Origin: Candidatus Nitrosotenuis uzonensis
GTDB taxonomy: Archaea > Thermoproteota > Nitrososphaeria > Nitrososphaerales > Nitrosopumilaceae
Length of the DNA: 64,000 nt
Direction of reading: 5' to 3'
Assembly: GCF_000723185.1 (NCBI RefSeq)
Contig: NZ_CBTY010000009.1
Span: 248,001 to 312,000 of the forward strand
Below are positions 1 through 64,000 of this stretch, piece by piece. The position numbers were made by a program, and so were the translations under genes. Position 1 is the stretch's first letter, and every line of letters begins with the position of its first letter. The notes under the pieces are model-generated. The model was not told the origin of the DNA, did no database searches, and saw only the letters and a list, made by a program, of their open reading frames with translations.

Positions 1-534
1 TTTGATTTGTCCGTTTTCTTCGCAAACATCTGCATCATCTTTAGTTCCATAGCCATGATCAATTGCCCAATTTACCCCCCTTACCAGAACTTCATCTAGT
101 TGGGAATAGTTTAGTTTTATTGCGCCCTCTGAGCCGACTCCTGACGGTATTGAGTTAAAAAGGTCAGTTACAATCTCCTTCAGCTTCGGCCTCACTTCTT
201 TTTCTGTAAGATTCAGTCTCAGTAGCCGCACACCGCAGTTAATATCATATCCAACTCCTCCTGGCGATATCATTCCCTCTTCAGCATCCATTGCAGCCAC
301 TCCACCAACTGGAAATCCATATCCTTCGTGCCCGTCAGGCAAGACCACTGCATGGCTTTGTATTCCAGGCAGGGTAGATACATTGACTGCCTGCATAATT
401 GTCCTGTCAGTAAGCATTTTCGCAAGAAGATTTTGGTCTGCATATATCGTCACAGGCACCTTCATGCCTTTACTAGGATCAGCTTCTATTCGGTATTCCA
501 TATCCCGGATTTTCTTTGGCGTAAGCGATGACAT
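1..534 (-). CDS. rtcB: RtcB-type RNA 3'-phosphate/5'-OH ligase, N-terminal part (cut by the window edge)
   Basis: The reverse strand is open from an ATG at 534 to base 1 (178 codons, no stop), so only the N-terminal third or so is present. RtcB joins RNA 2',3'-cyclic phosphate or 3'-phosphate ends to 5'-OH ends with GTP and Mn2+, and seals tRNA exons after intron removal in archaea. Visible family signatures are LPDGHEGYGFPVGG (about residues 65-78) and GGVGYDINCGVRLL (about 92-105), with Asp97 and Cys100 in the places of the Mn-binding Asp and Cys. Several intron-containing tRNA genes in this window are its likely substrates. The identification is secure; the C-terminal part, with the guanylylated His, lies outside. 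Confidence 0.95.
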   Translation of the reverse strand, partial: MSSLTPKKIRDMEYRIEADPSKGMKVPVTIYADQNLLAKMLTDRTIMQAVNVSTLPGIQSHAVVLPDGHEGYGFPVGGVAAMDAEEGMISPGGVGYDINCGVRLLRLNLTEKEVRPKLKEIVTDLFNSIPSGVGSEGAIKLNYSQLDEVLVRGVNWAIDHGYGTKDDADVCEENGQIK

Positions 535-634
535 TATCGGTTAAGCCTTGTTAAAGATAATTTAAGGTATTGTTATGTCGACAGGTGCGTTAAGTCACAA
601 GTAGATTTATTTTTGATGCACCATTGGAAAGAAT

Positions 635-1996
635 GTGGCAATTTTACCAATAGACGGAGGCAGATATGGCACAAAAGAGATGCTAACAATATTTGATGAT
701 CAGAAAAAAATTGATTACCAATTAATGATTGAAGGAGCTGTTGCCATATCTCAGAGCGAGATTGGAATGATACCAAAATCTGCAGGACAGAACATCTTTT
801 CAGTGTCAAGATCAGGCAAGATAACAGCAAAAAGAGTAAAGCGGCTGGAGGCAAAATCAGACCACGATACCGCAGCTTTGGTTGAGGCATTAAGTGAGAA
901 ATGTTCCGCGCCAGCCCGTCCGTGGGTACATTATGGGCTCACCAGCAACGATCTGGTCGACACTAGCACTTCAATGCAGATCAAAGACACGCTTTCCATA
1001 ATACAGCCAAAGATTGCCAAACTTGCCGTCATTCTTGCACAAAAAGCAATGGAATACAAGGATATTCCTGCAGTTGGAAGGACACATGGTCAGCATGCAA
1101 GCATAATTGCGTTCGGATTAAAGTTTGCAAATTGGGCCGCAGAGATGGCAAAACACATCGAAAGAATAGAGGAAATGAAAAAGCGCGTTCTTATCTGCAA
1201 GACCCTCGGCGTAGTTGGAACCGGCTCCCTTATGGGCGCAAGGGCAGTGGAGGTTCAAAGAAGAGTTGCAAGGAGACTTGGCCTATACCCGGCGGAAGTG
1301 ACAACCCAGGTGATACCGAGAGAGCGTTATGCAGAATATATTTTTCAGCTTGCCTTGACAGGTAGCACGCTTGAGAAAATCTCAATAGAGATAAGAAACC
1401 TGCAGAGAACGGAAATCGGAGAGGTGTCAGAGCACTTTAAGGAAGGCCAGATGGGAAGCAGTGCTGTTCCAGTAAAGAGAAATCCGATAAAAAGTGAGCG
1501 CATCTCCTCGCTCTCAAAGATGCTGCGCAGCCAGATGAGCACTGCATTCGAGAATATACCATTGTGGCACGAACGCGACCTGTCAAACTCTGCAAACGAG
1601 CGATTCACAATACCAATGTGTTCAATACTGTTAGATGAGATGCTGCAAACGATGATAAGAATAATTGAAAAGCTCAAGGTAAACACAGAGAAAATACAAA
1701 GTAATCTCTATGTGACAAGAGGTCAGATATTTGCAGAGTTTGTTCTAGAGGCCCTGATCAGAAAAGGAGTACCGCGTTTTGAAGCATACCGTGACGTCCA
1801 GAGAGTAGCCTTTGAAGCTCATGATAACGGAATTGATTATATCGATGCAGTGAAAGCAGACCCTTCGATCTCATCAAAGCTGACAGAAAGTGAGATAGAA
1901 AGAATATTTTTGCCGCAATCCCACCTTGGCGCATCTCCTCAGATAATATTAAACGTAAACACCATGGTAAGGAAGGTCTGCAAGAAATTCATCTAG
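635..1996 (+). CDS. purB: Adenylosuccinate lyase
   Basis: 453 aa, usual length for PurB. It splits SAICAR to AICAR and adenylosuccinate to AMP, both with fumarate release, in purine synthesis. Fumarase/aspartase superfamily marks are TSNDLVDT (about residue 108), RTHGQHA with the catalytic His (about 149), and the signature loop GSSAVPVKRNPIKSE (about 275-289). The start is GTG at 635; an ATG at 633 is out of frame. The 3' end overlaps the convergent asparagine-synthase-like gene by 8 bases. No purine gene lies beside it. Confidence 0.95.
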   Translation: MAILPIDGGRYGTKEMLTIFDDQKKIDYQLMIEGAVAISQSEIGMIPKSAGQNIFSVSRSGKITAKRVKRLEAKSDHDTAALVEALSEKCSAPARPWVHYGLTSNDLVDTSTSMQIKDTLSIIQPKIAKLAVILAQKAMEYKDIPAVGRTHGQHASIIAFGLKFANWAAEMAKHIERIEEMKKRVLICKTLGVVGTGSLMGARAVEVQRRVARRLGLYPAEVTTQVIPRERYAEYIFQLALTGSTLEKISIEIRNLQRTEIGEVSEHFKEGQMGSSAVPVKRNPIKSERISSLSKMLRSQMSTAFENIPLWHERDLSNSANERFTIPMCSILLDEMLQTMIRIIEKLKVNTEKIQSNLYVTRGQIFAEFVLEALIRKGVPRFEAYRDVQRVAFEAHDNGIDYIDAVKADPSISSKLTESEIERIFLPQSHLGASPQIILNVNTMVRKVCKKFI

Positions 1997-2735
1997 AGCG
2001 AATCAGAGTTTTGTGAATTAGTGAGCCGTATTGTAGTGCTTTTTTTCTTGCGTTTGCAGACGATTCTGGTACGCCTGCCAATATTGCCGCTTTTCTAACT
2101 ATATGTTTTCTTAAAAGATCGTTTTCATCTGTTATTTTATAGGATAGAGGTATTGATTTTGCATATTTGATAAATTCGTCTGAGAGCAGGGGCTGAACTA
2201 TTATGACTCCAAACTCTCCACTCACATCATTAACTGCCTTCATCATCGCAATCTCATTTTCCAGCTTTGATGCCATAAGATCCATTATCTTTTGAGGCCC
2301 TTCCTTTATTGCCTGCCTGTAGCCGTTGTATCCGCAGAACAGCTCATCAATCCCGTTCGCTGTCACTACCGTGTCTATCCCAAGATTTCTGGCAAGTTTG
2401 GCCACATAATAGAACGCTATGCAATTTTCGTTCCATGAGAGGTTTTCAGTCTTTATTCTGGCACGTATTTGCTTTGATATTCTGGTAAATTCTCTAGGAT
2501 TTATCTCAAGGACACGATGCTTGAATTGTAAAAACTTGTTAATTTTTTTTGAGAACACTATGTCGTGCGAGCCAGCAAAGCCCACCGTAAGCAAAGTTAT
2601 ATCATAGCCTGTATCGTGGCATACTTTTGCAACAAGCGTACTGTCAACGCCGCCAGAAAACGCAATGCCTATTTTCTTTTCCTTCACCATATTCAAGATT
2701 GCATTTTTGATTTTTTCCAATAACTGGTCTTGCAT
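1989..2735 (-). CDS. Stand-alone asparagine-synthase-like PP-loop ATPase
   Basis: 248 aa. The PP-loop SGGVDST (about residues 28-34) binds ATP for adenylation. ANGIDELFCGYNGYRQA (about 124-140) matches the ASNase/AsnB synthetase domain, where the DE pair helps bind ATP-Mg. The N-terminal glutaminase domain of AsnB (Cys2) is absent and no separate glutaminase is adjacent, so it may use free ammonia, which an ammonia oxidiser has, or adenylate a different substrate. Convergent with purB, overlapping by 8 bases. The superfamily is clear; the substrate is not. Confidence 0.75.
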   Translation of the reverse strand: MQDQLLEKIKNAILNMVKEKKIGIAFSGGVDSTLVAKVCHDTGYDITLLTVGFAGSHDIVFSKKINKFLQFKHRVLEINPREFTRISKQIRARIKTENLSWNENCIAFYYVAKLARNLGIDTVVTANGIDELFCGYNGYRQAIKEGPQKIMDLMASKLENEIAMMKAVNDVSGEFGVIIVQPLLSDEFIKYAKSIPLSYKITDENDLLRKHIVRKAAILAGVPESSANARKKALQYGSLIHKTLIRSR

Positions 2736-2931
2736 GAATTTCTGGCATTACACCACTACAAAGAAGTTGCGATGAAAAAAGTCTAGATTAAGATTACGGA
2801 TATTTGTTAAGCAACATTTTATTCGGTAATACATATACGTCCACGTGGATGTACCGATTTGTCTTCTATCAGTTTGCATGGCGCAGAATGTTTGTAAGAC
2901 AAAAGATAATAAAATTGTCATCAGATAATCC

Positions 2932-3804
2932 ATGGCGATAAAGATGACCGGAAAAATCACCATTGTTCTTATGATAGTTTTGGCAATATCTATTTTCTAC
3001 AACTATACACTACTTGATAGCAATGCAAAATTAACTGAAAGGATATCAACGATTACAGGTCAGCTTGACGCACTGCAAGCGCAGACAGTTAAGCTGCAAC
3101 AACAGGTCAGTATGAAAGAAAAAGTTGTAGAAGAGGCGCCAAAAAAGATATTCCAAGCAGAAACAGGTGCCAAGACAATCACAGCAGTGGCAGTAAGACC
3201 TGTCTTGATAAGTGAGGGGTTTTTCCAGGACGTAAGATACGAGGGCACTGCCATGAACATCAGGGTAGACATACGCGAGGGCACAGGTCTTGTTCTTGTA
3301 AACACGGCAATTCCAACAGGTGTCGACTTTCAGACATCGGCCAAGACAGCGGTAAAGGTGGCACAGGAATATACAAATGTCGACCTGTCAAATAACGACA
3401 TCATATTTTCAATCTCAGCAAAAAACGATGAGGAGTTGCAGGCAGTAGACGGCCCAAGTGCAGGCATGGCAATGACTGTCCTGCTCATAATGGAAATTCA
3501 GAATAAGGATGTCTCAGAACAAGTTTTGCTCACAGGCACCATCAGGGAAGACGGTTCAATGGGACCAGTTGGCGGTATATTTGAGAAGGCCGAGGCGGCA
3601 GCAAAGTTTGGTGCAAAGACATTCATTGTTCCAAAGGGACTTGCCATAACATATGTGCAAGAATGTCAGGAATCAAAGGAAGGTCCATTCTTGTACCGCA
3701 GTTGCAAATCCGAGGCAAGACCGCTATCACCCATAATGGAAGAAAAGTACGGGATGAAGGTGGTGGAGGCAGCCGACCTGAAAACAGTCTTGCAATATTT
3801 TTAA
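2932..3804 (+). CDS. Membrane-anchored S16 (Lon-type) protease domain without AAA+ module
   Basis: 290 aa. One N-terminal membrane segment (about 8-27) is followed by a short coiled coil (about 30-65, LDALQAQTVKLQQQV) and a Lon proteolytic domain. The catalytic Ser is in DGPSAGMAM (Ser176) and the Lys in GGIFEKAEAA (Lys219); the 43-residue spacing equals that of the Ser-Lys dyad in E. coli Lon (679/722). There is no Walker A or B motif, so unlike archaeal LonB it has no unfoldase of its own. The N-in, C-out topology expected from the anchor would put the protease outside the membrane (inference). The ORF starts at ATG 2932; an in-frame ATG at 2944 is possible. Convergent 4-base overlap with the next gene. 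Confidence 0.8.
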   Translation: MAIKMTGKITIVLMIVLAISIFYNYTLLDSNAKLTERISTITGQLDALQAQTVKLQQQVSMKEKVVEEAPKKIFQAETGAKTITAVAVRPVLISEGFFQDVRYEGTAMNIRVDIREGTGLVLVNTAIPTGVDFQTSAKTAVKVAQEYTNVDLSNNDIIFSISAKNDEELQAVDGPSAGMAMTVLLIMEIQNKDVSEQVLLTGTIREDGSMGPVGGIFEKAEAAAKFGAKTFIVPKGLAITYVQECQESKEGPFLYRSCKSEARPLSPIMEEKYGMKVVEAADLKTVLQYF

Positions 3805-4883
3805 TCCGGCCTCATCAATATCTTACCAAACAGGTTTCCTTTTAGCATCTTTGTGTGTGCCTGTACTGCTTCTTCAAGCGGATATATCGAGTCTATGATA
3901 GATTTTATTTTTCCTTTGGACATCCAATATAGTCCATCCTCAAGTTCGTATTTTGTGCCAAGTGTAGAGCCCAAAACATTTGTTCCCTTAAAGAAAATGT
4001 GCCTCAGATCAGTGTTTGCCTCATAGCCGGTAGTTGCTCCAGTAGTTACCAATGTGGCGCCATATTTTAGCAGGGTTAGCTCCTTATTCCAGTGAGACCC
4101 GCCTATGTGCTCAAATATTACGTCTATTCCAGGTGCCGTACTTTTGTCTTTTGCAATTTCCTTTGATATTGCAAATACTTCTTTATGCCAGTCCTCTTTC
4201 CTGTGATCAACTGCAAAGTCAGCCCCAATCTTTCTGCATTCCTCAAGCTTGTTGGCACTTGCCGTGGCTATCACATCACAGCCATAAAGCTTGGCAATCT
4301 GAATTCCAAAGATTCCCATGCCAGAACCTCCACCCATCACAAGAACCGTCTGGCCAGGTCTTATTTTTGCACGCCCCACTAACATGTGCCAGGCAGTCAT
4401 CATAGTCATCGAAGCTGCAGCGGCCTCCTCGTAGCTTACATTATCAGGAATTTTTGCCACGTTTACCTCAGGCAGGTGTGTATACTGGCAGTATCCGCCC
4501 CACAGGGGTCCGGTCTGAAATCCCCATACTTTTCTATTTTTGCAGTCAAACTCCCTTCCACTAGTGCATGACATACATACTCTGCACGAGAGGTTGCCGT
4601 GTGAAACAACTCTGTCTCCTACCTTTATGCCAGTAACGTCATCACCAACTGCCGTAACCTCTCCTGCTGCATCTGAACCAGATATATGCGGCAGGGGAAT
4701 CTGAAGTGGCTTTCCGCGCATCCCCCAGATATCATCGTGATTTAGTCCTGCAACCTTTACCCTAAATACAACCTCGTTTGCTTTCGGTACTGGGTCAGGT
4801 ACCTCTTTTATTTGTAGAATCTTGGCATAATCATCATCCGGGGCATACCGTTCGTATACTAGTGCCTTCATGGACTTTCTCAA
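3801..4883 (-). CDS. Zinc-containing alcohol dehydrogenase/quinone reductase (MDR family)
   Basis: 360 aa, typical MDR length. It has a GroES-like N-terminal half with a structural zinc site in CRVCMSCTSGREFDC (C-x2-C-x2-C-x7-C), and a Rossmann NAD(P) motif in VMGGGSGMGIFGIQIAK. The position normally held by a catalytic zinc Cys reads GLNHDD, which is like non-alcohol MDR reductases such as crotonase-type enoyl reductases. In a 3-hydroxypropionate/4-hydroxybutyrate autotroph, an acryloyl-CoA reductase role is conceivable, but nothing here shows it. Starts at ATG 4883; divergent from the pterin dehydratase gene. Confidence 0.8.
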   Translation of the reverse strand: MRKSMKALVYERYAPDDDYAKILQIKEVPDPVPKANEVVFRVKVAGLNHDDIWGMRGKPLQIPLPHISGSDAAGEVTAVGDDVTGIKVGDRVVSHGNLSCRVCMSCTSGREFDCKNRKVWGFQTGPLWGGYCQYTHLPEVNVAKIPDNVSYEEAAAASMTMMTAWHMLVGRAKIRPGQTVLVMGGGSGMGIFGIQIAKLYGCDVIATASANKLEECRKIGADFAVDHRKEDWHKEVFAISKEIAKDKSTAPGIDVIFEHIGGSHWNKELTLLKYGATLVTTGATTGYEANTDLRHIFFKGTNVLGSTLGTKYELEDGLYWMSKGKIKSIIDSIYPLEEAVQAHTKMLKGNLFGKILMRPD

Positions 4884-4950
4884 ATATCATGCAAATATAG
4901 AACTTGTCTAAACAAGAAAATTATTAATCTGTAGCAGACGTAACGATATT

Positions 4951-5235
4951 GTGAGACTGGAAAAGCTTTCAGACGAGAAAATAAGAACTGAGCTTACCGG
5001 CCTTGACGGTTGGACCATCAAGGATGGTAAACTGCACAAGGATTTTGTATTTGACGACTTTGTGGAAGCATTTGGCTTTATGTCAAGGGCTTCTCTACAC
5101 ATAGAGAGGATTAACCACCACCCAGAATGGTTTAACGTATACAACAAGTTAAGCGTAGATTTGACAACTCATGACGCAGGCGGAATCACTCAAAACGATA
5201 TTGCCTTGGCAAAGATTCTAAACTCGCTTCAATGA
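4951..5235 (+). CDS. Pterin-4a-carbinolamine dehydratase family protein
   Basis: 94 aa, the full family length. The signature [11 protein letters not shown] (about residues 50-60) carries the His pair and Glu that dehydrate 4a-hydroxytetrahydropterin; [16 protein letters not shown] is the conserved C-terminal stretch. Start GTG at 4951, with an AT-rich TATA-like tract about 25 bases upstream, suggesting a leaderless transcript. A PTPS-family gene follows 53 bases downstream in the same direction, so both may serve one tetrahydropterin pathway. No aromatic amino acid hydroxylase is seen in the window. Confidence 0.9.
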
Positions 5236-5288
5236 TTTGAAAAAAATCATAATCAGTTTATATAAAGATAAGAGACCAAATTCACCAA

Positions 5289-6113
5289 ATGAGCACAACA
5301 CCGACTATACTTGATTCCGATTTTAGATACATAGACAAGAAGGGCACGCTCTTAAAGTCACGCACGGAACTCTCAGTTGCCCAGATGCTCTCATTTCTTG
5401 GACTGGATTACACGTACCAGCACAAAGTAACTTTTCCAAGCGGCAAGTCAGTACTCATAGATTTTATGACAAGCGACGGCAAGCTTATCGAGGTAATCGA
5501 CTCAGAGCAAGAGATTGAAAAATACAAGGCAATAAAGCAGGAAAGCCCTGAAACGAAGATAGCTGCTGTAGGTAGTACAAAATTTGCAGCAAAGCTAAAG
5601 GAGCTTGATGAAGTGTTCTTCTACGATACGCGTGATGCACAATCAGGATCAATTTTCATCGAAGATCCATCATTTGCATTCGATTACGCCCACATACTGC
5701 CGCTAGTGGAGAAATGCTCAATACTACACGGACATACTTCAACTGTACTAGTTGAGCTTGTAGGAGACATGAAAAACAACCTGCTAATAGACTTTGGTGA
5801 AGCAAAAAAGATAATCAAGGAAACTATTGGTGTTCTTGATCACAAATTTTTCATAAATAGAAAATACCTAAAGGCAGAGGACGCTTCTCATTTTAGGATT
5901 GCATTTGAGGGACCAAAAGGAATGTTTGACATGCAGGTACCAAAACATACAACGTATCTTCTTGAGGGAGAAGCAACGGTGGAAAACCTTTCTACTGAAA
6001 TAATAAAAATTCTAGTCCCCATGCTGCCAAAGAACATAGAAGCTGTTGGCGTTTACATTTATGAGGGCTATAACAAAGGAGCTCACCTAATTTCAAAAAT
6101 TTCAAAGGCATAA
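5289..6113 (+). CDS. 6-pyruvoyltetrahydropterin synthase/QueD-family enzyme with N-terminal nuclease-like domain
   Basis: 274 aa, about twice the length of a plain PTPS. The C-terminal half (about 122-274) is PTPS/QueD: FDYAHILPLVEKCSILHGHT gives zinc ligands His135, His147 and His149 and catalytic Cys143, and VLDHKFF supplies the conserved Asp-His. The N-terminal half (about 15-115) reads like a restriction-endonuclease-type fold (SRTELSVAQML, VLIDF, KLIEVID: Glu27, Asp58, Glu68), but the usual Lys of an ExK motif is absent (E-V-I), so it may bind rather than cut nucleic acid. The product could feed tetrahydropterin or 7-deazaguanine synthesis. valS starts 5 bases downstream. Confidence 0.8.
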   Translation: MSTTPTILDSDFRYIDKKGTLLKSRTELSVAQMLSFLGLDYTYQHKVTFPSGKSVLIDFMTSDGKLIEVIDSEQEIEKYKAIKQESPETKIAAVGSTKFAAKLKELDEVFFYDTRDAQSGSIFIEDPSFAFDYAHILPLVEKCSILHGHTSTVLVELVGDMKNNLLIDFGEAKKIIKETIGVLDHKFFINRKYLKAEDASHFRIAFEGPKGMFDMQVPKHTTYLLEGEATVENLSTEIIKILVPMLPKNIEAVGVYIYEGYNKGAHLISKISKA

Positions 6114-6118
6114 GCACC

Positions 6119-8437
6119 ATGGAGCCAAAGATCAAAGAGACAGCATGGAACCCAGAGCTTGAAAGCCAAATGCTAGAACAATGGGAACGATTACATCTGC
6201 ACGATTTTGTACCGGAGGAAAAGAACTTTGTTATTGATACACCTCCTCCATATCCTTCAGGAAGGCCATGGCACATAGGGGCTGCAGCCCACTATTCTCA
6301 GATAGATATGATTGCAAGAACCGCACGAATGGCAGGAAATAACGTCTATTTTCCAGTAGGTATAGACAGAAACGGCCTTCCAGTCGAGATCTATACTGAA
6401 AAAAAGCACAACATACGCATGCAGGAAACGGAACGCAGTAAATTCCTTGAGCTTTGTAAGAGTTCACTTGATGACCTTGAGGCAGAAATGATACAAATAA
6501 TGAAAAGCCTTGGGCTGTCCGCAAACTTTGCGCAGTATTACAGAACAGATTCTGAGGAATACCGCATCCTAACGCAGGCAACGTTCATAGAGCTTTGGAA
6601 GAAGGGAATCATCTACAAAGCAACAAGACCGAATAACTATGATTGGGTGTCAGGCACCACCATAGCTGATGCCGAAATTCAGTACCAAGACATACCTACA
6701 AAACTGGTCTATATGAAATTCAAAGTAAAGGACACTGGTAAGACGATCATAATTGCAAGTACAAGACCAGAGCTGCTTTGTGCTTGCCAGACAGTAATAG
6801 TCAATCCTGAGGATCAGAGATACAAGGACGTGATTGGAAAAAAGATAATAGTTCCAGTAGTAAACCGCGAAGTCACGATCAGAGAACACCACTCAGCTCA
6901 AATGGAATTTGGTTCAGGCGCCGTCATGGTGTGCAGTTACGGTGATCAGAACGATGTTGCATTATTCCGCGAGATGAAGCTTGAAGAAATAGTGGCAATA
7001 GGAACGAATGGCCTCATGACTGAAGCTGCAGGCAAGTATGCCGGAATGAAGGTAAAGGCTGCGCGCACCCAGATCATCGAGGATCTAAAGACCGCAGACC
7101 TAATAGAAAAGATAGAAGACATCACACACAGAACTCCCATCTCTGAGAGAAGCAAGATTCCAATTGAGATAATCCCGATGGAAGAGTATTATGTAAGACA
7201 GATTGAATCTGTAGAAAAGATTCGGAATCTAGCCCAGAAGATAACATTCCATCCAGAAATGCACAGGCAGATTCTGATGAACTGGCTTGATTCGATCACA
7301 ATTGACTGGCCCATATCACGAAGGAGATTCTATGGTACTGAGATTCCCATCTGGTACTGTAAGAACTGCTCAGAGCCGCACGTTCCAGAGCCTGGAAGAT
7401 ACTACAAGCCGTGGAAAGATTCAGCTCCGTTTGCAAAGTGTACAAAGTGCAGCTCCAAAGACTTTGTAGGAGAGACAAGGACATTTGATACTTGGATGGA
7501 CTCTTCCGTGTCACCTTTGTTTATTTCAAAGTTCCAAAGTGATCCTGAATTCTTCAGAAAAACCTACCCTGCAACACTAAGGCCTCAAGCAAAGGACATA
7601 GTCAGGACATGGCTTTATTACACCATCCTAAGATGTGAGCAGCTTACTGGTAGGGTTCCATGGTCAGAGGCATGGATAATGGGATACGGCCTTGATGAAA
7701 AGGGTATGAAGATGAGTAAAAGCAAAGGAAATGTAGTCGATCCGCTTCCCGTCATACAAAAATTTGGGGCTGATACTTTTAGATTCTGGAGTGCAAGTGA
7801 AATCAATCACGGATACGACTTTAGATGCAGCGAGCAAAAAATAGAAACTACAAAAAAATTCCTCTCCAAATTATGGAATGTCTCAAGATTCATCTCTAGC
7901 TATCCTGTTATCAAGGACGCCAACCCAACAGAAACTGATAGGTGGATTTTATCTGAGCTTGATAACCTCATAAAGGAATGCAGGAATGGTTATTCGGACT
8001 ATAATTTTTTTGTACCCGCAATCGCGGTACGCGAGTTTACATGGAACGTGTTTGCTGCGCACTATATCGAAATGGTAAAGGCGCGAGCCTATGGTGACGG
8101 TTTTACTGAAAGTGAAAAAAATGCCGCGATCTACACTCTGCACAAAGTATTATCAACTATCTTACTTTTGCTTGCCCCCATTACCCCGTTCATCACCGAC
8201 TTTATGTGGCAGACACTTTACTCCAAAGAGACGATCCACAAACAAAGACATCCAGAGCCACAGGGAGCTGAGGACATGAGTAGATTCACAAAGGAGATAG
8301 AAGAATTCAACTCTAGAGTGTGGAATGAGAAAAAATCAAAGGGCCTTTCCCTAAAGGATGCCATATCAATTGAGATTCCTGAATATCTAAAACCATTTGC
8401 AAAAGACCTCATATCGATGCATAGAATAAGCACATAA
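6119..8437 (+). CDS. valS: Valyl-tRNA synthetase
   Basis: 772 aa class I synthetase. The HIGH-type motif reads WHIGA within [17 protein letters not shown] (about 40-56), lacking the last His. The KMSKS loop is [10 protein letters not shown] (about 527-536). The editing domain shows STRPELL and [15 protein letters not shown], the latter close to archaeal Val[14 protein letters not shown] is also ValRS-like. It charges tRNA-Val and edits Thr. It begins 5 bases after the PTPS gene stop (ATG 6119), so they are probably cotranscribed. The anticodon-binding C-terminus is short, and bacterial-type coiled coil is absent. ValRS rather than IleRS is preferred but not proven. Confidence 0.88.
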
Positions 8438-8478
8438 CATCATTAAAGATAGATAACACACCACTGCCATTGTTTTTT

Positions 8479-8844
8479 ATGAATGTTGTAGCAAGACGAG
8501 CAGCTACGTCGCTGTTATTATTTTTTCTTGCAGGGTTGTGTGAGATAGGCGGAGGTTACCTTGTGTGGTTGTGGCTAAGAGATGACTTTTCGTGGTGGGT
8601 CGGTGCAATTGGCGGATTCATTCTTTTTTTATACGGCGTGGTTCCAACATTGCAAAAATCACATTTTCATAGAATCTATGCTGCATACGGCGGTATCTTT
8701 GTAGTAATGTCAGTTTTGTGGGGATGGCTCATCGACGGTATAAACCCAGACAGTTATGATATAATTGGTGCAACTATAGTAGCGGTCGGAGTTCTGATCA
8801 TATACTATTATCCAAGGAAGGGTGAGAAAATTTGGTCGAAGTGA
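8479..8844 (+). CDS. YnfA/UPF0060-family small membrane protein, first copy
   Basis: About 121 aa with four predicted membrane helices, in the size range of YnfA and of small multidrug resistance (SMR) transporters. Family signature: [13 protein letters not shown] in helix 1, then [27 protein letters not shown] and [25 protein letters not shown] at 8470 is an alternative start. The paralogue that follows overlaps it by 13 bases, so the two are translationally coupled. The two are well diverged, which suits a heterodimer. Substrate unknown. Confidence 0.85.
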
Positions 8845-9161
8845 TAACTACACTGGCGGTGTTCTTTTTTGCAGCTTTGTTAGAGATTGGCGGAGGTTAC
8901 CTTGTGTGGAAGTGGTTGCGTGAACACAAAGGCAAAATATTTGGGTTTGTTGGCGGAGCAATTCTATTTGCATATGGCATAGTACCCACACTTCAACCCG
9001 CAGAATTCGGTCGGGTGTATGCAACTTATGGAGGAATATTTGTCATCATGTCGGTGATTTGGGGGTACTGGGTAGACAAGAAAAAGCCAGACAGATATGA
9101 GATTGCAGGCTCAATTGTGGTACTAATAGGGGTCGCTATTATGTTTTATTATCCGCGTTAG
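8832..9161 (+). CDS. YnfA/UPF0060-family small membrane protein, second copy
   Basis: 109 aa, four membrane helices, repeats the motifs of its upstream partner ([40 protein letters not shown]). Start TTG at 8832 inside the end of the first copy; GGTGAG just upstream can act as the ribosome binding site. In SMR systems, paired genes often form antiparallel heterodimers, and charge differences between the two loops here could fix opposite topologies (inference). Confidence 0.83.
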
Positions 9162-9261
9162 TCGTCGAATAAAAATACGCCGAAGTGCGCTAGAAAATGC
9201 GAAAATAGGCAATAATTGCCACTTTGATCCAATTTAAAATACAAGAACGCCAATAAAATAC

Positions 9262-9399
9262 ATGGAAAAACAGAATAAAAAACCCACCAAAACAGAATCT
9301 GAGAATATATCAAATGAAAAGTCATTTTCCAACATACTCAATAACAACTCGCTTCTTACAACGCAGAAATGGAAACTTGGAGGTTTCCGCTTCCCCTAA
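9262..9399 (+). CDS. Possible 45-aa protein of unknown function
   Basis: ATG 9262 to TAA 9397-9399. The product is polar and rich in Lys, Asn and Ser, ending WKLGGFRFP. No family recognised. An AATTTAAAATAC tract at about 9230-9241 lies 25 bases upstream as a TATA box would for a leaderless message. It sits alone between the YnfA pair and the convergent pdxT. The call rests on the promoter position and the distinct C-terminus; it could still be a chance ORF. Confidence 0.4.
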   Translation: MEKQNKKPTKTESENISNEKSFSNILNNNSLLTTQKWKLGGFRFP

Positions 9400-9420
9400 G
9401 ATTTTGACAAGACACCTATC

Positions 9421-10029
9421 TTATTTTTTCTTTGCAACCATGCTTACGAAATACTGGTGCAGGGACACATCGTGAGTCAGTTCCGGATGAAATGACGTTG
9501 CAAGAATATTTGCCTGCTTTACTGCGACTATTTTCTCGTTGAATTTTGATATTATTTCCACGCCCTTGCCAATATCCTCGATTGAAGGCGCCCTGATAAA
9601 GACTCCCTTTGTCTTTGCAATTCCAAGCGGCTGCGCCGAAACCTCGGCCTCAAACGAATCCTTTTGCCTTCCAAAGGAATTGCGTTCCACGCGGACATCG
9701 AGCAGGTCAAGCAGTGGCTGGTTGGTCTTTCCCACTACCCTGTCCTTTGCATTTTTTGATAGCAGAATCAGACCTGCACAGATGCCAAAGACTGGCATTC
9801 CAGATTGGATCTTTTCCTTGATTGTCTTTATCGCACCGCTTACAAGTGACATCTGCCCGATCATCGTGCTCTCACCGCCAGGAATTATCAGGCCGTCAAG
9901 CTTGGAGATCTGCTCAGGTGTCTTTACTGCCCTGACCGTTCCCTTTATGCCAAGCTTTGCCATCGCAGTCTTTGTAGCTGAAACATTCTCTGCTACATCG
10001 CCCTGAACACCCAAAACGCCAATATTCAT
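9421..10029 (-). CDS. pdxT: Pyridoxal 5'-phosphate synthase glutaminase subunit PdxT
   Basis: 202 aa. Hydrolyses glutamine and channels ammonia to PdxS. Class I glutaminase triad: nucleophile Cys84 in [10 protein letters not shown], and His-Glu in SFHPELT near the C-terminus; IIPGGEST is the substrate loop. Overlaps the pdxS stop by 4 bases (ATGA-type overlap at 10026-10029), so the two are translated as a pair. Confidence 0.97.
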
Positions 10030-11012
10030 GCCGCGGAACCACGCTCCTGCATTCTCAATTCAAGATTCTTAACATCAAGCCCGAGCATAGACTGTCTTTC
10101 ATCAATCATCCTCTGAGCTTCTTTTACCTTATCTGCATCCTCCCAGAATGTGGTTGCAAGAACTATGGCTCTTGCTCTTTCCTTTGCGTCGTCAGCTTTG
10201 AATATTCCAGAGCCAACAAAAATACCATCGCATCCAAGCGACATAAGATACGCTGCATCAGCTGGCGTTGCTATTCCCCCAGCAGCAAAATTTACAACAG
10301 GCAGCCTCCCAATCTTTGCAGTCTGTTCTACCAGCTCGTACGAGACTTTGAACTCACGTGCCATCTTCACCAGATCCTGATTGTCCCCAGAGTCGTAAAT
10401 TGATTTAATTAATCGTAATTCCTCATTTACTTTTTTTATGTGGGTTACTGCCTCAGCCACGTTCCCTGTTCCAGGCTCTCCCTTTGTTCTTATCATTGCT
10501 GCACCCTCCTCTATTCTTCGCAAAGCCTCCGCAAGCGATCTTGCACCGTTTACAAATGGCGTTGTAAAATCCCACTTCCATATGTGATGTGTTTCATCAG
10601 CTGGCGTGAGCACCTCAGATTCGTCAATCATGTCCACGTTTGTCTCTTCCAGCACCCGTGCCTCATACACGTGCCCTATCCTGCACTTTGCCATAACCGG
10701 AATAGTAACTGCATCCATTATCTCTTCTATAACACGTATGCTGGCAGTTCTTGCAACTCCTCCTGCCTTCCTAACATCAGATGGAAGCTTGTCAAGGACC
10801 ATGACCGATACTGCTCCTGCCTCTTCCGCAATCTGTGCTTGCTCTACGGTTGTCACATCCATTACCACGCCGTTTTTGAGCATGTGTGCGAATCCACGTT
10901 TTAGTGTCGATGTGCCCCTAGAGATCGTAAACTCGCCAACTTTCTCGCTAATCCTTCCCTTAGCACCTTCTATATTGCCAGAAAGAGGAATCATATTACC
11001 AGATTCAGCCAA
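10026..11012 (-). CDS. pdxS: Pyridoxal 5'-phosphate synthase subunit PdxS
   Basis: 328 aa (beta/alpha)8 barrel that makes PLP from ribose 5-phosphate, glyceraldehyde 3-phosphate and ammonia. The Lys of MVLDKLPSD and of [11 protein letters not shown] are the two Schiff-base lysines; [12 protein letters not shown] and [12 protein letters not shown] form the phosphate-binding end. Starts at ATG 11012. The preceding sequence on this strand has a TTATAAATAAT tract about 11015-11025 as part of the promoter region. First gene of the pdxS-pdxT operon. Ribose 5-phosphate would come from the pentose phosphate operon near 52 kb. Confidence 0.97.
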
Positions 11013-11045
11013 TTGATTATTTATAATAGTCGTCGCATAATGCTG

Positions 11046-12284
11046 CTACTTCTTTTTAAATTCCACATTAACTGATGGAATTTCTGACATGGATTTATGA
11101 ATCATCACGATAAACCAGAGCATACCTGCAAGAACTAACAATCCCGACGTAGCAAAAACAACAGTAAGGTCGCTGTGGACAGATTTTTCAATAATATAAT
11201 TGCCTGCAGTGCGAAGTCCAAGCGCTGCCACAATCAAAAGTAGAGGCACTCTGCTGAACTTTAGAAATTCTATTGATTTGCCTATTATTGGAGGCAGCAT
11301 AAGCGGCAGGAATAGCATTATTGTTATCCCGATAAACCCTATTGCAGTATAATGTATTGCAAGATCATAAAATAGGAAACCATTGTACAGGTAGAACATT
11401 ATCCCCATTGTGAATCCTGCAATCAGAAACAAAAACGCAATCCTAGTGTGTCGTTGAATCATATCGTATCTGGCCTTTTTCTCCCCCGGCATCATCTTCA
11501 ATATCTCACTGTTATCAAAACCACCGTAAATGTACGATGATGCGGCAAAAAGCAACGCAGTTAAAATCATCACTACATTGAACGCTATAAGAATTACAGC
11601 ATCACCATAATACATTGAAGCAATACCCAGTGCGCAACCCACCGCCGCCGCTGCAAGACAAGCCACAGTAAGATTTCTTCTCGGCCTTATGAATCCAAGA
11701 AAAGACGGAAGTGTTTTGTACTTGACGCCAAATATCATAAGAGTTGGAAACATCAGCCACACCTGTATGTAATTTAGTGTGTTGATTTCAGCCGCAGTTA
11801 CTAACGGTAGAATGTGTATCAGAGATAGCATTATTATCGCCATTATGAAAAAGTAGTCTGCCTCTCTGAGCAGTTTTGGAGCAATTCTTATCGTGTAAAT
11901 GCTCATGGATGCAAATATCATTATTCCCCCCAATCGAATAAGCTCCGAATATGCAAGGCTCTCAGATCTGCTCACTTTTTGCACTAATTCCAATATCAGC
12001 GAGACAAGTACCAACACAAATGAGAGTGCAGCAAGATTGTTAGAAGGAAGCGCGGCGTTACGAAATCTCGGAATTATCATATAGCTTACACCCATTATCA
12101 TCAATGTGAGAAAACCCTCAGTCTGCACTGTCTTGTGAATTTGAAATAGATCAGAGACTTCTGCAATCCTAATCCCAAGAAGCGAGAACATCCAAAGTGA
12201 GCCTATTGACACGCCAAAAAACGAAAGCAATACTGCCGAAATGATAAACGGGCGCCCTATTGGAGAGTAATTTATTCCGCTCAT
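11046..12284 (-). CDS. NnrS-like polytopic membrane protein
   Basis: 412 aa with about 12 membrane helices. HKTVQTEGFLTLMIMGVSYMIIPRF (about residues 49-73; His49) resembles the first His-bearing helix of the NnrS family (haem- and copper-linked proteins of nitric oxide physiology), and AIHYTAIGFIGITIM in a later helix resembles haem-copper oxidase subunit I folds. An ammonia oxidiser makes and meets NO, so a role in NO handling would make sense, but this is inference. Overlaps the upstream anchored protein by 4 bases, forming a two-gene operon. Confidence 0.65.
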   Translation of the reverse strand: MSGINYSPIGRPFIISAVLLSFFGVSIGSLWMFSLLGIRIAEVSDLFQIHKTVQTEGFLTLMIMGVSYMIIPRFRNAALPSNNLAALSFVLVLVSLILELVQKVSRSESLAYSELIRLGGIMIFASMSIYTIRIAPKLLREADYFFIMAIIMLSLIHILPLVTAAEINTLNYIQVWLMFPTLMIFGVKYKTLPSFLGFIRPRRNLTVACLAAAAVGCALGIASMYYGDAVILIAFNVVMILTALLFAASSYIYGGFDNSEILKMMPGEKKARYDMIQRHTRIAFLFLIAGFTMGIMFYLYNGFLFYDLAIHYTAIGFIGITIMLFLPLMLPPIIGKSIEFLKFSRVPLLLIVAALGLRTAGNYIIEKSVHSDLTVVFATSGLLVLAGMLWFIVMIHKSMSEIPSVNVEFKKK

Positions 12285-12832
12285 GGGCCGGCTTGCTTGA
12301 GCAGTGCATCAAGAGTTGATCCCACCTGTGTCACGATAGGCGGTATCAGAGTTGATGTGGCGTTCTGCTCTACCCATTGAATTTGTTTTGTGTTCCCATT
12401 CAAGATTATTTTGAGTGAAAATTTAACATATTCTGTTTTTTCCTCATCAGCTGAAATCACATCAATTGGTATCTGCATAAATCCTGTCTCCTTGACAAGC
12501 GCTGTGATCTTTTTTACTTCTGCTTTCTCCAATACGAATGTTTTTTCAGGAAACGCTGAACCTGCCTCTGTGAGCAAATATCTTGCCACCCCATCATTTG
12601 ATATTGTAAGAATCTCCGTCTTTTGCGGTGTGAGTCTATCCGTTACTCCAAGTGAGATCTTTTTTAGATGATGTTTTGTGAACTCTACTGATATTCTATC
12701 ATCCGCGTTTGCAGCACTGAACGGAATCTGTGGGTTGGTAATCATCGGAATTGCAATCATGATTGCCAGAATTATCGGTATTGAAGATATGATAAGTATC
12801 AGGGGTTTTGCCATCAACTTATTGCCTTCCAA
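12281..12832 (-). CDS. Membrane-anchored protein of unknown function, partner of the NnrS-like protein
   Basis: 183 aa. One N-terminal membrane segment (about 9-33, LILIISSIPIILAIMIAIPM) and an extracytoplasmic domain of alternating strands and helices, ending in a TLDALLKQAGP tail. I recognise no family. Start could also be the second Met (residue 7). It is cotranscribed with the NnrS-like gene through a 4-base overlap, so it is probably an accessory subunit or sensor for it. Confidence 0.6.
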   Translation of the reverse strand: MEGNKLMAKPLILIISSIPIILAIMIAIPMITNPQIPFSAANADDRISVEFTKHHLKKISLGVTDRLTPQKTEILTISNDGVARYLLTEAGSAFPEKTFVLEKAEVKKITALVKETGFMQIPIDVISADEEKTEYVKFSLKIILNGNTKQIQWVEQNATSTLIPPIVTQVGSTLDALLKQAGP

Positions 12833-12943
12833 TTCGATAATAAATCTAATTCAAGAAAATCAAGACAACCAATAACAGATAGAATAAATCCAAGTCCCAG
12901 TTTTTCTTAGTTGTGGGGTCGTAGCCTAGCCTGGTAGGGCGAC

Positions 12944-12964
12944 TATGATGAAAGTCATCGCTAA
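12944..12964 (+). other. Noncanonical 21-nt intron in tRNA-Trp (position 28/29)
   Basis: The fold is a relaxed bulge-helix-bulge: helix GGCG/CGCT, 3-nt bulge ACT, inner hairpin ATGAT-GAAA-GTCAT, and 3-nt bulge AAA. Cutting after the second base of each bulge (AC|T and AA|A) gives exactly the anticodon stem that pairs with CCTGT. The splice position is in the 5' strand of the anticodon stem. Excised by the tRNA splicing endonuclease; RtcB would ligate. Confidence 0.8.
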
Positions 12965-12973
12965 AGGCTCCAG

Positions 12974-13026
12974 AAGTAAAAACCCAAACTGATTTCACAA
13001 GATGATGTGAGTTTGGAGCTGCAGTG
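12974..13026 (+). other. Canonical-position 53-nt intron in tRNA-Trp (37/38)
   Basis: The intron follows G37 of loop CTCCAG and resumes at A38 (13027). A strong internal hairpin CCAAACT/AGTTTGG (12984-12990 and 13010-13016) fills it. The central helix next to the cut sites is imperfect: CTCC would face GCAG with one C-C mismatch. TTTGGAGC (13013-13020) could alternatively pair with the anticodon loop. Confidence 0.75.
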
Positions 13027-13064
13027 ACCTGTAGATCGCCGGTTCAACTCCGGTCGGCCCCACG

Positions 13065-15350
13065 TTACTTATTTTTCTCTCTTAGCACATTTAGCGCAGA
13101 GCCCTGTCTGAACCATTCTATTTGTGCAGAGTTATACGAATGTAATAGTTCAATCTCGTCTTTGCTGCCGTCCAAGTGATCTAGTATGCACTTTACAGAT
13201 CTTCCTTGTGCCAACTTGTCAAGATTTACAAGTGAGATTCTATCATCCTCACGTACCTTGTCATAGTCTGAAGGGTTTGAGAAGGTAAGCGCAAGTATTC
13301 CCTGTTTTTTCAGATTCGTCTCATGTATTCTTGCAAAGCTTTTTGCAATCACTGCGCCGCATCCTAGATATCTTGGCGTTAGAGCCGCGTGCTCTCTACT
13401 ACTGCCTTCCCCGTAGTTGTTATCTCCTATTATCACCCACTTGAGCCCACGCGATTTGTACTGGCGGGCTATGCTTGGAAGCGATTCTACATTTCCTGTG
13501 AGAATGTTTTTGCCTTTTCCTACTTCGCCTGAAAACGCGTTTACCGCGCCAAGCAAAAGGTTATCACTTAGCTTATCAAGGTGTCCCCGGTACATTAGCC
13601 ACGGCCCTGCAGGCGATATGTGATCTGTGGTGCATTTGCCCTTTGCTTTCACCATGACTGGCATCCCAGTAAGATCTTTTCCGTTCCACTTTTCAAACGG
13701 TTCTAATAGTTGAAGACGGGTGCTGTTTTTGTCAACTAGGACTTCCACAGAATCTGGGTCTTGTGCAGGCGGGACATAAACATCAATACCGGTCTTAAAT
13801 CCACTTGAAGGCACTTCTGGCGCAACCTCAGGAGGTTGCAGTTTGAACTTTGTTCCATCTTTGGCAACCAGTTCATCAGATACTGGATTGAATGATAGTT
13901 TACCTCCAAGAGATAACGCAATTATCAGCTCTGGACTACCAATAAAATTCATAGTGTTTCTCTTCCCGTCATTTCTTCCAGGAAAATTTCGATTGAACGA
14001 TGTGATTATGGTGTTAGCCTCATCTTTTTTTAGCTCCGGTCTGCTCCACTGTCCTATGCACGGTCCACATGCATTTGCAAGTACTGTAGCTCCAATTTCT
14101 TTGAGTACTTGCATCTGCCCGTCACGCTCAATTGTAGCTCGTATCTGTTCAGAACCAGGCGTCACAAGCAACGGAACTTTGGCCTTGACTCCTTTGCTTA
14201 TCGCCTGTTGTGCGATAGAGGATGCTCGTGACATGTCCTCGTACGATGAGTTTGTACAGCTTCCAATCAACGCGACCGAGATCTCATCAATGTATTTGTT
14301 CTCTTTTACATCTTTTGCAAGTTTTGATATCGGTCTTGCCAAGTCAGGTGTGTGTGGCCCCACTATGTGCGGCTCAAGTTTTGAAAGATCAATCTCTATT
14401 ACCTTGTCAAAATATTTTTCAGGATTTTGTTCCACTTCCGGATCTTCTGTGAGCAAGTCTTTGTGTTTGTTTGCAACATCTGCAATCTCTGCTCTCCCTG
14501 TAGCCCTAAGGTAGACATCCATTTTTTCATCATATGGAAATATTGAACAAGTAGCGCCTATTTCTGCGCCCATGTTTGTGATTGTGGCTTTTCCTGTACA
14601 GCTTATTGTCTTTGCGCCTGGGCCAAAGTACTCGATTACAGCGTTGGTACCTCCCGATACGGTAAGCTGTCCGGCCACATACAAGATGATGTCTTTTGGG
14701 GCAGTCCACCCATTCATCTGTCCTTTAAGATACACACCTATTCTCTTCGGATACAATAGCTCCCAAGGCATACCTGCCATCACTTCTGCAGCATCCATAC
14801 CTCCAACACCGACGGCAATCATACCAAGACCACCAGCATTGGGTGTGTGAGAGTCAGTTCCGATCATAAGGCCGCCAGGAAACGCATAGTTTTCGAGGAC
14901 CACCTGATGAATGATTCCAGCTCCGGGCTTCCAAAATCCCGCACCGTATTTTCTTGCAGCGGATTCTAAAAACTTGTACACTTCGTTGTTTTCATATATG
15001 GCAAGCCGGGTGTCTTCCTCAGCACCTACCTTGGCCTGAATTAAATGGTCGCAGTGAACCGTAGTCGGAAGCGCAACCTGTTTTAGGCCTGCCTGCATAA
15101 ATTCTAGCATTACAGTTTGTCCCGTTACATCCTGCAGTGCAACCCTGTCAGGCTTTAAGAAGACGTAGCTTTTACCTCGTTCCGGCTCTTTTTGGTCATA
15201 TTCTGACATATGACCTATTAGAATTTTTTCTGACAATGTCAGAGGTCGGTTGACCAGTTTTCTGAATTTTGAAATGTTTTGCTCTAGCTTTTTGTAAACA
15301 TCAAGGACAAGTGCAGATGTAGTCTGAATTTCCATTTCCGGGTATCGCAT
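13065..15350 (-). CDS. acn: Aconitate hydratase
   Basis: 761 aa, the size of mitochondrial-type aconitases. Isomerises citrate and isocitrate in the TCA cycle using a [4Fe-4S] cluster held by Cys in SCTNSSYEDM and ANACGPCIGQW. Other signatures are TVHCDHLIQA, GTDSHTPNAGGLG and the C-terminal swivel-domain GDNNYGEGSSREHAALTPR. Starts at ATG 15350. Its 3' end nearly touches the tRNA-Trp gene on the other strand. Confidence 0.97.
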   Translation of the reverse strand: MRYPEMEIQTTSALVLDVYKKLEQNISKFRKLVNRPLTLSEKILIGHMSEYDQKEPERGKSYVFLKPDRVALQDVTGQTVMLEFMQAGLKQVALPTTVHCDHLIQAKVGAEEDTRLAIYENNEVYKFLESAARKYGAGFWKPGAGIIHQVVLENYAFPGGLMIGTDSHTPNAGGLGMIAVGVGGMDAAEVMAGMPWELLYPKRIGVYLKGQMNGWTAPKDIILYVAGQLTVSGGTNAVIEYFGPGAKTISCTGKATITNMGAEIGATCSIFPYDEKMDVYLRATGRAEIADVANKHKDLLTEDPEVEQNPEKYFDKVIEIDLSKLEPHIVGPHTPDLARPISKLAKDVKENKYIDEISVALIGSCTNSSYEDMSRASSIAQQAISKGVKAKVPLLVTPGSEQIRATIERDGQMQVLKEIGATVLANACGPCIGQWSRPELKKDEANTIITSFNRNFPGRNDGKRNTMNFIGSPELIIALSLGGKLSFNPVSDELVAKDGTKFKLQPPEVAPEVPSSGFKTGIDVYVPPAQDPDSVEVLVDKNSTRLQLLEPFEKWNGKDLTGMPVMVKAKGKCTTDHISPAGPWLMYRGHLDKLSDNLLLGAVNAFSGEVGKGKNILTGNVESLPSIARQYKSRGLKWVIIGDNNYGEGSSREHAALTPRYLGCGAVIAKSFARIHETNLKKQGILALTFSNPSDYDKVREDDRISLVNLDKLAQGRSVKCILDHLDGSKDEIELLHSYNSAQIEWFRQGSALNVLREKNK

Positions 15351-15406
15351 CTATGTTAACCATTAATTAGTTATAAATCAAATCAGAGTTGGATCCTCAT
15401 CATGCA

Positions 15407-15418
15407 AAATCATGATTT
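15407..15418. repeat. 12-bp palindrome between aconitase and the next gene
   Basis: AAATCATGATTT is a perfect palindrome in the divergent intergenic region (15351-15504), 57 bases upstream of the aconitase start. A dimeric regulator could bind here. No other copy was noticed in the window. Confidence 0.3.
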
Positions 15419-15504
15419 GTCCTAACAGTTATAAGCCAAAAACAGTCTATACTAGTAGGTGCAGGTCATGGTGTATATTTTGTCTGTAAGAGGTGGAAAT
15501 CTGT

Positions 15505-16140
15505 TTGGTCAATAAAGGATTTCCGACTTTTGGCATGTCACAAGCAGGTGCGTTTATTGCTGCCCTGAAAAACTACAATCTTCCCGATTTCATTTTGAAA
15601 AAAATTGCAAAAGAATGCAATTCAAATCTTTTAGAGAGAGGCCGACTCGATGACAGGCTTCAAAGTATGAACGATCAGGCTCTCACCATGCTGCATCGAA
15701 TCTTCATAGATTGTGAGAGTGATGATGCAGGCAAATTTGCAGACTATAGGTTCTATGCCTATGTGGCAAGCATGTATCACAAGTGCGATATTTTGATTAA
15801 TGAGACCATTCCTGGCGCGTCAGGAAAAAATCACAAAGTACCTGTAGCGGTAAAAAACAACGGCATGTACATAGCCGTAGCTTTTAACAAATCAACTGGA
15901 ACCCCTGTCCAGAAAAGAGAAGCCATCAAATTTTACGGAATTGTAGACGACGTGAAAAGAGGCGACCATGGAACCATGCTGACAGATGCAATATTTGGAA
16001 CCTCTGTCGGATTCAAGGGCGAATCACTAGTAGAGCTTGAGAAACTAAGCAAATCACGCAAATCCGACGCAGAGAATAGACTGGAAATCAAGACAGCAAA
16101 CTTTGAGAATAGAATCTATTCTGTAACCAAGTGTAGCTAA
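15505..16140 (+). CDS. Conserved-looking protein of unknown function
   Basis: About 211 aa, cytosolic, no membrane segment. I chose TTG 15505 because GAGGTGG (about 15490-15496) is placed 8 bases ahead as a ribosome binding site; GTG 15493 is the alternative and lies inside that site. The middle (KVPVAVKNNGMYIAVAFNKSTG, then VQKREAIKFYGIVDD) has hydrophobic strands with charged ends that could suit a nuclease-like fold, but I do not recognise a family. Convergent 4-base overlap with the zinc-ribbon gene. Confidence 0.6.
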   Translation: MVNKGFPTFGMSQAGAFIAALKNYNLPDFILKKIAKECNSNLLERGRLDDRLQSMNDQALTMLHRIFIDCESDDAGKFADYRFYAYVASMYHKCDILINETIPGASGKNHKVPVAVKNNGMYIAVAFNKSTGTPVQKREAIKFYGIVDDVKRGDHGTMLTDAIFGTSVGFKGESLVELEKLSKSRKSDAENRLEIKTANFENRIYSVTKCS

Positions 16141-16355
16141 ATCCACCGAGTTCCCTCACTTTCATAGTATTTTATTTTAGCTCTAGAGTGGCGCGGCCTC
16201 TTGTGTAACACCGAGTTGCAACAAGGACATTTTGCATCATCCCATTTCAAGTAGACATCGCATGTACCACATCTTTTCTGGCCGTTATATCTGAGCGATA
16301 CCTGGCCCAGAAATTCCGCATATCTTGTTTTACACGCACCTTTGCACTTTAACAT
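16137..16355 (-). CDS. Small zinc-binding protein
   Basis: 72 aa. Cys pattern CKGAC near the N-terminus, CGTC and CPCC in the middle suggests one or two zinc ribbons; the C-terminal half is basic (KRPRHSRAKIKYY), consistent with nucleic acid binding. Starts at ATG 16355. It overlaps the stop of the unknown gene upstream by 4 bases. No named family recognised. Confidence 0.65.
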   Translation of the reverse strand: MLKCKGACKTRYAEFLGQVSLRYNGQKRCGTCDVYLKWDDAKCPCCNSVLHKRPRHSRAKIKYYESEGTRWI

Positions 16356-16402
16356 TGAATTGCATTGTTGTGCGAAAATTAAAACAACTGGTGATTCTAT
16401 TA

Positions 16403-16966
16403 TTACCTAAATCCTGATGTGTCAATTGTCAAAAAATACGGATTTGTGCTCGTCTTCTCAAAGTTTTTTCCGTATTGCTCAAAAGGTAAACCACCAAACA
16501 CGTGCTTTGACCAAGCATCGTGAACTATATCAGATTGTTTTTTTACTTTATTTTGTCGTAAAAACTCGTGCGATAGCTCGTGCGAGACCACAGTGCAGTT
16601 TTTTTGCGCCAAGAACAAAACATCATCCTCATCCTTCGGTTTCTGCCAGAGAATCATAGCAAAATTTTCCGCATAGTATCCCTCACACGGGCAGTCAGTC
16701 CACAACGGTCTGAAGTGACACAAGTAAAAGTGAAATGTATTCTTACCCCTACTCCTGTGATCTTCCAAGAGCACCGATGTGTCAAGCCGCGAGAGCAATC
16801 CCTGCCTGTGCGCCACCATCTCATCGCATTGCACCTGAACGTCTTTTGAAAATGTATCCATCACCCATTTTTTGTAAAATTGTGCCATCAACTTGACATA
16901 TTCGAATTCCTTTGTGCGTTTACCAAGATCGTCCTTATCTATGACAAATACAAAATTCAGCAGCAT
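16403..16966 (-). CDS. Putative zinc metallopeptidase (HExxH)
   Basis: 187 aa. The motif VSHELSHEFLRQ (about residues 126-137) is a canonical HExxH zinc site, with the second His followed by Glu. No signal peptide or clear membrane segment, so probably cytosolic. The rest of the protein (for example FHFYLCHFRPLWTDCPCEGYYAE) matches no family I know. The third ligand could be a downstream His or Glu (VHDAW region). Confidence 0.6.
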   Translation of the reverse strand: MLLNFVFVIDKDDLGKRTKEFEYVKLMAQFYKKWVMDTFSKDVQVQCDEMVAHRQGLLSRLDTSVLLEDHRSRGKNTFHFYLCHFRPLWTDCPCEGYYAENFAMILWQKPKDEDDVLFLAQKNCTVVSHELSHEFLRQNKVKKQSDIVHDAWSKHVFGGLPFEQYGKNFEKTSTNPYFLTIDTSGFR

Positions 16967-16984
16967 AACAATAAAAAGAAGTAG

Positions 16985-17224
16985 TTAAGATTGACCCTCA
17001 ATACCCATCAGGGTCAGAGTAGATCGGATTTTCTCGATTTTGCGTATCTTCCAAGTGATGGTCTCACGTAAAGCCTCAACAGTTGGAGATTCGATTTTGG
17101 CCAAGATGTCGTATGCACCAAATGTGCCATGAACTTCCTTTACACCCTCAAGCGACTTTAGTTGCTTGATGATGGCTTCTTCGGAACCAAGTTCGCAATT
17201 TATTAAAACGTATGCTGTCGCCAT
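16985..17224 (-). CDS. Stand-alone Lrp/AsnC ligand-binding (RAM) domain protein
   Basis: About 79 aa from ATG 17224 (MATAYVLINCELG); an upstream in-frame GTG at 17239 is less likely. It is only the alpha-beta sandwich regulator of amino-acid metabolism domain, with GAYDILAKIES and the IRSTLTL strand. There is no DNA-binding HTH. Such free RAM proteins form dimers or octamers and may sense amino acids or modulate full-length Lrp proteins. A close paralogue lies at 45087-45329. Confidence 0.85.
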   Translation of the reverse strand: MATAYVLINCELGSEEAIIKQLKSLEGVKEVHGTFGAYDILAKIESPTVEALRETITWKIRKIEKIRSTLTLMGIEGQS

Positions 17225-17273
17225 GATTAAAGTATACACGTCGGGCTATATCAATAAACCTATTGCCCAGTTT

Positions 17274-17684
17274 CTATTTTTGAGAAATTCGTATTATTTC
17301 AGACCAGATCTTTGAAGAAACAGGCATTACAGAAAGGCGCGAGATTCGTACGAGTTCCCAGTCGGCAAACATCCTGTTGCCCTTAATTTCATCCAGTGTG
17401 ACCGGCCTGTTTAGTCTTTTTTTGTATTTGACATCAACTACAACGTAACGCTTGTTTTTCTCCTTTGGGTTTGGATATGCGTCAGATATTATCTGCATTA
17501 TGCCTACTATCTGCTTTTCATCTCCACTGTGGTAAAATAATGCAAGATCGCCTTTTTTCATCTGATTTATGTGTTTTAAAGCCAGGTTGTTATGAACACC
17601 GTCCCATGTTGTGGTCTTTTCCTTCTGGAGTTTGTCTATATTATACGTGCTTGGCTCCTGCTTGCAAAGCCAGTAGTTTGCCAT
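17274..17684 (-). CDS. EVE-domain protein
   Basis: About 136 aa starting MANYWLCKQEPSTYNIDKL at ATG 17684; the upstream extension lacks support. EVE proteins (PUA superfamily) bind modified nucleic acid bases. Typical features are KQEP near the N-terminus, TTWDGVHNN with the Trp-Asp-Gly-Val, MKKGDLALFYHSG and YVVVDVKYKKRL. A strongly structured sequence lies 33-104 bases upstream of the start and could be its leader. Confidence 0.85.
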   Translation of the reverse strand: MANYWLCKQEPSTYNIDKLQKEKTTTWDGVHNNLALKHINQMKKGDLALFYHSGDEKQIVGIMQIISDAYPNPKEKNKRYVVVDVKYKKRLNRPVTLDEIKGNRMFADWELVRISRLSVMPVSSKIWSEIIRISQK

Positions 17685-17716
17685 GCAGTCTGTGATCTTG
17701 TAAATGTAATAAATTG

Positions 17717-17788
17717 TACCCCGGCACTGACTCACATACTCTCACAGGTTTTTAGCCTATTCCTCAAGCATGCTCTGTGACCGGGGTA
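17717..17788. ncRNA. Candidate structured RNA element (class unknown)
   Basis: TACCCCGG (17717-17724) pairs perfectly with CCGGGGTA (17781-17788), 56 bases apart. Inside, TCACAG/CTGTGA-type pairing on the reverse strand (5' TCACAG next to the outer stem, CTGTGA within) extends it. On the reverse strand ACA follows the outer stem, as in H/ACA RNAs, but no clear pocket geometry is seen. On the forward strand the element is followed by TATTTTTG. Strand cannot be decided. It may be an independent RNA or the 5' leader of the EVE gene. It does not fold as a tRNA. Confidence 0.45.
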
Positions 17789-17934
17789 TTTTTGCCCCAT
17801 GTCGCACACCTGGGTGAAACCGAAATTCATGTTTTAGCATCATAGTCATTCCAGTCCGTCTGTGTGTCTTATTAGGGCAACAAGTGATAGTATTATCTCA
17901 AATATTAAGTCAGACCTAAAAAAGGAAATAAAAT

Positions 17935-17949
17935 GCTCAGTTACTGAGC
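17935..17949 (-). terminator. Hairpin terminator with the stop codon in its loop
   Basis: GCTCAG (17935-17940) and CTGAGC (17944-17949) form a 6-bp stem. On the reverse strand the 3-nt loop is the TAA stop of the secreted coiled-coil gene, and the stem is followed by ATTTTATTTCCTTTTTT, a T-rich run suited to archaeal termination. Confidence 0.6.
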
Positions 17950-18618
17950 AGGTGGAGTTGGCGCAACGACTGGAGTTACGACAGCTGAGCCGACTTGCAT
18001 TAGCTGAACTCGTATTCCACTTTCCAGGTACTGGACGCTTGCATTTGTGAATGCAATCGCAAACACATTTTCATCACCCGTAGGAGCAAAGTGTCCCTTC
18101 AAGTGAACCCTTATTGGCTCACCATCAAATGTTCCAGTTCCCTGAAGTACTATCAGGTTGCTCCTTGCATGACCTGTAAGATCTAATGATACCGCTCTAT
18201 CCGCTACAGTAAGCGTTCCATTTGATTTTACCTTCCAATTGGCCCCGCCAATTTGATATGCATCACCTGAAAGTACTATCGAAGATGGATGCGCAGAACC
18301 TGCTATTACTGCCCACCCGCTTGTAGTTCCGTCAAATTGCAGTGTGGCAGATCTATCAGAATTCCTCAGTAGATCTTTGCGCATCTTGATTTCTTCTCTG
18401 ATCTGTTCTTTTAGTGTCTCCTGTCTTTGTTTGAATTCTTCCCTGAGAGTCTCTTTTTTCTGCTTGAACTCGTCTTTGAGATCCTTTATTGCATCCTTTC
18501 TGTCTTTTGCATCGTCTGCATCCGCATTATTTTGTGCAAATGCCATGGTAGCAGGCGCAACTGCGACTGCCATCAATAATGCCAACATTCCGAAATTTTT
18601 CACATATGATTTTGTCAT
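17941..18618 (-). CDS. Secreted protein with coiled coil and beta domain, unknown function
   Basis: About 225 aa from ATG 18618; GTG 18633 is an alternative, but a CTTAAAAG box at about 18640 is 24 bases before the ATG. Signal peptide (FGMLALLMAVAVAPATMAFA), then a highly charged coiled coil (about 30-75, repeated KDEFKQKKETL / REEFKQRQETL units), then a beta-rich domain with conserved GTGTFDGEPIRVHLKGHF and a Pro-rich tail. Probably surface exposed. No named family recognised. Confidence 0.75.
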   Translation of the reverse strand: MTKSYVKNFGMLALLMAVAVAPATMAFAQNNADADDAKDRKDAIKDLKDEFKQKKETLREEFKQRQETLKEQIREEIKMRKDLLRNSDRSATLQFDGTTSGWAVIAGSAHPSSIVLSGDAYQIGGANWKVKSNGTLTVADRAVSLDLTGHARSNLIVLQGTGTFDGEPIRVHLKGHFAPTGDENVFAIAFTNASVQYLESGIRVQLMQVGSAVVTPVVAPTPPAQ

Positions 18619-18684
18619 TGCAGTGCGTAACACTATTTTCTTTTAAGGAGTTACGCAGCTTTGTTACTGATAAATTATCAGTAC

Positions 18685-20316
18685 CTACAAAATGAATTCT
18701 GTTAGCGTCATCTCGAATCCAGATACTGGCACGCGTATTCTAAAGTTCTCAGCTACCTGCGGATCGATTTGGCCTACCACGCCAATTTTCTTGCCGTTAA
18801 CTACAATGTCAGCAGTTTTACCCTTTGCAAACATTGCGCTCTCAGATGTCCTAGTCTGACATTCTATGTTAGAGTCGGTTTTGAGAAGAGACTGAAGAAT
18901 TGATTTTATCTCTGTGAATCCAGAATCTTTGTGTGCGCTAAGACAAGCAATGTTGAGTGACTCTTTAATCGGTGTGTCGCTTGAGAACACCGTCCCGATC
19001 TCAAAGAGTTTTTGAGGATATGGTTCGTGGACATTTCTTGAGAGAGTATCAAGTAATGCAGGAATCAGCATGTCGCGCAGAACTGTGTGCTCTTGGCTTT
19101 TTGATTCGGCCACCTCAATAATATCTGAGGCGTCACGCTTTGTGCGCTCGTAAAGAATTTGTCTACTAGTAAGCCCCGAATTTAGCGCCTCTGTAAATCC
19201 CAGCCCCACCATTATCTGCCCTATCAAGTCTGTTCGGATTGTAATCGGGCTTTTCTGTCCTACTGACGATGATGCAGGCAATGTCGGCCCAAGATTCTGT
19301 ATTCCGTATCCTAATGCGACCTCTTCTACAAGGTCCATTGCACCAAAAATGTCAAATCTGAACCTTGGAATGGTGCAGATTATTTTCTTCTTCCTTGCTA
19401 CAGCATCCAATCTGCATTTTTTTAGCGCAGCGCAGATCTGCTGCGCAGTAAGATGCAGTCCGAGTGTCTGGTTCACCAAAGACGTATCAAGTGCGATACT
19501 TCTTGTCTTGAAGATATCGGAGCTGTTTTTCTGTCCCACATTGACGCCAAAGATGTCAAATCCAAACCCTGAGAGCGCAGATGCAATCACTGCAAGCGAA
19601 TCATCCACCGCATTTTTGTCGTTGCCTGTCACCTCCACAAGTAGGTTTGTGGTAGACGTAGATATTGCAGTTAGTGCAGAGTTAATTATCGGTGGAAAAG
19701 ATATCGTGCTTGCCGATGCGTCAAGGATCATTGGTACCTTGGAACCTTCAATTATCATTCCATAATTTCTGCCAACATCAGTCTGCTCTAAAATCTGCTC
19801 AGCTGACATCTCTGCAGACATATCAAGTGGAATGAATTTGTGATTTCTTTGCTTTGCAGTATAAAGAAGCGGAAATGAGATCACATCAAGATTGTGAATC
19901 CCGATTGATGATTTTTTTCTGCGTCTGCCTATACCAAAATGAAGATCCTCTTGCAGCGCAATTATCTGACGTATTGCCTCATCGTCGAGCTTGCCTCCCC
20001 TTGCTACCAGTGCTGAGATGTGTGGCCTGATCTTTCTTACAGATGGATCTATCTTCACTGAAAATTTTTGTGATCTCTTTACTGTTATTGCTTGTAGTCC
20101 TCTCTTTATTCCGAGCAGACCCTGCAGACCCGCTGCAATTCCAACATCCGTGGCATAATCTGGCCTGTTCGGACTATACTCGACCTTCACATAATCACTT
20201 GTCTGCTCCTCTATGTCAAGTCCAAGGAAAGGTAGGGTCTCGACGATCTTCTCTACTGTCGCCTTTTTCCCCACGAGATTTTGAAGTCTTTGCAGGTATA
20301 GTGTCACTACTGGCAT
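18685..20316 (-). CDS. pheT: Phenylalanyl-tRNA synthetase beta subunit
   Basis: 543 aa, the archaeal length, lacking the bacterial N-terminal EMAP-like domain. B3/B4 region has FGIGRRRKKSSIGIHNLD; B5 and the core domain include FRFDIFGAMDLVEEVALGYG. Forms the heterotetramer with PheS; edits Tyr. Overlaps the end of pheS by 10 bases and is translated from the same message. Confidence 0.95.
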   Translation of the reverse strand: MPVVTLYLQRLQNLVGKKATVEKIVETLPFLGLDIEEQTSDYVKVEYSPNRPDYATDVGIAAGLQGLLGIKRGLQAITVKRSQKFSVKIDPSVRKIRPHISALVARGGKLDDEAIRQIIALQEDLHFGIGRRRKKSSIGIHNLDVISFPLLYTAKQRNHKFIPLDMSAEMSAEQILEQTDVGRNYGMIIEGSKVPMILDASASTISFPPIINSALTAISTSTTNLLVEVTGNDKNAVDDSLAVIASALSGFGFDIFGVNVGQKNSSDIFKTRSIALDTSLVNQTLGLHLTAQQICAALKKCRLDAVARKKKIICTIPRFRFDIFGAMDLVEEVALGYGIQNLGPTLPASSSVGQKSPITIRTDLIGQIMVGLGFTEALNSGLTSRQILYERTKRDASDIIEVAESKSQEHTVLRDMLIPALLDTLSRNVHEPYPQKLFEIGTVFSSDTPIKESLNIACLSAHKDSGFTEIKSILQSLLKTDSNIECQTRTSESAMFAKGKTADIVVNGKKIGVVGQIDPQVAENFRIRVPVSGFEMTLTEFIL

Positions 20317-21713
20317 TTTGGAACGCTCCTAAGCCAGCTAAGATTGTTGTTGTAAAATTCCCTAACATCATCCAGTCCGTATTTTAGCATCGCTATTCTC
20401 TCAATCCCCCCTCCCCATGCGAGGACAGGTTTTGTAATTCCGAACGGCCTTGTTACCTCTGGTCTGAATATTCCCATGCCAAACAGCTCAACCCATTTGT
20501 CAAGCCTGTCATTGTACACCATAGTCTGCAGTGATGGTTCTGTGTATGGGAAAAATGTAGGCCAGAATTTTATTTTGTTCAGTCCCATTTTCCTGTAAAA
20601 CTCTGTCTGTATTCCCATCAAGTCGCGCAAAGACACTTTGTTTCCTATCACTATTCCTTCCACCTGGTTGAACTCAACTAGGTGTTTGTAGCTGACCTTT
20701 TCATTTCTGAATACACGTCCAAGCGAGAAGATCCTTGCCTCATCAGGCCTGTTTTCAGCCAGATATCTTATCGTAACGCACGTAGTATGCGTTCGCAGCA
20801 CCATCTTTTTTGCAGCATCAATATTCCACTGATATTTCCAGCCTTTTTTATGTGAGTCAGATACACGCTTTACTTGTGCAGGAGTTGCAAACTTTTCTGC
20901 CAGCTTGTCCTTTATGTAAAACGTGTCCTGCATTTCGCGCGCTGGGTGATCTTGAGGTGTGAAAAGGGCATCAAAATTCCAAAAACTTGGCTGTGCAAAG
21001 CTGCCAACTATCTCAGAGAATCCAAGACTTACAAATATCTCCCTTATTTCGTTTATAGTATCTTTTAGCGGATGAGTTCTTGCTGCAAAAATCCTTGGTA
21101 CGTCAGCTTCGACGTCTATTGCCCCCGAATCGGCAGCATCAGTATCAATGGATTTAGCTCCTTCTGTAAGTGATATTATTTTTGACTTTACTGATTCAAT
21201 TATTACAAAATCGGGTCTCTTTTTGAGCGACTCTAGTGCGGTCGCATCTGAGATTTTTTCCACAGGAAGCCGGCCCTCCCCTATTTGTAAGATGAGCCTC
21301 TCTTCGTTTGTCTGCTCCGGTTCCTTCTTGAGCGAGACTAGGCTGCCGACATCTGACTTTGTTATTGTTATCCAGTCGTTTCTTTTCGCATTGGCAATTG
21401 CAATGTTTGTCTCATCTAACAGTTTTTTTCTAAGCTCGTCGAGCAAGACAGGTTTTGCGACAAGCAAATTCACAAGTTTTCTTTCAGGTAATCCTTCCTG
21501 TCTTGCCACAACACCGTTCTTTCCTAGCGAGACGAACAGTTCCTCGGACTCTACAACGTTTGCCAGATTTTTTAGTTTGAGCCATTCTATTCCCCGTCTT
21601 GTCTGATCAGCTGAGAGTGATGATTTTTCTGCAATTTCCTGTTCCGTCAAACTCGGGACGGTTTTCAAAAGTTTGATTATCGTCTTTTCTATCGGATGAA
21701 GAACGTGAGACAA
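20307..21713 (-). CDS. pheS: Phenylalanyl-tRNA synthetase alpha subunit
   Basis: 468 aa. An N-terminal winged-helix region (TEQEIAEKSSLSADQTRRGIEWLKLK) is followed by the class II catalytic core: HPAREMQDTFY (motif 2 region), RTHTTCVTIRYL, FRNEKVSYKHLVEFNQVEG, and motif 3 GGGIERIAMLKYGLDDVRE. Start TTG at 21713. Shares a 52-base divergent promoter gap with trpS. Confidence 0.96.
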   Translation of the reverse strand: MSHVLHPIEKTIIKLLKTVPSLTEQEIAEKSSLSADQTRRGIEWLKLKNLANVVESEELFVSLGKNGVVARQEGLPERKLVNLLVAKPVLLDELRKKLLDETNIAIANAKRNDWITITKSDVGSLVSLKKEPEQTNEERLILQIGEGRLPVEKISDATALESLKKRPDFVIIESVKSKIISLTEGAKSIDTDAADSGAIDVEADVPRIFAARTHPLKDTINEIREIFVSLGFSEIVGSFAQPSFWNFDALFTPQDHPAREMQDTFYIKDKLAEKFATPAQVKRVSDSHKKGWKYQWNIDAAKKMVLRTHTTCVTIRYLAENRPDEARIFSLGRVFRNEKVSYKHLVEFNQVEGIVIGNKVSLRDLMGIQTEFYRKMGLNKIKFWPTFFPYTEPSLQTMVYNDRLDKWVELFGMGIFRPEVTRPFGITKPVLAWGGGIERIAMLKYGLDDVREFYNNNLSWLRSVPKCQ

Positions 21714-21765
21714 CAGAAAAACGAGCCGAAAAGACTTTTTAAACCTTAACCTAATTCAACCGTGA

Positions 21766-22878
21766 ATGCCTTCTGATGATTTCATTGTCACCCCATGGCA
21801 TGTAGAGGGCGAAATCGATTACGATAAGCTCATCAAGCAGTTCGGAACTGAAAAGATCACAGGCGAGATCCTAAAGAAAATCGAAAAGACTGCAGGCGAG
21901 ATTCATTTTATGCTAAGGAGGGGCATTTTCTTCTCCCACAGGGATTTGGGCAAAATATTAGATGAATACCAAAGCGGGAAAAAGTTTTTCCTGTACACAG
22001 GCAGGGGGCCGTCAGGGCACACACACATAGGACACCTTGTGCCATGGGTCTTTGCAAAGTGGCTGCAAGAAAAATTCCAGACCACCATGTATTTTCAGCT
22101 TACTGATGATGAAAAATTTTATGCAAAGGAGAATCTCACTCTTGAGCAGACCAAGTCATTTGCATATGAGAACGCCCTGGACTTTATCGCACTTGGGTTC
22201 AAACCAGAGAACACCAAGATAATAATTAACACCAATAACATCAGGACGCTTTACCCCATAGCAGCGCAGGTTGCAAAAAAGATCAATTTTTCTAACACAA
22301 AAGCAGTCTTCGGCTTTAAGAACGAGACAAACATAGGCATGATATTTTACACATCGCTCCAATCCGCTCCGTGTTTTATTGAGGATCGTCAAGTCCTCAT
22401 TCCGCTCGGGGTCGACCAAGATCCCCATTTTAGAATAACCAGAGATGTCGCGCCAAAAATAGGCAGGCCCAAGCCGGCCCTAATTCACAACATCATGATA
22501 CCATCGCTCACAGGACCTGGCGGTAAGATGTCTGCATCAGAGGAGAGTGGCACCATCTATACTACAGATTCACCGCAGGTAGTAAAAAAGAAGATAAACA
22601 AATACGCGTTCTCAGGCGGCCAGCCCACTGTGGAAGAGCACAGGAGAATCGGCGGCAACCCTGACATCGATGTATCATATCAGTATCTGAGGATATTCTT
22701 TGAGCCTGATGATAAGAAACTCAAATCAATCTACGATGATTACAAATCAGGCAAGATGCTTACGGGCGAGCTCAAGGCAATTTTGATTGATAAGGTAAAC
22801 TCTTTCCTAGAGGAACACCAACAGAAAAGGGAAAAGGCAAAGGACCAGATAGAGAGATTTCTTCTGAGTGAGAAATGA
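21766..22878 (+). CDS. trpS: Tryptophanyl-tRNA synthetase
   Basis: 370 aa archaeal/eukaryal-type TrpRS. HIGH motif in TGRGPSGHTHIGHLVPW and KMSKS-type loop GGKMSASEESGTIYTTD. IPLGVDQDPHFRITRD is characteristic. It charges the tRNA-Trp encoded at 12915. TATA-like CTTTTTAAACC lies about 26 bases before ATG 21766, pointing to a leaderless message. Overlaps the next small gene by 4 bases (ATGA). Confidence 0.96.
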   Translation: MPSDDFIVTPWHVEGEIDYDKLIKQFGTEKITGEILKKIEKTAGEIHFMLRRGIFFSHRDLGKILDEYQSGKKFFLYTGRGPSGHTHIGHLVPWVFAKWLQEKFQTTMYFQLTDDEKFYAKENLTLEQTKSFAYENALDFIALGFKPENTKIIINTNNIRTLYPIAAQVAKKINFSNTKAVFGFKNETNIGMIFYTSLQSAPCFIEDRQVLIPLGVDQDPHFRITRDVAPKIGRPKPALIHNIMIPSLTGPGGKMSASEESGTIYTTDSPQVVKKKINKYAFSGGQPTVEEHRRIGGNPDIDVSYQYLRIFFEPDDKKLKSIYDDYKSGKMLTGELKAILIDKVNSFLEEHQQKREKAKDQIERFLLSEK

Positions 22879-23156
22879 AAGTACAGATTGCCTGTCAAGA
22901 CAAGCATGAGGCAATAAAGCTTGCAAGCCTGATTTTCATAAAAGAGGGAAAAGAGACATACATTACCTCAATACTAAACACATATGATAACGAGCTTGTA
23001 ATATCGCTAAAAGACCACTCGGCCCATTCCATACTGTTAAAGGACGCAGGACAGGCGGATGTCTTTGCCGATTTTATCCAGTCAGTAATAGAAAAAAATG
23101 ATCAGTTGCTGGAAACTCGCGTAAACAATGACATTGTAGAGATAACAAAGGGCTAG
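22875..23156 (+). CDS. 93-aa protein of unknown function cotranscribed with trpS
   Basis: ATG 22875 overlaps the trpS stop. Small alpha/beta protein, acidic and basic balanced, without Cys clusters or membrane helices (one Cys near the start). I recognise no family; the size and pattern only loosely recall Pcc1-like proteins, and a true Pcc1 is encoded at 34898. Convergent 4-base overlap with the next gene. Confidence 0.6.
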   Translation: MKVQIACQDKHEAIKLASLIFIKEGKETYITSILNTYDNELVISLKDHSAHSILLKDAGQADVFADFIQSVIEKNDQLLETRVNNDIVEITKG

Positions 23157-23482
23157 ACAAGCGATTTGTCCATCTCATCGGACAGAGTTTCCTGTACCTT
23201 CAGAAAATATAGCTTAGTTGAGCTTGGCATCAGATGCAGGTTGTTATCCACTGCCATCATGAAATAGCGCACGGCCCTTTTTGAGATATCCAGATTAAAC
23301 TTCATAGGCAGTATCGGATCCTGCTTTACCTTTATCTTGTCGACCAGCCATGGCGGAGCCATATCCTTAGCTTCTCTTATTATTTTATCATACCAGAATC
23401 CAAGATGTTCAGGATGTAGTCCTTCTTGCAGGTTGGTCACGTTGCTTGCAAACTTTTTCATCATATGGTTAATGATTGTCAC
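23153..23482 (-). CDS. Helical protein of unknown function
   Basis: About 103-109 aa; start may be MMKKFASN (23464) rather than 23482. Contains HPEHLGFWYDKIIREAKDMAPPWLVDKIKVKQDP and a helical C-terminal half (SKRAVRYFMMAVDNNLHLMP). Cytosolic. No family recognised. Convergent overlap of 4 bases with the trpS-linked gene. Confidence 0.6.
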   Translation of the reverse strand: MTIINHMMKKFASNVTNLQEGLHPEHLGFWYDKIIREAKDMAPPWLVDKIKVKQDPILPMKFNLDISKRAVRYFMMAVDNNLHLMPSSTKLYFLKVQETLSDEMDKSLV

Positions 23483-23548
23483 GTCAAGTCTTGCTTGTGG
23501 GTTTTCGTTTTATTCGAATAAATCAAAGATACAAAAGCAGTTTGTCAA

Positions 23549-24013
23549 CTATGTCAGGTTTCCGTCAGTGTCTATCTCAGCGTTCCTTATTCTCGTGCTA
23601 GATATTCTCGTGCCATCCTTTGCAAGCACCATAGGCACAACCACAGATTCCACCTTACCTAGCCCCCTTTCAGATCTCTTCCTGTTAAGGACTTCTACCT
23701 GATGTTCAGTCTCCGAGCTCACTATAAGCGCGTCAACGTCGCCTTCTATTGCTGCAGGCCCAAAGTCATTCTCAAGCTTGCTTATCACATAAGACCTGCC
23801 AGGAAATCTTTCTTCTACAAGTGACCTTAGCGAACCAAGCCGCTGCTCATATGTATGAAAAATCTTCTTGCCCTTTGCCTTTGCAAGCTCGTCTCCTGTC
23901 AGACCGATTATGACGTGCGAGGATGCCAGAAATGCTGCATCAAGCAGTGCCAGATGGCCCTTGTGTATGATATCAAAAGTTCCCCCCATTGCAACCGTCT
24001 TGTATCGGCCCAT
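23549..24013 (-). CDS. coaD: Phosphopantetheine adenylyltransferase (archaeal type)
   Basis: 154 aa nucleotidyltransferase. GGTFDIIHKGHLALLDAAF contains the HxGH-type ATP site (HKGH) and the C-terminal ISSTRIR is the second signature. Converts 4'-phosphopantetheine and ATP to dephospho-CoA. CoA demand is high in the 3-hydroxypropionate/4-hydroxybutyrate cycle expected in this organism. Confidence 0.92.
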   Translation of the reverse strand: MGRYKTVAMGGTFDIIHKGHLALLDAAFLASSHVIIGLTGDELAKAKGKKIFHTYEQRLGSLRSLVEERFPGRSYVISKLENDFGPAAIEGDVDALIVSSETEHQVEVLNRKRSERGLGKVESVVVPMVLAKDGTRISSTRIRNAEIDTDGNLT

Positions 24014-24042
24014 GATGTACTAGCATTTTTTTAAAATAAAAT

Positions 24043-25122
24043 CTATGGCTTTACCAGTATTATTGAGATTGTCTTGCTCGGAGCTGCAAGCGCCACACCG
24101 TCCATGTCCCACACGTATGCTTCTACAAAGAATGCGCCCTCGTTTTCTGGAACCCATGTGACGGCTGCAGTCTGCGGTTGCGCCGAATCGAACACTCCCT
24201 CATAGAATCCCAAAAACTCCACAGGTGCCTTGTCTCCAAACTGCTTTACCTGCGCATAGTAGACATATCCTTGCTGCTGATTTGTCTTCGCGCCAAACTG
24301 TATTGACAAATCGCTGCTTATCTGGACCGGTGTTCCCACTCTGACTTCGGATGTCTGGTTGCCAGATTCTGTTATGCGCACATTGCCTATTGTTATCAGC
24401 TTTGTTATTGAATCAAGTGTGACCTTTGGTATTCCCGTAATCTTTGACTGATAGTTATCGGACTCGGCTACAAGCTTGAATGAGGTGGCCCTGTAATCCA
24501 TTTTTGCATCAAATGTGATCTGCTCTGAGCTGCCCTTTGTGATTCGGTCCACGGTTGCAGTTTCTATCCCCACAATTCTTGGCGGATTGAATGCATCATA
24601 CGCTATTAGATGGACATTCGTATCAATGCTATCCTGCTGACCTTTGTTGGTGATTTCCGCGGTGACCTTTACCGTGTTGCCCACTGATGCGGATGGCGCA
24701 GATATCTCCAGTAGCTGTTGCTTTGATGATACCGAGTTAAATCCCAGCACGTTGATGTTGACCTCAGATATGTTAGAGTTTGGCGTGCTGGACATTATAA
24801 TGAAAGGCGACTTGGAATTTGGCGGAATTACATCAAGTAGTGATGTTCCTGTGACAGTTTCAAGTGGAGGCTGTCCGCCAGGCGCTGTCGTTGTGCTGCT
24901 GTAAAAACCAACCCATATTTTTACATTGTTTACTGCAAAGCTTCTGGTGTTTTCCACTTCGCCTATTACCACAGTATATCCTTCATCGTTTTTGAATATG
25001 AACGGCTGTGTGGATGTGAGTTTTACGCCAAGTGTAGAAGGCGTATTTGTAACCTGCGCAAATGATTGTGCTACAGGGAGCAGTAAGAACAATACAAGAA
25101 TGCCTGCAAGCAGCTGCTTCAT
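24043..25122 (-). CDS. Secreted beta-sandwich protein
   Basis: 359 aa with a clear signal peptide (LLAGILVLFLLLPVAQSFAQ). The mature part is built of repeated immunoglobulin-like/CARDB-type strands (GEVENTRSFAVNNVKIWVGF; VTAEITNKGQQDSIDTNVHLIAYD; VTWVPENEGAFFVEAYVWD). No C-terminal membrane anchor is evident. Probably an exported or S-layer-associated protein. Similar proteins are common in Nitrosopumilales; function unknown. Confidence 0.75.
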   Translation of the reverse strand: MKQLLAGILVLFLLLPVAQSFAQVTNTPSTLGVKLTSTQPFIFKNDEGYTVVIGEVENTRSFAVNNVKIWVGFYSSTTTAPGGQPPLETVTGTSLLDVIPPNSKSPFIIMSSTPNSNISEVNINVLGFNSVSSKQQLLEISAPSASVGNTVKVTAEITNKGQQDSIDTNVHLIAYDAFNPPRIVGIETATVDRITKGSSEQITFDAKMDYRATSFKLVAESDNYQSKITGIPKVTLDSITKLITIGNVRITESGNQTSEVRVGTPVQISSDLSIQFGAKTNQQQGYVYYAQVKQFGDKAPVEFLGFYEGVFDSAQPQTAAVTWVPENEGAFFVEAYVWDMDGVALAAPSKTISIILVKP

Positions 25123-25228
25123 GTTATCGGTATGCGGTTGGACTTAATCTCATAAGAAATATCATAATCTAAACAATGTGGACTAGAAGCTTTTACAAAA
25201 TTAAAATAACAATAAAAGAGAAGAAAGG

Positions 25229-25342
25229 TTACTTTCTGTTTCTCATGCCAGTTATAACAAACCAGTACACTAGTCCCGGTGCCAAACCGACGATAAGCGG
25301 TATCCACACAGCGATTGATTCTGCTGCAAATGATTGTGCCAT
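25229..25342 (-). CDS. 37-aa single-span membrane protein
   Basis: ATG 25342 to TAA 25229-25231: starts MAQSFAAESIAVWIPLIVG, a hydrophobic segment (about 12-30) and a basic end (MRNRK). A TTTAAATATGATATT tract about 25360-25374 lies upstream as a TATA box would. Positive-inside rule predicts C-terminus inside. Size and shape recall small accessory subunits of respiratory complexes, but no partner is adjacent. Too short to have been called by most gene finders. Confidence 0.6.
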   Translation of the reverse strand: MAQSFAAESIAVWIPLIVGLAPGLVYWFVITGMRNRK

Positions 25343-25415
25343 GTTATTGGTACTCTCAAAATATCATATTTAAATCCATCTCTTGGTGGCAGATCTGCCA
25401 ATAAGGATGAAAAAG

Positions 25416-25487
25416 TGGACTGAAGGGGATTTGAACCCCTGACCTCCCGCGTGCAAGGCGGGCATTCTACCACTGAACTATCAGCCC
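25416..25487 (-). tRNA. tRNA-Ala (TGC), no intron
   Basis: Acceptor GGGCTGA pairs with TCAGTCC, discriminator A; D arm TAGTTCAGTGGTAGAAT; anticodon arm CCCGC-CTTGCAC-GCGGG gives anticodon TGC; T arm AGGGG-TTCAAAT-CCCCT. 72 nt, CCA not encoded. Confidence 0.95.
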
Positions 25488-25572
25488 CACGAGAGTGACT
25501 TGATCGTGTTGATTTTAATTGTTGTCCTCACCTGTGCAAGAATTTTTATTTCCATAAAATCGAGTGCAGAAT

Positions 25573-26124
25573 ATGGTAGTAATGGAGTCCCAAGTCGTTC
25601 TAAAGAAAGGTGACTCTGCCCCGGACTTTGAGCTTCTCGGGATTGACGACAAGAAACACTCGCTTGCAAGCTACAAAAACTATGAGGCGTTGCTTGTGAT
25701 CTTTATGTGCAACCACTGTCCTTATGTGAAAGCCAAGGTAGACGCAATAAACGAAATCCAGAACAAATTCGGAGACAAGGTGGCAGTGGTTGGAATCAAC
25801 AGCAATGATTCTATTGCATATCCTGATGACAGTTTTGATAATATGAAAAAGTTTGCAGCAGAAAAAGGAATCAAGTTCTCATATCTTGTTGATGATACAC
25901 AGCAGGTGGCAAAACGATATGGTGCGGTGTGCACCCCAGACCCGTTCCTTTTTGACAAAAATCGCAAGCTTGTATTTCATGGTAGAATCGACAACGCGAT
26001 GAAACCTGAAGACAAGGCGACGGAGAAGACCATGATTTTGAACATAGAAAAACTGCTTGCAGGTAACCAGATTGCAAAAGATTTTGATCCGTCAATTGGT
26101 TGCTCCATAAAATGGAAGAACTGA
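25573..26124 (+). CDS. Thioredoxin-fold peroxiredoxin-like protein
   Basis: About 183 aa from ATG 25573; TTTTTATT 27 bases upstream favours a leaderless start here over GTG 25564. AhpC/TSA or TlpA/ResA-type fold: GDSAPDFELLGIDDKKHSL at the N-terminus, then FMCNHCPYVKA, a CxxC active site (Cys-Asn-His-Cys). AVCTPDPFLFDKNRKLVFHGR is the conserved cis-Pro strand region. Acts as thiol-disulfide reductase or peroxidase in the cytosol; no signal peptide. Confidence 0.88.
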   Translation: MVVMESQVVLKKGDSAPDFELLGIDDKKHSLASYKNYEALLVIFMCNHCPYVKAKVDAINEIQNKFGDKVAVVGINSNDSIAYPDDSFDNMKKFAAEKGIKFSYLVDDTQQVAKRYGAVCTPDPFLFDKNRKLVFHGRIDNAMKPEDKATEKTMILNIEKLLAGNQIAKDFDPSIGCSIKWKN

Positions 26125-26162
26125 CGCCACACTTAAAATACAGTCACAGTTGAGATTTTTTA

Positions 26163-26253
26163 GGGCCGGTAGCTCAGCTTGGCTGGAGCGTTCGACTGAT
26201 AAAACAACCTTTCAGAGATCGAAAGGTCGAGAGTTCGAATCTCTCTCGGCCCA
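26163..26253 (+). tRNA. tRNA-Ile (GAT) with a 16-nt canonical intron
   Basis: Acceptor GGGCCGG pairs with TCGGCCC; discriminator A at 26253; T arm GAGAG-TTCGAAT-CTCTC. Anticodon stem TTCGA/TCGAA, loop CTGATAA. The intron 26202-26217 sits after A37; the bulge-helix-bulge uses CTGA (32-35) with TCAG, bulges TAA and AGA, cut after the second base of each. Mature length 75 nt. Confidence 0.93.
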
Positions 26254-26259
26254 CTATTT

Positions 26260-27153
26260 TTATGAAAGTGTGCCTGCTACAGAATCTGTCCACTGCACTA
26301 TTGCATCAAAGCTATCCGTGACAAACTCTGCCTTGGTTGCGAGTTTTTTTGAGGCCCTTGAATAGACTGCAACATGTAGATTTTTCCCAAATTTGGGCTT
26401 TATTGACATTGCAGACTCCGAAAAGAATTTTGCCCCTTCCTCGCTTGCGGAAAACACGAGTATTACCATTATCCCCTGTTTTTGCTTCCATATCCTTGTG
26501 AGAAATTTTTGCAAATCAATATCATACATCACGTCAATGCTGTCCGACATGTCCCCGAGCTCAAAGACGTTCCATCCGTGCGAGGCAAGCGCGCACGATG
26601 CGGCCTTACAATACAGAAGACTGGCTCCATCTGCTGATAAGACAGTCACATTCTTTTTTGACTCGGTGCTTTGGTGGCCCAAAAAGAGCATCCTAATAGA
26701 GCCCGATATGACATTGTAGAATAGCTTTGCCTCGCTCTTTCCTATCTTTGCCTTCACGTACATCTCATCGACTTGCTCGATTGCAGGGATAATTACCTCG
26801 ATGAGGATCTTTGTGGTATCAGCACCAGAATACTGCGCGTTCCTTATCAGATGGTATGCATGCTGCTGCATTCCAGATGTTAGAAATTCAACAAACTTGT
26901 CCTTGACGCGAAAATAGTCTTGCGGAAACTCGAGTTTTTCTGTTCCCGACTCGACAAACCACAGGTTTGCATTTCCAATGTTTTTTTGTTTGATTATTCC
27001 TTCGGCTGCAAAGACCTGGAGGTATTTTGTTATTGTTGCGCGGTTCATTCCTAACTTGTCTGCTATCTCTACGCCAGAAAGGCCAGTCTTGGATTCTGAG
27101 AGTATCTCTATGAGCTTTTGCTGAATCTGATCCTGCCTGTAACCACGAGCCAT
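26260..27153 (-). CDS. Winged-helix regulator with a B12-binding-like sensor domain
   Basis: 297 aa. N-terminal HTH (about 12-60, GVEIADKLGMNRATITKYLQVFAAEGII). A helical bundle follows (about 85-160), then a Rossmann-like domain (about 165-290, KNVTVLSADGASLLYCKAASCALASHGWNVFELG). The layout resembles MerR-family B12-dependent regulators such as CarH, but the usual DxHxxG cobalamin ligand motif is missing, so the ligand may differ or none bind. Divergent from 27261. It reads toward the end of tRNA-Ile. Confidence 0.7.
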   Translation of the reverse strand: MARGYRQDQIQQKLIEILSESKTGLSGVEIADKLGMNRATITKYLQVFAAEGIIKQKNIGNANLWFVESGTEKLEFPQDYFRVKDKFVEFLTSGMQQHAYHLIRNAQYSGADTTKILIEVIIPAIEQVDEMYVKAKIGKSEAKLFYNVISGSIRMLFLGHQSTESKKNVTVLSADGASLLYCKAASCALASHGWNVFELGDMSDSIDVMYDIDLQKFLTRIWKQKQGIMVILVFSASEEGAKFFSESAMSIKPKFGKNLHVAVYSRASKKLATKAEFVTDSFDAIVQWTDSVAGTLS

Positions 27154-27215
27154 GAGTTGTTTTTAGTGCCAAAGTCAATTATTTGTGTATTTGTCAACGA
27201 TTGGGAGACAAGAAG

Positions 27216-27250
27216 TATTAAATAGTACATTACCTTATGGTACGGTAACA
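27216..27250 (+). promoter_or_regulatory. Promoter with an inverted repeat at the likely start site
   Basis: TATTAAATAG (27216-27225) fits a TATA box about 36-45 bases before ATG 27261. TTACC (27230-27234) and GGTAA (27244-27248) form an inverted repeat that would overlap the transcription start, a position suited to repression. The divergent wHTH regulator at 26260 is an obvious candidate binder (inference). Confidence 0.4.
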
Positions 27251-27260
27251 GGTAAGTAAA

Positions 27261-27647
27261 ATGCCAAAGGCAGGTTTCAAATCAATCACAGTCTCGGAGG
27301 AAGTCTATGACAAGTTCTTTGAGGTATTCGAAAAGAGCAAATCCGAGCTGATGATGAAAGGCATCAACAGCTTTTCAGGGTATGTCACATACATGCTGGA
27401 GCAGACGATGCAAAAAGACAAGACCTTTGCAAGATACGCGCCAAAAATAGAAAAGATAACCATTGATGAGGACAGAGTCGTTCTCAAGGATAACATCAAG
27501 AACAGGATCGCCGAGGTGACAATTCAGAGGGGAGAACTATTTTGCCAGCTCTGCGAGGAAAAAGACTGCGTCCATATTGGTTATGTATTCTCACTTCCTG
27601 ATGTCTATGAGGTTCTCAACTCTAGAGGAATAAAACATCCCAAGTAG
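27261..27647 (+). CDS. Small protein with RHH-like start and Cys-rich end
   Basis: 128 aa. FKSITVSEEVYDKFFEVFEKSK resembles a ribbon-helix-helix N-terminus, and FCQLCEEKDCVHIGYVFS (about residues 94-111) gives C-x2-C-x4-C-x-H, a likely metal site. Function not recognised; a metal- or redox-responsive DNA-binding role is possible. Divergent from the B12-domain-like regulator. Confidence 0.6.
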   Translation: MPKAGFKSITVSEEVYDKFFEVFEKSKSELMMKGINSFSGYVTYMLEQTMQKDKTFARYAPKIEKITIDEDRVVLKDNIKNRIAEVTIQRGELFCQLCEEKDCVHIGYVFSLPDVYEVLNSRGIKHPK

Positions 27648-27670
27648 ACGTTTTTAGTTTTAAAAAAAGA

Positions 27671-27791
27671 TGCAGGGAGTGGGATTTGAACCCACGAACC
27701 CCTAAGAGACGGGATCACCCATTATTAGATCTTAAGTCCCGCGCATCCAAAAGCAATTTTGCTTACTTTGGCCAGGCTCGGCTATCCCTGC
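27671..27791 (-). tRNA. tRNA-Leu (TAA), class II, with two introns
   Basis: Acceptor GCAGGGA pairs with TCCCTGC; discriminator A at 27671; T arm GTGGG-TTCAAAT-CCCAC; long variable arm. Anticodon stem CGGGA/TCCCG with loop CTTAAGA (anticodon TAA). One 15-nt intron at 37/38 (27716-27730) and one 21-nt noncanonical intron (27745-27765) in the D arm. Removal of both restores the typical leucine D arm ending CCAAAGGCG. Mature length 85 nt. Confidence 0.88.
27745..27765 (-). other. Noncanonical 21-nt intron in the D stem of tRNA-Leu (about 23/24)
   Basis: On the gene strand the fold is CCAA/TTGG helix, bulges AGT and ATG, and an inner AAGCA/TGCTT hairpin with a 4-nt loop. Cuts after the second base of each bulge (AG|T, AT|G) give CCAAAG joined to GCG, rebuilding the 3-bp D stem GCC/GGC and placing CGGGA as the anticodon stem. 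Confidence 0.82.
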
Positions 27792-27885
27792 AGTTTAGCT
27801 TAGATTCCGGGCAAGATTTAACAGTTTAGCGTTTTGCGCAAGTTTCAATTAGACATAATAAGGAATTACCCAAGGAAAAATTTGT

Positions 27886-27959
27886 GCTTCGATAGCTCAG
27901 CCTGGTAGAGCGTTACCTTGGTAAGGTAAAGGTCGCGGGTTCGGATCCCGCTCGGAGCT
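27886..27959 (+). tRNA. tRNA-Thr (GGT), no intron
   Basis: Acceptor GCTTCGA pairs with TCGGAGC; discriminator T at 27959; D arm TAGCTCAGCCTGGTAGAGC; anticodon arm TTACC-TTGGTAA-GGTAA; T arm GCGGG-TTCGGAT-CCCGC. 74 nt. The Dam-type methylase gene stops 3 bases after it on the other strand. Confidence 0.95.
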
Positions 27960-27961
27960 TT

Positions 27962-28810
27962 TCAATAGTTCTTTATCAGGAGCTCGGTGTGCCCTGTTCG
28001 TTTGCTAGAGTCCGAGTTTATGGCCCGATTGGCGCGTATTGCAACTATCTTCCAGTCCTTTGAGAATAACGCCCGTACTTCAGGCGAGTTTGAGTTTGAG
28101 TGGAGTACATTGCAGCCTCTCTCAGATAGCTTCTCGGATACCTTGACGAGTTTTTGCAGATCCTCGTATGTAAAATCCCTGTTAGTGTAGCTGGTAAAGT
28201 TTGCTGTGTCGCTCACCGGCTGGTAGGGCGGATCAAAGTAGACAAAGTCGCCTCGGTCTGCATCATCAAGAACAGAAGTGAAATCACGGCAGCTGAACTG
28301 CACTTTTCTTATGCGCAGAATGTTGCTTACAGCATACAGATTCTCCTCATTGACAATGTTCGGATTTGAGTATCTGCCCAGCGGCACGTTAAACTTGCCC
28401 TTGCTATTCACGCGATACAGTCCGTTAAAGCACGTCCTGTTCAAAAACAACAGTCGCGAGACCTTCTCTATCTGGTCCTTTGGCTCCTGTTCCCTCACCT
28501 TATAATAGTAAGAATCCGGATTTTTTTTGTAATTTTTAGCATGATTTTGAAGCGATTGTATTAGCTCGTCCACTCTGTCTCTGACTGTTACGTACGCAAG
28601 CACCAAGTCAGAGTTAAGGTCGGATGCTTTGCACCTGGCATCAGGGTTTTGTGCCAGCATGCGAAACAAAACTGCACCGCCTCCAAGAAACGGCTCATAG
28701 TACGTCTCGAACCGGCGCGGCAGATGTTTTTCTATGACATCAAGAAGCTGTCTTTTTCCTCCAGCCCACTTGACGAATGGTTTTGGTTCAACGCTCAGTA
28801 TCTGGCTCAA
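27962..28810 (-). CDS. dam: D12-class DNA adenine methyltransferase (Dam type)
   Basis: 282 aa. PFVKWAGGKRQLLDVI (motif X), YYEPFLGGGAVLF (motif I, SAM binding) and FVYFDPPYQP (DPPY catalytic motif IV) are all in place. This class makes N6-methyladenine, often at GATC or related sites. No restriction endonuclease gene is nearby, so it looks like an orphan methylase. Its position directly against a tRNA gene is common for acquired DNA, but no integrase or repeat is visible. Confidence 0.93.
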   Translation of the reverse strand: MSQILSVEPKPFVKWAGGKRQLLDVIEKHLPRRFETYYEPFLGGGAVLFRMLAQNPDARCKASDLNSDLVLAYVTVRDRVDELIQSLQNHAKNYKKNPDSYYYKVREQEPKDQIEKVSRLLFLNRTCFNGLYRVNSKGKFNVPLGRYSNPNIVNEENLYAVSNILRIRKVQFSCRDFTSVLDDADRGDFVYFDPPYQPVSDTANFTSYTNRDFTYEDLQKLVKVSEKLSERGCNVLHSNSNSPEVRALFSKDWKIVAIRANRAINSDSSKRTGHTELLIKNY

Positions 28811-28939
28811 CAGTAACTAATCAGACAGAGTCATATCGCCCCGCAAGACAACAAAAGATCACAACGTGTACAATATTTTTTAATCAATACCTTGCGGTTG
28901 GGTGCTCAAAAACAAGAGAAAGGAAAAGGGTGTAGGGTT

Positions 28940-29590
28940 TTAGTCCCACTTGGACCAAGCTGCCATCCATCTATACGTCCACGTATTTAGCTTGCATCCC
29001 AACGCGGCCATAGTTACCGATAGTACGGCACCTGCGCCTGCACCGAGTGCAACTGGACTGTTATAGAATTTGCCTACAGCGGGCTCGATCGGAGTCATGT
29101 ATGGAGGCAGTGTTGGTCTTGGATATTTGAATGCAGTCTCTAACGGGTCAGCAACCGTGATCAAGTTGACCATGTTGAACAGCGGCAATGATAGTCCTGC
29201 CATTACACCGCCGAATAGTATCAGCGAGTGCTTGTTCTTCTTTGTTGCCCAGTATGCCAGATCCAGCAGCATTGCTGATGGTAGCCAAACTGGTGTGACA
29301 ATGAAGTCGTATGGATAACCGAGTGCAAACCATGCACCTTTGGCAACCCACGTATAGACAGTCATGATCAACGCGTAATACGTTGCCGTTCCTGGAACTC
29401 CTGTGAATGTCAGATAGTAGCATGCGCCGACTACTAACATCAGTGTTTGCGATATTGAGAATACGACAAACGAAGTCCAGGCCCAGTCAGTGTAGAAGAT
29501 GTAGTCTCCTGCATTAATTGTTAGCAGGGTAGAGTTGACTGCAACCACTACTATGAACAAGTAGTGAGTACATCGTCTAAGCCAGACCAT
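28940..29590 (-). CDS. amoA: Ammonia monooxygenase subunit A
   Basis: 216 aa, beginning MVWLRRCTHYLFIVVVAVNS at ATG 29590; the open frame runs 14 codons further upstream but a TTTTATATA box at about 29612-29620 places a leaderless start here. Membrane subunit of the copper enzyme that oxidises ammonia to hydroxylamine. Archaeal AmoA signatures include YTDWAWTSFVVFSISQTLML, FTGVPGTATYYALIMTVYTW, PSAMLLDLAYWATKKNKHS and the C-terminal NTWTYRWMAAWSKWD. The order amoA-amoX-amoC with amoB divergent is seen on this stretch. Near-identity to group I.1a sequences from memory supports a Nitrosopumilales affiliation. Confidence 0.99.
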   Translation of the reverse strand: MVWLRRCTHYLFIVVVAVNSTLLTINAGDYIFYTDWAWTSFVVFSISQTLMLVVGACYYLTFTGVPGTATYYALIMTVYTWVAKGAWFALGYPYDFIVTPVWLPSAMLLDLAYWATKKNKHSLILFGGVMAGLSLPLFNMVNLITVADPLETAFKYPRPTLPPYMTPIEPAVGKFYNSPVALGAGAGAVLSVTMAALGCKLNTWTYRWMAAWSKWD

Positions 29591-29692
29591 TAATCCCCTA
29601 CAGATACCCTGAGTATATAAAATTTTAGACAATTATGAAGATCGGTATGTTGTAGAAGAGAATTAAAAATAAGAAAAAGTCGGGAACTTTCC

Positions 29693-30052
29693 CTATACGC
29701 CGACGAATAGGGATATTAAGATCGTTCCAACAGCGGTTCCACCAAGCGCAGCACCGACGATGCCGTTGCTCTTCTTCTTGGTGCCCTCTTCCATTACTTT
29801 AACACAGAAGAGATAACCGATTGCTTCAACTATTGTCAGGACGATAAAGGCGTAGTGACCGCTTGGTGTTGGATAAGCCCAAGGATAATAGAAGTATCCT
29901 GCAGCTGTTCCACCAAATGTTGCCAGCCATGCTGCTATGTATGAAAGCGTGATTATGCCTGTCATGTTTTCTACACGACGACCAATCATCTTCTCTACGT
30001 CAGCACTGGTTGCGCCTCCGCCACCTGAGCCAAATCCTTTTGGTAGAGTCAT
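29693..30052 (-). CDS. amoX: Ammonia monooxygenase accessory subunit AmoX
   Basis: 119 aa: a Gly-rich cytosolic start (GFGSGGGGATSADVEKMIGRRVE) followed by three to four membrane helices (MTGIITLSYIAAWLATFGG and others). In archaea this gene always accompanies amoA and amoC and its product is a subunit of the purified complex (Hodgskiss and colleagues). GCTTAAAAGT about 28 bases upstream gives it its own promoter, so it need not depend on amoC transcription. Confidence 0.93.
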   Translation of the reverse strand: MTLPKGFGSGGGGATSADVEKMIGRRVENMTGIITLSYIAAWLATFGGTAAGYFYYPWAYPTPSGHYAFIVLTIVEAIGYLFCVKVMEEGTKKKSNGIVGAALGGTAVGTILISLFVGV

Positions 30053-30153
30053 TTGGTTTAGTAACCGGCAGAATACTTTTAAGCCTTTCTACAAAACGCA
30101 AGACCGGCCGATCTAGGCCTTTATAATAAAAATAAGAAAAAAGCGGTTTTCGC

Positions 30154-30717
30154 TTATGGGATGGATCTGCTGTACAGTTTGCCTTCTAGGGCCATCTTGT
30201 ACATTTCAGCAACATATGGGTTCTCACCTGGTGTTTCTGCACCTAGTTCGACCAGTCGTGCGTATACTCTAACGACATATGCTAGAGCGCCCATGAAGGC
30301 TACGACGACACCCATGTTGAACATCCAGTGGTTTGGAACTGCGAAGATTTCCTCTACGAACCAAAAGTGCCACATCTCGTTGACTCCGATCGTGAACATG
30401 GTTGCAAGGTAACCAAGAATGGTCATCTTCAGGCCAGTGTTCATCGAGTTGTTCGGGCCTCTGAGGATTGGTACTCTTCTATCATAGATTGCTACTGCTC
30501 CCCAACCTAGTGGTAGTGCTACAAAGTGTGAGTACAACCACCAGTGTGCTGGAGTGAACGCAGAGTCTCTGATAGAGGTTTGATGTAGAGAGCCGTCTAC
30601 AAAGTTGTCTACTTCCACTGATGCTGCTGTGGATCCCATTGCGATGACGATGAGCCAGATCTTCTTTAGTCTCTGGATCTCAACTTCTTTTGGGATTAAT
30701 GCCGGCATCTGTGCCAT
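30154..30717 (-). CDS. amoC: Ammonia monooxygenase subunit C
   Basis: 187 aa membrane subunit. D41-GSL-H45-(12 residues)-H58 matches the D-x3-H-x12-H copper site of PmoC/AmoC, now viewed as a likely active site. Several membrane helices follow. TTTTATATATG (30739-30748) lies 25-29 bases upstream of ATG 30717, a strong promoter for a leaderless message. Shares a 282-base intergenic region with the divergent amoB. Confidence 0.98.
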   Translation of the reverse strand: MAQMPALIPKEVEIQRLKKIWLIVIAMGSTAASVEVDNFVDGSLHQTSIRDSAFTPAHWWLYSHFVALPLGWGAVAIYDRRVPILRGPNNSMNTGLKMTILGYLATMFTIGVNEMWHFWFVEEIFAVPNHWMFNMGVVVAFMGALAYVVRVYARLVELGAETPGENPYVAEMYKMALEGKLYSRSIP

Positions 30718-30999
30718 GAGAGAGATTGTTTGTCTTTCATATATAAAACATGAGTTATTTTTTAGTCAAAATTCTTAAAAAAATTACAAAAAACCATGAT
30801 AAAAAATATACTTATCATTCATACTGAATTCATCCTTCGTAATTTTTTTATAGTCATGTTTTGACATTTTCTATGTTCAACATTGATGTAGCACAGCAAG
30901 ATCAACAGCATATCTATACCATCTTATGATCACCGCATGACAACAACGGTAAAACATATATCGTTCTATGTTAGTTTTTGATTAATTAACGGGATAACT
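30718..30999. promoter_or_regulatory. Divergent amoC/amoB promoter region
   Basis: 282 bases, very AT-rich, without an ORF. TATA boxes are at 30739-30748 (reverse strand, for amoC) and ACATATATC at about 30953-30962 (for amoB, leaving a leader of roughly 20 bases). GTCAAAA near 30763 and TTTTGAC near 30858 form a loose inverted repeat. No other signal recognised. Confidence 0.65.
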
Positions 31000-31566
31000 A
31001 TGGTCGACAAGAAAATATTCGTAGTAGCGCTCGGTGTGATTTTAGCACTAGGAACATTTGGTCCACACGTGGCACAGATGGTCCAAAATGCAGAAGCACA
31101 CGGTGTACAGGCACAACTTCAAAGCCGTTTCGTAAAGATTGAAGACGAGACATTCAACAGACAGTCACTCAACACAGGTGAAGAGCTGGTCATTAGTGGC
31201 AAGTTCGTCAGTCTGGTTGAAAGAGACCTCAGAGGATGGAACTCTATATTCTCAGAGTCCACCAACGCAGGCAACAGATGGGAAATTCTAGCAAGAAGCC
31301 CACCAGGAAACGTCTTCCAGATACCAGGTAACGCTGTTATCGATTACGAAATCAGAGCCAAGGCATTAGAGCCAGGCGTATACCACGTACACACACAGCT
31401 TAATGTAGCTAGTGTTGGACCAGGATTAGGCCCAGGACAAACAGTTGTAGTATCTGGTGAACCAATACTAAAACCAATTCCATACACAAACATCATGTAC
31501 CAATCAATAATCATTGCAGTTGGCTACGTGATCACGTTTGCAACTCGCCCCTGGCAAGTAATCTAA
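31000..31566 (+). CDS. amoB: Ammonia monooxygenase subunit B
   Basis: 188 aa. N-terminal signal peptide ends at AEA, so His34 would be the mature N-terminus, matching the amino-terminal His ligand of PmoB; His129 and His131 in GVYHVHTQLNV supply the other ligands of the CuB site. There is one cupredoxin domain and one C-terminal membrane helix (YQSIIIAVGYVITFA); the second cupredoxin domain of bacterial PmoB is absent, as usual in archaea. The T-rich CTCTTTTTCATTTTATT after the stop may terminate it. Confidence 0.98.
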   Translation: MVDKKIFVVALGVILALGTFGPHVAQMVQNAEAHGVQAQLQSRFVKIEDETFNRQSLNTGEELVISGKFVSLVERDLRGWNSIFSESTNAGNRWEILARSPPGNVFQIPGNAVIDYEIRAKALEPGVYHVHTQLNVASVGPGLGPGQTVVVSGEPILKPIPYTNIMYQSIIIAVGYVITFATRPWQVI

Positions 31567-31644
31567 ACCAACCTAACACCTCTTTTTCATTTTATTAGAA
31601 CTCGCTTAGAAACGACTTTATGCCATTCCGTTCATGCCACCAGT

Positions 31645-32163
31645 ATGATCTGGCCCGGAATGGGAGACCCAAGCAAGCGCAAAAAGACGCTAAAATATCT
31701 CATCATGACTGCCATAGTAGGCGTCGGAGTTGCCGCTGCAAGCTCTGGCATCCAGGTTGTGTTAAACCAAGACAACCCGCTCAAAGTCTGCATAAATGAC
31801 AGAGATACAAGATTTGTGATAACTGCCACGCTCGAAGTATACGTTGACAAACAAAAGTATCCAATACCGGCCCAAGTCGGATTCAAAGAAGGTTGCCAGA
31901 GGTCGCTTTATACGCTTTCTAACGACGGCACCATCTATGCGGCATGGACTGAAGAGTACCCCTTTGAGATAGGCCACTTTTTGTGGATGTGGGAGTTCCC
32001 ACTAAGAGATATGCAGGAATCCAAATCAAAAATATTCATGGATGGAAAAGAGTCCGCAGACTTTATCCGCACCCCTCTAGTCGACGGTGCCCACTATAGA
32101 GCGGAATTCATATCAAAAGCATATGACGAGTTCCAGGATAGGGACTTTGCACCGCCCAAGTAA
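31645..32163 (+). CDS. Membrane-anchored extracytoplasmic protein next to amoB
   Basis: 172 aa. Basic start (DPSKRKKTLKYL), membrane anchor (about 16-40, IMTAIVGVGVAAASSG) and an outside beta-rich domain with two Cys (KVCINDRD, EGCQRSLYTL) that could form a disulfide. FEIGHFLWMWEFPLRDM is a striking aromatic stretch. I recall similar proteins near amo genes of other group I.1a genomes but no established function. 78 bases downstream of amoB in the same direction. Confidence 0.7.
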   Translation: MIWPGMGDPSKRKKTLKYLIMTAIVGVGVAAASSGIQVVLNQDNPLKVCINDRDTRFVITATLEVYVDKQKYPIPAQVGFKEGCQRSLYTLSNDGTIYAAWTEEYPFEIGHFLWMWEFPLRDMQESKSKIFMDGKESADFIRTPLVDGAHYRAEFISKAYDEFQDRDFAPPK

Positions 32164-32238
32164 AGTGCGCAAATGCCGTTTGGCAAAGCAGATTTGATTG
32201 AGAATAAAATAAAATCTAAAAAGAATGAAAAGAGAGTT

Positions 32239-32508
32239 TTACCAGTACTTTCCGTTGTCTGGTATCAATCCGATACCTTCTCTTTCAAAGTGTCTGTCTA
32301 GTTCGTCAACCCATCTTTCACGGTTGTCTTTGTATGACCAGCCGTGAACTCTAAGCCAGTATGCTATGATTCCCAGGAGGAATATAGTAAACATCATGGT
32401 ACCAAATATGTATACCATTACATCGTAGAATAATGGGTCATAGTTTGGTCCTAGTTGTCCAAATACGGTAGACAGAATGCTATACACTGTACCGAGTAAT
32501 GGAGTCAT
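32239..32508 (-). CDS. amoY: Small membrane protein, candidate AmoY
   Basis: 89 aa: one or two membrane helices (about 6-19 and 28-51, VMVYIFGTMMFTIFLLGIIAYWL) and a charged cytosolic tail (ERWVDELDRHFEREGIG). ATATATAC at about 32534-32541 gives a promoter 26-33 bases upstream. AmoY and AmoZ are small membrane subunits of the archaeal enzyme and, as I recall, lie near the other amo genes in Nitrosopumilales. Assignment rests on size, topology, promoter style and position. Confidence 0.6.
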   Translation of the reverse strand: MTPLLGTVYSILSTVFGQLGPNYDPLFYDVMVYIFGTMMFTIFLLGIIAYWLRVHGWSYKDNRERWVDELDRHFEREGIGLIPDNGKYW

Positions 32509-32619
32509 TGAGATACAACCTATTAATGTGCGATATATACATTTCTCTGACAGGCGAGTTTGGCAAATGATCGCCGCTACCGGTAGGTTGGATTAATAAA
32601 ATGGAAAAAGGAGGTTGGT

Positions 32620-32949
32620 TTATCCTCGTCCTTGTGCTGCATATCTGCCAGAGCGTGCTCTGACAAAGAATGCCGCTGCGATTCCGCCAAAGACAGCTGC
32701 TGCGATTGCAGATGCGCCCAATACACCATCAGCTGCAAGGTATGGAGTTCCAGAACCTGTAGCTGGGTTTTCTTGTGCGTATTCTACTCTTTCTCTTTGG
32801 AGTTTGAGCGTCTCCTCGAGTGTGTTCTTGCCCGTCTTTCCAGCTGGGTCAACATTTCCCATGTACTGGGCAAATGCTTGCTGTGTCACCATTCCAACTG
32901 AAATGATGGCAAATGCGAGGATTGCGGTTCCAAATAATGTCTTATTCAT
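32620..32949 (-). CDS. amoZ: Small signal-peptide membrane protein, candidate AmoZ
   Basis: 109 aa. Signal peptide ending QQAFAQ, an outside segment with a helical stretch (KNTLEETLKLQRERVEYAQ), then one membrane helix (DGVLGASAIAAAVFGGIAAAFFV) and a basic end (RARSGRYAAQGRG). This matches what I recall for AmoZ. TTAAATAG at about 32984-32991 could be the TATA box, leaving a short leader. Which of the two neighbours is AmoY and which AmoZ is less sure than that the pair belongs to the complex. Confidence 0.58.
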   Translation of the reverse strand: MNKTLFGTAILAFAIISVGMVTQQAFAQYMGNVDPAGKTGKNTLEETLKLQRERVEYAQENPATGSGTPYLAADGVLGASAIAAAVFGGIAAAFFVRARSGRYAAQGRG

Positions 32950-33061
32950 AGTGTTTACCTGTTGTCATGGGGGCCAAGGTTTCTATTTAACTTTTTTCTA
33001 ATTGGCAATTTTGTTAATTGTCGGGGCAACGTTTATGTTTGAACCAGAATCCACCTCCCAC

Positions 33062-33508
33062 ATGGGACGCGTACATACACACAGACACGGTCAATCTCAT
33101 TCCACAAGGCCGATCTCATACAGGACTCCATCCTGGATATCAGATCCAAAGGAGATCGAGGAGCTGGTTGTAAAGTACGGCAAGGACGGCGTGCCGATGA
33201 GCCAGATTGGCATAAAGCTCAGAGACCAGCATGCAGTTCCGCTTGTAAAGCCCATAGTCAAAAAATCGGTCAAAAAGATACTTGAGGACAACGGGATAAA
33301 ACCGGAACTCCCAGAAGACCTGAACAACATTGTCAAAAAGGCAGTCAATTTGCAAAGACACCTAAAGAGCAATAACTCTGATAAGAGAAACGTCAGATCG
33401 CTTGAGCTCGTGGAAGCAAAGGTGCACAGAATATCCACATACTATAAGAAAATCGGGGTGCTGCCTCAAAACTGGAAATATAAGTCAGTAGTAGCTCAGC
33501 TTGAGTAA
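33062..33508 (+). CDS. rpsO: 30S ribosomal protein S15
   Basis: 148 aa from ATG 33062 (MGRVHTHRHGQSHSTRPISY), the archaeal/eukaryal S13e-type N-terminus; the open frame upstream is not part of it. The core includes YGKDGVPMSQIGIKLRDQHAVP and HLKSNNSDKRNVRSLELVEAKVHR. First gene of a conserved archaeal run; its stop overlaps the RecJ-like start (TAATG). Confidence 0.97.
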   Translation: MGRVHTHRHGQSHSTRPISYRTPSWISDPKEIEELVVKYGKDGVPMSQIGIKLRDQHAVPLVKPIVKKSVKKILEDNGIKPELPEDLNNIVKKAVNLQRHLKSNNSDKRNVRSLELVEAKVHRISTYYKKIGVLPQNWKYKSVVAQLE

Positions 33509-34929
33509 TGGTGCAAAGTCTGGACGAGTCTCTTTCAAACTTTTCTGATCGTTTATCCGAGTTAATCAAATCAAAAAAAGATATTCAGATTATCACCCAC
33601 ATTGACTGTGACGGCATAACATCTGGCAGCATAATAACAAAGTCGCTCATACGCGCAGGTGCAAAGGTGACTGCCAAGACTGCAAAGGAGATGAGTCATG
33701 AAGTAATAAGACAGATGCGCTCAGATGGGCGAGACTTTTACATCATCACAGACCTTGGCGGCGGATTCGCAGGACAGCTTGACGAGGCATTAGGCCATAA
33801 CTGGTTTGTCCTGGATCACCATGAGATACCACCTGAAGAGCACGATAATCCACGGGTCATCAATGCTTGGAAATATGGAATCGATGGAGGCTCGGAGATT
33901 TGTGCCGGAGGAATGGCTTACCTTGCGGCAAAGTCAATTGACAGGAACAACTCCGACTTGGCCCAGATAGCAGTGGTATCAGCGCTTGGCGACAGACAGG
34001 ATGTTGGCGAGAAAAAATCATTCAATGGAAAGAATGCCGAGATCGCCGAGGAGGCCAAGTCGGCAGGTCATCTTCAGGTAGACATGGACCTGCTGCTAGT
34101 AGGACGCGAGACGCGCCCTCTTGTTGATTCGCTTGCATTCACGTCCCAGCCGTTCATAGAGGGATTGACATGGAACAGAGATGCCTGCATCTCATTGCTC
34201 ACGTCGGCTGGAATCGGCCTAAAGGATGGAGGGCGATGGAGGACACCGTCGGACCTTACAGACGATGAGAAGCGTCAGTTGATCGAGGCAATCACAAAAT
34301 ATGCAAGCTCGCAGAACGCATCGCAGATAATGGAAGAGCTAATTGGATACACATACACGTTTCCCAGCGAGGAAAGGCGCAGCTTCCTTAGGGATGCTCG
34401 CGAGTTTTCCACCATGCTCAATTCTTGCGGCAGGATAGGAAGGGCAGGAGTCGGCATTGCAATCTGCATGGGCGATAGGAACAGGATGCTGCAGGAAGGC
34501 GAGAACATACTTGTAGAATACCGAAAGATGATTCGCGACTACATGAACATTCTGAGCAATGAGAGATGGAGAATAAGCGGCTCAGCTAACTGCATCATGG
34601 TAAATGGAGAGGGAATCATTCCAGAGACCATGACCGGAACCATATCGTCGCTTCTTGCTGGCTCACCAAAGAATGCCGGCAAGATAGTCATCTTGAGAAC
34701 CAACGGTGAGGAGAACACGATCAAGTTCTCGTCAAGAAAGTCGATTGGATGCAAGAGTCATGTCAATTTGAGCGTCCTGATGAAGACGGGGGCGGCAAAG
34801 TTCAACGGAATAGGCGGTGGGCACGATGGAGCGGCGGGGGCAAAAATAACAAAAGATAAGCTTGACGGGTTTTTGGACTTTATAGAAGATAGTGTAAATG
34901 GAAGCCAAAATCAGAATAACATTAAGTAA
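33508..34929 (+). CDS. recJ: Archaeal RecJ-like DHH/DHHA1 phosphoesterase
   Basis: 473 aa. Motifs THIDCDGITSGS (I), DLGGGFAGQ, VLDHHEIPPEEHDNP (DHH) and C-terminal GIGGGHDGAAGAKI (DHHA1) identify a RecJ/GAN family exonuclease, which in archaea associates with the GINS-CMG replication machinery or acts on RNA. Coupled to rpsO by a 1-base overlap and overlapping pcc1 by 32 bases. Confidence 0.9.
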   Translation: MVQSLDESLSNFSDRLSELIKSKKDIQIITHIDCDGITSGSIITKSLIRAGAKVTAKTAKEMSHEVIRQMRSDGRDFYIITDLGGGFAGQLDEALGHNWFVLDHHEIPPEEHDNPRVINAWKYGIDGGSEICAGGMAYLAAKSIDRNNSDLAQIAVVSALGDRQDVGEKKSFNGKNAEIAEEAKSAGHLQVDMDLLLVGRETRPLVDSLAFTSQPFIEGLTWNRDACISLLTSAGIGLKDGGRWRTPSDLTDDEKRQLIEAITKYASSQNASQIMEELIGYTYTFPSEERRSFLRDAREFSTMLNSCGRIGRAGVGIAICMGDRNRMLQEGENILVEYRKMIRDYMNILSNERWRISGSANCIMVNGEGIIPETMTGTISSLLAGSPKNAGKIVILRTNGEENTIKFSSRKSIGCKSHVNLSVLMKTGAAKFNGIGGGHDGAAGAKITKDKLDGFLDFIEDSVNGSQNQNNIK

Positions 34930-35134
34930 CATTTCGGAAAAAAAGGCTGCTGCGATTAAGAACGCCTTGGAACCGGACAATGTGGATTTTCCCAAAGGCC
35001 TCTCCCTTACCGTGGAAAATCTTGATAACGCACTTGTTTTTAACTTCCAGAGTACTGATAATATGAAAAAACTCACATCGACTATCGACGAAGTGTTGGC
35101 GCACGTGCAGATGGCGCTCAGGGTGATAGAGTGA
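34898..35134 (+). CDS. pcc1: KEOPS complex subunit Pcc1
   Basis: 78 aa, full Pcc1 length. LEPDNVDFPKGLSLTVENLDNALVF and the C-terminal helix TIDEVLAHVQMALRVIE are typical. Pcc1 dimerises KEOPS, which makes t6A37 in ANN-decoding tRNAs such as the Ile and Thr tRNAs of this window. Overlaps the RecJ gene and is followed without a gap by serS (TGA then ATG). Confidence 0.88.
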   Translation: MEAKIRITLSNISEKKAAAIKNALEPDNVDFPKGLSLTVENLDNALVFNFQSTDNMKKLTSTIDEVLAHVQMALRVIE

Positions 35135-36400
35135 ATGCTTGATCCTAAGATCATCAAGGAAAAGCCGGAGATTATCAAAAAAATGCTCAGGGACCGGAAT
35201 GTCGAGTACGACCTTGATCTCCTGCTAAGGCTTGATGCGCAAAGGCGCGAGCTTATTGTAAGAACTGACGAGCTGAGAAAGAAAAAGAACATCGTGGCGG
35301 TGGAAATAGCTACCAGAAAAAAATCTGGCACTGATGCAAGCTCTGCAATTTTGCAGATGCAACAGGTATCAGAGGAACTCCAGTCCCTTGAGGTAGAACA
35401 ACAAAAAGTAGAATCAGATTACTCCAGGCTTGCTCTGACCATTCCCAATCTTGTCCACGAATCAGTTCCAATAGGCCCTGATGAATCGGCAAACAAAGAG
35501 GTAAGAAGGTGGGGCACAGTGCCAATCTTTGATTTCCAAGTAAGGGATCACATCGACATATCACAGAGCCTTGATCTTGTGGACCTTGAAAGGGCTGCAA
35601 AGACAGCCGGTGCTAGATTTTACTATCTGAAAAAATCACTTGTAAAGCTAAACCACGCACTCATAGGATATGCCCTTGACTTTTTGGAAAAAAAAGGATA
35701 CACGCCAGTTCAGCCACCATACATGATAAACAAAAGCTCGATGGAAGGAGCAATAATTGCAGACGACTTTGCAAATGTAATATACAAGGTGCAGGACGAA
35801 GACCTGTTTTTAATTGGAACATCAGAGCATGCAATAGCTGCCATGCATTCGGATGAGATACTTGATGGAAAGGATCTTCCTATACGTTATGCTGGCGTGA
35901 GTCCTTGCTTTAGAAAGGAGGCAGGTGCCCACGGACGCGACCAGAAGGGCATATTCCGCGTGCACCAGTTTGAGAAGGTCGAGCAGTATGTATTTGCAAG
36001 ACCAGAGGAATCATGGACAGAGCACGAAAGGATGCTTGCAGTTGCAGAAGAATTCTACCAAAGTCTTGGAATACCATACCGCGTCATGCTCCTATCAAGC
36101 GGTGATCTTGGCAAGGTTTCCGCAAAGACATACGATATCGAAGGGTGGATGGCCGGACAGAATGCATACCGCGAGATGGTTTCCTGCTCCAACTGCCTTG
36201 ACTTTCAGACAAGACGCCTCAAGATAAGATTCCGGGACAAGACCAACGATCAGACCCAGTACGTCCATTCGCTCAATAGCACGCTTGTTGCCACCACAAG
36301 AACGCTTGTTGCCATAATGGAGAACTTTCAGGCAAAGGACGGCCATTTTGATGTGCCAAGGCCGCTGCAAAAATATCTTGGTTCAGATATCATCTCATAA
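35135..36400 (+). CDS. serS: Seryl-tRNA synthetase
   Basis: 421 aa. N-terminal long coiled-coil arm (about 30-105) that binds the tRNA-Ser variable arm; class II core with LIGTSEHAIAAMH, SPCFRKEAGAHGRDQKGIFRVHQFEKVEQY (motif 2) and NSTLVATTRTLVAIMENFQ (motif 3). It is the common bacterial/eukaryal type, not the rare methanogen form. Starts immediately after pcc1. Confidence 0.96.
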   Translation: MLDPKIIKEKPEIIKKMLRDRNVEYDLDLLLRLDAQRRELIVRTDELRKKKNIVAVEIATRKKSGTDASSAILQMQQVSEELQSLEVEQQKVESDYSRLALTIPNLVHESVPIGPDESANKEVRRWGTVPIFDFQVRDHIDISQSLDLVDLERAAKTAGARFYYLKKSLVKLNHALIGYALDFLEKKGYTPVQPPYMINKSSMEGAIIADDFANVIYKVQDEDLFLIGTSEHAIAAMHSDEILDGKDLPIRYAGVSPCFRKEAGAHGRDQKGIFRVHQFEKVEQYVFARPEESWTEHERMLAVAEEFYQSLGIPYRVMLLSSGDLGKVSAKTYDIEGWMAGQNAYREMVSCSNCLDFQTRRLKIRFRDKTNDQTQYVHSLNSTLVATTRTLVAIMENFQAKDGHFDVPRPLQKYLGSDIIS

Positions 36401-36431
36401 CTTATATTTTGGATTTAGACGCCGTTAGTAA

Positions 36432-37046
36432 TTGGCTCGAAGAAAGGGCGGAAAAGTAAAGGACAAGTGGCGTGAGAAAAAATGGGTCACAGTAATTGCC
36501 CCAGAATCGTTTAACAACGCCCCGCTAGCATACATACCGATAACTGACGAGCAGAAGGCAATAGGTCGTGTGGTCGAGGTTACGCTTTTTGACATACTGA
36601 AAGGAGACCCATCACAGTACCAATACAAGATTTACTTTCAAATAGTCAAGATTGAAGGAGACAAGGCATATTCCATTTTCAAAAGATACGAGTACGCAAA
36701 AGAGTTCCTCAGAAGCCTCATCAGAAGAGGATCAAGCAAGGTCAACTATGTTATGGATGTAAAAACAAAAGACAATTATATCTTTAGAATCAAGGTGATC
36801 GCCCTGACTCACAAAAAGCTCAACACGTCAAGAAAGCACGCGTTAAGACTGATTGCAAAGGACGTGATGAGCAAGAACATACAAGAGATGACAATAGACC
36901 AGTTTGTGCAGGCAACATGTTATGGAAAGATAAACTCCGATATCATGGCTGCGGCAAAAAAAGTCATACGCATGAGACATGTAGGACTGGAAAAAGTAAA
37001 GCTGATCAGAACCGCTGAAGCCGAAGTAGCACTGCTGCAGGCATAA
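36432..37046 (+). CDS. rps3ae: 30S ribosomal protein S3Ae
   Basis: 204 aa archaeal/eukaryal S1e (S3Ae). Start TTG at 36432 (MARRKGGKVKDKWREKKWV). Signatures include GRVVEVTLFDILKGDP and RKHALRLIAKDVMSKN. Part of the S15-RecJ-Pcc1-SerRS-S3Ae run; the COG1325 gene follows 10 bases later. Confidence 0.96.
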   Translation: MARRKGGKVKDKWREKKWVTVIAPESFNNAPLAYIPITDEQKAIGRVVEVTLFDILKGDPSQYQYKIYFQIVKIEGDKAYSIFKRYEYAKEFLRSLIRRGSSKVNYVMDVKTKDNYIFRIKVIALTHKKLNTSRKHALRLIAKDVMSKNIQEMTIDQFVQATCYGKINSDIMAAAKKVIRMRHVGLEKVKLIRTAEAEVALLQA

Positions 37047-37056
37047 TTTTTCACTC

Positions 37057-37485
37057 ATGGAAAAACGGCTTGAGGTAGACATCCAAGTCATTGTTCATGC
37101 AACAGAAGATCCGCAGAAAATATTCGATGCATTCAAAGATGTGTTTGATCTAGATGTGGAGGACTTTGTGTCTCAGGACCTGCGAGGCCACTTTGACAAT
37201 CCCATAACATTGCTCCAGGCCAAGCTGAAAAAGAAAAAATCAAGGCAGTTTGTAAAGACTCTCGTATCTGGCATTTCACAATCCGATGTCGAGATGATAT
37301 TGGAGGACATTGAAAGCAGGTGTGACGACTCGTCGTTATTTTTGAGGATATCAAAGCAGGGACTGGTACAAAAAAGAATTGTACTTGGAGATGAGGATCC
37401 AGTCAAGCTGCGAATATACACTCCCGTTTACAGCCAGAAGAATCTGTCCAAGACATACTCGGAGATTTTGAGAGGCACCATTTAA
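37057..37485 (+). CDS. Archaeal COG1325-type RNA-binding protein
   Basis: 142 aa. VDIQVIVHATEDPQKIFDAFKDVFD, GHFDNPITLLQAKLKKKKSRQFV and ISKQGLVQKRIVLGDEDPVKLRIYTPVY match the archaeal family listed as a predicted exosome-associated RNA-binding protein. Ten bases after rps3ae, same direction. A candidate C/D sRNA follows 22 bases later. Confidence 0.82.
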   Translation: MEKRLEVDIQVIVHATEDPQKIFDAFKDVFDLDVEDFVSQDLRGHFDNPITLLQAKLKKKKSRQFVKTLVSGISQSDVEMILEDIESRCDDSSLFLRISKQGLVQKRIVLGDEDPVKLRIYTPVYSQKNLSKTYSEILRGTI

Positions 37486-37507
37486 TATCATTTCAAATAG
37501 TATAGGT

Positions 37508-37583
37508 ATGGGAATGAAGAGCTACAAAGCCGCTCCAGTCTGAGCAAACGCAGCTGTGAAGACGCCGCGACGATCTGACCCAA
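37508..37583 (+). ncRNA. Candidate C/D box sRNA
   Basis: Box C ATGAAGA (37514-37520, one mismatch to RTGATGA), D' CTGA (37540-37543), C' GTGAAGA (37556-37562) and D CTGA (37575-37578) occur in order, closed by GGG (37510-37512) and CCC (37579-37581). The guide before D is CGCCGCGACGAT (12 nt) and that before D' ends GCCGCTCCAGT. Such RNAs direct 2'-O-methylation of rRNA or tRNA with fibrillarin, Nop5 and L7Ae. The GC-rich block stands out from its AT-rich surroundings. Confidence 0.72.
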
Positions 37584-37635
37584 AAAATCAACCTTGTGCA
37601 TTATTTTAAATAATGATGTTTCAGCTGTCTGATAG

Positions 37636-39096
37636 TTGAAAACCGATTATGACCTGATTGTTGCTGGGGGAGGACTTGCCGGAATGGTTGCAGCACAGTC
37701 TGCTGCGCATTACTCTAATCAAAGAATATCAATTTTAGTAATAGACAGGAACCCGCCAATACTGCTTGGCCGCAAATCGATTAACGGCTGGGTCTGCGGA
37801 GATGCAGTCTCCAAGGAGGCAGTTGACTATATGGGTACAAGAATAAAGTCAGTCTGGGGCAAGCCGGAAATCGAGCACAGGGTAAAGGGCGTCATGGCAT
37901 TATCTCCTGACAGGGAAACTGCAATTCCATTTGATGGTGATGGATACTTGCTCAACCGCCAGCAGCTTCCGCAAAGCCAGTACAGAGAGGCCCTCAAGCG
38001 CGGAATCAATGTCGATTTTGAGATAAACTTGACAGGACTTGTTTACGAGGGCAACCAAGTAGTCGGTGTCGAAGGACTGGACAAGAAGACCAACCAGCCA
38101 TACAGGAAAACTGCCAAGGTCGTAATTGATGCCACCGGAGTCACCTCGATGCTGCGAAACGGAATTAGGAACACCACGAAGATGGAGAAGAAAATAGACA
38201 GGACTGACTTGGAATCGACAGGCAGACACATCATGTATTTTGACAAGGGAGAAGAAGATCTCACCGAGTTTGATCCTGATTACTGTCTGATTCATCTTGA
38301 TCAGGACATAGCTCCGGGAGGATACGGCTGGGTTTTTCCCAAGGGTCCCAACAAAGTCAACATCGGACTCGGAGTTGAAAAGACATTACTGGATAAAAGA
38401 AACAAAAGACTTGGAAAACACGACGATGTCACAGGTCTGATAAATCAGTACGTTGCGCGAAACAGGGCCATTAGAAATCCTAGGCTGTCTACAGATCCAG
38501 AAGACGCTCACAATGCAACTGGAAACTTTCAAGTCTCAGTAAGAAGACAAAACGATTGCATGGTTGCAAACGGATTCATGCTGGTGGGAGATTCCGCATG
38601 GATGCCAAAGCCTCTTGATGCAGGCGGAATAGGGCCTGCCCTCATTGCTGGTACCATAATAGGAAAGAACGTAGTTGATGCAATAGAGTCAGGCGATGTC
38701 ACAGAGAAAGGCCTCTGGCAGTACAATGTGGATTATGTCAGAGAATACGGATACAAAACTGCAGGCCTTGAAGTATTCAGGAGGCTGCTGCAGATGCTGA
38801 CAAACGAGCAGATTAACTATGGAATGAAGCACTTTTTGGGAAACATGGACGTTGAGGCAATCAGCCGCGGTGAGCACCCCGACTTTAGCATGATAGGCAA
38901 GATGGGCATGATAATACGTGGAGCTCTTAACAAAAAGCTTGCTGACGGTCTTCGATACACAACACAGCAGAACAGGTGGCTGACAGAGCACTATAGAAAC
39001 TATCCGAAAAGTCCAGAGGGCTTTGAAGAATGGAGTAAAAAGCTGCAAAAGGCCATGCAGGAATCGTATGTTCAGCTAGAAAAATGGAACAACTGA
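37636..39096 (+). CDS. Geranylgeranyl-reductase-family flavoprotein
   Basis: 486 aa. FAD-binding N-terminus DLIVAGGGLAGMVAAQSAA, mid-sequence VVIDATGVTS, GGYGWVFPKGPNKVNIGLG and LVGDSAWMPKPLDAGGIGPALIAG are family marks. Archaeal members saturate the isoprenoid chains of membrane lipids. Start TTG 37636; TTTTAAATA about 26 bases upstream points to a leaderless message. Many archaea have several homologues, so substrate is uncertain. Confidence 0.88.
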   Translation: MKTDYDLIVAGGGLAGMVAAQSAAHYSNQRISILVIDRNPPILLGRKSINGWVCGDAVSKEAVDYMGTRIKSVWGKPEIEHRVKGVMALSPDRETAIPFDGDGYLLNRQQLPQSQYREALKRGINVDFEINLTGLVYEGNQVVGVEGLDKKTNQPYRKTAKVVIDATGVTSMLRNGIRNTTKMEKKIDRTDLESTGRHIMYFDKGEEDLTEFDPDYCLIHLDQDIAPGGYGWVFPKGPNKVNIGLGVEKTLLDKRNKRLGKHDDVTGLINQYVARNRAIRNPRLSTDPEDAHNATGNFQVSVRRQNDCMVANGFMLVGDSAWMPKPLDAGGIGPALIAGTIIGKNVVDAIESGDVTEKGLWQYNVDYVREYGYKTAGLEVFRRLLQMLTNEQINYGMKHFLGNMDVEAISRGEHPDFSMIGKMGMIIRGALNKKLADGLRYTTQQNRWLTEHYRNYPKSPEGFEEWSKKLQKAMQESYVQLEKWNN

Positions 39097-39133
39097 TTTT
39101 TTCTTCCGCATACAGCGCAATCGTTTTTATGTT

Positions 39134-39955
39134 ATGGAAAACTCCCAGAGAGTAATGTTGCAGGCGCAGTCAACATATCTGGACTGGAACAACTCCATAG
39201 AGATTCTGGACAAGGCATTTGATGCAGGACTTTTTGTTTTGATAATAGGCCCAAAAGGAACGGGCAAGACATCGCTTGTGCGCGAGTTTGCCGCAAGGAA
39301 AAGCACAAAGCTTGAATCGATAAACTTTAGCTTAAGGACACGCGAATCACATCTTGTAGGCACAAAGACGATGACTGATGGAAACATCGGATTTGACGAG
39401 GGAATTTTGATAAAGTCTATGAAGGAAGGCAGTATACTATACCTTGATGAGTTGAATGCTGCTGAGGCTGACGTTCTGCTAAGGCTTGATGAGGCACTTG
39501 ATGATAGAAGGCAGATTGTACTCAAAGAATCCACAGGAGAGATGATAGAGGCGCAGAAGGGATGGTTTGTGATTGCGACGATAAACCCGCTCACACATGT
39601 GGGCACAAAGGAACTTCCTCCGCAACTGCTAAGCAGATTCCCTGTGAGAATAAGGCTCGACTATCCGCCTGAGGCAACTGAAGTGGAGATTGTGAAAAGA
39701 CACGTCTCGGCAAATCATGATGATAAGATAATCCAAGGAATAAAGCTGGCAAACGTGTTAAGGCAGGCAGCTGCGGTAGAAGAGTTGTATTACTCTCCGA
39801 GCCTGCGCGAAACCATCGCTTTTGCAAAGCTTGTGGATTTGGGAATTAGTCCAAAGGAGGCAGCAGACATTGTGTTTGGAAATGTTTATGCCCAGTGGGG
39901 AAGCGTCGAGTATCAGAAGGTAAACGACATCATAACATCTATGTTTGGAAGATAA
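39134..39955 (+). CDS. MoxR-family AAA+ ATPase
   Basis: 273 aa. Walker A GPKGTGKTS (39-47), Walker B ILYLDELNAA (101-110), sensor 1 VIATINP and arginine finger SRFPVRIRLDYPP. Such ATPases (CbbQ, NorQ, MoxR) work with a VWA partner to remodel or insert metals into enzymes. The VWA gene follows with a 1-base overlap (TAATG). Confidence 0.92.
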   Translation: MENSQRVMLQAQSTYLDWNNSIEILDKAFDAGLFVLIIGPKGTGKTSLVREFAARKSTKLESINFSLRTRESHLVGTKTMTDGNIGFDEGILIKSMKEGSILYLDELNAAEADVLLRLDEALDDRRQIVLKESTGEMIEAQKGWFVIATINPLTHVGTKELPPQLLSRFPVRIRLDYPPEATEVEIVKRHVSANHDDKIIQGIKLANVLRQAAAVEELYYSPSLRETIAFAKLVDLGISPKEAADIVFGNVYAQWGSVEYQKVNDIITSMFGR

Positions 39956-41523
39956 TGCAGTCATTACGCTTAGGATACGATACGCTAGTCGAGATCGCAA
40001 CTTTTCTGGCAAGAAGATGGTCTGAAAGAGAGAAGGTCGTTGTAGAGTTTTCCGACAAAAAGGAAACGCAGACGAAAATAAAGGACAGCAAAATAAGCCT
40101 GGTTTCTCCCGAAAGATACATCGGAGACGACTTTGAAAGGTATCGACAGTTCCGAGTCTCCATATGGTATGAGGCCATGCGTGTAAAATTCTGCAAAAAG
40201 ATTCTCAGCAACGATCATGCATTTGGCTTCATTTTGAACACGCTGGAGACAAGAAGAATAGAGCTTTTAGGCAGAAAGATATGGCGTGGAATGGACGAGG
40301 AAATTATTTTCGGTTATACCTACCAGTGGATTTACAGGCCGCAGCTTGCAAATGTTCTTGGAAAAACAAGGATTGTCGAAGCATTCTACCAGCATTTTTT
40401 ATTCGGCGATGTGAAGGGCGAGATACAGCCAAGTCATGCTGAAAAAATAACAAGAGCTTCTGCACGTGCCAAGGAAATAGTAGGGGAGGCGCTGGAAAAA
40501 AAACACGATACCGAGTGGCTGGAAAAAAAAGTGCCAGAGATTCTTAGTATTCTTGATATCGACGCCCTTGTCACCATTCCGCTTTCAGTTCCATGGAAGG
40601 CGCCAGGCCTTGCAGTGACAAAGCAGGATTTGGTAAAGGCGGTAAACAAGATTGCTGAGAATCGCGAGGCTGATTTTGGCAAGGTGGATGTCAAAAACGT
40701 CCTTGAGGGAAAGGCGGTGGCAGAAGAGTTCAAGGTGTTAAGGGAGGAGACGCGTAAGAGCCAGAACAAGGGACTTGGTAGTGAAGCAATAGGCATACAC
40801 GTGCCAGGCTCGACCAACGTTGATGAGACCAGAATTTACGATCAGGACCTGATAAGCAACCTGAAGACAAAGTTTAAGGAATGGAAGACTAGCTGGAAGG
40901 AACAGCACGTAATCAACGGCGATGAGTTCGATGAGGAATCGTATGTTGAGGGCCATTACAAACCGTTTCTGACAGATATCAAAAAGTCGATAAACGCAAA
41001 AATTGTGATCTTGCTTGACCATTCTTCAAGCATCAATGACGTTCAGACGCAATACAAGAAAGCAACACTGGCGCTTTGCGAAGTTCTCTCCTTTCTGAAG
41101 ATACGGTTCTCAGTTTACGCATTCAACACTTCGCAAAAGCAGGTGGTCTGCTGGCTCATCAAGTCGGAGGATGCAAAATGGAACAGTGCGACGGCAAAAA
41201 GATTGGCGCAGATAGAGGCAAATGGAGGCACCCCCCTTGCCGACGTATACCAGAAGATGTACCCTATTTTGCGCTCAAAGAAGCCGGACATATTCTTGAC
41301 ACTCTCCGATGGAGAGCCGTCCGATCCTGATGCGGTAAGGGCCATGGTAAAGTCGTTAAGGTCAGTTGGAATCAAGATGGTGGCAATAGGCATAGGGCAC
41401 GATACCTTTAGCGCCACAAAGATTGCAAGCAATCTTAGATATCTTGACTATGAAAGGACGCTTGCAGTCTCAAGATTAAAGGACATACCAAATCGTGTAC
41501 TCAGCGTGTTGCAAGCAAGTTAG
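39955..41523 (+). CDS. VWA-domain protein, partner of the MoxR ATPase
   Basis: 522 aa from ATG 39955. The N-terminal 340 residues are helical and charged; the C-terminal VWA domain has an intact MIDAS: DHSSS (Asp355), the Thr in GGTPLAD and the Asp in TLSDGEPSD. Similar to NorD/CbbO/CobT-type partners. With the ATPase it likely activates a metalloenzyme; the client is not known. Candidates in this organism include copper or iron enzymes of nitrogen and carbon metabolism (inference). Confidence 0.88.
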   Translation: MQSLRLGYDTLVEIATFLARRWSEREKVVVEFSDKKETQTKIKDSKISLVSPERYIGDDFERYRQFRVSIWYEAMRVKFCKKILSNDHAFGFILNTLETRRIELLGRKIWRGMDEEIIFGYTYQWIYRPQLANVLGKTRIVEAFYQHFLFGDVKGEIQPSHAEKITRASARAKEIVGEALEKKHDTEWLEKKVPEILSILDIDALVTIPLSVPWKAPGLAVTKQDLVKAVNKIAENREADFGKVDVKNVLEGKAVAEEFKVLREETRKSQNKGLGSEAIGIHVPGSTNVDETRIYDQDLISNLKTKFKEWKTSWKEQHVINGDEFDEESYVEGHYKPFLTDIKKSINAKIVILLDHSSSINDVQTQYKKATLALCEVLSFLKIRFSVYAFNTSQKQVVCWLIKSEDAKWNSATAKRLAQIEANGGTPLADVYQKMYPILRSKKPDIFLTLSDGEPSDPDAVRAMVKSLRSVGIKMVAIGIGHDTFSATKIASNLRYLDYERTLAVSRLKDIPNRVLSVLQAS

Positions 41524-41537
41524 CTTTTTCTGCAAGA

Positions 41538-42482
41538 CTAGGCTGCAACCTCGCTATTCTCGTTGATCTGTTTTTCCAGATGTATCGACTGTTTTGGAAG
41601 TGTTATTGTAAAGGTAGTTCCTTTTCCCACAACGCTTGATACCTCAATTGTTCCTCCGTGCTGCTCTATTATTTTCTTGCAGCTGGCAAGCCCAAGACCG
41701 GTTCCTTCCTGTTTTGTCGTAAACAACGGCTCAAAGATGTTAGGCATTATTTCTTGAGGTATGCCGCATCCCCTGTCCTTTATCTGAATCACGGCCTGTT
41801 TTTGATTCTCAGTTAGTATAACGTCGACCTGTCCTGCATTGTTCATAGCTTGAATTGCGTTCATCAGAAGATTGTTGATTGCAACTTCCATTCTTGTAAA
41901 GTCACATACTGCATGCACATAGTTTGCAGGTGTATTGATCTTGACCAAGTCCGGCACGGTTATTTTCTCGATGGCAGATGCGATTATTTCGTTGACAAGA
42001 TTGTTTTGTAGTGTCAGGTTTATCGGCCTTACAAAATCAAGAACGTCCTCAATTTGGTGAGATATTCTATCTATTGCTCTGTGCAACCTTCCAAAATAGA
42101 CTATTCTGTCTTCAATAGAGAGTCGTTGCTTGTGTTCCATTATCTCGACGGTATTTTTTATCACCGAGAGTGGGTTTCTTAGATCGTGTGCAAGCCTGGC
42201 CGATAATTCGCCTATTGCTTTTAGCCTTTCGGCATTCTGGACTGCTTTTGTGTGAATGTGCTCTACTGGGGTGACAAAGTCGCAATCAAGGCCAAGTTCT
42301 GCGTGATATCGTTGAATTGTTTTCTCATCTGAGGCATCAATAATGCAGTAAAGTTCTTGATCCTTTGGATTGTAAAGCATGCTTAGAGTAGCAATATCCC
42401 TGCCCGATTCCTTGTTTGCCTGTTCCTTTGCCTTGGCAAGCAGGGTTTCATCCACATGGTGACCGTCTATGAATATACCCAC
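41538..42482 (-). CDS. Sensor histidine kinase with DUF4242-like input domain
   Basis: 314 aa, no membrane segment. N-terminal domain (about 1-75, ATLSMLYNPK, LYCIIDASDEKTIQRYHAELGL) resembles the nickel-linked DUF4242 family. HisKA motif AHDLRNPLSV with His99; HATPase N box NNLLMNAIQAM, G1 DRGCGIP, F IFEPLFTTKQ, G2 GTGLGLASC. No response regulator is adjacent, so the partner is elsewhere. Cytosolic sensing of a metal or similar ligand is inferred from the input domain. Confidence 0.87.
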   Translation of the reverse strand: MGIFIDGHHVDETLLAKAKEQANKESGRDIATLSMLYNPKDQELYCIIDASDEKTIQRYHAELGLDCDFVTPVEHIHTKAVQNAERLKAIGELSARLAHDLRNPLSVIKNTVEIMEHKQRLSIEDRIVYFGRLHRAIDRISHQIEDVLDFVRPINLTLQNNLVNEIIASAIEKITVPDLVKINTPANYVHAVCDFTRMEVAINNLLMNAIQAMNNAGQVDVILTENQKQAVIQIKDRGCGIPQEIMPNIFEPLFTTKQEGTGLGLASCKKIIEQHGGTIEVSSVVGKGTTFTITLPKQSIHLEKQINENSEVAA

Positions 42483-42616
42483 AGTAGGATTTTAGGGAAA
42501 ATTGTTAATTGTCTGTGTTTTTTTAAATCGGACAAACTAGTTGCAGTTGAACATATTCTCATATTGGTCTTGGTGAACCCAAAATTCTAAATTTGGCAGA
42601 AAACGACATAGAATGA

Positions 42617-44020
42617 ATGAGTCCACTTGAGATAAGCCCTGAAGAGCTGGCCAGAATTATTGAAACTAAAGCGCCAGTGCTTGTTCTTGACATCAGATCA
42701 AAGCAGCAGTATTTGGAAGGACACATAAAAGGTGCCGCAAACGCCGTGTGCGACTCTATGCAGCAAAAACAAGTCATCATGTCAAAGCTTCCGCCACACA
42801 TGAAGATAATACTTGTAGATGAGGACGAGACGATAGCAAAGGAAAACGCAACTATGATGGCCAGATTCGGATTTGATGCACATTACCTGAAGGGCGGAAT
42901 TAAAAGTTGGACATCAGAACTAGTGAAAAGCTCGCAGGACACAACAATCAGCGGTGATAGCCTGTGGGATTCGCTCAAGAAAAACGAGGATGTGTTTTTG
43001 CTAGATGTAAGGGAGCCTTCAGAATTTTCAGAGTTTAAGATTCCAGGTGCTGTCAACATTCCACTGTCGCAACTGTTCTCATCAGGATACGAATCATCAA
43101 TACCCAAGGACAAAAAAGTGGTCACCGTATGCTCGCATGGAAACCGTTCCATGGTTGCAACTTTTGCATTAGCGCAAAAGGGAATAGAGGCAACATCGCT
43201 TGTTGGCGGCATGGCCATGTGGAACCAGGTGCTAAACGCCACATCACTAAAGGAAGGCGATGTTACAATAATACAGGTTGAGAAGGTTGGAAAAGGATGC
43301 CTCTCGCACATAGTAGGATCAAACGGCGAGGCAGTGGTAATAGACCCGACTCATCCTGCATCAAAATATGTAGAATTTGCACAAAAGGAAGGTCTTAGAA
43401 TCACCAAGGTGATAGACACCCACCAACACGCTGATCATGTTTCCGCTGCAAAAGATCTGTCGCATCTTGTTGGAGCAAAGCTGTATCTTAGCAAGCTTGA
43501 GGAATACAGGATGGAAAGTGAGCAGGTAGAGGATGGGATGACCATTTCATTTGGCTCAAAACATCTCAGGGCGATTCACACACCTGGCCATACGCAAGGC
43601 AGTATGTCGTTTTCACTTGATGATATGTATATTTTCAGCGGCGATACGCTGTTTGTTGAAGGAATAGGCAGGCCAGACCTCAGAGACAAGGCAGAGGAAT
43701 TTGCGGCAAACCTATACGAAACACTTCACAGTAAGATTCTAAAATTCCCAGATAGTGCCAAAGTATTTCCAACCCATCATGGCGAGGGGGTAAAACCTAC
43801 AAGTGAAGGATTATTTGTCACCACGATAAAAGACGCAAAAAAGCTTCCTCTTCTTGATCTTGACAAGGCTGCATTTGTCTCAAAAGTGGTGAGCATTACT
43901 ACCCCAAGACCGATGAACTATTCTATGATAATCAAGATTAACAAGGGAACGATTCCAGTATCCCAGGCACAGATTCCGGACCTGGAGATGGGCCCTAATA
44001 GATGCAGTATCAGAATGTAA
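42617..44020 (+). CDS. Double rhodanese-metallo-beta-lactamase fusion protein
   Basis: 467 aa. Rhodanese 1 (about 8-100) lacks the active Cys (KIILVDEDET at the loop site). Rhodanese 2 (about 115-205) has CSHGNRS with Cys172. The C-terminal MBL domain (about 210-430) has HQHADH (269-274) and HTPGHT, like persulfide dioxygenases (ETHE1/Blh). Predicted to detoxify persulfide or sulfane sulfur in the cytosol. Overlaps the ASCH gene by 1 base. Confidence 0.88.
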   Translation: MSPLEISPEELARIIETKAPVLVLDIRSKQQYLEGHIKGAANAVCDSMQQKQVIMSKLPPHMKIILVDEDETIAKENATMMARFGFDAHYLKGGIKSWTSELVKSSQDTTISGDSLWDSLKKNEDVFLLDVREPSEFSEFKIPGAVNIPLSQLFSSGYESSIPKDKKVVTVCSHGNRSMVATFALAQKGIEATSLVGGMAMWNQVLNATSLKEGDVTIIQVEKVGKGCLSHIVGSNGEAVVIDPTHPASKYVEFAQKEGLRITKVIDTHQHADHVSAAKDLSHLVGAKLYLSKLEEYRMESEQVEDGMTISFGSKHLRAIHTPGHTQGSMSFSLDDMYIFSGDTLFVEGIGRPDLRDKAEEFAANLYETLHSKILKFPDSAKVFPTHHGEGVKPTSEGLFVTTIKDAKKLPLLDLDKAAFVSKVVSITTPRPMNYSMIIKINKGTIPVSQAQIPDLEMGPNRCSIRM

Positions 44021-44487
44021 TGACATCGTTCAAGTGCCTGTCAGTCTCACAGCCTTTTGCATACCTGATAATATCAGGTAAAAAGAAAATAGAGTTACGC
44101 AGTTGGAATACGAATTTCCGAGGCGATATCTTAATTCATGCACCATTAAAAATAAGGAAAAGTGATTGTAGGAGGCTGCATGTTGAAGGAAAACATCTTG
44201 TTACGGGCGCAATAATAGGTAAAGCCACGCTGTATGACGTGAAAAAATACGGCGCCAAAAGAGAATGGATTGATGATGCCAGATATCATCTTGCCTCAAG
44301 CGTGTTTTCTTCAAAAAGATACGGATTTTTGCTAAAAAATGCCAAGGCGTTTTCAATACCAATACCATGCAAGGGTAGACTCGGTCTTTTTGATGTTCAG
44401 ATTGGAGCTACAGGGCCAAATGACGTGCAGATTGCCTCCGATATCTTTGATGAGGAATATCGTACCCAGTGGATCAACCATCATTAG
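44020..44487 (+). CDS. ASCH-domain protein
   Basis: About 155 aa from ATG 44020 (TAATG overlap with the rhodanese/MBL gene). N-terminal LSVSQPFAYLIISGKKKIELRSWNT is the ASCH (ASC-1 homology) RNA-binding core, with KxxELRS conserved. The fold is PUA-like; family members bind RNA or hydrolyse modified nucleosides. Possible role in RNA modification or transcription coactivation. Confidence 0.85.
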   Translation: MTSFKCLSVSQPFAYLIISGKKKIELRSWNTNFRGDILIHAPLKIRKSDCRRLHVEGKHLVTGAIIGKATLYDVKKYGAKREWIDDARYHLASSVFSSKRYGFLLKNAKAFSIPIPCKGRLGLFDVQIGATGPNDVQIASDIFDEEYRTQWINHH

Positions 44488-44526
44488 GCTCTGTGTATAT
44501 ATAAAGGAGGTATTTAAGAACGGCAG

Positions 44527-45090
44527 TTGCCACAGACAAAACCCATAGTAAGCATTGAGAATGTAGTTGCATCTGCATCAGTTGATCAAAAAATCGACCT
44601 AAACGAAGTTACAAAGAAATTTCCTGACACTGAATACCACCCAGACCAATTTCCAGGACTTGTGTTCAGATTAAAATCACCAAGAACTGCCACGCTTATT
44701 TTCAGAACAGGCAAGATGGTATGTACTGGAGCAAAATCAGAAGAGATGGCAATCAAGGCAGTTCAGACAGTTGTAGAAAAACTCCGCAAAGGAGGAATCA
44801 AGATCAAAAATGATGCTGAGATAGTAGTGCAGAACATAGTGGCTGCAATCAACCTTGGTGGCAAGATTCACCTAGAGCATGCGGCAAGGACTCTTCCAAG
44901 GAGCATGTATGAACCAGAGCAGTTTCCAGGTCTCATACACAGAATGCTTGATCCCAAGACGGTTATTCTGCTGTTTGCATCAGGCAAGCTTGTCTGCACA
45001 GGAGCAAAAAAAGAAGCGGACGTATACAGATCTGTAAACAACCTGCACTCACTTCTTGAAGAAAAGAAGTTAATGATATACGATAACTAG
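44527..45090 (+). CDS. tbp: TATA-box-binding protein
   Basis: 187 aa with the two symmetrical TBP repeats (about 5-92 and 97-182): IENVVASASVDQKIDLNEV / VQNIVAAINLGGKIHLEHA, and FPGLVFRLKSPRTATLIF / FPGLIHRMLDPKTVILLF, each ending in GKMVCTGAK / GKLVCTGAK. Start TTG 44527. Binds the TATA boxes described for genes in this window. Overlaps the convergent RAM protein by 4 bases. Confidence 0.97.
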   Translation: MPQTKPIVSIENVVASASVDQKIDLNEVTKKFPDTEYHPDQFPGLVFRLKSPRTATLIFRTGKMVCTGAKSEEMAIKAVQTVVEKLRKGGIKIKNDAEIVVQNIVAAINLGGKIHLEHAARTLPRSMYEPEQFPGLIHRMLDPKTVILLFASGKLVCTGAKKEADVYRSVNNLHSLLEEKKLMIYDN

Positions 45091-45329
45091 GACTTTCCCT
45101 GTCCTTCTATTATAGGGAGTGTGAGGGTTGAACGTATTCTCTGATTTTTTCTGATATTTGCCACAACATTTTCCAACCCGTCGCTGGTAGGAGCCTCTGC
45201 CTTTACAACAATATCATAAGCGCCAAAAACACCGTTAACTTCACTTATACTCTTTATTGACTTGAGAAAGTCTATTACATGCTCCTCATACCCCATGTCG
45301 CAGTGGATGAGTACGTACGCGCGAGACAA
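45087..45329 (-). CDS. Stand-alone Lrp/AsnC ligand-binding (RAM) domain protein, second copy
   Basis: 80 aa, start TTG at 45329. It shares AYVLI-C--G, GAYDI, and IRSTLTL with the copy at 16985, about half identical by eye. No HTH. Convergent with tbp, stop codons overlapping by 4 bases. Confidence 0.85.
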   Translation of the reverse strand: MSRAYVLIHCDMGYEEHVIDFLKSIKSISEVNGVFGAYDIVVKAEAPTSDGLENVVANIRKNQRIRSTLTLPIIEGQGKS

Positions 45330-45338
45330 CTTGACACC

Positions 45339-45482
45339 TCACTTTGGTTTGTGCTTTTCACAGTAGCACTTTAGACTAAGAATTTCTTCAGTTGGAGAAT
45401 CAACATAATCTGCTGCAGGCTGCCCTTCTTTACCGCAATAACAGACCTCGGCATCATCGCCACACTCTATGCAATAGGTCAT
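45339..45482 (-). CDS. 47-aa Cys-rich zinc-binding protein
   Basis: ATG 45482 to TGA 45339-45341. CIEC, CYC, and CYCEKHK give C-x2-C, C-x-C and C-x-C-x3-H clusters, enough for one or two metal sites. A TATA box (ATATATATG, about 45501-45510) stands 19-28 bases upstream, so the message is probably leaderless. It fills the gap after the RAM gene. No family recognised. Confidence 0.7.
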   Translation of the reverse strand: MTYCIECGDDAEVCYCGKEGQPAADYVDSPTEEILSLKCYCEKHKPK

Positions 45483-45523
45483 GTTATGTGTATGCATTGT
45501 ACATATATATCATAATTTATACA

Positions 45524-45549
45524 AAAATTGTAAATCTGTTTATAGTAAA
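45524..45549 (+). repeat. Upstream direct repeat, copy 1
   Basis: 26-bp AT-rich unit (AAAATTGTAAATCTGTTTAT then AGTAAA) repeated 72 bases on at 45596 with 22 of 26 identical bases. Lies in the promoter region of the TRAM/RGG gene. Confidence 0.6.
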
Positions 45550-45595
45550 CGGCAAAATGCAAACAATAATACTGGAAAATCCAAACAAATATCGC

Positions 45596-45621
45596 AAAAT
45601 TGTAAATTTATTTATTATAAA
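45596..45621 (+). repeat. Upstream direct repeat, copy 2
   Basis: Second copy (AAAATTGTAAATTTATTTAT then TATAAA). It contains TATTTATTATAAA, itself a possible TATA box about 100 bases before the TRAM gene start. Two copies may be two regulator sites or two promoters. Confidence 0.6.
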
Positions 45622-45722
45622 GATGTATTTTACGCCCTGGACCATCAAATTACTGATAATCAAGCGAATTGACATATATGAGCAGTCAATTTAGAAAGGG
45701 TAAGACGAAAAGGAGGTAAGAA

Positions 45723-46010
45723 ATGAGCTTTAACGACAGTTCCGATCGACAAAATCGAAGATTTGGCGGTGGCGGATACAGAGGAGGCGGACGTAGACGT
45801 TTTAACGACAGACAGTTCGACGACACTCCAAAACCAGTAGAAACTGGAAAAGAGTACGACGTATCCATTACTGAAACAAGCAGACAAGGCGACGGAATAG
45901 CACGAATCGAAGGATTTGTCATATTTGTGAAAGGCGGACAGCCTGGTCAAGAAACCAAAGTCAAGATCACACAAGTTGGCAGACGCTTTGCTATTGCAGA
46001 AATAGCATAA
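45723..46010 (+). CDS. TRAM-domain RNA-binding protein with RGG-rich start
   Basis: 95 aa. N-terminal Gly/Arg stretch (RFGGGGYRGGGRRRFNDRQF) plus a TRAM domain (about 38-95, YDVSITETSRQGDGIARIEGFVIFVKGG...ETKVKITQVG). Small TRAM proteins act like RNA chaperones and cold-shock proteins in archaea. AAAGGAGGT 7 bases upstream is an unusually strong ribosome binding site for this genome, so here the message has a leader. Confidence 0.93.
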   Translation: MSFNDSSDRQNRRFGGGGYRGGGRRRFNDRQFDDTPKPVETGKEYDVSITETSRQGDGIARIEGFVIFVKGGQPGQETKVKITQVGRRFAIAEIA

Positions 46011-46018
46011 AACCAAGG

Positions 46019-46046
46019 TTTCTTTACAGGAAAAACTGTAAAGAAA
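46019..46046 (+). terminator. Hairpin terminator after the TRAM gene
   Basis: TTTCTTTACAG (46019-46029) and CTGTAAAGAAA (46036-46046) form an 11-bp perfect stem with loop GAAAAA, followed by ATTGTTTCCCTTTTT. It begins 8 bases after the TRAM stop. Confidence 0.75.
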
Positions 46047-46152
46047 ATTGTTTCCCTTTTTGAAATATTTTTATCAAATCAAACTGGATGTTTTCTCAGT
46101 CAAGTACAAATCATTAGACGATTTTTTATAAATTAGAAATAGTGAAAAAAGA

Positions 46153-47121
46153 ATGTCCAAAAAGAATATCATGGTAACTGTTACAGTTGTATCGCTTGCA
46201 GCTGCAATCTATTTTGGAATCACAGTTAGCAGGGCCATGTATGAATTACCAACAGAACAGATAAGTCATGATTATCTTGTGCAACATGCATTAGAGCTTG
46301 TAAACAAGGATCGAAAAGACAACGGGCTTGGATCTCTTGCGCTCAGTGCAAACAAAGCTGCGCAAACGCATGCAGAAGAGATTTTGATGACAAGGACTGT
46401 CTCACATTGGTTGACAAATGGTGAAAAGCCGTACATGACATATGCAAGGTATGGAGGGGCTGGCGGAATTGGACAAAATGTTGCATTCAGAGGCATCACA
46501 GACATTGAACAATGCAAACAATCAAAATGCGAGATCATTGATCCAATTAAGAAATTAGAAGAGATTGAATATGCAATGATGTTCGATGATGAGTACTATG
46601 AGTGGGGAAATAAAGGGAACATACTAGATCCGAACCACACTCACGTAAGCTTTGGTATAGCATACGATGAATACTCGTTTGTGCTGGTGCAGAACTTTGA
46701 ATATAACTATATCAATCTGACAGAGCCCATAGGACACGATCCTAATAGAATAAAGATAATTGGTACACTCTCTGAGGGCAGACTTTACAATATTTCCGTG
46801 TATTACGATCCCTTCCCTACCACTGGATCTTATGAGGCCCACAAGAATGAAAAAACATATGGGTTTGGCAGACAGATAGCAGTAGTAGAACCTCCTCTGC
46901 CTCCAAACTCTTACTATGAAAAACCTCGTGATTACGAACTGATAATAGCGAAAAACATGGTGCAAGACCAGAGTGAAATCGATGTCGAATTTGACATGAC
47001 AGGAATAGCTGTAGAGCCAGGCATCTACACTCTCACCGTCTGGCTCCAAATTAATCACGATTATGTGCCAGCAACTGTTTACCAGATATTCATAGAACCA
47101 AATATCAAAGACTCAATTTGA
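46153..47121 (+). CDS. Secreted or anchored CAP/SCP-domain protein
   Basis: 322 aa. N-terminal membrane or signal segment (about 6-26, MVTVTVVSLAAAIYFGITV). CAP domain (about 40-185): HALELVNKDRKDNGLGSLALSANKAAQTHAEEIL, HTHVSFGIAYDEYSFVLVQNFE. The C-terminal part is beta-rich. CAP proteins are extracellular and may bind lipids or carry protease-like activity. Ends 14 bases before the convergent pilin-like gene. Confidence 0.85.
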   Translation: MSKKNIMVTVTVVSLAAAIYFGITVSRAMYELPTEQISHDYLVQHALELVNKDRKDNGLGSLALSANKAAQTHAEEILMTRTVSHWLTNGEKPYMTYARYGGAGGIGQNVAFRGITDIEQCKQSKCEIIDPIKKLEEIEYAMMFDDEYYEWGNKGNILDPNHTHVSFGIAYDEYSFVLVQNFEYNYINLTEPIGHDPNRIKIIGTLSEGRLYNISVYYDPFPTTGSYEAHKNEKTYGFGRQIAVVEPPLPPNSYYEKPRDYELIIAKNMVQDQSEIDVEFDMTGIAVEPGIYTLTVWLQINHDYVPATVYQIFIEPNIKDSI

Positions 47122-47134
47122 CATATCATACAAA

Positions 47135-48208
47135 TCAAACAGCTAATGATGCTGTTTTTGTTTTCCCCACATCAGTGGTTATTGTCACATCTACATCGCC
47201 ATTGGCGGCAACCGGATATGAGAGTTTTATGCATATTAAAGCACCCTCTTCAGCATTCAGCAGTTTTGGATCAATAAGATCATCACTTATCCTGTCAATA
47301 GTCCAATGTTTCTGAGGAAGTATGACTGCGGAGCAGTCATAGACTCCAGATGCGGCCGGAACTTCAAGCTCTGCCCAAGATACGTCAATTTCTCTTCCAG
47401 GTAGAATACCACCCGTATAAGTTGCAACAAAAGTTAGTCTCAGATCGGCATAGTTTGTTATTGAATTTGCTTCAGATTCCAAGAGCGTTTGTGTTGCCAG
47501 TGTGAAAGTACTGTCAACATTATTGTGTGTCCAAGAAGCAATTTGTGTGGTGCCTTGCAAGAGTCGGACAGTAAGATCAACTGTTATGCCTCCGCCTGTA
47601 CTTTTTTTGTACACATATCGCACTACATGATTTGATGACGTTTGAGGATCCAGTACATCTGAGAGGCCCACTTGCCAAGTATCAGACTGACCAAGTATTG
47701 TCAATGTAGCAGAACGCGTAAAATCAGCATCATTTCTTACACTCTCGTCAATTTCTTCGTATAATGTGCCATCACCATCACCACCAACAGTATCTGTCCA
47801 ACCTCCCTTCAAGATATCTTGATCAGGTCTTGCAAATTGAGTGCTGCCACCATATATTCCGTCTTGAGAGAATGCTGAATCTTTACTGTACGTAAAGCGT
47901 TCCGCCGTTAATGTAGGTACACCCCCAACATCAGCATCATATGTGATCAGAACATCAAAGTTTTCATAATCCCATAATTTTTCATTACCGACATTAGAGA
48001 GTGTCAAGCTTACCAAATTGCTCCCTCCTTGCGCATATAATGACTCTATGTCGATGTTTGTTTTAGACAGCTGTATCTCTCTATCCATTATTTGAGTTCT
48101 GACCGAGTTTAATTCGTGCGTTTGAGTCGTCATTGAGCTCAACAAAGTGAAAACTGCGATCATTGAGGCGCATGCAATGCCACCCATCAGAGCGACTCCC
48201 AATCCCAT
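47135..48208 (-). CDS. Archaellin/pilin-like surface protein with large inserted domain
   Basis: 357 aa. N-terminal helix (GLGVALMGGIACASMIAVFTLLSSMT, about 2-27) and LSKTNIDIESLYAQGGSNLVSLTLSNVGNEKLWDYENFDVLITYD (about 48-92) resemble FlaF/FlaG-type archaellum proteins; the end KHWTIDRISDDLIDPKLLNAEEGALICIKLSYPV is the matching C-terminal part. About residues 130-285 are an insert (DADFTRSATLTILG, TVDLTVRLLQGTTQIASWTHNN) that looks like a lectin-type beta-sandwich. Function: cell surface structure or adhesin, inferred. Confidence 0.72.
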   Translation of the reverse strand: MGLGVALMGGIACASMIAVFTLLSSMTTQTHELNSVRTQIMDREIQLSKTNIDIESLYAQGGSNLVSLTLSNVGNEKLWDYENFDVLITYDADVGGVPTLTAERFTYSKDSAFSQDGIYGGSTQFARPDQDILKGGWTDTVGGDGDGTLYEEIDESVRNDADFTRSATLTILGQSDTWQVGLSDVLDPQTSSNHVVRYVYKKSTGGGITVDLTVRLLQGTTQIASWTHNNVDSTFTLATQTLLESEANSITNYADLRLTFVATYTGGILPGREIDVSWAELEVPAASGVYDCSAVILPQKHWTIDRISDDLIDPKLLNAEEGALICIKLSYPVAANGDVDVTITTDVGKTKTASLAV

Positions 48209-48366
48209 ATTTTGCGGTCCAATAGTAAGAGATTAAGAAACTGTCTGTTCGATACGAACAAAACAGACATCAAAATATACTTTAAGACAAGTCTGCTTAG
48301 TCAATCGATAGACAGAATTCTGTTGTACATGATGGAAATTTGCAATTTGAACACACCCTATAAGGC

Positions 48367-48531
48367 TCAAATATCGGCAACGTCAGATCTCAAACCACGT
48401 TCAAGAACCAAATTGACAAGACGAGAGAAACTTACATTATCATTGTTTAACATAAGCTGGTGTTGTTTTTCCTTTAATTGTTTGTTTATCTTAACATCCA
48501 TAGAAATTGTGACTCTTATCCAGTCTCTCAT
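48367..48531 (-). CDS. 54-aa ribbon-helix-helix (CopG-like) protein
   Basis: ATG 48531 to TGA 48367-48369. WIRVTISMDVKINKQLKEKQ forms the strand and first helix, and SFSRLVNLVLERGLRS the second helix, a full RHH DNA-binding unit. Lies 158 bases upstream of the pilin-like gene on the same strand. It may be a regulator of that gene or an antitoxin-like protein without visible toxin. Confidence 0.7.
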   Translation of the reverse strand: MRDWIRVTISMDVKINKQLKEKQHQLMLNNDNVSFSRLVNLVLERGLRSDVADI

Positions 48532-48562
48532 ATAATCACACCCTTTTTAACAAAAATACAAA

Positions 48563-48608
48563 GCGGTGAATGCACAGCGGAGGTAGGCAGATACTATGCA
48601 TTCACCGC
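48563..48608. repeat. 12-bp inverted repeat at the end of the zinc-ribbon gene
   Basis: GCGGTGAATGCA (48563-48574) and TGCATTCACCGC (48597-48608) are perfect reverse complements 22 bases apart, spanning the zinc-ribbon stop codon. It could terminate the gene or mark a recombination or protein-binding site. Confidence 0.6.
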
Positions 48609-48770
48609 ACAGGCATAGGACATAGAGGCCATATTCTGTGTGCAATAGCGACAAAAATGGCGAATTATGTTCTCACATTTTTTGCAAATGCGCTCAACAG
48701 GCATTTTGCACTGCGTGCAGTTTGAAACGTGAACATCTCCGCCACACTTCCTACAGCTTTCGTCCGGCAT
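48594..48770 (-). CDS. 58-aa multi-zinc-ribbon protein
   Basis: ATG 48770 to TAG 48594-48596. Four C-x2-C knuckles: CRKC, CTQC, CKKC and CRYC, spaced for two zinc ribbons. Basic in the middle. Last codons lie inside the inverted repeat. Starts 79 bases after the end of hsp20, same strand. No function recognised beyond nucleic acid or protein binding. Confidence 0.72.
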   Translation of the reverse strand: MPDESCRKCGGDVHVSNCTQCKMPVERICKKCENIIRHFCRYCTQNMASMSYACAVNA

Positions 48771-48849
48771 TCTGCAACCACCTTATGCTTTGTTGGATTT
48801 TTACAATTATGTTACGAGGCAGTTTTGTTGTTGCCAGCATAGCAATCAC

Positions 48850-49335
48850 CTATTCTACGGCTATCGTTTTTCCTTTGGGTTTTTCCTCTACAAGTTTTAG
48901 TGATACTTCGAGTATGCCGTTTGCATAAGTTGCCTTTACAAAGTTTTCATCTATCTTGTATTTTAGTGGAATTCTTGCATTGTACTTTCGTGCTCCACTT
49001 TCTGCACTGATCCTTGCATGCTTGTCCTCGATAGTCACCTTGATGTCTTTTTTGTCAACTCCTGGCATCTCTGCAATTAGCTTGAGTGTTTTATTGTCCT
49101 TGTCTACCACTTCATCTACAAACGGCTCTCTAACATCGGTTGCCGCAAGACCGGGAATCGCATTCCCGTACTGTCTGACAATAGGCCTACCGTCAGAACC
49201 CACAGTTAGTGTGTAACCGTAAAAATACGGCTCTGTTTTTGCACGAGTCCACATTTGTTCGAAGTCGTCATCCATGTTAAAAAATCGGTCCGACAATCTT
49301 CGAAACATCCTATCGAATTCATTATCAAACCACAT
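48850..49335 (-). CDS. hsp20: Small heat shock protein (Hsp20)
   Basis: About 161 aa. I use ATG 49335 (MWFDNEFDRMFRRLS); GTG 49344 is in frame, but the CATAAATATTAC box near 49360 fits a leaderless start at 49335. Alpha-crystallin domain from about 70 with LIAEMPGVDKKDIKVTIEDKHARISAES and the GILEVSLKL motif near the end. ATP-independent holdase. Divergent from the thermosome gene with a 135-base AT-rich gap, so the two may share heat-shock control. Confidence 0.95.
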   Translation of the reverse strand: MWFDNEFDRMFRRLSDRFFNMDDDFEQMWTRAKTEPYFYGYTLTVGSDGRPIVRQYGNAIPGLAATDVREPFVDEVVDKDNKTLKLIAEMPGVDKKDIKVTIEDKHARISAESGARKYNARIPLKYKIDENFVKATYANGILEVSLKLVEEKPKGKTIAVE

Positions 49336-49470
49336 ATCGATCACTTGATGTATGTAATATTTATGACATTATTTAATTTTTTCTCTATTTGAAAATAATA
49401 AATTACATATCAAATATTTTATTACAAAAATTTATTAACCGTTAGATATAATTACGATAGCGGTGATTTT

Positions 49471-51108
49471 GTGACAACACCACAAATCGTCCTTCTGAAA
49501 GAAGGCACAACCCAAACTAAGGGTAACGATGCCCAGAAAAACAACATAAGCGCTGCAAAACTGATTGCCGAACTCGTAAGAACTAGCCTTGGACCGCGCG
49601 GCATGGACAAGATGCTTGTTGATACACTTGGGGATGTAACCATCACAAATGATGGCGCAACCATACTCAAGGAAATCGACGTACAGCATCCTGCTGCAAA
49701 GATGATGGTCGAGATTTCAAAAGCCACTGATAATGAAGTTGGCGATGGAACCACCTCAACTGTCGTCCTTGCAGGTGCTCTGCTAGAAAAAGCAGAGGAG
49801 TTGATCGGAAAGAATGTTCATCCGACAGTTGTAGTCGACGGTTTCAAAAAGGCAGCCGAGAAGGCCATTGCAGAGCTACGCCAGATAGGCATCAAAATAG
49901 ACGCATTGGACAAGAAATTCCTCAAGAAGGTAGCAGTGACCACACTCTCTTCCAAGCTCGTCTCCTCAAACTCGGATGAGCTTGCAGACATTGTAGTCGA
50001 TGCGGTTCTGTCCGTTGCGGAAAAAGTTGGCGACAAATACAAAGTAGACATCGACAATATCAAGGTCGAAAAGAAGGGAAGCTCGTCCATCAAGAACACT
50101 GAGCTCATCCATGGAATCATCCTAGACAAGGAAGTGGTTCATGGCGGAATGCCAAAGAGAATAGACAATGCAAAAATCGCATTGCTGAACGCACCGCTCG
50201 AGATAGAAAAGACGGAATTTGATGCAAAAATAAACATCAATTCACCAGAGCAGATGCAAGTGTACATCGACGAGGAGAACAAGATGCTCAAAAAGCTTGT
50301 CGACAAGATAGTTGCATCAGGTGCAAACACCGTCCTGTGTCAGAAAGGAATTGACGACATGGCCCAATACTATCTTGCCAAGTCGAATATTTTGGCAGTT
50401 CGAAGGATCAAGGAAAGCGATCTTACCAAGCTGTCAAAAGCAACTGGTGCAAGAATTGTCACCAACATAAACGAGTTGACAGAGAAGGATTTGGGAACTG
50501 CCAAAACTGTTGAAGAAAGGCAGGTAGAATCTGACAAATGGGTCTTCATCGAGGGCTGCAAGAATCCCAAGGCAGTCTCGATTCTGGCTCGCGGCGGCTC
50601 TCAGAGAGTTGTCGACGAAGTAGAAAGATCCATCCACGATGCCCTCATGGCAGTAAAGGACGTGGTAGAATACCCATACGTCCTAGTCGGAGGTGGAGCC
50701 CCAGAAGCTCGCATCTCTGCAAAACTACGAGAATGGGCAAATAGCCTCGAAGGGCGCCCACAGCTAGCAGCGCAAAAATTCGCAGAAGGTCTAGAGACCA
50801 TTCCTCTTGTGCTTGCAGAAAATGCAGGAATGGATCCACTTGATACGCAAGTACAGCTAAGAGCAAAGGGAACTGCAGGTGCGGCCACTTTTGGAATTGA
50901 CGTAGCAAACGGCAAGGTGGCAGACCTTGGCTCCCAGCAGATCTACGAGCCTCTTGCGGTAAAAGAGCAGGTCGTCAACGCGGCAACGGAGGCGGCGTGC
51001 ATGATATTGCGAATAGACGATGTCATAGCGGCATCAAAACCCTCAACACATGCTCCAAGCCCAGGCGGCCCACCAGGAATGGGCGGTATGGGTGGAATGG
51101 ACATGTAA
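49471..51108 (+). CDS. ths: Thermosome (group II chaperonin) subunit
   Basis: 545 aa. Start GTG 49471. [45 protein letters not shown] and VGGGAPE are CCT/thermosome signatures; the C-terminus is the Gly-Met-rich [14 protein letters not shown]. Folds cytosolic proteins in an ATP-driven double ring. Shares its promoter gap with hsp20. Confidence 0.98.
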
Positions 51109-51141
51109 ATCCATTTTTTTCATTTTATTGAACCGCAAATA

Positions 51142-51798
51142 TTAGCTATGGTTTGATTGTTTTAGCTTTTCCCAGTCAGCAAGAAAATTCTTCAGACCTA
51201 TATCAGTCAGAGGATGCTTGAGCATCTTGCCCAAAACATCTGGTGGGAGTGTTACAACATCTGCCCCAATTTTTGCTGCCTGCACCACATGCATTGGGTG
51301 TCTTACGCTTGCCACAAGAATTTGAGTTTTAAAATTATAATTTGCAAATATCTGTTTTATTTCCTCAATAAGGCCCATCCCGTCCTGACCTATATCGTCC
51401 AGTCTTCCAATAAATGGGCTAACATATTTGGCACCTGCCTTTGCTGCAAGTACTGCTTGGTTTGGCGAGAATACCAAAGTAACATTTACCGGTATGCCCT
51501 CCTGAGTCAGGCTCTTGCAGGCCTTCAGGCCATCCGCGGTTATTGGAACTTTGATTACTACATTTTGTCCATATTTTTTCAATCTGTGTCCTTCATCCAT
51601 CATCCCTTCGTAATCGGTTGCAACCACTTCGAGGCTTACGTCACCTTTTATGATTCGCGTTATCTCCTCCATCGCCTTTTGCGGATCACCGCCCTCTTTT
51701 GCAAGTAGTGAAGGGTTTGTCGTGATTCCATCAAGGAGTCCCATGTCGTTGTACATTCGTATTGATTGCAAGTTAGCGGTGTCTAAGAAAATCTTCAT
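51142..51798 (-). CDS. tal: Transaldolase (small TalC/MipB type)
   Basis: 218 aa. MKIFLDTANLQSIRMY, GITTNPSLLAKEG, NVVIKVPITADGLKA (Schiff-base Lys) and ILVASVRHPMHVVQAA are family motifs. Either transaldolase or fructose-6-phosphate aldolase; the operon with transketolase favours transaldolase. ATG overlaps the transketolase C-subunit stop by 1 base. Confidence 0.93.
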   Translation of the reverse strand: MKIFLDTANLQSIRMYNDMGLLDGITTNPSLLAKEGGDPQKAMEEITRIIKGDVSLEVVATDYEGMMDEGHRLKKYGQNVVIKVPITADGLKACKSLTQEGIPVNVTLVFSPNQAVLAAKAGAKYVSPFIGRLDDIGQDGMGLIEEIKQIFANYNFKTQILVASVRHPMHVVQAAKIGADVVTLPPDVLGKMLKHPLTDIGLKNFLADWEKLKQSNHS

Positions 51799-52772
51799 TA
51801 TCTTTTCCTGCCTATCACTTCTTTTACTGCTTTTGCTATATTAATTGATGTAAGACCGTGCTTTTCCAGAAGCGCAGGAATCTCGCTGTCTCTGGCAGAT
51901 TCTCCGAATCTGTCCTGAACCCCGATACGCTTTATTGGTACAGGATAGACTTCAGAAACAACTTCGGATACTGCAGAGCCAAAGCCGCCCATCACGTTGT
52001 GTTCCTCGCATGTTACAATGCAGCCAGTCTCTTTTGCGCACTTGGCTAGCAGATCTGCATCGATTGGTTTTATTGAAAACATGTCGACTACTCTGCAGGA
52101 AATGCCTTCTTGCTTTAGCGAGTCTGCCGCATCAAGGGCCATTTTTACTGTTATTCCGCATGCTGCAATTGTACAGTCCTCACCATCCCTCATGGTAATT
52201 CCCTTGCCTATCTGGAATTCCTGAGAATCCTGATGCACCAACGGAGTTGTCGAGCGGGCCATCCTCATGTAAAACGGCCCATATATCTGAGACATCAGTC
52301 TTGTCAGCTTTGAAACTGCTACGGTGTCAGCTGGTATGAACACCGTAAAGTTTGGTATTGCCCTCATTATCGCAATGTCTTCTATTTGCTGGTGTGAGCC
52401 CCCATCAGCTCCCACAGATATCCCGCCGTGTGAGACTACGAGCTTGACGTTAAGTCCCTTTTTTCCTGGCGGCGACGGATACGCTATTGCATTCCTTATC
52501 TGATCAACGCATCTTCCGGGAAGAAAGATTGCATACGTGCTTGCAAACGGAATCTTGCCAGATATTGCAAGTCCTGCAGAGACAGATACCAAGTTTGCTT
52601 CCGCAATCCCCACATTAAAGAAACGATTTGGAAACTTTTTACCAAAGTCGGCAGTCTTGAGCGAATCTGTCGTGTCTGCACCAAGCACCACGATGTTTTG
52701 GTTCTCATCACCAAGCTCAACTAGTGTCTTGCCGTAAAATGTGCGCATGTCAGTCATCTGTACAGAGCTCAT
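51798..52772 (-). CDS. tktB: Transketolase C-terminal subunit
   Basis: 324 aa from ATG 52772 (MSSVQMTDMRTFYGKTLVEL). Pyrimidine-binding and C-terminal domains: DSLKTADFGKKFPNRFFNVGIAEANLV, VVSHGGISVGADGGSHQQIEDIAIMRAIP (His-rich TPP loop) and TCEEHNVMGGFGSAVSEVV. Works with the N-subunit fusion encoded next to it; start and stop overlap by 1 base (TGATG). Confidence 0.95.
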   Translation of the reverse strand: MSSVQMTDMRTFYGKTLVELGDENQNIVVLGADTTDSLKTADFGKKFPNRFFNVGIAEANLVSVSAGLAISGKIPFASTYAIFLPGRCVDQIRNAIAYPSPPGKKGLNVKLVVSHGGISVGADGGSHQQIEDIAIMRAIPNFTVFIPADTVAVSKLTRLMSQIYGPFYMRMARSTTPLVHQDSQEFQIGKGITMRDGEDCTIAACGITVKMALDAADSLKQEGISCRVVDMFSIKPIDADLLAKCAKETGCIVTCEEHNVMGGFGSAVSEVVSEVYPVPIKRIGVQDRFGESARDSEIPALLEKHGLTSINIAKAVKEVIGRKR

Positions 52773-54436
52773 CAATATCCCAACTCCTTGGCAATTTGCA
52801 AAAGTTGATTCTTTTTCTCTCCAATAATGTGTAGGTCGATCCATTTTGCCACCAGCTCCTTGCCGCCAAGTTCATATGCCTTTTGAATAAGCATCCTGCG
52901 CCTTGCGTACGCTATCTTGTTTCTGAATTCACGTATTACACCGCGCACATCCTGCTGGCCGATAATTGCACTTCCACCAACAAATGCCCTTGCCCCATCA
53001 ACAAAACACGATCCTATATTGTCAAGTGTGACTCCACCGTCAGCCTCAATATATCCTTCAAATTTGTTCTCTTGCAGTATGCCTATCAATCTATGCATCT
53101 TCTCATGTGTTGCCTCGATGTATTTTTGTCCTGACTTGCCTGGCACCACAGACATCACTATCAGCTGGTCAAGCGTTGGTATGAATTCCTTTGACCATTC
53201 CGGTAGCTCTGTGTCAGGGTTGATTGCAAGTCCAACCCCCACCTCCGAGGCCCTCAGCATGTCGTTTATCTGTCCAAAGCTGGACGCATCACACACTTCT
53301 GCATGAACAGTAATGATATCAGAGCCCGCCTCGATGTAGTCTCGCACATGTCTTACCGGCTCGTTTATCATAAGATGAGTGTCAAACGGTATTACCGTCA
53401 GAGGCCTGAGCTCCTTTATCTTGGTATGATCAAACGTCTTGTTTGGTACAAACTGCCCATCCATCACATCAAGGTGGATATAGTCGGCACGGCCGTTGAC
53501 GCATCTTTTCACCTCATTCTCAAGGTTGGTCATATCGCCTGCGATAATTGAAGGTGCAATCATCGACTGCGAATCAATCTCCATGTCTATTATCGGCACA
53601 AATTCTTTTTTGGGCGCCTGTCCGTGCCATTTTGGGTTGTCCTCCATGTGTTCTACGCCCTTTCCTTTGATGGTTCGGGCCACTATTATTGACGGCACGC
53701 CCTTGGTTTGCATTGCCTTTTTTATTGCATTGTCAATCTGCTCTATTCTGTGTCCATCGATATCGATGACATTCCACCCAAACGAGCGCCATTTGTCGCC
53801 CACTTTCCATCTGCTTGCGTCGCGCCACATCTCAGAGAGATCATCTCCCACCAGTTCCTCATCAAGCGGCATTATTTTTTCCGTGTAAGAGTCTTGTTGG
53901 ATAAAATTCCTATCAAGTATCGCAGTCAGATTATCAACCTTGTATTTTGATGCGGTCATTGCCGCCTCCCATACCTGGCCTTCGTCAGTCTCTCCATCCC
54001 CCATCACAGTGAACACCCTTGTTGGCCTGCCATCAATACGTGCTGCAAGAGCACTCCCTATCGAAAATGATAGCCCTATGCCAAGAGAGCCACCACAAAA
54101 TTCGACTCCAGGGCATTTTAGATCCGGATGTCCCTGCAGTCTGCTGCCAAGCTGTCTTAGCGTATCAAGCTCTGAGATATCAAAATAGCCTGCAAGCGCC
54201 ATGTTTGAGAAAAGTCCTGGTGATGCGTGGCCTTTTGATAGTACTAACTTGTCACGATCCTCCCATTGCGGGTTTTTCGGATCATATCTTAGATGCTTGA
54301 AGAAAATACAGCCCATTATCTCGGCCATCGAGAAGGAACCTCCAGGATGTCCTGAGCCTGCGATCGATGTGGCGCGAATGACCAGCTTGCGCGCCTTGCG
54401 CGCATTTTTTTTAATTCTATAATAATTTAGGCCCAT
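52772..54436 (-). CDS. Transketolase N-terminal subunit fused to ribulose-phosphate 3-epimerase
   Basis: 554 aa. Residues about 1-275 are the transketolase TPP-binding subunit (SGHPGGSFSMAEIMG; GDGETDEGQVWEAAMTASKYKVDNL with the GDG...N motif). Residues about 291-510 form a complete Rpe barrel: MIAPSIIAGDMTNLENEV, YIHLDVMDGQFVPNKTF, DTHLMINEP, VMSVVPGKSGQKYIE and YIEADGGVTLDN. A 40-residue helical tail (LIQKAYELGGKELVAKWIDLH) follows. One chain thus epimerises Ru5P to Xu5P next to the site that uses it. Starts at ATG 54436. Confidence 0.92.
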   Translation of the reverse strand: MGLNYYRIKKNARKARKLVIRATSIAGSGHPGGSFSMAEIMGCIFFKHLRYDPKNPQWEDRDKLVLSKGHASPGLFSNMALAGYFDISELDTLRQLGSRLQGHPDLKCPGVEFCGGSLGIGLSFSIGSALAARIDGRPTRVFTVMGDGETDEGQVWEAAMTASKYKVDNLTAILDRNFIQQDSYTEKIMPLDEELVGDDLSEMWRDASRWKVGDKWRSFGWNVIDIDGHRIEQIDNAIKKAMQTKGVPSIIVARTIKGKGVEHMEDNPKWHGQAPKKEFVPIIDMEIDSQSMIAPSIIAGDMTNLENEVKRCVNGRADYIHLDVMDGQFVPNKTFDHTKIKELRPLTVIPFDTHLMINEPVRHVRDYIEAGSDIITVHAEVCDASSFGQINDMLRASEVGVGLAINPDTELPEWSKEFIPTLDQLIVMSVVPGKSGQKYIEATHEKMHRLIGILQENKFEGYIEADGGVTLDNIGSCFVDGARAFVGGSAIIGQQDVRGVIREFRNKIAYARRRMLIQKAYELGGKELVAKWIDLHIIGEKKNQLLQIAKELGY

Positions 54437-54549
54437 GTCTTATCAGAATGCAAAACTCGGCAGATTTGCCTGCTCATAAGTTGAGGCTGTCGCTGGATTC
54501 AATAAAAAGCTATTTCTCAAAATTTTAATCTCAAGGATGTATAGAGTGT

Positions 54550-54933
54550 ATGATGGATCTGCAAAGTCTAACCCCCATCGTGCTGTATGATAACAGATGC
54601 TATCTTTGCACCAAGTTTGCCAGCATTGTTAGTCTGCTTGCAGGGGGCCGATTCTCCCTTATCGGGCACTATACCAATATCGGAGAGAAGATCAGAGAGC
54701 AGATTCTTGATTCCTCTGCACTTGAGATGTTTTGGTTTATTGATGGCAAGACAGCGTATGGAGGACGCGCAGCTCTTGCAGCACTGGTCCGATCCTTGTT
54801 TTCTGCAAAAGCACGAAAGCCTGTCAACAGCGTTGATTTTGCTGCATGCGATACTGGCTGCAAGACTGTAAAGGCTGTATTTGTCCGCTCAGCAAGCCTT
54901 CTGACACACAGTAGGAAAATAACAATACAGTAA
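54550..54933 (+). CDS. DCC-family thiol-disulfide oxidoreductase
   Basis: 127 aa (ATG 54550 or 54553). LYDNRCYLCTKFASIV carries the D-x2-C-x2-C motif of the DUF393 family; a second Cys pair (CDTGC) is near the end. Probable redox protein with thioredoxin-like fold. Divergent from the transketolase operon. Confidence 0.85.
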   Translation: MMDLQSLTPIVLYDNRCYLCTKFASIVSLLAGGRFSLIGHYTNIGEKIREQILDSSALEMFWFIDGKTAYGGRAALAALVRSLFSAKARKPVNSVDFAACDTGCKTVKAVFVRSASLLTHSRKITIQ

Positions 54934-55010
54934 GCTGAAAGCAAGCTCACACGAACATGTAAAAAAATTGCGCATTATCTTGATTAGCTGATCTCATGCG
55001 ATGCAGATTT

Positions 55011-55355
55011 ATGTCAGAAAAGCCGGTTGAGAGAAAAGGACTACTCCAAGAATTTGTCCGCTTTCTTCAGACGTTTGGTGTGATAGGACTTGCAATAGCA
55101 TTTGTCATAGGTGCGGCCTCTTCAAAATTGGTAAGCTCGCTTGTATCAGATCTGATAAACCCGCTTATAGGCCTAGTGCTACAGGATGCAGGTGAGCTCA
55201 AGATGCTCTCGTTCACAGTGAACAAATCCACCTTTGCGTATGGAAGTTTTATTGCAAATGTGATAGACTTTGCAATAATTGCGTTTGTGGTGTTTATTCT
55301 CTACAAGCAGCTTTCAAGGCTCAAACTTGTCGAAGATAAAACAAAGCCATCCTAG
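55011..55355 (+). CDS. mscL: Large-conductance mechanosensitive channel MscL
   Basis: About 114 aa from ATG 55011; upstream ATG 54996 in frame is possible. LLQEFVRFLQTFGVIGLAIAFVIGAASSKLVSSLVSDLINPLIG is the N-terminal helix and pore helix; FIANVIDFAIIAFVVFILYK the second membrane helix. Releases solutes upon hypo-osmotic shock. Periplasmic loop is short. Confidence 0.93.
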   Translation: MSEKPVERKGLLQEFVRFLQTFGVIGLAIAFVIGAASSKLVSSLVSDLINPLIGLVLQDAGELKMLSFTVNKSTFAYGSFIANVIDFAIIAFVVFILYKQLSRLKLVEDKTKPS

Positions 55356-55419
55356 GGCCGCTATTTCTGCAAAAACGAACATACTCTACAATATAAGAAA
55401 AATACGCCAAATGTAATAG

Positions 55420-55917
55420 TTGGCTCAAGACACACAGATAATATGTCCCCAAATAGATACGTGTGAGGAGATCTCTCCATCCCTTATCAAGCACATTCTT
55501 GTGCCATTTGATCTCTCTGATATGTCACATAGGGCATTCGAGTTTTCTTTAGACCTTGCAAAAAAATACAATGCGCGAATTTCCGTTCTCACAATAATGT
55601 ACAGTGAAGTCTTGTCAAGCTCATTTTTAGACATGAGCAGTCATCAGAAGATAATAGAGAAGGAAAAGATGAGTCAGATAAGTACTTCATTCATACTTTT
55701 AGAGGATGCAGCAAAAAAATTCAGCGTACAATTAAAGTCAGATATGGTATTTTCAAAGAATGTTGCAGATACAATATTGTCGTTTTCCACTAACCGCAAA
55801 GTTGACTTGATAGTGATGGGAACTCGCGCAAGAAGCAGTCCAAGGCGATTCATGATTGGCAGTGTGGCAATGGACGTGATCCAAAAGGCATCATGCCCAG
55901 TTATTTTGGTAAAATAG
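55420..55917 (+). CDS. Universal stress protein (UspA family)
   Basis: 165 aa, start TTG 55420. KHILVPFDLSDMSHRAFEFSLDLAKKYNARISVLTIM and VDLIVMGTRARSSPRRFMIGSVAMDVIQKASCPVILVK match the family; the G-x2-x9-G(S) ATP loop reads GTRARSSPRRFMIGS. Nucleotide-binding form likely. The reverse-strand metal-binding gene ends 6 bases later. Confidence 0.9.
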   Translation: MAQDTQIICPQIDTCEEISPSLIKHILVPFDLSDMSHRAFEFSLDLAKKYNARISVLTIMYSEVLSSSFLDMSSHQKIIEKEKMSQISTSFILLEDAAKKFSVQLKSDMVFSKNVADTILSFSTNRKVDLIVMGTRARSSPRRFMIGSVAMDVIQKASCPVILVK

Positions 55918-55923
55918 AAAAAT

Positions 55924-56070
55924 TTAGTGGTGATGATGTCCGCAGCCACATGAGTCGTGTCCTGCGCTGCTCATATCAGTGCCGTCTTTTTTTGCGCAAG
56001 AATTGCACTTGTTTGATCCGAATGGAGAGAAGAAGCTCTTTCCGCAAGAAACGCATTTTGTACTTGACAT
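55924..56070 (-). CDS. 48-aa zinc-ribbon protein with a Cys-Gly-Cys-Gly-His4 tail
   Basis: ATG 56070 to TAA 55924-55926. CVSC and CNSC form a zinc ribbon; the tail HDSCGCGHHHH is a natural metal-binding cluster typical of copper, nickel or zinc handling. No promoter is obvious apart from AT-rich DNA before 56070. Lies between the convergent USP gene and divergent PepA gene. Not a known family to me. Confidence 0.75.
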   Translation of the reverse strand: MSSTKCVSCGKSFFSPFGSNKCNSCAKKDGTDMSSAGHDSCGCGHHHH

Positions 56071-56145
56071 GTCAATTTTGCAGCTGGCCCACTATTTATC
56101 AGATACTGCAAAATGTATAATACTGAAGACAAATCGAGCTAGAAT

Positions 56146-57621
56146 ATGACTGTGAGGGTAGAGTCAGTGGACCCTGTAAAAAAGAAGACTGAGGCATTAT
56201 GCTTTTTTGTATCAGAAAAATCGGAAGAGCCTTTCGGTCTGCCGAATCTAGACAAGATGCTGCAGCTTGGAATAAGGCAAGCATGCAAGGAGACAAAGGG
56301 CAAAATTGGAAGCATATCTGTTGTCCACACTCACCAGATTATTCCAGCGCAAAGAATAATCATAGTAGGAATAGGGCCAAGGCACAAGATCACGCATGAG
56401 CAGGTAAGGCTTGCAGCAGGCAAGATTGCAAAAAAGACTTCTGAGATGGGCCTTAGCGAGATCTGTCTTGTTATTCCAGACCGCTTTCCATTAAAGACAA
56501 AAGTTGCCGCCAACTCTGCCATCGAGGGAGTACACCTTGCATCATATTCGTTTGACAAGTACAAACCTGATAAAAAGCAGAAAACTCCATCTCTGACTCT
56601 TCTTGCAACAGGACGTGAGAAAGTATCAGATATTATCTCAAGAGCCCAAACAGTTTCGGACGGAGTAATTTACGCGCGAAGCATTGCGAACCTGCCTCCA
56701 AATGAATGCAATCCAGAACAGCTTGCGAGTTTTGCAAAATCGCTTGCAGCAAAGTCTAACTTAAAGTGTACCATACTCTCAAAGAGCGAGCTAAAGCAAA
56801 AGGGATTTGGCGGTATATCGGCAGTAGGTCAGGGAAGTAAGAATGAGCCTAAGCTTATCATACTAGAGTACTCTGGAAAGAAAGGAGAAAAGCCAATACT
56901 AATTGTAGGAAAGGCAGTCACATTCGATACAGGTGGAATTTCGCTAAAGCCTGCAGATAAGATGGATGAGATGAAGTTTGACAAATGTGGAGGCTGTACA
57001 GTACTTGGCATAATGAAGGCCGTGGCTGGGCTGAATCTTCCGGTGAATCTTGTTGGAATAATTCCATCGGTTGAAAATATGCCGGGAGGCGAGTCGTATC
57101 GTCCTGGAGACATAATAAGACTGTACGGCGGAAAGACTGCTGAGATTTTGAACACGGACGCAGAGGGACGACTGATTCTCTTTGACGCGTTATCCTACGG
57201 AATCAAGACGTATTCGCCAAAAGAAGTGATCGATTTTGCAACCCTGACTGGAGCGTGCATTGTAGCGCTTGGAACGAATGTGGCAGGACTTGTTAGCAAT
57301 AACAAAAAGATTGCAGAAAGGATTATCAGAGCATCAGAGAGGACAGGAGAGCAGGTCTGGCAGCTGCCGATTAACGATGACTATATGGAGATGATAAAAT
57401 CAGACTATGCTGAAATCAAAAATGTTGGCCCTGGCAGGGTTGCAGGTACCATAACGGCTGCAGCATTTCTTGCAAATGCCGTAGGAAATACCCCATGGGC
57501 TCACTTTGACATAGCTGGCACGGCATGGATTCAGACCGGCTCAAAGGATAAATCATACAATCCAAAGGGCGCCACAGGTTTTGGTGTTAGGTTGATTTTG
57601 GATTATCTTAGTAACCCCTAG
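56146..57621 (+). CDS. pepA: Leucyl aminopeptidase (M17, PepA)
   Basis: 491 aa. The C-terminal M17 domain has VGKAVTFDTGGISLKPADKMDEMKFD with metal-binding Lys/Asp and NTDAEGRLILFDAL with Asp-Glu-Arg. N-terminal macro-like domain. Removes N-terminal residues from peptides, probably downstream of the proteasome. ATGTATAATAC about 35 bases upstream is a TATA-like box. Overlaps the convergent zinc-finger gene by 14 bases. Confidence 0.95.
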   Translation: MTVRVESVDPVKKKTEALCFFVSEKSEEPFGLPNLDKMLQLGIRQACKETKGKIGSISVVHTHQIIPAQRIIIVGIGPRHKITHEQVRLAAGKIAKKTSEMGLSEICLVIPDRFPLKTKVAANSAIEGVHLASYSFDKYKPDKKQKTPSLTLLATGREKVSDIISRAQTVSDGVIYARSIANLPPNECNPEQLASFAKSLAAKSNLKCTILSKSELKQKGFGGISAVGQGSKNEPKLIILEYSGKKGEKPILIVGKAVTFDTGGISLKPADKMDEMKFDKCGGCTVLGIMKAVAGLNLPVNLVGIIPSVENMPGGESYRPGDIIRLYGGKTAEILNTDAEGRLILFDALSYGIKTYSPKEVIDFATLTGACIVALGTNVAGLVSNNKKIAERIIRASERTGEQVWQLPINDDYMEMIKSDYAEIKNVGPGRVAGTITAAAFLANAVGNTPWAHFDIAGTAWIQTGSKDKSYNPKGATGFGVRLILDYLSNP

Positions 57622-57736
57622 AGTTTCTGTCCGGAGTTCCGACGTTTGGATTTCTGAAGCCGTGCTTTTCCATCATGTGGTTCAAAAACAATATATCGTT
57701 TGCAATCTGCTGGCCGCAAACTGTGCATGTAGGCAT
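57608..57736 (-). CDS. 42-aa C2H2 zinc-finger protein
   Basis: ATG 57736 (MPTCTVCGQQIANDILFLNHMMEKHG). C-x2-C, then H-x4-H gives a single classical zinc finger. Open frame upstream runs into the 5S rRNA gene and is not coding. It starts 40 bases after the 5S end on the same strand. May be an RNA- or DNA-binding finger; a link to 5S RNA is only suggested by position. Confidence 0.72.
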   Translation of the reverse strand: MPTCTVCGQQIANDILFLNHMMEKHGFRNPNVGTPDRNSRGY

Positions 57737-57776
57737 AATACAGATAAGCAGATCCTCTTTATAGTCTTTAAAAGAT

Positions 57777-57889
57777 GCCAGCACTACTGCTTCCCAAGGG
57801 CTCTCGCACCTTAGTAGCACAGTAGCGACATTGGGTTTGACTTCCAGGTTCGGAAAGAGACTGGGTCGCGCCCCAACGCTGTGGCCGGC
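57777..57889 (-). rRNA. rrf: 5S ribosomal RNA (unlinked to 16S/23S)
   Basis: Reverse-strand sequence begins GCCGGCCACAGCGTTGGGGC and ends CAGTAGTGCTGGC, with closing stem GCCGGC/GCTGGC. The hallmark loop TTTCCGAACCTGGAAGTCAA (helix III/loop C) and GGTGCGAGAGCCCTTGGGAAG (helix IV/V) are present. No other rRNA in the window, as is common in this phylum. Ends may be off by 2-3 bases. Confidence 0.92.
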
Positions 57890-57975
57890 TTGAAATAAAC
57901 TCGATAATTGTTCTGTATTAAGATTACTCTGATGCCGCTTGTCAGATATAAATTAAACAAGAGGAGGATACGATT

Positions 57976-59760
57976 GTGACACACCGAGTTGCCGTCCTAG
58001 ACAAGGAACTGTGCCAGCCAAAAAAATGTGGTCTTGAATGCATCAAGTACTGCCCTGTAAACAAGTCTGGGGCCGACTGCATAGTCTTGAATGAGGAGAT
58101 AAAAAAGGCACAGATTGACGAGAACATTTGCAATGGATGCGGCATCTGCGTCAAAGTATGTCCATTTGAGGCAATAACAATAGTAAATCTTGCAACAGAG
58201 ATTGCAACGGACAAGATTCACCAGTATGGGATGAACTCGTTCAGACTATACAAGCTGCCAACGCCGAAAAAAGGTGAGGTGGTTGGTCTTCTTGGAAGGA
58301 ATGGAATGGGAAAGAGCACTGTAGTATCCATCTTATCTGGCAACCTAATGCCTAATCTTGGTAATTACGAGAATCCTCCAGGATGGGAGCAGGTTCTCAA
58401 ACATTTTGCAGGAACTGAGCTCAAAGAGCATTTTGAGAAGATAAAAAATCAAGAGATAAAGGCCTCAATAAAACCACAGCAGGTCTACAACATATCTCAG
58501 ATATTTGACGGAACTGGAAAGGAGCTTTTGGACAAGTATGACCAGCGTGGCGTCGTACCAGAGCTGGTAAGGGAGCTTGGACTAGAAAACGCAGTAGAGC
58601 ATCATGTCAAGGAGCTTAGCGGAGGTGAGCTGCAAAGGATCGCAGTGGCGGCAGCTGCTGCAAGGGATGCAGATTTTTACTTTTTTGATGAACCGTCATC
58701 GTACAACGATGTGTTCCAGAGGAGAGGGGTTGCAAGAGTCATCCACAGTCTGGCAAACATAGGAAAAAGCGTCATGGTAGTAGAGCATGATCTGACACTG
58801 CTTGACTTTCTATCAGACTATATTGAGATACTTTACGGAGAACCTTCAGCTTATGGAATAGTCTCAAATGTCTTGTCCACAAAGGTTGGTATCAATGTAT
58901 TCTTGGATGGATATCTACCAAACGAGAACGTCAGATTCCGTGACAAAAAGTTCAGCTTTGATGTATCGACATCACAGGACGACTTTGAAAAGGGCGAGGT
59001 GGTCATAACCTACCCCAAGCTTGTAAGACGATATCCAGCATTCTCAGTGACAATCGAGCCAGGTCAGGTCAGACGCGGTGAAGTTCTTGGGATAATGGGT
59101 GCAAATGCACTTGGCAAGACAACCATGATGAAGATGATTGCAGGTGTGGAAAAGCCCGATGAAGGATCTGTTGATAAAGCAATCACAATATCCTACAAGC
59201 CACAATACATCCCGAACGACTACGATGTCGAAGTCATATCAGTGCTTGACAAAGCAAACGAAGGTCCTATAATGGGTAGTGCTGAGGAGGAACAGATACT
59301 CGATCCTCTGAAGATCAAAAAATTGTACAACAAATCAATAAAGAATCTTTCAGGTGGAGAGCTGCAAAAAGTTGCTGTCGCAACTTGCCTTCTCAAAAAA
59401 GCCGACGTTTACGCACTTGATGAGCCGTCTGCGTTCTTGGATGTAGAGGACCGGATAGCCATTGCCAAATTCTTGCAAAAATTTGTCCGCTCTTATGCAA
59501 AATCGGCAATTGTAATAGATCATGACATACAGCTTATGGACCTGATTTCCGACTCGATAGTGATATTTGAGGGCGTCTCAGGTCTTGAGGGCCGCGCTAC
59601 TGCGCCGCTTGGAAAGGCAGAAGCAATGAACAGGTTCCTTCACTCCCTTGACATCACTTTCAGACGCGATGAGCAGACCCTAAGACCGCGAGTAAACAAG
59701 GCAGGAAGTAGGCTTGATAAGCAGCAAAAAGACTCTGGGAACTTTTACTACAAGCGCTAG
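57976..59760 (+). CDS. abce1: ABCE1/Rli1 ribosome recycling ATPase
   Basis: 594 aa. N-terminal double [4Fe-4S] domain (CQPKKCGLECIKYCPVNKSG and CNGCGICVKVCPF), then two ABC domains: Walker A GRNGMGKST and GANALGKTT; signatures LSGGELQR and LSGGELQK; Walker B YFFDEPSSY and YALDEPSAF. Splits 70S ribosomes after termination. Start GTG 57976 with GAGGAGG 9 bases upstream, a strong ribosome binding site. Confidence 0.98.
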   Translation: MTHRVAVLDKELCQPKKCGLECIKYCPVNKSGADCIVLNEEIKKAQIDENICNGCGICVKVCPFEAITIVNLATEIATDKIHQYGMNSFRLYKLPTPKKGEVVGLLGRNGMGKSTVVSILSGNLMPNLGNYENPPGWEQVLKHFAGTELKEHFEKIKNQEIKASIKPQQVYNISQIFDGTGKELLDKYDQRGVVPELVRELGLENAVEHHVKELSGGELQRIAVAAAAARDADFYFFDEPSSYNDVFQRRGVARVIHSLANIGKSVMVVEHDLTLLDFLSDYIEILYGEPSAYGIVSNVLSTKVGINVFLDGYLPNENVRFRDKKFSFDVSTSQDDFEKGEVVITYPKLVRRYPAFSVTIEPGQVRRGEVLGIMGANALGKTTMMKMIAGVEKPDEGSVDKAITISYKPQYIPNDYDVEVISVLDKANEGPIMGSAEEEQILDPLKIKKLYNKSIKNLSGGELQKVAVATCLLKKADVYALDEPSAFLDVEDRIAIAKFLQKFVRSYAKSAIVIDHDIQLMDLISDSIVIFEGVSGLEGRATAPLGKAEAMNRFLHSLDITFRRDEQTLRPRVNKAGSRLDKQQKDSGNFYYKR

Positions 59761-59801
59761 CTGCCCATAAAATAAATTCTCTATTTCTTCCACCACAGTA
59801 A

Positions 59802-60641
59802 TTGACACGCATGCTAAAGAAGGCATTAGAAGGAATTCTCTCTGAGAAGGAAGCTTCCGAGCTTTATTCTGCGTTTGACCAAGTAGGCGATATAATCATA
59901 GTCCGCATACCAGACTCGCTTATCTCAAAGAAGAAGATAATAGGTGAGACCTTGCTTGAGAATGTCCATCCTGCTCGCTCTGTGTTCTACCAGGCAACCC
60001 CCGTGGCAGGAGACTTTAGGACAAGGAGTCTTGAAATACTAGCAGGGGAGGACAACACCCAGACAGAATACAAAGAGTACGGCTGCAGGTTCAAAGTAGA
60101 CGTTGAAAAAGCATTTTTCTCCCCCCGTCTCTCTACTGAACGCAATAGAATTGCCCAGATGGTCCAAGACGGCGAGGTTGTAATCAATATGTTCGGCGGA
60201 GTCGGTATGTTCTCAATTGTTGCCGCAAAAAAGAAAAAATGCACAGTTTACAACATTGATCTGAATCCAGAGGCAGCAAAACTCTGCGATGAGAACATTA
60301 GATTGAACAAAAAGCTTGCAGGAACGGTCATATCAATTCATGGAGATGCTTCACAGGTAATAAGAGAACATCTGCACGATAAAGGAGATAGAACTCTGAT
60401 GCTGCTTCCTGAAAGATCAGACGAGTTTCTATCATCTGCCATTTCAGCTACTAAAAGCGGTGGAATCATCCATTATTACTCTCACCAGCATGCAGACAAA
60501 AGGCAGGATGCAGTTCAAATCTCAAAACAGCATTACATGGAGGTAACTCTAGTAAAATCCGAAATACTAGGAGGCCGCATGGTACGCGCAGTCGGACCGC
60601 GATACTATCAGACGGTAGTAGATGTCAGGATTACAAAATAG
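59802..60641 (+). CDS. trm5: tRNA (guanine37-N1)-methyltransferase, Trm5 family
   Basis: 279 aa (TTG 59802 or ATG 59811). FFSPRLSTERNRIAQMVQDGEVVINMFGGVGMFSIVAA is the Trm5 SAM site; LLPERSDEFLSSAI is close to the NLPxxAxEFL motif. Methylates G37 of tRNAs to keep frame. tRNA-Trp here has G37 and tRNA-Leu has G37. A Taw2-type wybutosine activity is a less likely alternative. Confidence 0.88.
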   Translation: MTRMLKKALEGILSEKEASELYSAFDQVGDIIIVRIPDSLISKKKIIGETLLENVHPARSVFYQATPVAGDFRTRSLEILAGEDNTQTEYKEYGCRFKVDVEKAFFSPRLSTERNRIAQMVQDGEVVINMFGGVGMFSIVAAKKKKCTVYNIDLNPEAAKLCDENIRLNKKLAGTVISIHGDASQVIREHLHDKGDRTLMLLPERSDEFLSSAISATKSGGIIHYYSHQHADKRQDAVQISKQHYMEVTLVKSEILGGRMVRAVGPRYYQTVVDVRITK

Positions 60642-60863
60642 CTACTTGTCATCTGGAAGTATTGATGATGGTGAGGATTTTGTAGTTGCCATCATGTATC
60701 CAATCCACGATACCACGCCAAGTATTCCGCCTGCAATCATCAGCACGGAAAGATGGAGTACTATTGGGCTCCACTCTGAGAGCATCAGAAGGTAAGCATA
60801 TACAAAGAACCCCACTATGCACGAGCAGAATATCAGGATTCCAGTCATTTTGCGGCGGGTCAT
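60642..60863 (-). CDS. Small two-helix membrane protein
   Basis: 73 aa. Two hydrophobic segments (about 8-27, ILIFCSCIVGFFVYAYLLML; 34-58, VLHLSVLMIAGGILGVVSWIGYMM) with both ends polar; basic start MTRRKMTG suggests N-terminus inside. Abuts the trm5 stop on the other strand with no gap. Function unknown. Confidence 0.7.
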   Translation of the reverse strand: MTRRKMTGILIFCSCIVGFFVYAYLLMLSEWSPIVLHLSVLMIAGGILGVVSWIGYMMATTKSSPSSILPDDK

Positions 60864-60914
60864 CAGATAAATCCTTTATTTGTAATATATCAACGTAATA
60901 TTCAAGTTCTTGGT

Positions 60915-62114
60915 CTAGGAAGGCGTTTCCTGCGAACGCCTCAACGAGGATCTTGCCATTATCGGCGACATTATTGTAGTGATAAAGCCTACTGCTACGA
61001 TTACTGAGAACATGCCTACGTCAATGAGTCCTGCCTCAAGTCCTATGGTGGCAATAACAAGCTCTACCATTCCCCTGTTGTTCATAAGATAGCCTATGGT
61101 CTTGCTCTCGGATTTTGAAAATCCAGCAAGCTTGGCACCTATGAATCCACCTCCTACTTTGCCACCAATTGCCACCCCGAGCAGAATAGCAAAAAGCGGC
61201 AGATGATCTGCTATTGAATATATGTTCAGCTCAATTCCGATAAAGGCAAAGAAGATTGGTGCCAGGAATCCAAACGTGATTGCAGAAAATATTCCGCTGA
61301 CGCGTTCAAAGTTTTCCTTTCCTATGAGCTCGCGATATATGACAAGGCCAGCAAAGAATGTCCCTATTACAAAGTGCAATCCTACCTGCTCAGCTATTAG
61401 TGAGAGTCCGATTGCAGATACAAGTAATATTCCAAATGATGCCTCTCTTGTCTTTAGCTTCTCAAACCACGGAGTCATTGCGCGTGGAAGGAAATGTTTT
61501 GTCTTGCCAAGGATAAAGTCAAGTAGGAATATTCCTCCAACAAACGCCGCAATCTTTACCACCGAGAATCCGATATTGCCATAGTCCAGCTCTTGATCAG
61601 GATTTGCTGCCATCTGTAAAATTATTGCAAGCACTACAAGCGAGAGTATGTCGTTAATCACTCCTGCAGTCATCACAGTGCTCCCAAGCTTGCTCTTGAG
61701 TAGATTAAACTCCATCAATACGACGGCAGACACTGGGACTGCGGTAATTGCAAGTGTTAGTCCTATGAAAAGCGACATAATGAGATCAAGTCCGAGTAGA
61801 TGCGACATACCCGTTCCAGCCAAAAACGGAACAAAGAACGCCACAGTAGACAAAAGTAATGCCTTTTTGCCTGCCTTTTTTATCTCGTTAGGATGCATCT
61901 CAAGTCCTGTTAGAAACATCAGAAAGAACACACCAAGATCAGTAATCACCTTAAGTGATGTGTCCACGTGCACCAAACCAAGCAATGAAGGTCCTATTAA
62001 CACGCCTGCAAAAAGCTCGCCTACAAGCGCAGGTTGTTTCATACGCTGGGCTACCTCCCCCAATACCCTTGCGGCCACAAGCATTATGATTACACTGATG
62101 AAAAACTCGGACAC
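60915..62114 (-). CDS. CPA2-family Na+(K+)/H+ antiporter
   Basis: 399 aa with about 12 membrane helices. ALVGELFAGVLIGPSLLG and the helix pair LTLAITAVPVSAVVLMEFNLLKSKLGSTVMTAGVINDILSLV (functional Asp) are CPA2/KefB-NapA traits. No RCK/TrkA-N domain follows, so it lacks the nucleotide gating of KefB. Maintains pH and ion balance. Starts at ATG 62114. Confidence 0.93.
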   Translation of the reverse strand: MSEFFISVIIMLVAARVLGEVAQRMKQPALVGELFAGVLIGPSLLGLVHVDTSLKVITDLGVFFLMFLTGLEMHPNEIKKAGKKALLLSTVAFFVPFLAGTGMSHLLGLDLIMSLFIGLTLAITAVPVSAVVLMEFNLLKSKLGSTVMTAGVINDILSLVVLAIILQMAANPDQELDYGNIGFSVVKIAAFVGGIFLLDFILGKTKHFLPRAMTPWFEKLKTREASFGILLVSAIGLSLIAEQVGLHFVIGTFFAGLVIYRELIGKENFERVSGIFSAITFGFLAPIFFAFIGIELNIYSIADHLPLFAILLGVAIGGKVGGGFIGAKLAGFSKSESKTIGYLMNNRGMVELVIATIGLEAGLIDVGMFSVIVAVGFITTIMSPIMARSSLRRSQETPS

Positions 62115-62224
62115 TTACTACTGCGACTTGTCATGTTTTATAAAAATTCCTTCACACATTGTTGATTTTGTTCCAGTATATGCGTAATTTTTAACAAATG
62201 TTTCCACAACAATAAAACAAGAGT

Positions 62225-62482
62225 TTAGGCTGTCTTTATCTTACTTTCATACAAGAAATTCTTTTTTCCTTCAATGATAATGCCAGAAATCCTTACCAAC
62301 TTTTGTTCAACCAGTGAGTGTAGTCGCCGATATGCTGTAGTCAGTGGGATATTCGTACTTTTTGATATTTCTATTGCAGATTTGGGGGCGCTTGTAATTT
62401 CTGCAAGTATTCTTTTTGTAACGTTATCAAAAATCATCGGAGATTTCAAATCATTCTTTACGTCAATTTCATCCAAGTGCAA
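62225..62482 (-). CDS. Winged-helix transcriptional regulator
   Basis: About 85 aa from TTG 62482; start uncertain. AATTTAAAAATTC (about 62507-62518) fits a TATA box 25-30 bases ahead. HTH: KRILAEITSAPKSAIEISKSTNIPLTTAYRRLHSLVEQKLV, followed by a short wing (GIIIEGKKNFLYESKI). Similar to ArsR/TrmB-type regulators without a sensor domain. Downstream of it on the same strand lies the antiporter, a possible target. Confidence 0.75.
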   Translation of the reverse strand: MHLDEIDVKNDLKSPMIFDNVTKRILAEITSAPKSAIEISKSTNIPLTTAYRRLHSLVEQKLVRISGIIIEGKKNFLYESKIKTA

Positions 62483-62635
62483 TTTTAATTTGATACATTG
62501 TAAATGAATTTTTAAATTTACAGAATTGGTGATTTTTTGATATACAGAACACAAACAATCACAGTTGAACACATATGATTGGAGTTTTACCACAAATTTG
62601 GCTAGATTTAACAGTAGTTAGAAACAATTTCTTGC

Positions 62636-62878
62636 ATGAACGAATATTTGCTCTCAAAACAACAGCTTGATTTTGGCTCGCTTGTTTTCATTTTTGGCGC
62701 AGTACTATCAGGAATAGGTGAAGCAGGTCTTGTTATGATAATGCTTGATATACAACCATTTCTGCTTCCAGAGGTTTCGTATGGTACTGCACATCTGGCA
62801 TTGTCCTACCTTGCAGCTGGCAACATCATAATGTTTATTGAATTAAAGAGAAGCTCTTTTTATTTGTCCGGATCATAG
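62636..62878 (+). CDS. Small membrane protein of unknown function
   Basis: 80 aa with two membrane helices (about 15-37, GSLVFIFGAVLSGIGEAGLVMIM; 51-68, AHLALSYLAAGNIIMFIE). Starts at ATG 62636; AT-rich promoter DNA precedes. Convergent overlap of 19 bases with the RHH gene. No family recognised. Confidence 0.6.
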   Translation: MNEYLLSKQQLDFGSLVFIFGAVLSGIGEAGLVMIMLDIQPFLLPEVSYGTAHLALSYLAAGNIIMFIELKRSSFYLSGS

Positions 62879-63414
62879 TCTCTGCGGCTTATCTTGTAGG
62901 ATATGGTGTTGTTTGTCATGCTAAATTCCACCTCGCACCCAAGTGCCTTGAATGCAGAGTCATAATATGTCTGAAAGTATATCGACCATTTTGCTCCCAT
63001 GTCATGTTTCATTACAAATTTGACATAGTCGTCTTCAGGAATTTCACTGAAATGAAATCCAGCTGCCTTTGCCCTGCTACGTAAAATAGACACCCATTCC
63101 TTTACGTCAAACTTGCCTCTCATTGCAAGGAGGAGATCTCTGGGAACGTTTCTGCCGCTTGCGTCTGCAACCTCTATTATTGTCTTGTCATCAAGTTTTT
63201 CAAAATACGACATCAGGATGTCTTTTGGTATAGGCACCCAACCCGTCTTTGATGCCACAATATCCCAATCCACAGCATGTGAAAGCAGCTGGTTTATCGC
63301 AGAGTTTAGCGTCGTGTTTTCCGCCTTGGCATAGGATCTAAGTTTATCGAGCGTCTGTTTGCTTATTCTTGCCGTAATTGTTTCAGTTTTTTCTGTCTTG
63401 TAGTCGATTGTCAT
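62860..63414 (-). CDS. Regulator with ribbon-helix-helix start and unknown C-terminal domain
   Basis: 184 aa. TETITARISKQTLDKLRSYAKAENTTLNSAINQLLSHA (about 10-47) is an RHH DNA-binding domain. The remaining 135 residues (GFHFSEIPEDDYVKFVMKHDMGAKWSIYFQTYYDSAFKALG) resemble no sensor I know; aromatic and acidic residues are frequent. Likely a thaumarchaeal transcription factor. Confidence 0.7.
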   Translation of the reverse strand: MTIDYKTEKTETITARISKQTLDKLRSYAKAENTTLNSAINQLLSHAVDWDIVASKTGWVPIPKDILMSYFEKLDDKTIIEVADASGRNVPRDLLLAMRGKFDVKEWVSILRSRAKAAGFHFSEIPEDDYVKFVMKHDMGAKWSIYFQTYYDSAFKALGCEVEFSMTNNTISYKISRRDYDPDK

Positions 63415-63565
63415 AAGAAGCCAGTAATGTTAGGAATCTACAATTAAAGTATCTTTTCACATGACCGGCATTGTTACAGACTTGCGGTACAAATGAGTAC
63501 AAATAATTACAAAATACGGCATCGATTTGATTACATTTAACAATGATTAAAAAGATCTGTTATAG

Positions 63566-64000
63566 ATGTCAGATCTAGAACCTGTTTGGAGCGAGTACGA
63601 GTCTCCCCAGTACAAGTCTTATACAATTTACAATTTTAGAACAATACCTCAGATTCAGAACCTTTCAGAGGAGAAACAACATGAAATCGAGGTTGTGGCA
63701 AATGTGCTGCCGTTTAAGACCAACAACTATGTTGTAGACCAGCTCATAGACTGGACAAATCCGCTCAAGGATCCGATGTTCATACTTACGTTTCCTCAAA
63801 AAAGGATGCTAAAGACGGCCCATTACAAACAGATGGAGCAAGTCATGGAAAGCGGCGCCAACAGAATGGAGATTCAGGCAGTTGCCAATAACATCAGGAT
63901 GCAGCTCAATCCGCATCCAGCAGGGCAGATGAGTAACATACCGCAGCTCAAGGATGGCACAAGGCTTTATGGATTACAGCACAAATACAAGGAGACGGTG
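63566..64000 (+). CDS. kamA: Lysine 2,3-aminomutase-like radical SAM enzyme, N-terminal part (cut by the window edge)
   Basis: 145 codons from ATG 63566 to the window end. NFRTIPQIQNLSEEKQHEIEVV, VLPFKTNNYVVDQLIDWTNP, DPMFILTFPQKRML and NNIRMQLNPHPAGQMSNIP are typical of the KamA family N-terminus. The CxxxCxxC cluster motif would follow beyond the edge. Probably PLP- and SAM-dependent; PLP comes from PdxS/PdxT. TTAAAAAGATC lies about 10-20 bases upstream. Confidence 0.85.
   Translation, partial: MSDLEPVWSEYESPQYKSYTIYNFRTIPQIQNLSEEKQHEIEVVANVLPFKTNNYVVDQLIDWTNPLKDPMFILTFPQKRMLKTAHYKQMEQVMESGANRMEIQAVANNIRMQLNPHPAGQMSNIPQLKDGTRLYGLQHKYKETV

What the first reader, a model, noticed from the sequence alone, without database searches (positions are those of the whole stretch)
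12915..13062. tRNA-Trp with a canonical and a 21-nt noncanonical intron
Excision after the second base of each 3-nt bulge at 12944-12964 restores a perfect anticodon stem ACAGG/CCTGT and a CTCCAGA loop. Standard tRNA scanners often miss this gene or report a wrong anticodon (GAT, GAA or CAT can be misread inside the insert). The inner hairpin of the small intron is closed by a GAAA tetraloop.
Basis: partly seen in the sequence, partly recalled or inferred. Interest (0 to 1): 0.75.

Follow-up and report, generated by a model that had tools for sequence, protein, structure and literature searches.

The report
Twice-interrupted tRNA-Trp with guide-like intron
The only tryptophan tRNA gene of this ammonia-oxidising archaeon is interrupted by two removable inserts, which is unusual but shared by its whole family; the larger insert still carries parts of an RNA guide that in related archaea matches the tRNA's own uncut joint, while some relatives have swapped in a gene with no inserts.

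Summary
Window 12915-13062 is the only tRNA-Trp(CCA) gene found in its 99.7%-complete Nitrosopumilaceae genome. It carries a 21-nt intron at 28/29 (12944-12964) and a 53-nt intron at 37/38 (12974-13026). All 50 full-length homologues extracted from the family carry both introns. Excision at 28/29 restores a perfect anticodon stem in every one, and pair 29:41 covaries across the junction. Such introns are a known kind.

The less ordinary part is the canonical intron. It holds an invariant box D'/C' pair (CTGA, ATGATGT) and an invariant element complementary to the anticodon loop, at box C/D guide spacing for C34, but no box C or D. In sister families the sequence before D' pairs with the unspliced 3' splice junction, placing C39 at D'+5, and covaries with it (51/58 vs 25.5+/-3.6 when swapped). 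The window's family has lost that second guide. In some Nitrosopumilus and Nitrosopelagicus-like genomes an intronless allele replaces the gene at the same locus (at least four changes on a flanking-gene tree). Splicing and methylation are untested.

The parts
12915..13062 (+). tRNA-Trp(CCA) gene, unspliced, 148 nt; discriminator A at 13062
   Evidence: conserved in 50 family homologues
12915..12943 (+). 5' exon: acceptor strand, D arm, positions 1-28
   Evidence: invariant in alignment A1 apart from a few columns
12944..12964 (+). noncanonical intron, 21 nt, at 28/29
   Evidence: excision gives a perfect anticodon stem in all 50 family genes; 29:41 covaries
12938..12941 (+). GGCG, 5' strand of the 4-bp BHB middle helix of the small intron (D-arm 3' strand)
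   Evidence: pairs with 12959-12962
12959..12962 (+). CGCT, 3' strand of the same middle helix, inside the small intron
12965..12973 (+). middle exon AGGCTCCAG, positions 29-37, 9 nt
12970..12972 (+). anticodon CCA (34-36)
   Evidence: ARAGORN on the spliced sequence
12974..13026 (+). canonical intron, 53 nt, at 37/38 (boundaries ambiguous by 1 nt)
   Evidence: middle helix 32-35/GCAG has a conserved mismatch opposite C34 (read)
12979..12988 (+). AAAACCCAAA before D': place of the position-39 guide in sister families; not complementary here (3 of 10)
12989..12992 (+). box D' CTGA
   Evidence: present in 50/50 family genes, 3-10 nt before C'
13002..13008 (+). box C' ATGATGT
   Evidence: invariant in 50/50 family genes
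13012..13020 (+). TTTGGAGCT, complementary to anticodon loop 30-38; C34 lies at +5 from 13021
   Evidence: 8-9 bp in most family genes, 12 nt between C' and 13021 in 45/50, 13 in 5/50
13021..13024 (+). GCAG at the place where box D would lie; not CUGA; also the 3' strand of the canonical BHB middle helix
   Evidence: GTAG 28, GCAG 21, GCGA 1 of 50
12984..13016 (+). intron hairpin stem CCAAACT (12984-12990) / AGTTTGG (13010-13016)
   Evidence: the 5' strand varies only in pairing-compatible ways in most of the family
13027..13062 (+). 3' exon, positions 38-73 (C39 at 13028)

Best explanation
This is the cell's only tRNA-Trp, made from a precursor with two BHB introns that the splicing endonuclease removes. 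The 21-nt intron at 28/29 opens the anticodon stem; the 53-nt canonical intron at 37/38 is a reduced form of the archaeal tRNA-Trp intron that guides 2'-O-methylation. It keeps one kink-turn (boxes D' and C', a likely L7Ae site) and an antisense element for the anticodon loop at the spacing that would direct methylation of C34, but has no boxes C and D (absent in all relatives seen here) and, in this family, has lost the second guide that pairs with the unspliced 3' splice junction and places C39 at D'+5. SHOWN by sequence and comparison: gene, introns, covariation, boxes, complementarity, loss of the second guide, intronless replacements. INFERRED: splicing, L7Ae binding, C34 methylation, and an order in which the guide pairing (which covers the splice junctions) must be released before the canonical intron is cut.
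For: Two introns: (perfect stem after excision in 50/50 family genes; 29:41 as G-C, A-U or C-G). Single Trp gene. Endonuclease: two tRNA_int_endo paralogues (180 and 208 aa frames), as expected of the alpha2beta2 type that PMC4090602 assigns to Thaumarchaeota. Fibrillarin present. D'/C': CTGA 50/50, spacer 3-10 nt variable in sequence, ATGATGT 50/50. Anti-C34 element and 12-nt spacing. Position-39 guide in other families and classes: placement chosen by pairing alone falls next to CTGA, CAGA, CGGA or AGGA in the genera with strong pairing; 9-10 of 10 pairs in families f2, f6, f7 in part, f8, f9, f11, f20, f54. N+2/N+3 pair with the last two intron bases 51/58 times, with mature 36/37 only 29/58; swap null 25.5+/-3.6, none of 20,000 swaps as high. 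Precedent: intron-guided Cm34/Um39 in pre-tRNA-Trp (PMC7994747); Cm34 found in Sulfolobus acidocaldarius tRNA-Trp, C34 and C39 listed as predicted C/D targets (PMC7668247).
Against: No box D consensus and no box C in the family, so a full C/D guide particle of the standard kind cannot assemble on the intron. In this family the strand after C' also pairs with the strand before D' as an intron hairpin, so its conservation may serve folding rather than guiding. The anti-C34 element is invariant together with its target, so it gives almost no covariation. The canonical BHB middle helix has a conserved mismatch opposite C34. The 29-genus covariation set was chosen at 7 or more pairs of 10, which favours pairing at N+2/N+3. 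No RNA data.
Confidence: 0.72

Rival explanations
1. Two ordinary BHB introns and nothing more: the 3' half of the canonical intron is conserved because it must form the BHB and intron hairpin, and the C/D look is inherited but functionless in this family.
For: Box C, box D and the 39 guide are absent in the family; an intron hairpin forms from the strands next to D' and C'; intronless alleles at the same locus show that the introns are dispensable.
Against: CTGA and ATGATGT lie outside the BHB and are invariant in 50/50 genes, while the loop between them varies in length and sequence. TTTGGAGCT is kept unchanged while the strand opposite drifts to G-U pairs.
Confidence: 0.3
2. The D'/C' kink-turn recruits L7Ae to help fold or splice the precursor, or to stabilise the excised circular intron, without guiding methylation.
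For: In this family only the kink-turn and the adjacent stem survive; L7Ae binding to kink-turns is general in archaea (PMC5539422, abstract); circular tRNA-Trp introns accumulate in Thermococcus (PMC9014305).
Against: It does not explain why the anticodon-loop complement and its 12-nt spacing are kept, nor the splice-junction covariation in sister families.
Confidence: 0.25
3. Pseudogene, or a gene whose small insert stays in a working tRNA, with the real tRNA-Trp elsewhere in unsequenced DNA.
For: Assembly has 14 contigs; the gene scans poorly in default tools.
Against: Genome 99.7% complete; no other CCA tRNA found; exons near-invariant in the family; compensatory change at 29:41.
Confidence: 0.02

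Closest known systems
Multi-intron archaeal tRNA genes with noncanonical BHB introns (Crenarchaeota and Thaumarchaeota; tRNAscan-SE 2.0 lists 107 noncanonical introns in thaumarchaeal genomes, PMC8450103)
   Same: Small BHB intron at a noncanonical position plus a canonical 37/38 intron; alpha2beta2-type endonuclease genes.
   Different: Nothing essential; here the 28/29 intron of tRNA-Trp is shown to be family-wide and seen also outside the family.
tRNA-Trp intron box C/D guide (sR50 of Pyrococcus; Haloferax volcanii pre-tRNA-Trp, guiding Cm34 and Um39; PMC7994747)
   Same: Same tRNA, same intron site, D'/C' boxes, antisense to the anticodon loop (C34); in sister families also antisense to position 39.
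   Different: About 53 nt; no box C or D; target base at 39 is C rather than U; the 39 guide matches the unspliced junction; in the window's family the 39 guide is lost.
Intronless archaeal tRNA-Trp
   Same: Occurs at the same syntenic locus in some Nitrosopumilus and Nitrosopelagicus-like genomes.
   Different: Not present in the window's genus; different anticodon stem (ATGGT/ACCAT or ACGGT/ACCGT) and acceptor stem.

Membership tests
Archaeal BHB tRNA intron (small intron) | 3-nt bulge / 4-bp helix / 3-nt bulge, cut after the second bulge base | tested here: met
   GGCG/CGCU, AC^U and AA^A; conserved in the family. No outer helix directly adjacent, so a relaxed form.
Archaeal BHB tRNA intron (small intron) | Excision restores a regular tRNA | tested here: met
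Archaeal BHB tRNA intron (canonical intron) | BHB with 4-bp middle helix 32-35/intron end | tested here: inconclusive
   3 of 4 pairs; position opposite C34 is C or U in the family (read)
Archaeal BHB tRNA intron (both) | Cleaved by the cognate splicing endonuclease | not testable with these tools
   only the genes of two endonuclease paralogues were found
tRNA-Trp intron box C/D guide (sR50-like) | Located in the canonical intron of tRNA-Trp | tested here: met
tRNA-Trp intron box C/D guide (sR50-like) | Boxes D' and C' | tested here: met
   CTGA and ATGATGT in 50/50
tRNA-Trp intron box C/D guide (sR50-like) | Boxes C and D | tested here: not met
   no CTGA 3' of C' in any of 50; RTGATGA upstream in only 3 of 50; GYAG at the D place
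tRNA-Trp intron box C/D guide (sR50-like) | Guide for C34 with C34 at +5 from box D | tested here: inconclusive
   complementarity and spacing fit, but box D itself is missing
tRNA-Trp intron box C/D guide (sR50-like) | Guide for position 39 with 39 at +5 from box D' | tested here: not met
   window 3 of 10 pairs; family sample 2-5 of 10. Met in sister families.
tRNA-Trp intron box C/D guide (sR50-like) | Cm34 and Nm39 present and intron-dependent | not testable with these tools
   needs RNA

The most novel reading that the evidence does not exclude
Across the phylum that holds these archaea, the tRNA-Trp intron is a minimal one-kink-turn guide (D'/C' only, the BHB standing where the C/D kink-turn would be) whose two antisense arms pair with the two splice junctions of its own unspliced precursor, tying methylation of 34 and 39 to splicing. 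The window's family has kept only the C34 arm, and an intronless allele has displaced the gene repeatedly at one locus.
Probability: 0.42. Interest if true: 0.65.

Novelty: new variant of a known kind. Interest (0 to 1): 0.48.

Why it matters
The two-intron gene itself is a known kind and explains why this essential tRNA is missed or mis-named by simple scanners. The wider pattern matters more. Nature has run the deletion series: lineages with both guide arms (Nitrosocaldus), with one (the window's family) and with no intron (some Nitrosopumilus and Nitrosopelagicus-like strains). That makes it directly testable whether the intron is kept for methylation of the Trp wobble base (thought to prevent misreading of UGA, PMC7668247) and whether guiding is coupled to splicing.

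Tried and rejected
Rfam with permissive thresholds gave only chance matches at the gene. The minimum-energy register of the small BHB (extra A28-U44 in gene numbering) was rejected because other genera have A.C there and the product stem would be wrong. The box-C-like ATGATGA inside the small intron was rejected as a real box C: RTGATGA upstream of D' occurs in only 3 of 50 family genes. A full C/D guide particle was rejected for lack of boxes C and D. A position-39 guide in this family was rejected (2-5 of 10 pairs, background level). A pattern search for introned tRNA-Trp in some Nitrososphaeraceae genomes found only chance matches, so their tRNA-Trp was not identified. The classic papers on the euryarchaeal Trp intron are not in the held library, so their intron sequences were not compared.

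Full report
WHAT IS THERE. Window 12915-13062 (+) is a tRNA-Trp gene of 148 nt. Removing 12944-12964 (21 nt) and 12974-13026 (53 nt) leaves a 74-nt tRNA that ARAGORN names tRNA-Trp(CCA). Left unspliced, it is missed by default ARAGORN and by Rfam at gathering score. The genome (G000, 1.64 Mb, 99.7% complete) has 39 Rfam tRNA hits. ARAGORN finds no other CCA anticodon among them; the ones it could not resolve were read by eye and none carries CCA. The gene has one match in its own genome and the intronless allele described below has none.

THE SMALL INTRON IS REAL. Homologues were found in 15 of 17 genomes of the genus and through the family. Fifty full-length genes were extracted and all have both introns. 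The small intron is 19-29 nt with a variable loop. Cutting at 28/29 gives a perfect 5-bp anticodon stem in all 50. The script scored 71 genes from this and other families; 69 give a perfect stem (one of these, an f4 gene, was probably cut wrongly by the script), and the two failures are from family f19, where the insert sits elsewhere. Among them pair 29:41 occurs as G-C, A-U and C-G, and 27:43 as A-U, U-G and U-A. Position 29 is the first base after the intron, so this is compensatory change across the junction. The register consistent with all is middle helix GGCG/CGCU with bulges AC^U and AA^A. The inner GAAA tetraloop is not conserved. The same 28/29 intron, ending GTTAA|GGG, is visible in other classes of the phylum, while several families of the same order lack it and some have a D-arm insert instead. 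It is therefore old, or gained repeatedly.

THE CANONICAL INTRON. In 50 of 50 family genes it holds CTGA, then 3-10 variable bases, then ATGATGT. These match boxes D' and C' of archaeal C/D RNAs with the short spacer of a kink-turn or kink-loop. After C' comes a nearly invariant AAGTTTGGAGCT, whose TTTGGAGCT pairs with anticodon-loop positions 30-38 (8-9 bp in most). The distance from C' to the place where box D should begin is 12 nt in 45 genes and 13 in 5, and C34 then falls at D+5, the rule for C/D guides (established knowledge). But the tetranucleotide there is GTAG or GCAG, not CUGA; no CTGA follows; and no conserved box C precedes. The strands before D' and after C' also pair with each other as a hairpin in this family.

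WHAT SISTER FAMILIES SHOW. A covariance model of the gene found tRNA-Trp precursors in other families and classes. In many, the ten bases before D' pair with the 3' splice junction so that position 39 lies at D'+5: 10 of 10 pairs in Nitrosocaldus and family f6, 9 of 10 in f7 (part), f8, f9, f11, f20 and f54, 8-9 in f51, 8 in f40 and f19. When the placement is chosen only by best pairing, without looking for a box, it lands directly before CTGA, CAGA, CGGA or AGGA in these genera. Sliding the target by one or more bases drops the mean from 6.5 to 3-4.8 pairs. Guide bases N+2 and N+3 face the last two bases of the intron: they pair in 51 of 58 cases with the intron end, but in only 29 of 58 with mature positions 36 and 37. 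Swapping between genera gives 25.5+/-3.6, and none of 20,000 swaps reached 51. The set was chosen at 7 or more pairs of 10, which inflates this somewhat, but the range of matching dinucleotides (AC:TG, CT:GA, TT:AA, TA:AT, TC:AG, AA:TT, TG:AC) is hard to get otherwise. The guide thus fits the UNSPLICED precursor. In the window's family the same place scores 2-5 of 10, the background: that guide has been lost while the kink-turn and the C34 element stayed.

INTRONLESS REPLACEMENTS. 53 of 250 family genomes, in two genera, carry an intronless 74-nt tRNA-Trp(CCA) with other anticodon and acceptor stems. In the cases compared it lies at the same locus, between the same neighbours (an upstream gene and the aconitase gene). 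On a tree of the flanking aconitase, intron state needs six changes, at least four forced by well-supported branches. Twenty-five of the loci examined share the identical allele. Exchange between strains or repeated replacement both fit; the tree is of a neighbouring gene, not of the species.

HOW IT MOST LIKELY WORKS. The precursor is spliced by the alpha2beta2-type endonuclease (two paralogues found; type assigned to Thaumarchaeota in PMC4090602). The canonical intron is best read as a shrunken tRNA-Trp guide intron. Known relatives are sR50 of Pyrococcus and the Haloferax pre-tRNA-Trp intron, guiding Cm34 and Um39 (PMC7994747). Cm34 was found in Sulfolobus acidocaldarius tRNA-Trp, and C34 and C39 are listed there as predicted C/D targets (PMC7668247). 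Because both antisense arms cover the splice junctions, guiding and BHB formation exclude each other in one molecule, which would put modification before splicing, or require action in trans. All of this paragraph is inference from sequence, apart from the gene contents.

MEMBERSHIP AND NOVELTY. As a two-intron tRNA the gene is an ordinary member of a known kind. As a C/D guide it fails two tested features (boxes C and D; the 39 guide), so it is not filed as an sR50-type guide; it works like part of one, at best. Searches of the held open literature found no description of a guide-like tRNA-Trp intron in Thaumarchaeota, but the classic papers and specialist databases could not be read, so novelty of that part is uncertain. 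From memory, the contig lengths of G056 (1,645,259) and G099 (2,045,086) equal those of Nitrosopumilus maritimus SCM1 and Cenarchaeum symbiosum, so both well-known genomes would carry the two-intron gene.

Noticed in passing
L079, L122-L124, L240-L268, L354-L361: Intronless tRNA-Trp(CCA) alleles replace the two-intron gene at the same syntenic locus; found in 53 of 250 Nitrosopumilaceae genomes; 25 loci share one identical 74-nt sequence although they fall in separate groups on a flanking-gene tree.
   Followed up: partly
L062-L075, L081, L090, L329-L340 (canonical Trp intron): Guide before box D' complementary to the unspliced 3' splice junction with position 39 at +5, covarying with the intron's last two bases; lost in Nitrosopumilaceae, in genus g35 of family f7 and in most of f4.
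   Followed up: yes
G006 C29/C52; L131, L138, L144, L150, L151, L169, L172: Assemblies of relatives often break inside or next to this tRNA gene (in G006 the two contigs overlap by about 62 nt within it), as if the gene were repeated in the sample or were an integration site.
   Followed up: no
L109 (G000:C9:180404-180506): tRNA-Met(CAT) of the same genome seems to carry a noncanonical intron 5' of the anticodon.
   Followed up: partly
L121 (G000:C11:166490-166700): tRNA-Arg(CCT) seems to carry a noncanonical insert in the D arm; ARAGORN misses it.
   Followed up: partly
window 26163-26254: tRNA that ARAGORN leaves unnamed; reads as tRNA-Ile(GAT) with an intron after the anticodon.
   Followed up: partly
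L077, L306: In family f19 the tRNA-Trp intron keeps a 39 guide (8 of 10 pairs, D' AGGA) with a hairpin between D' and C', but the C34 element is missing: the reverse of the window's family.
   Followed up: partly
window 13065-15350 (-): An aconitase-like frame ends 2 bp from the tRNA gene, convergent with it.
   Followed up: no
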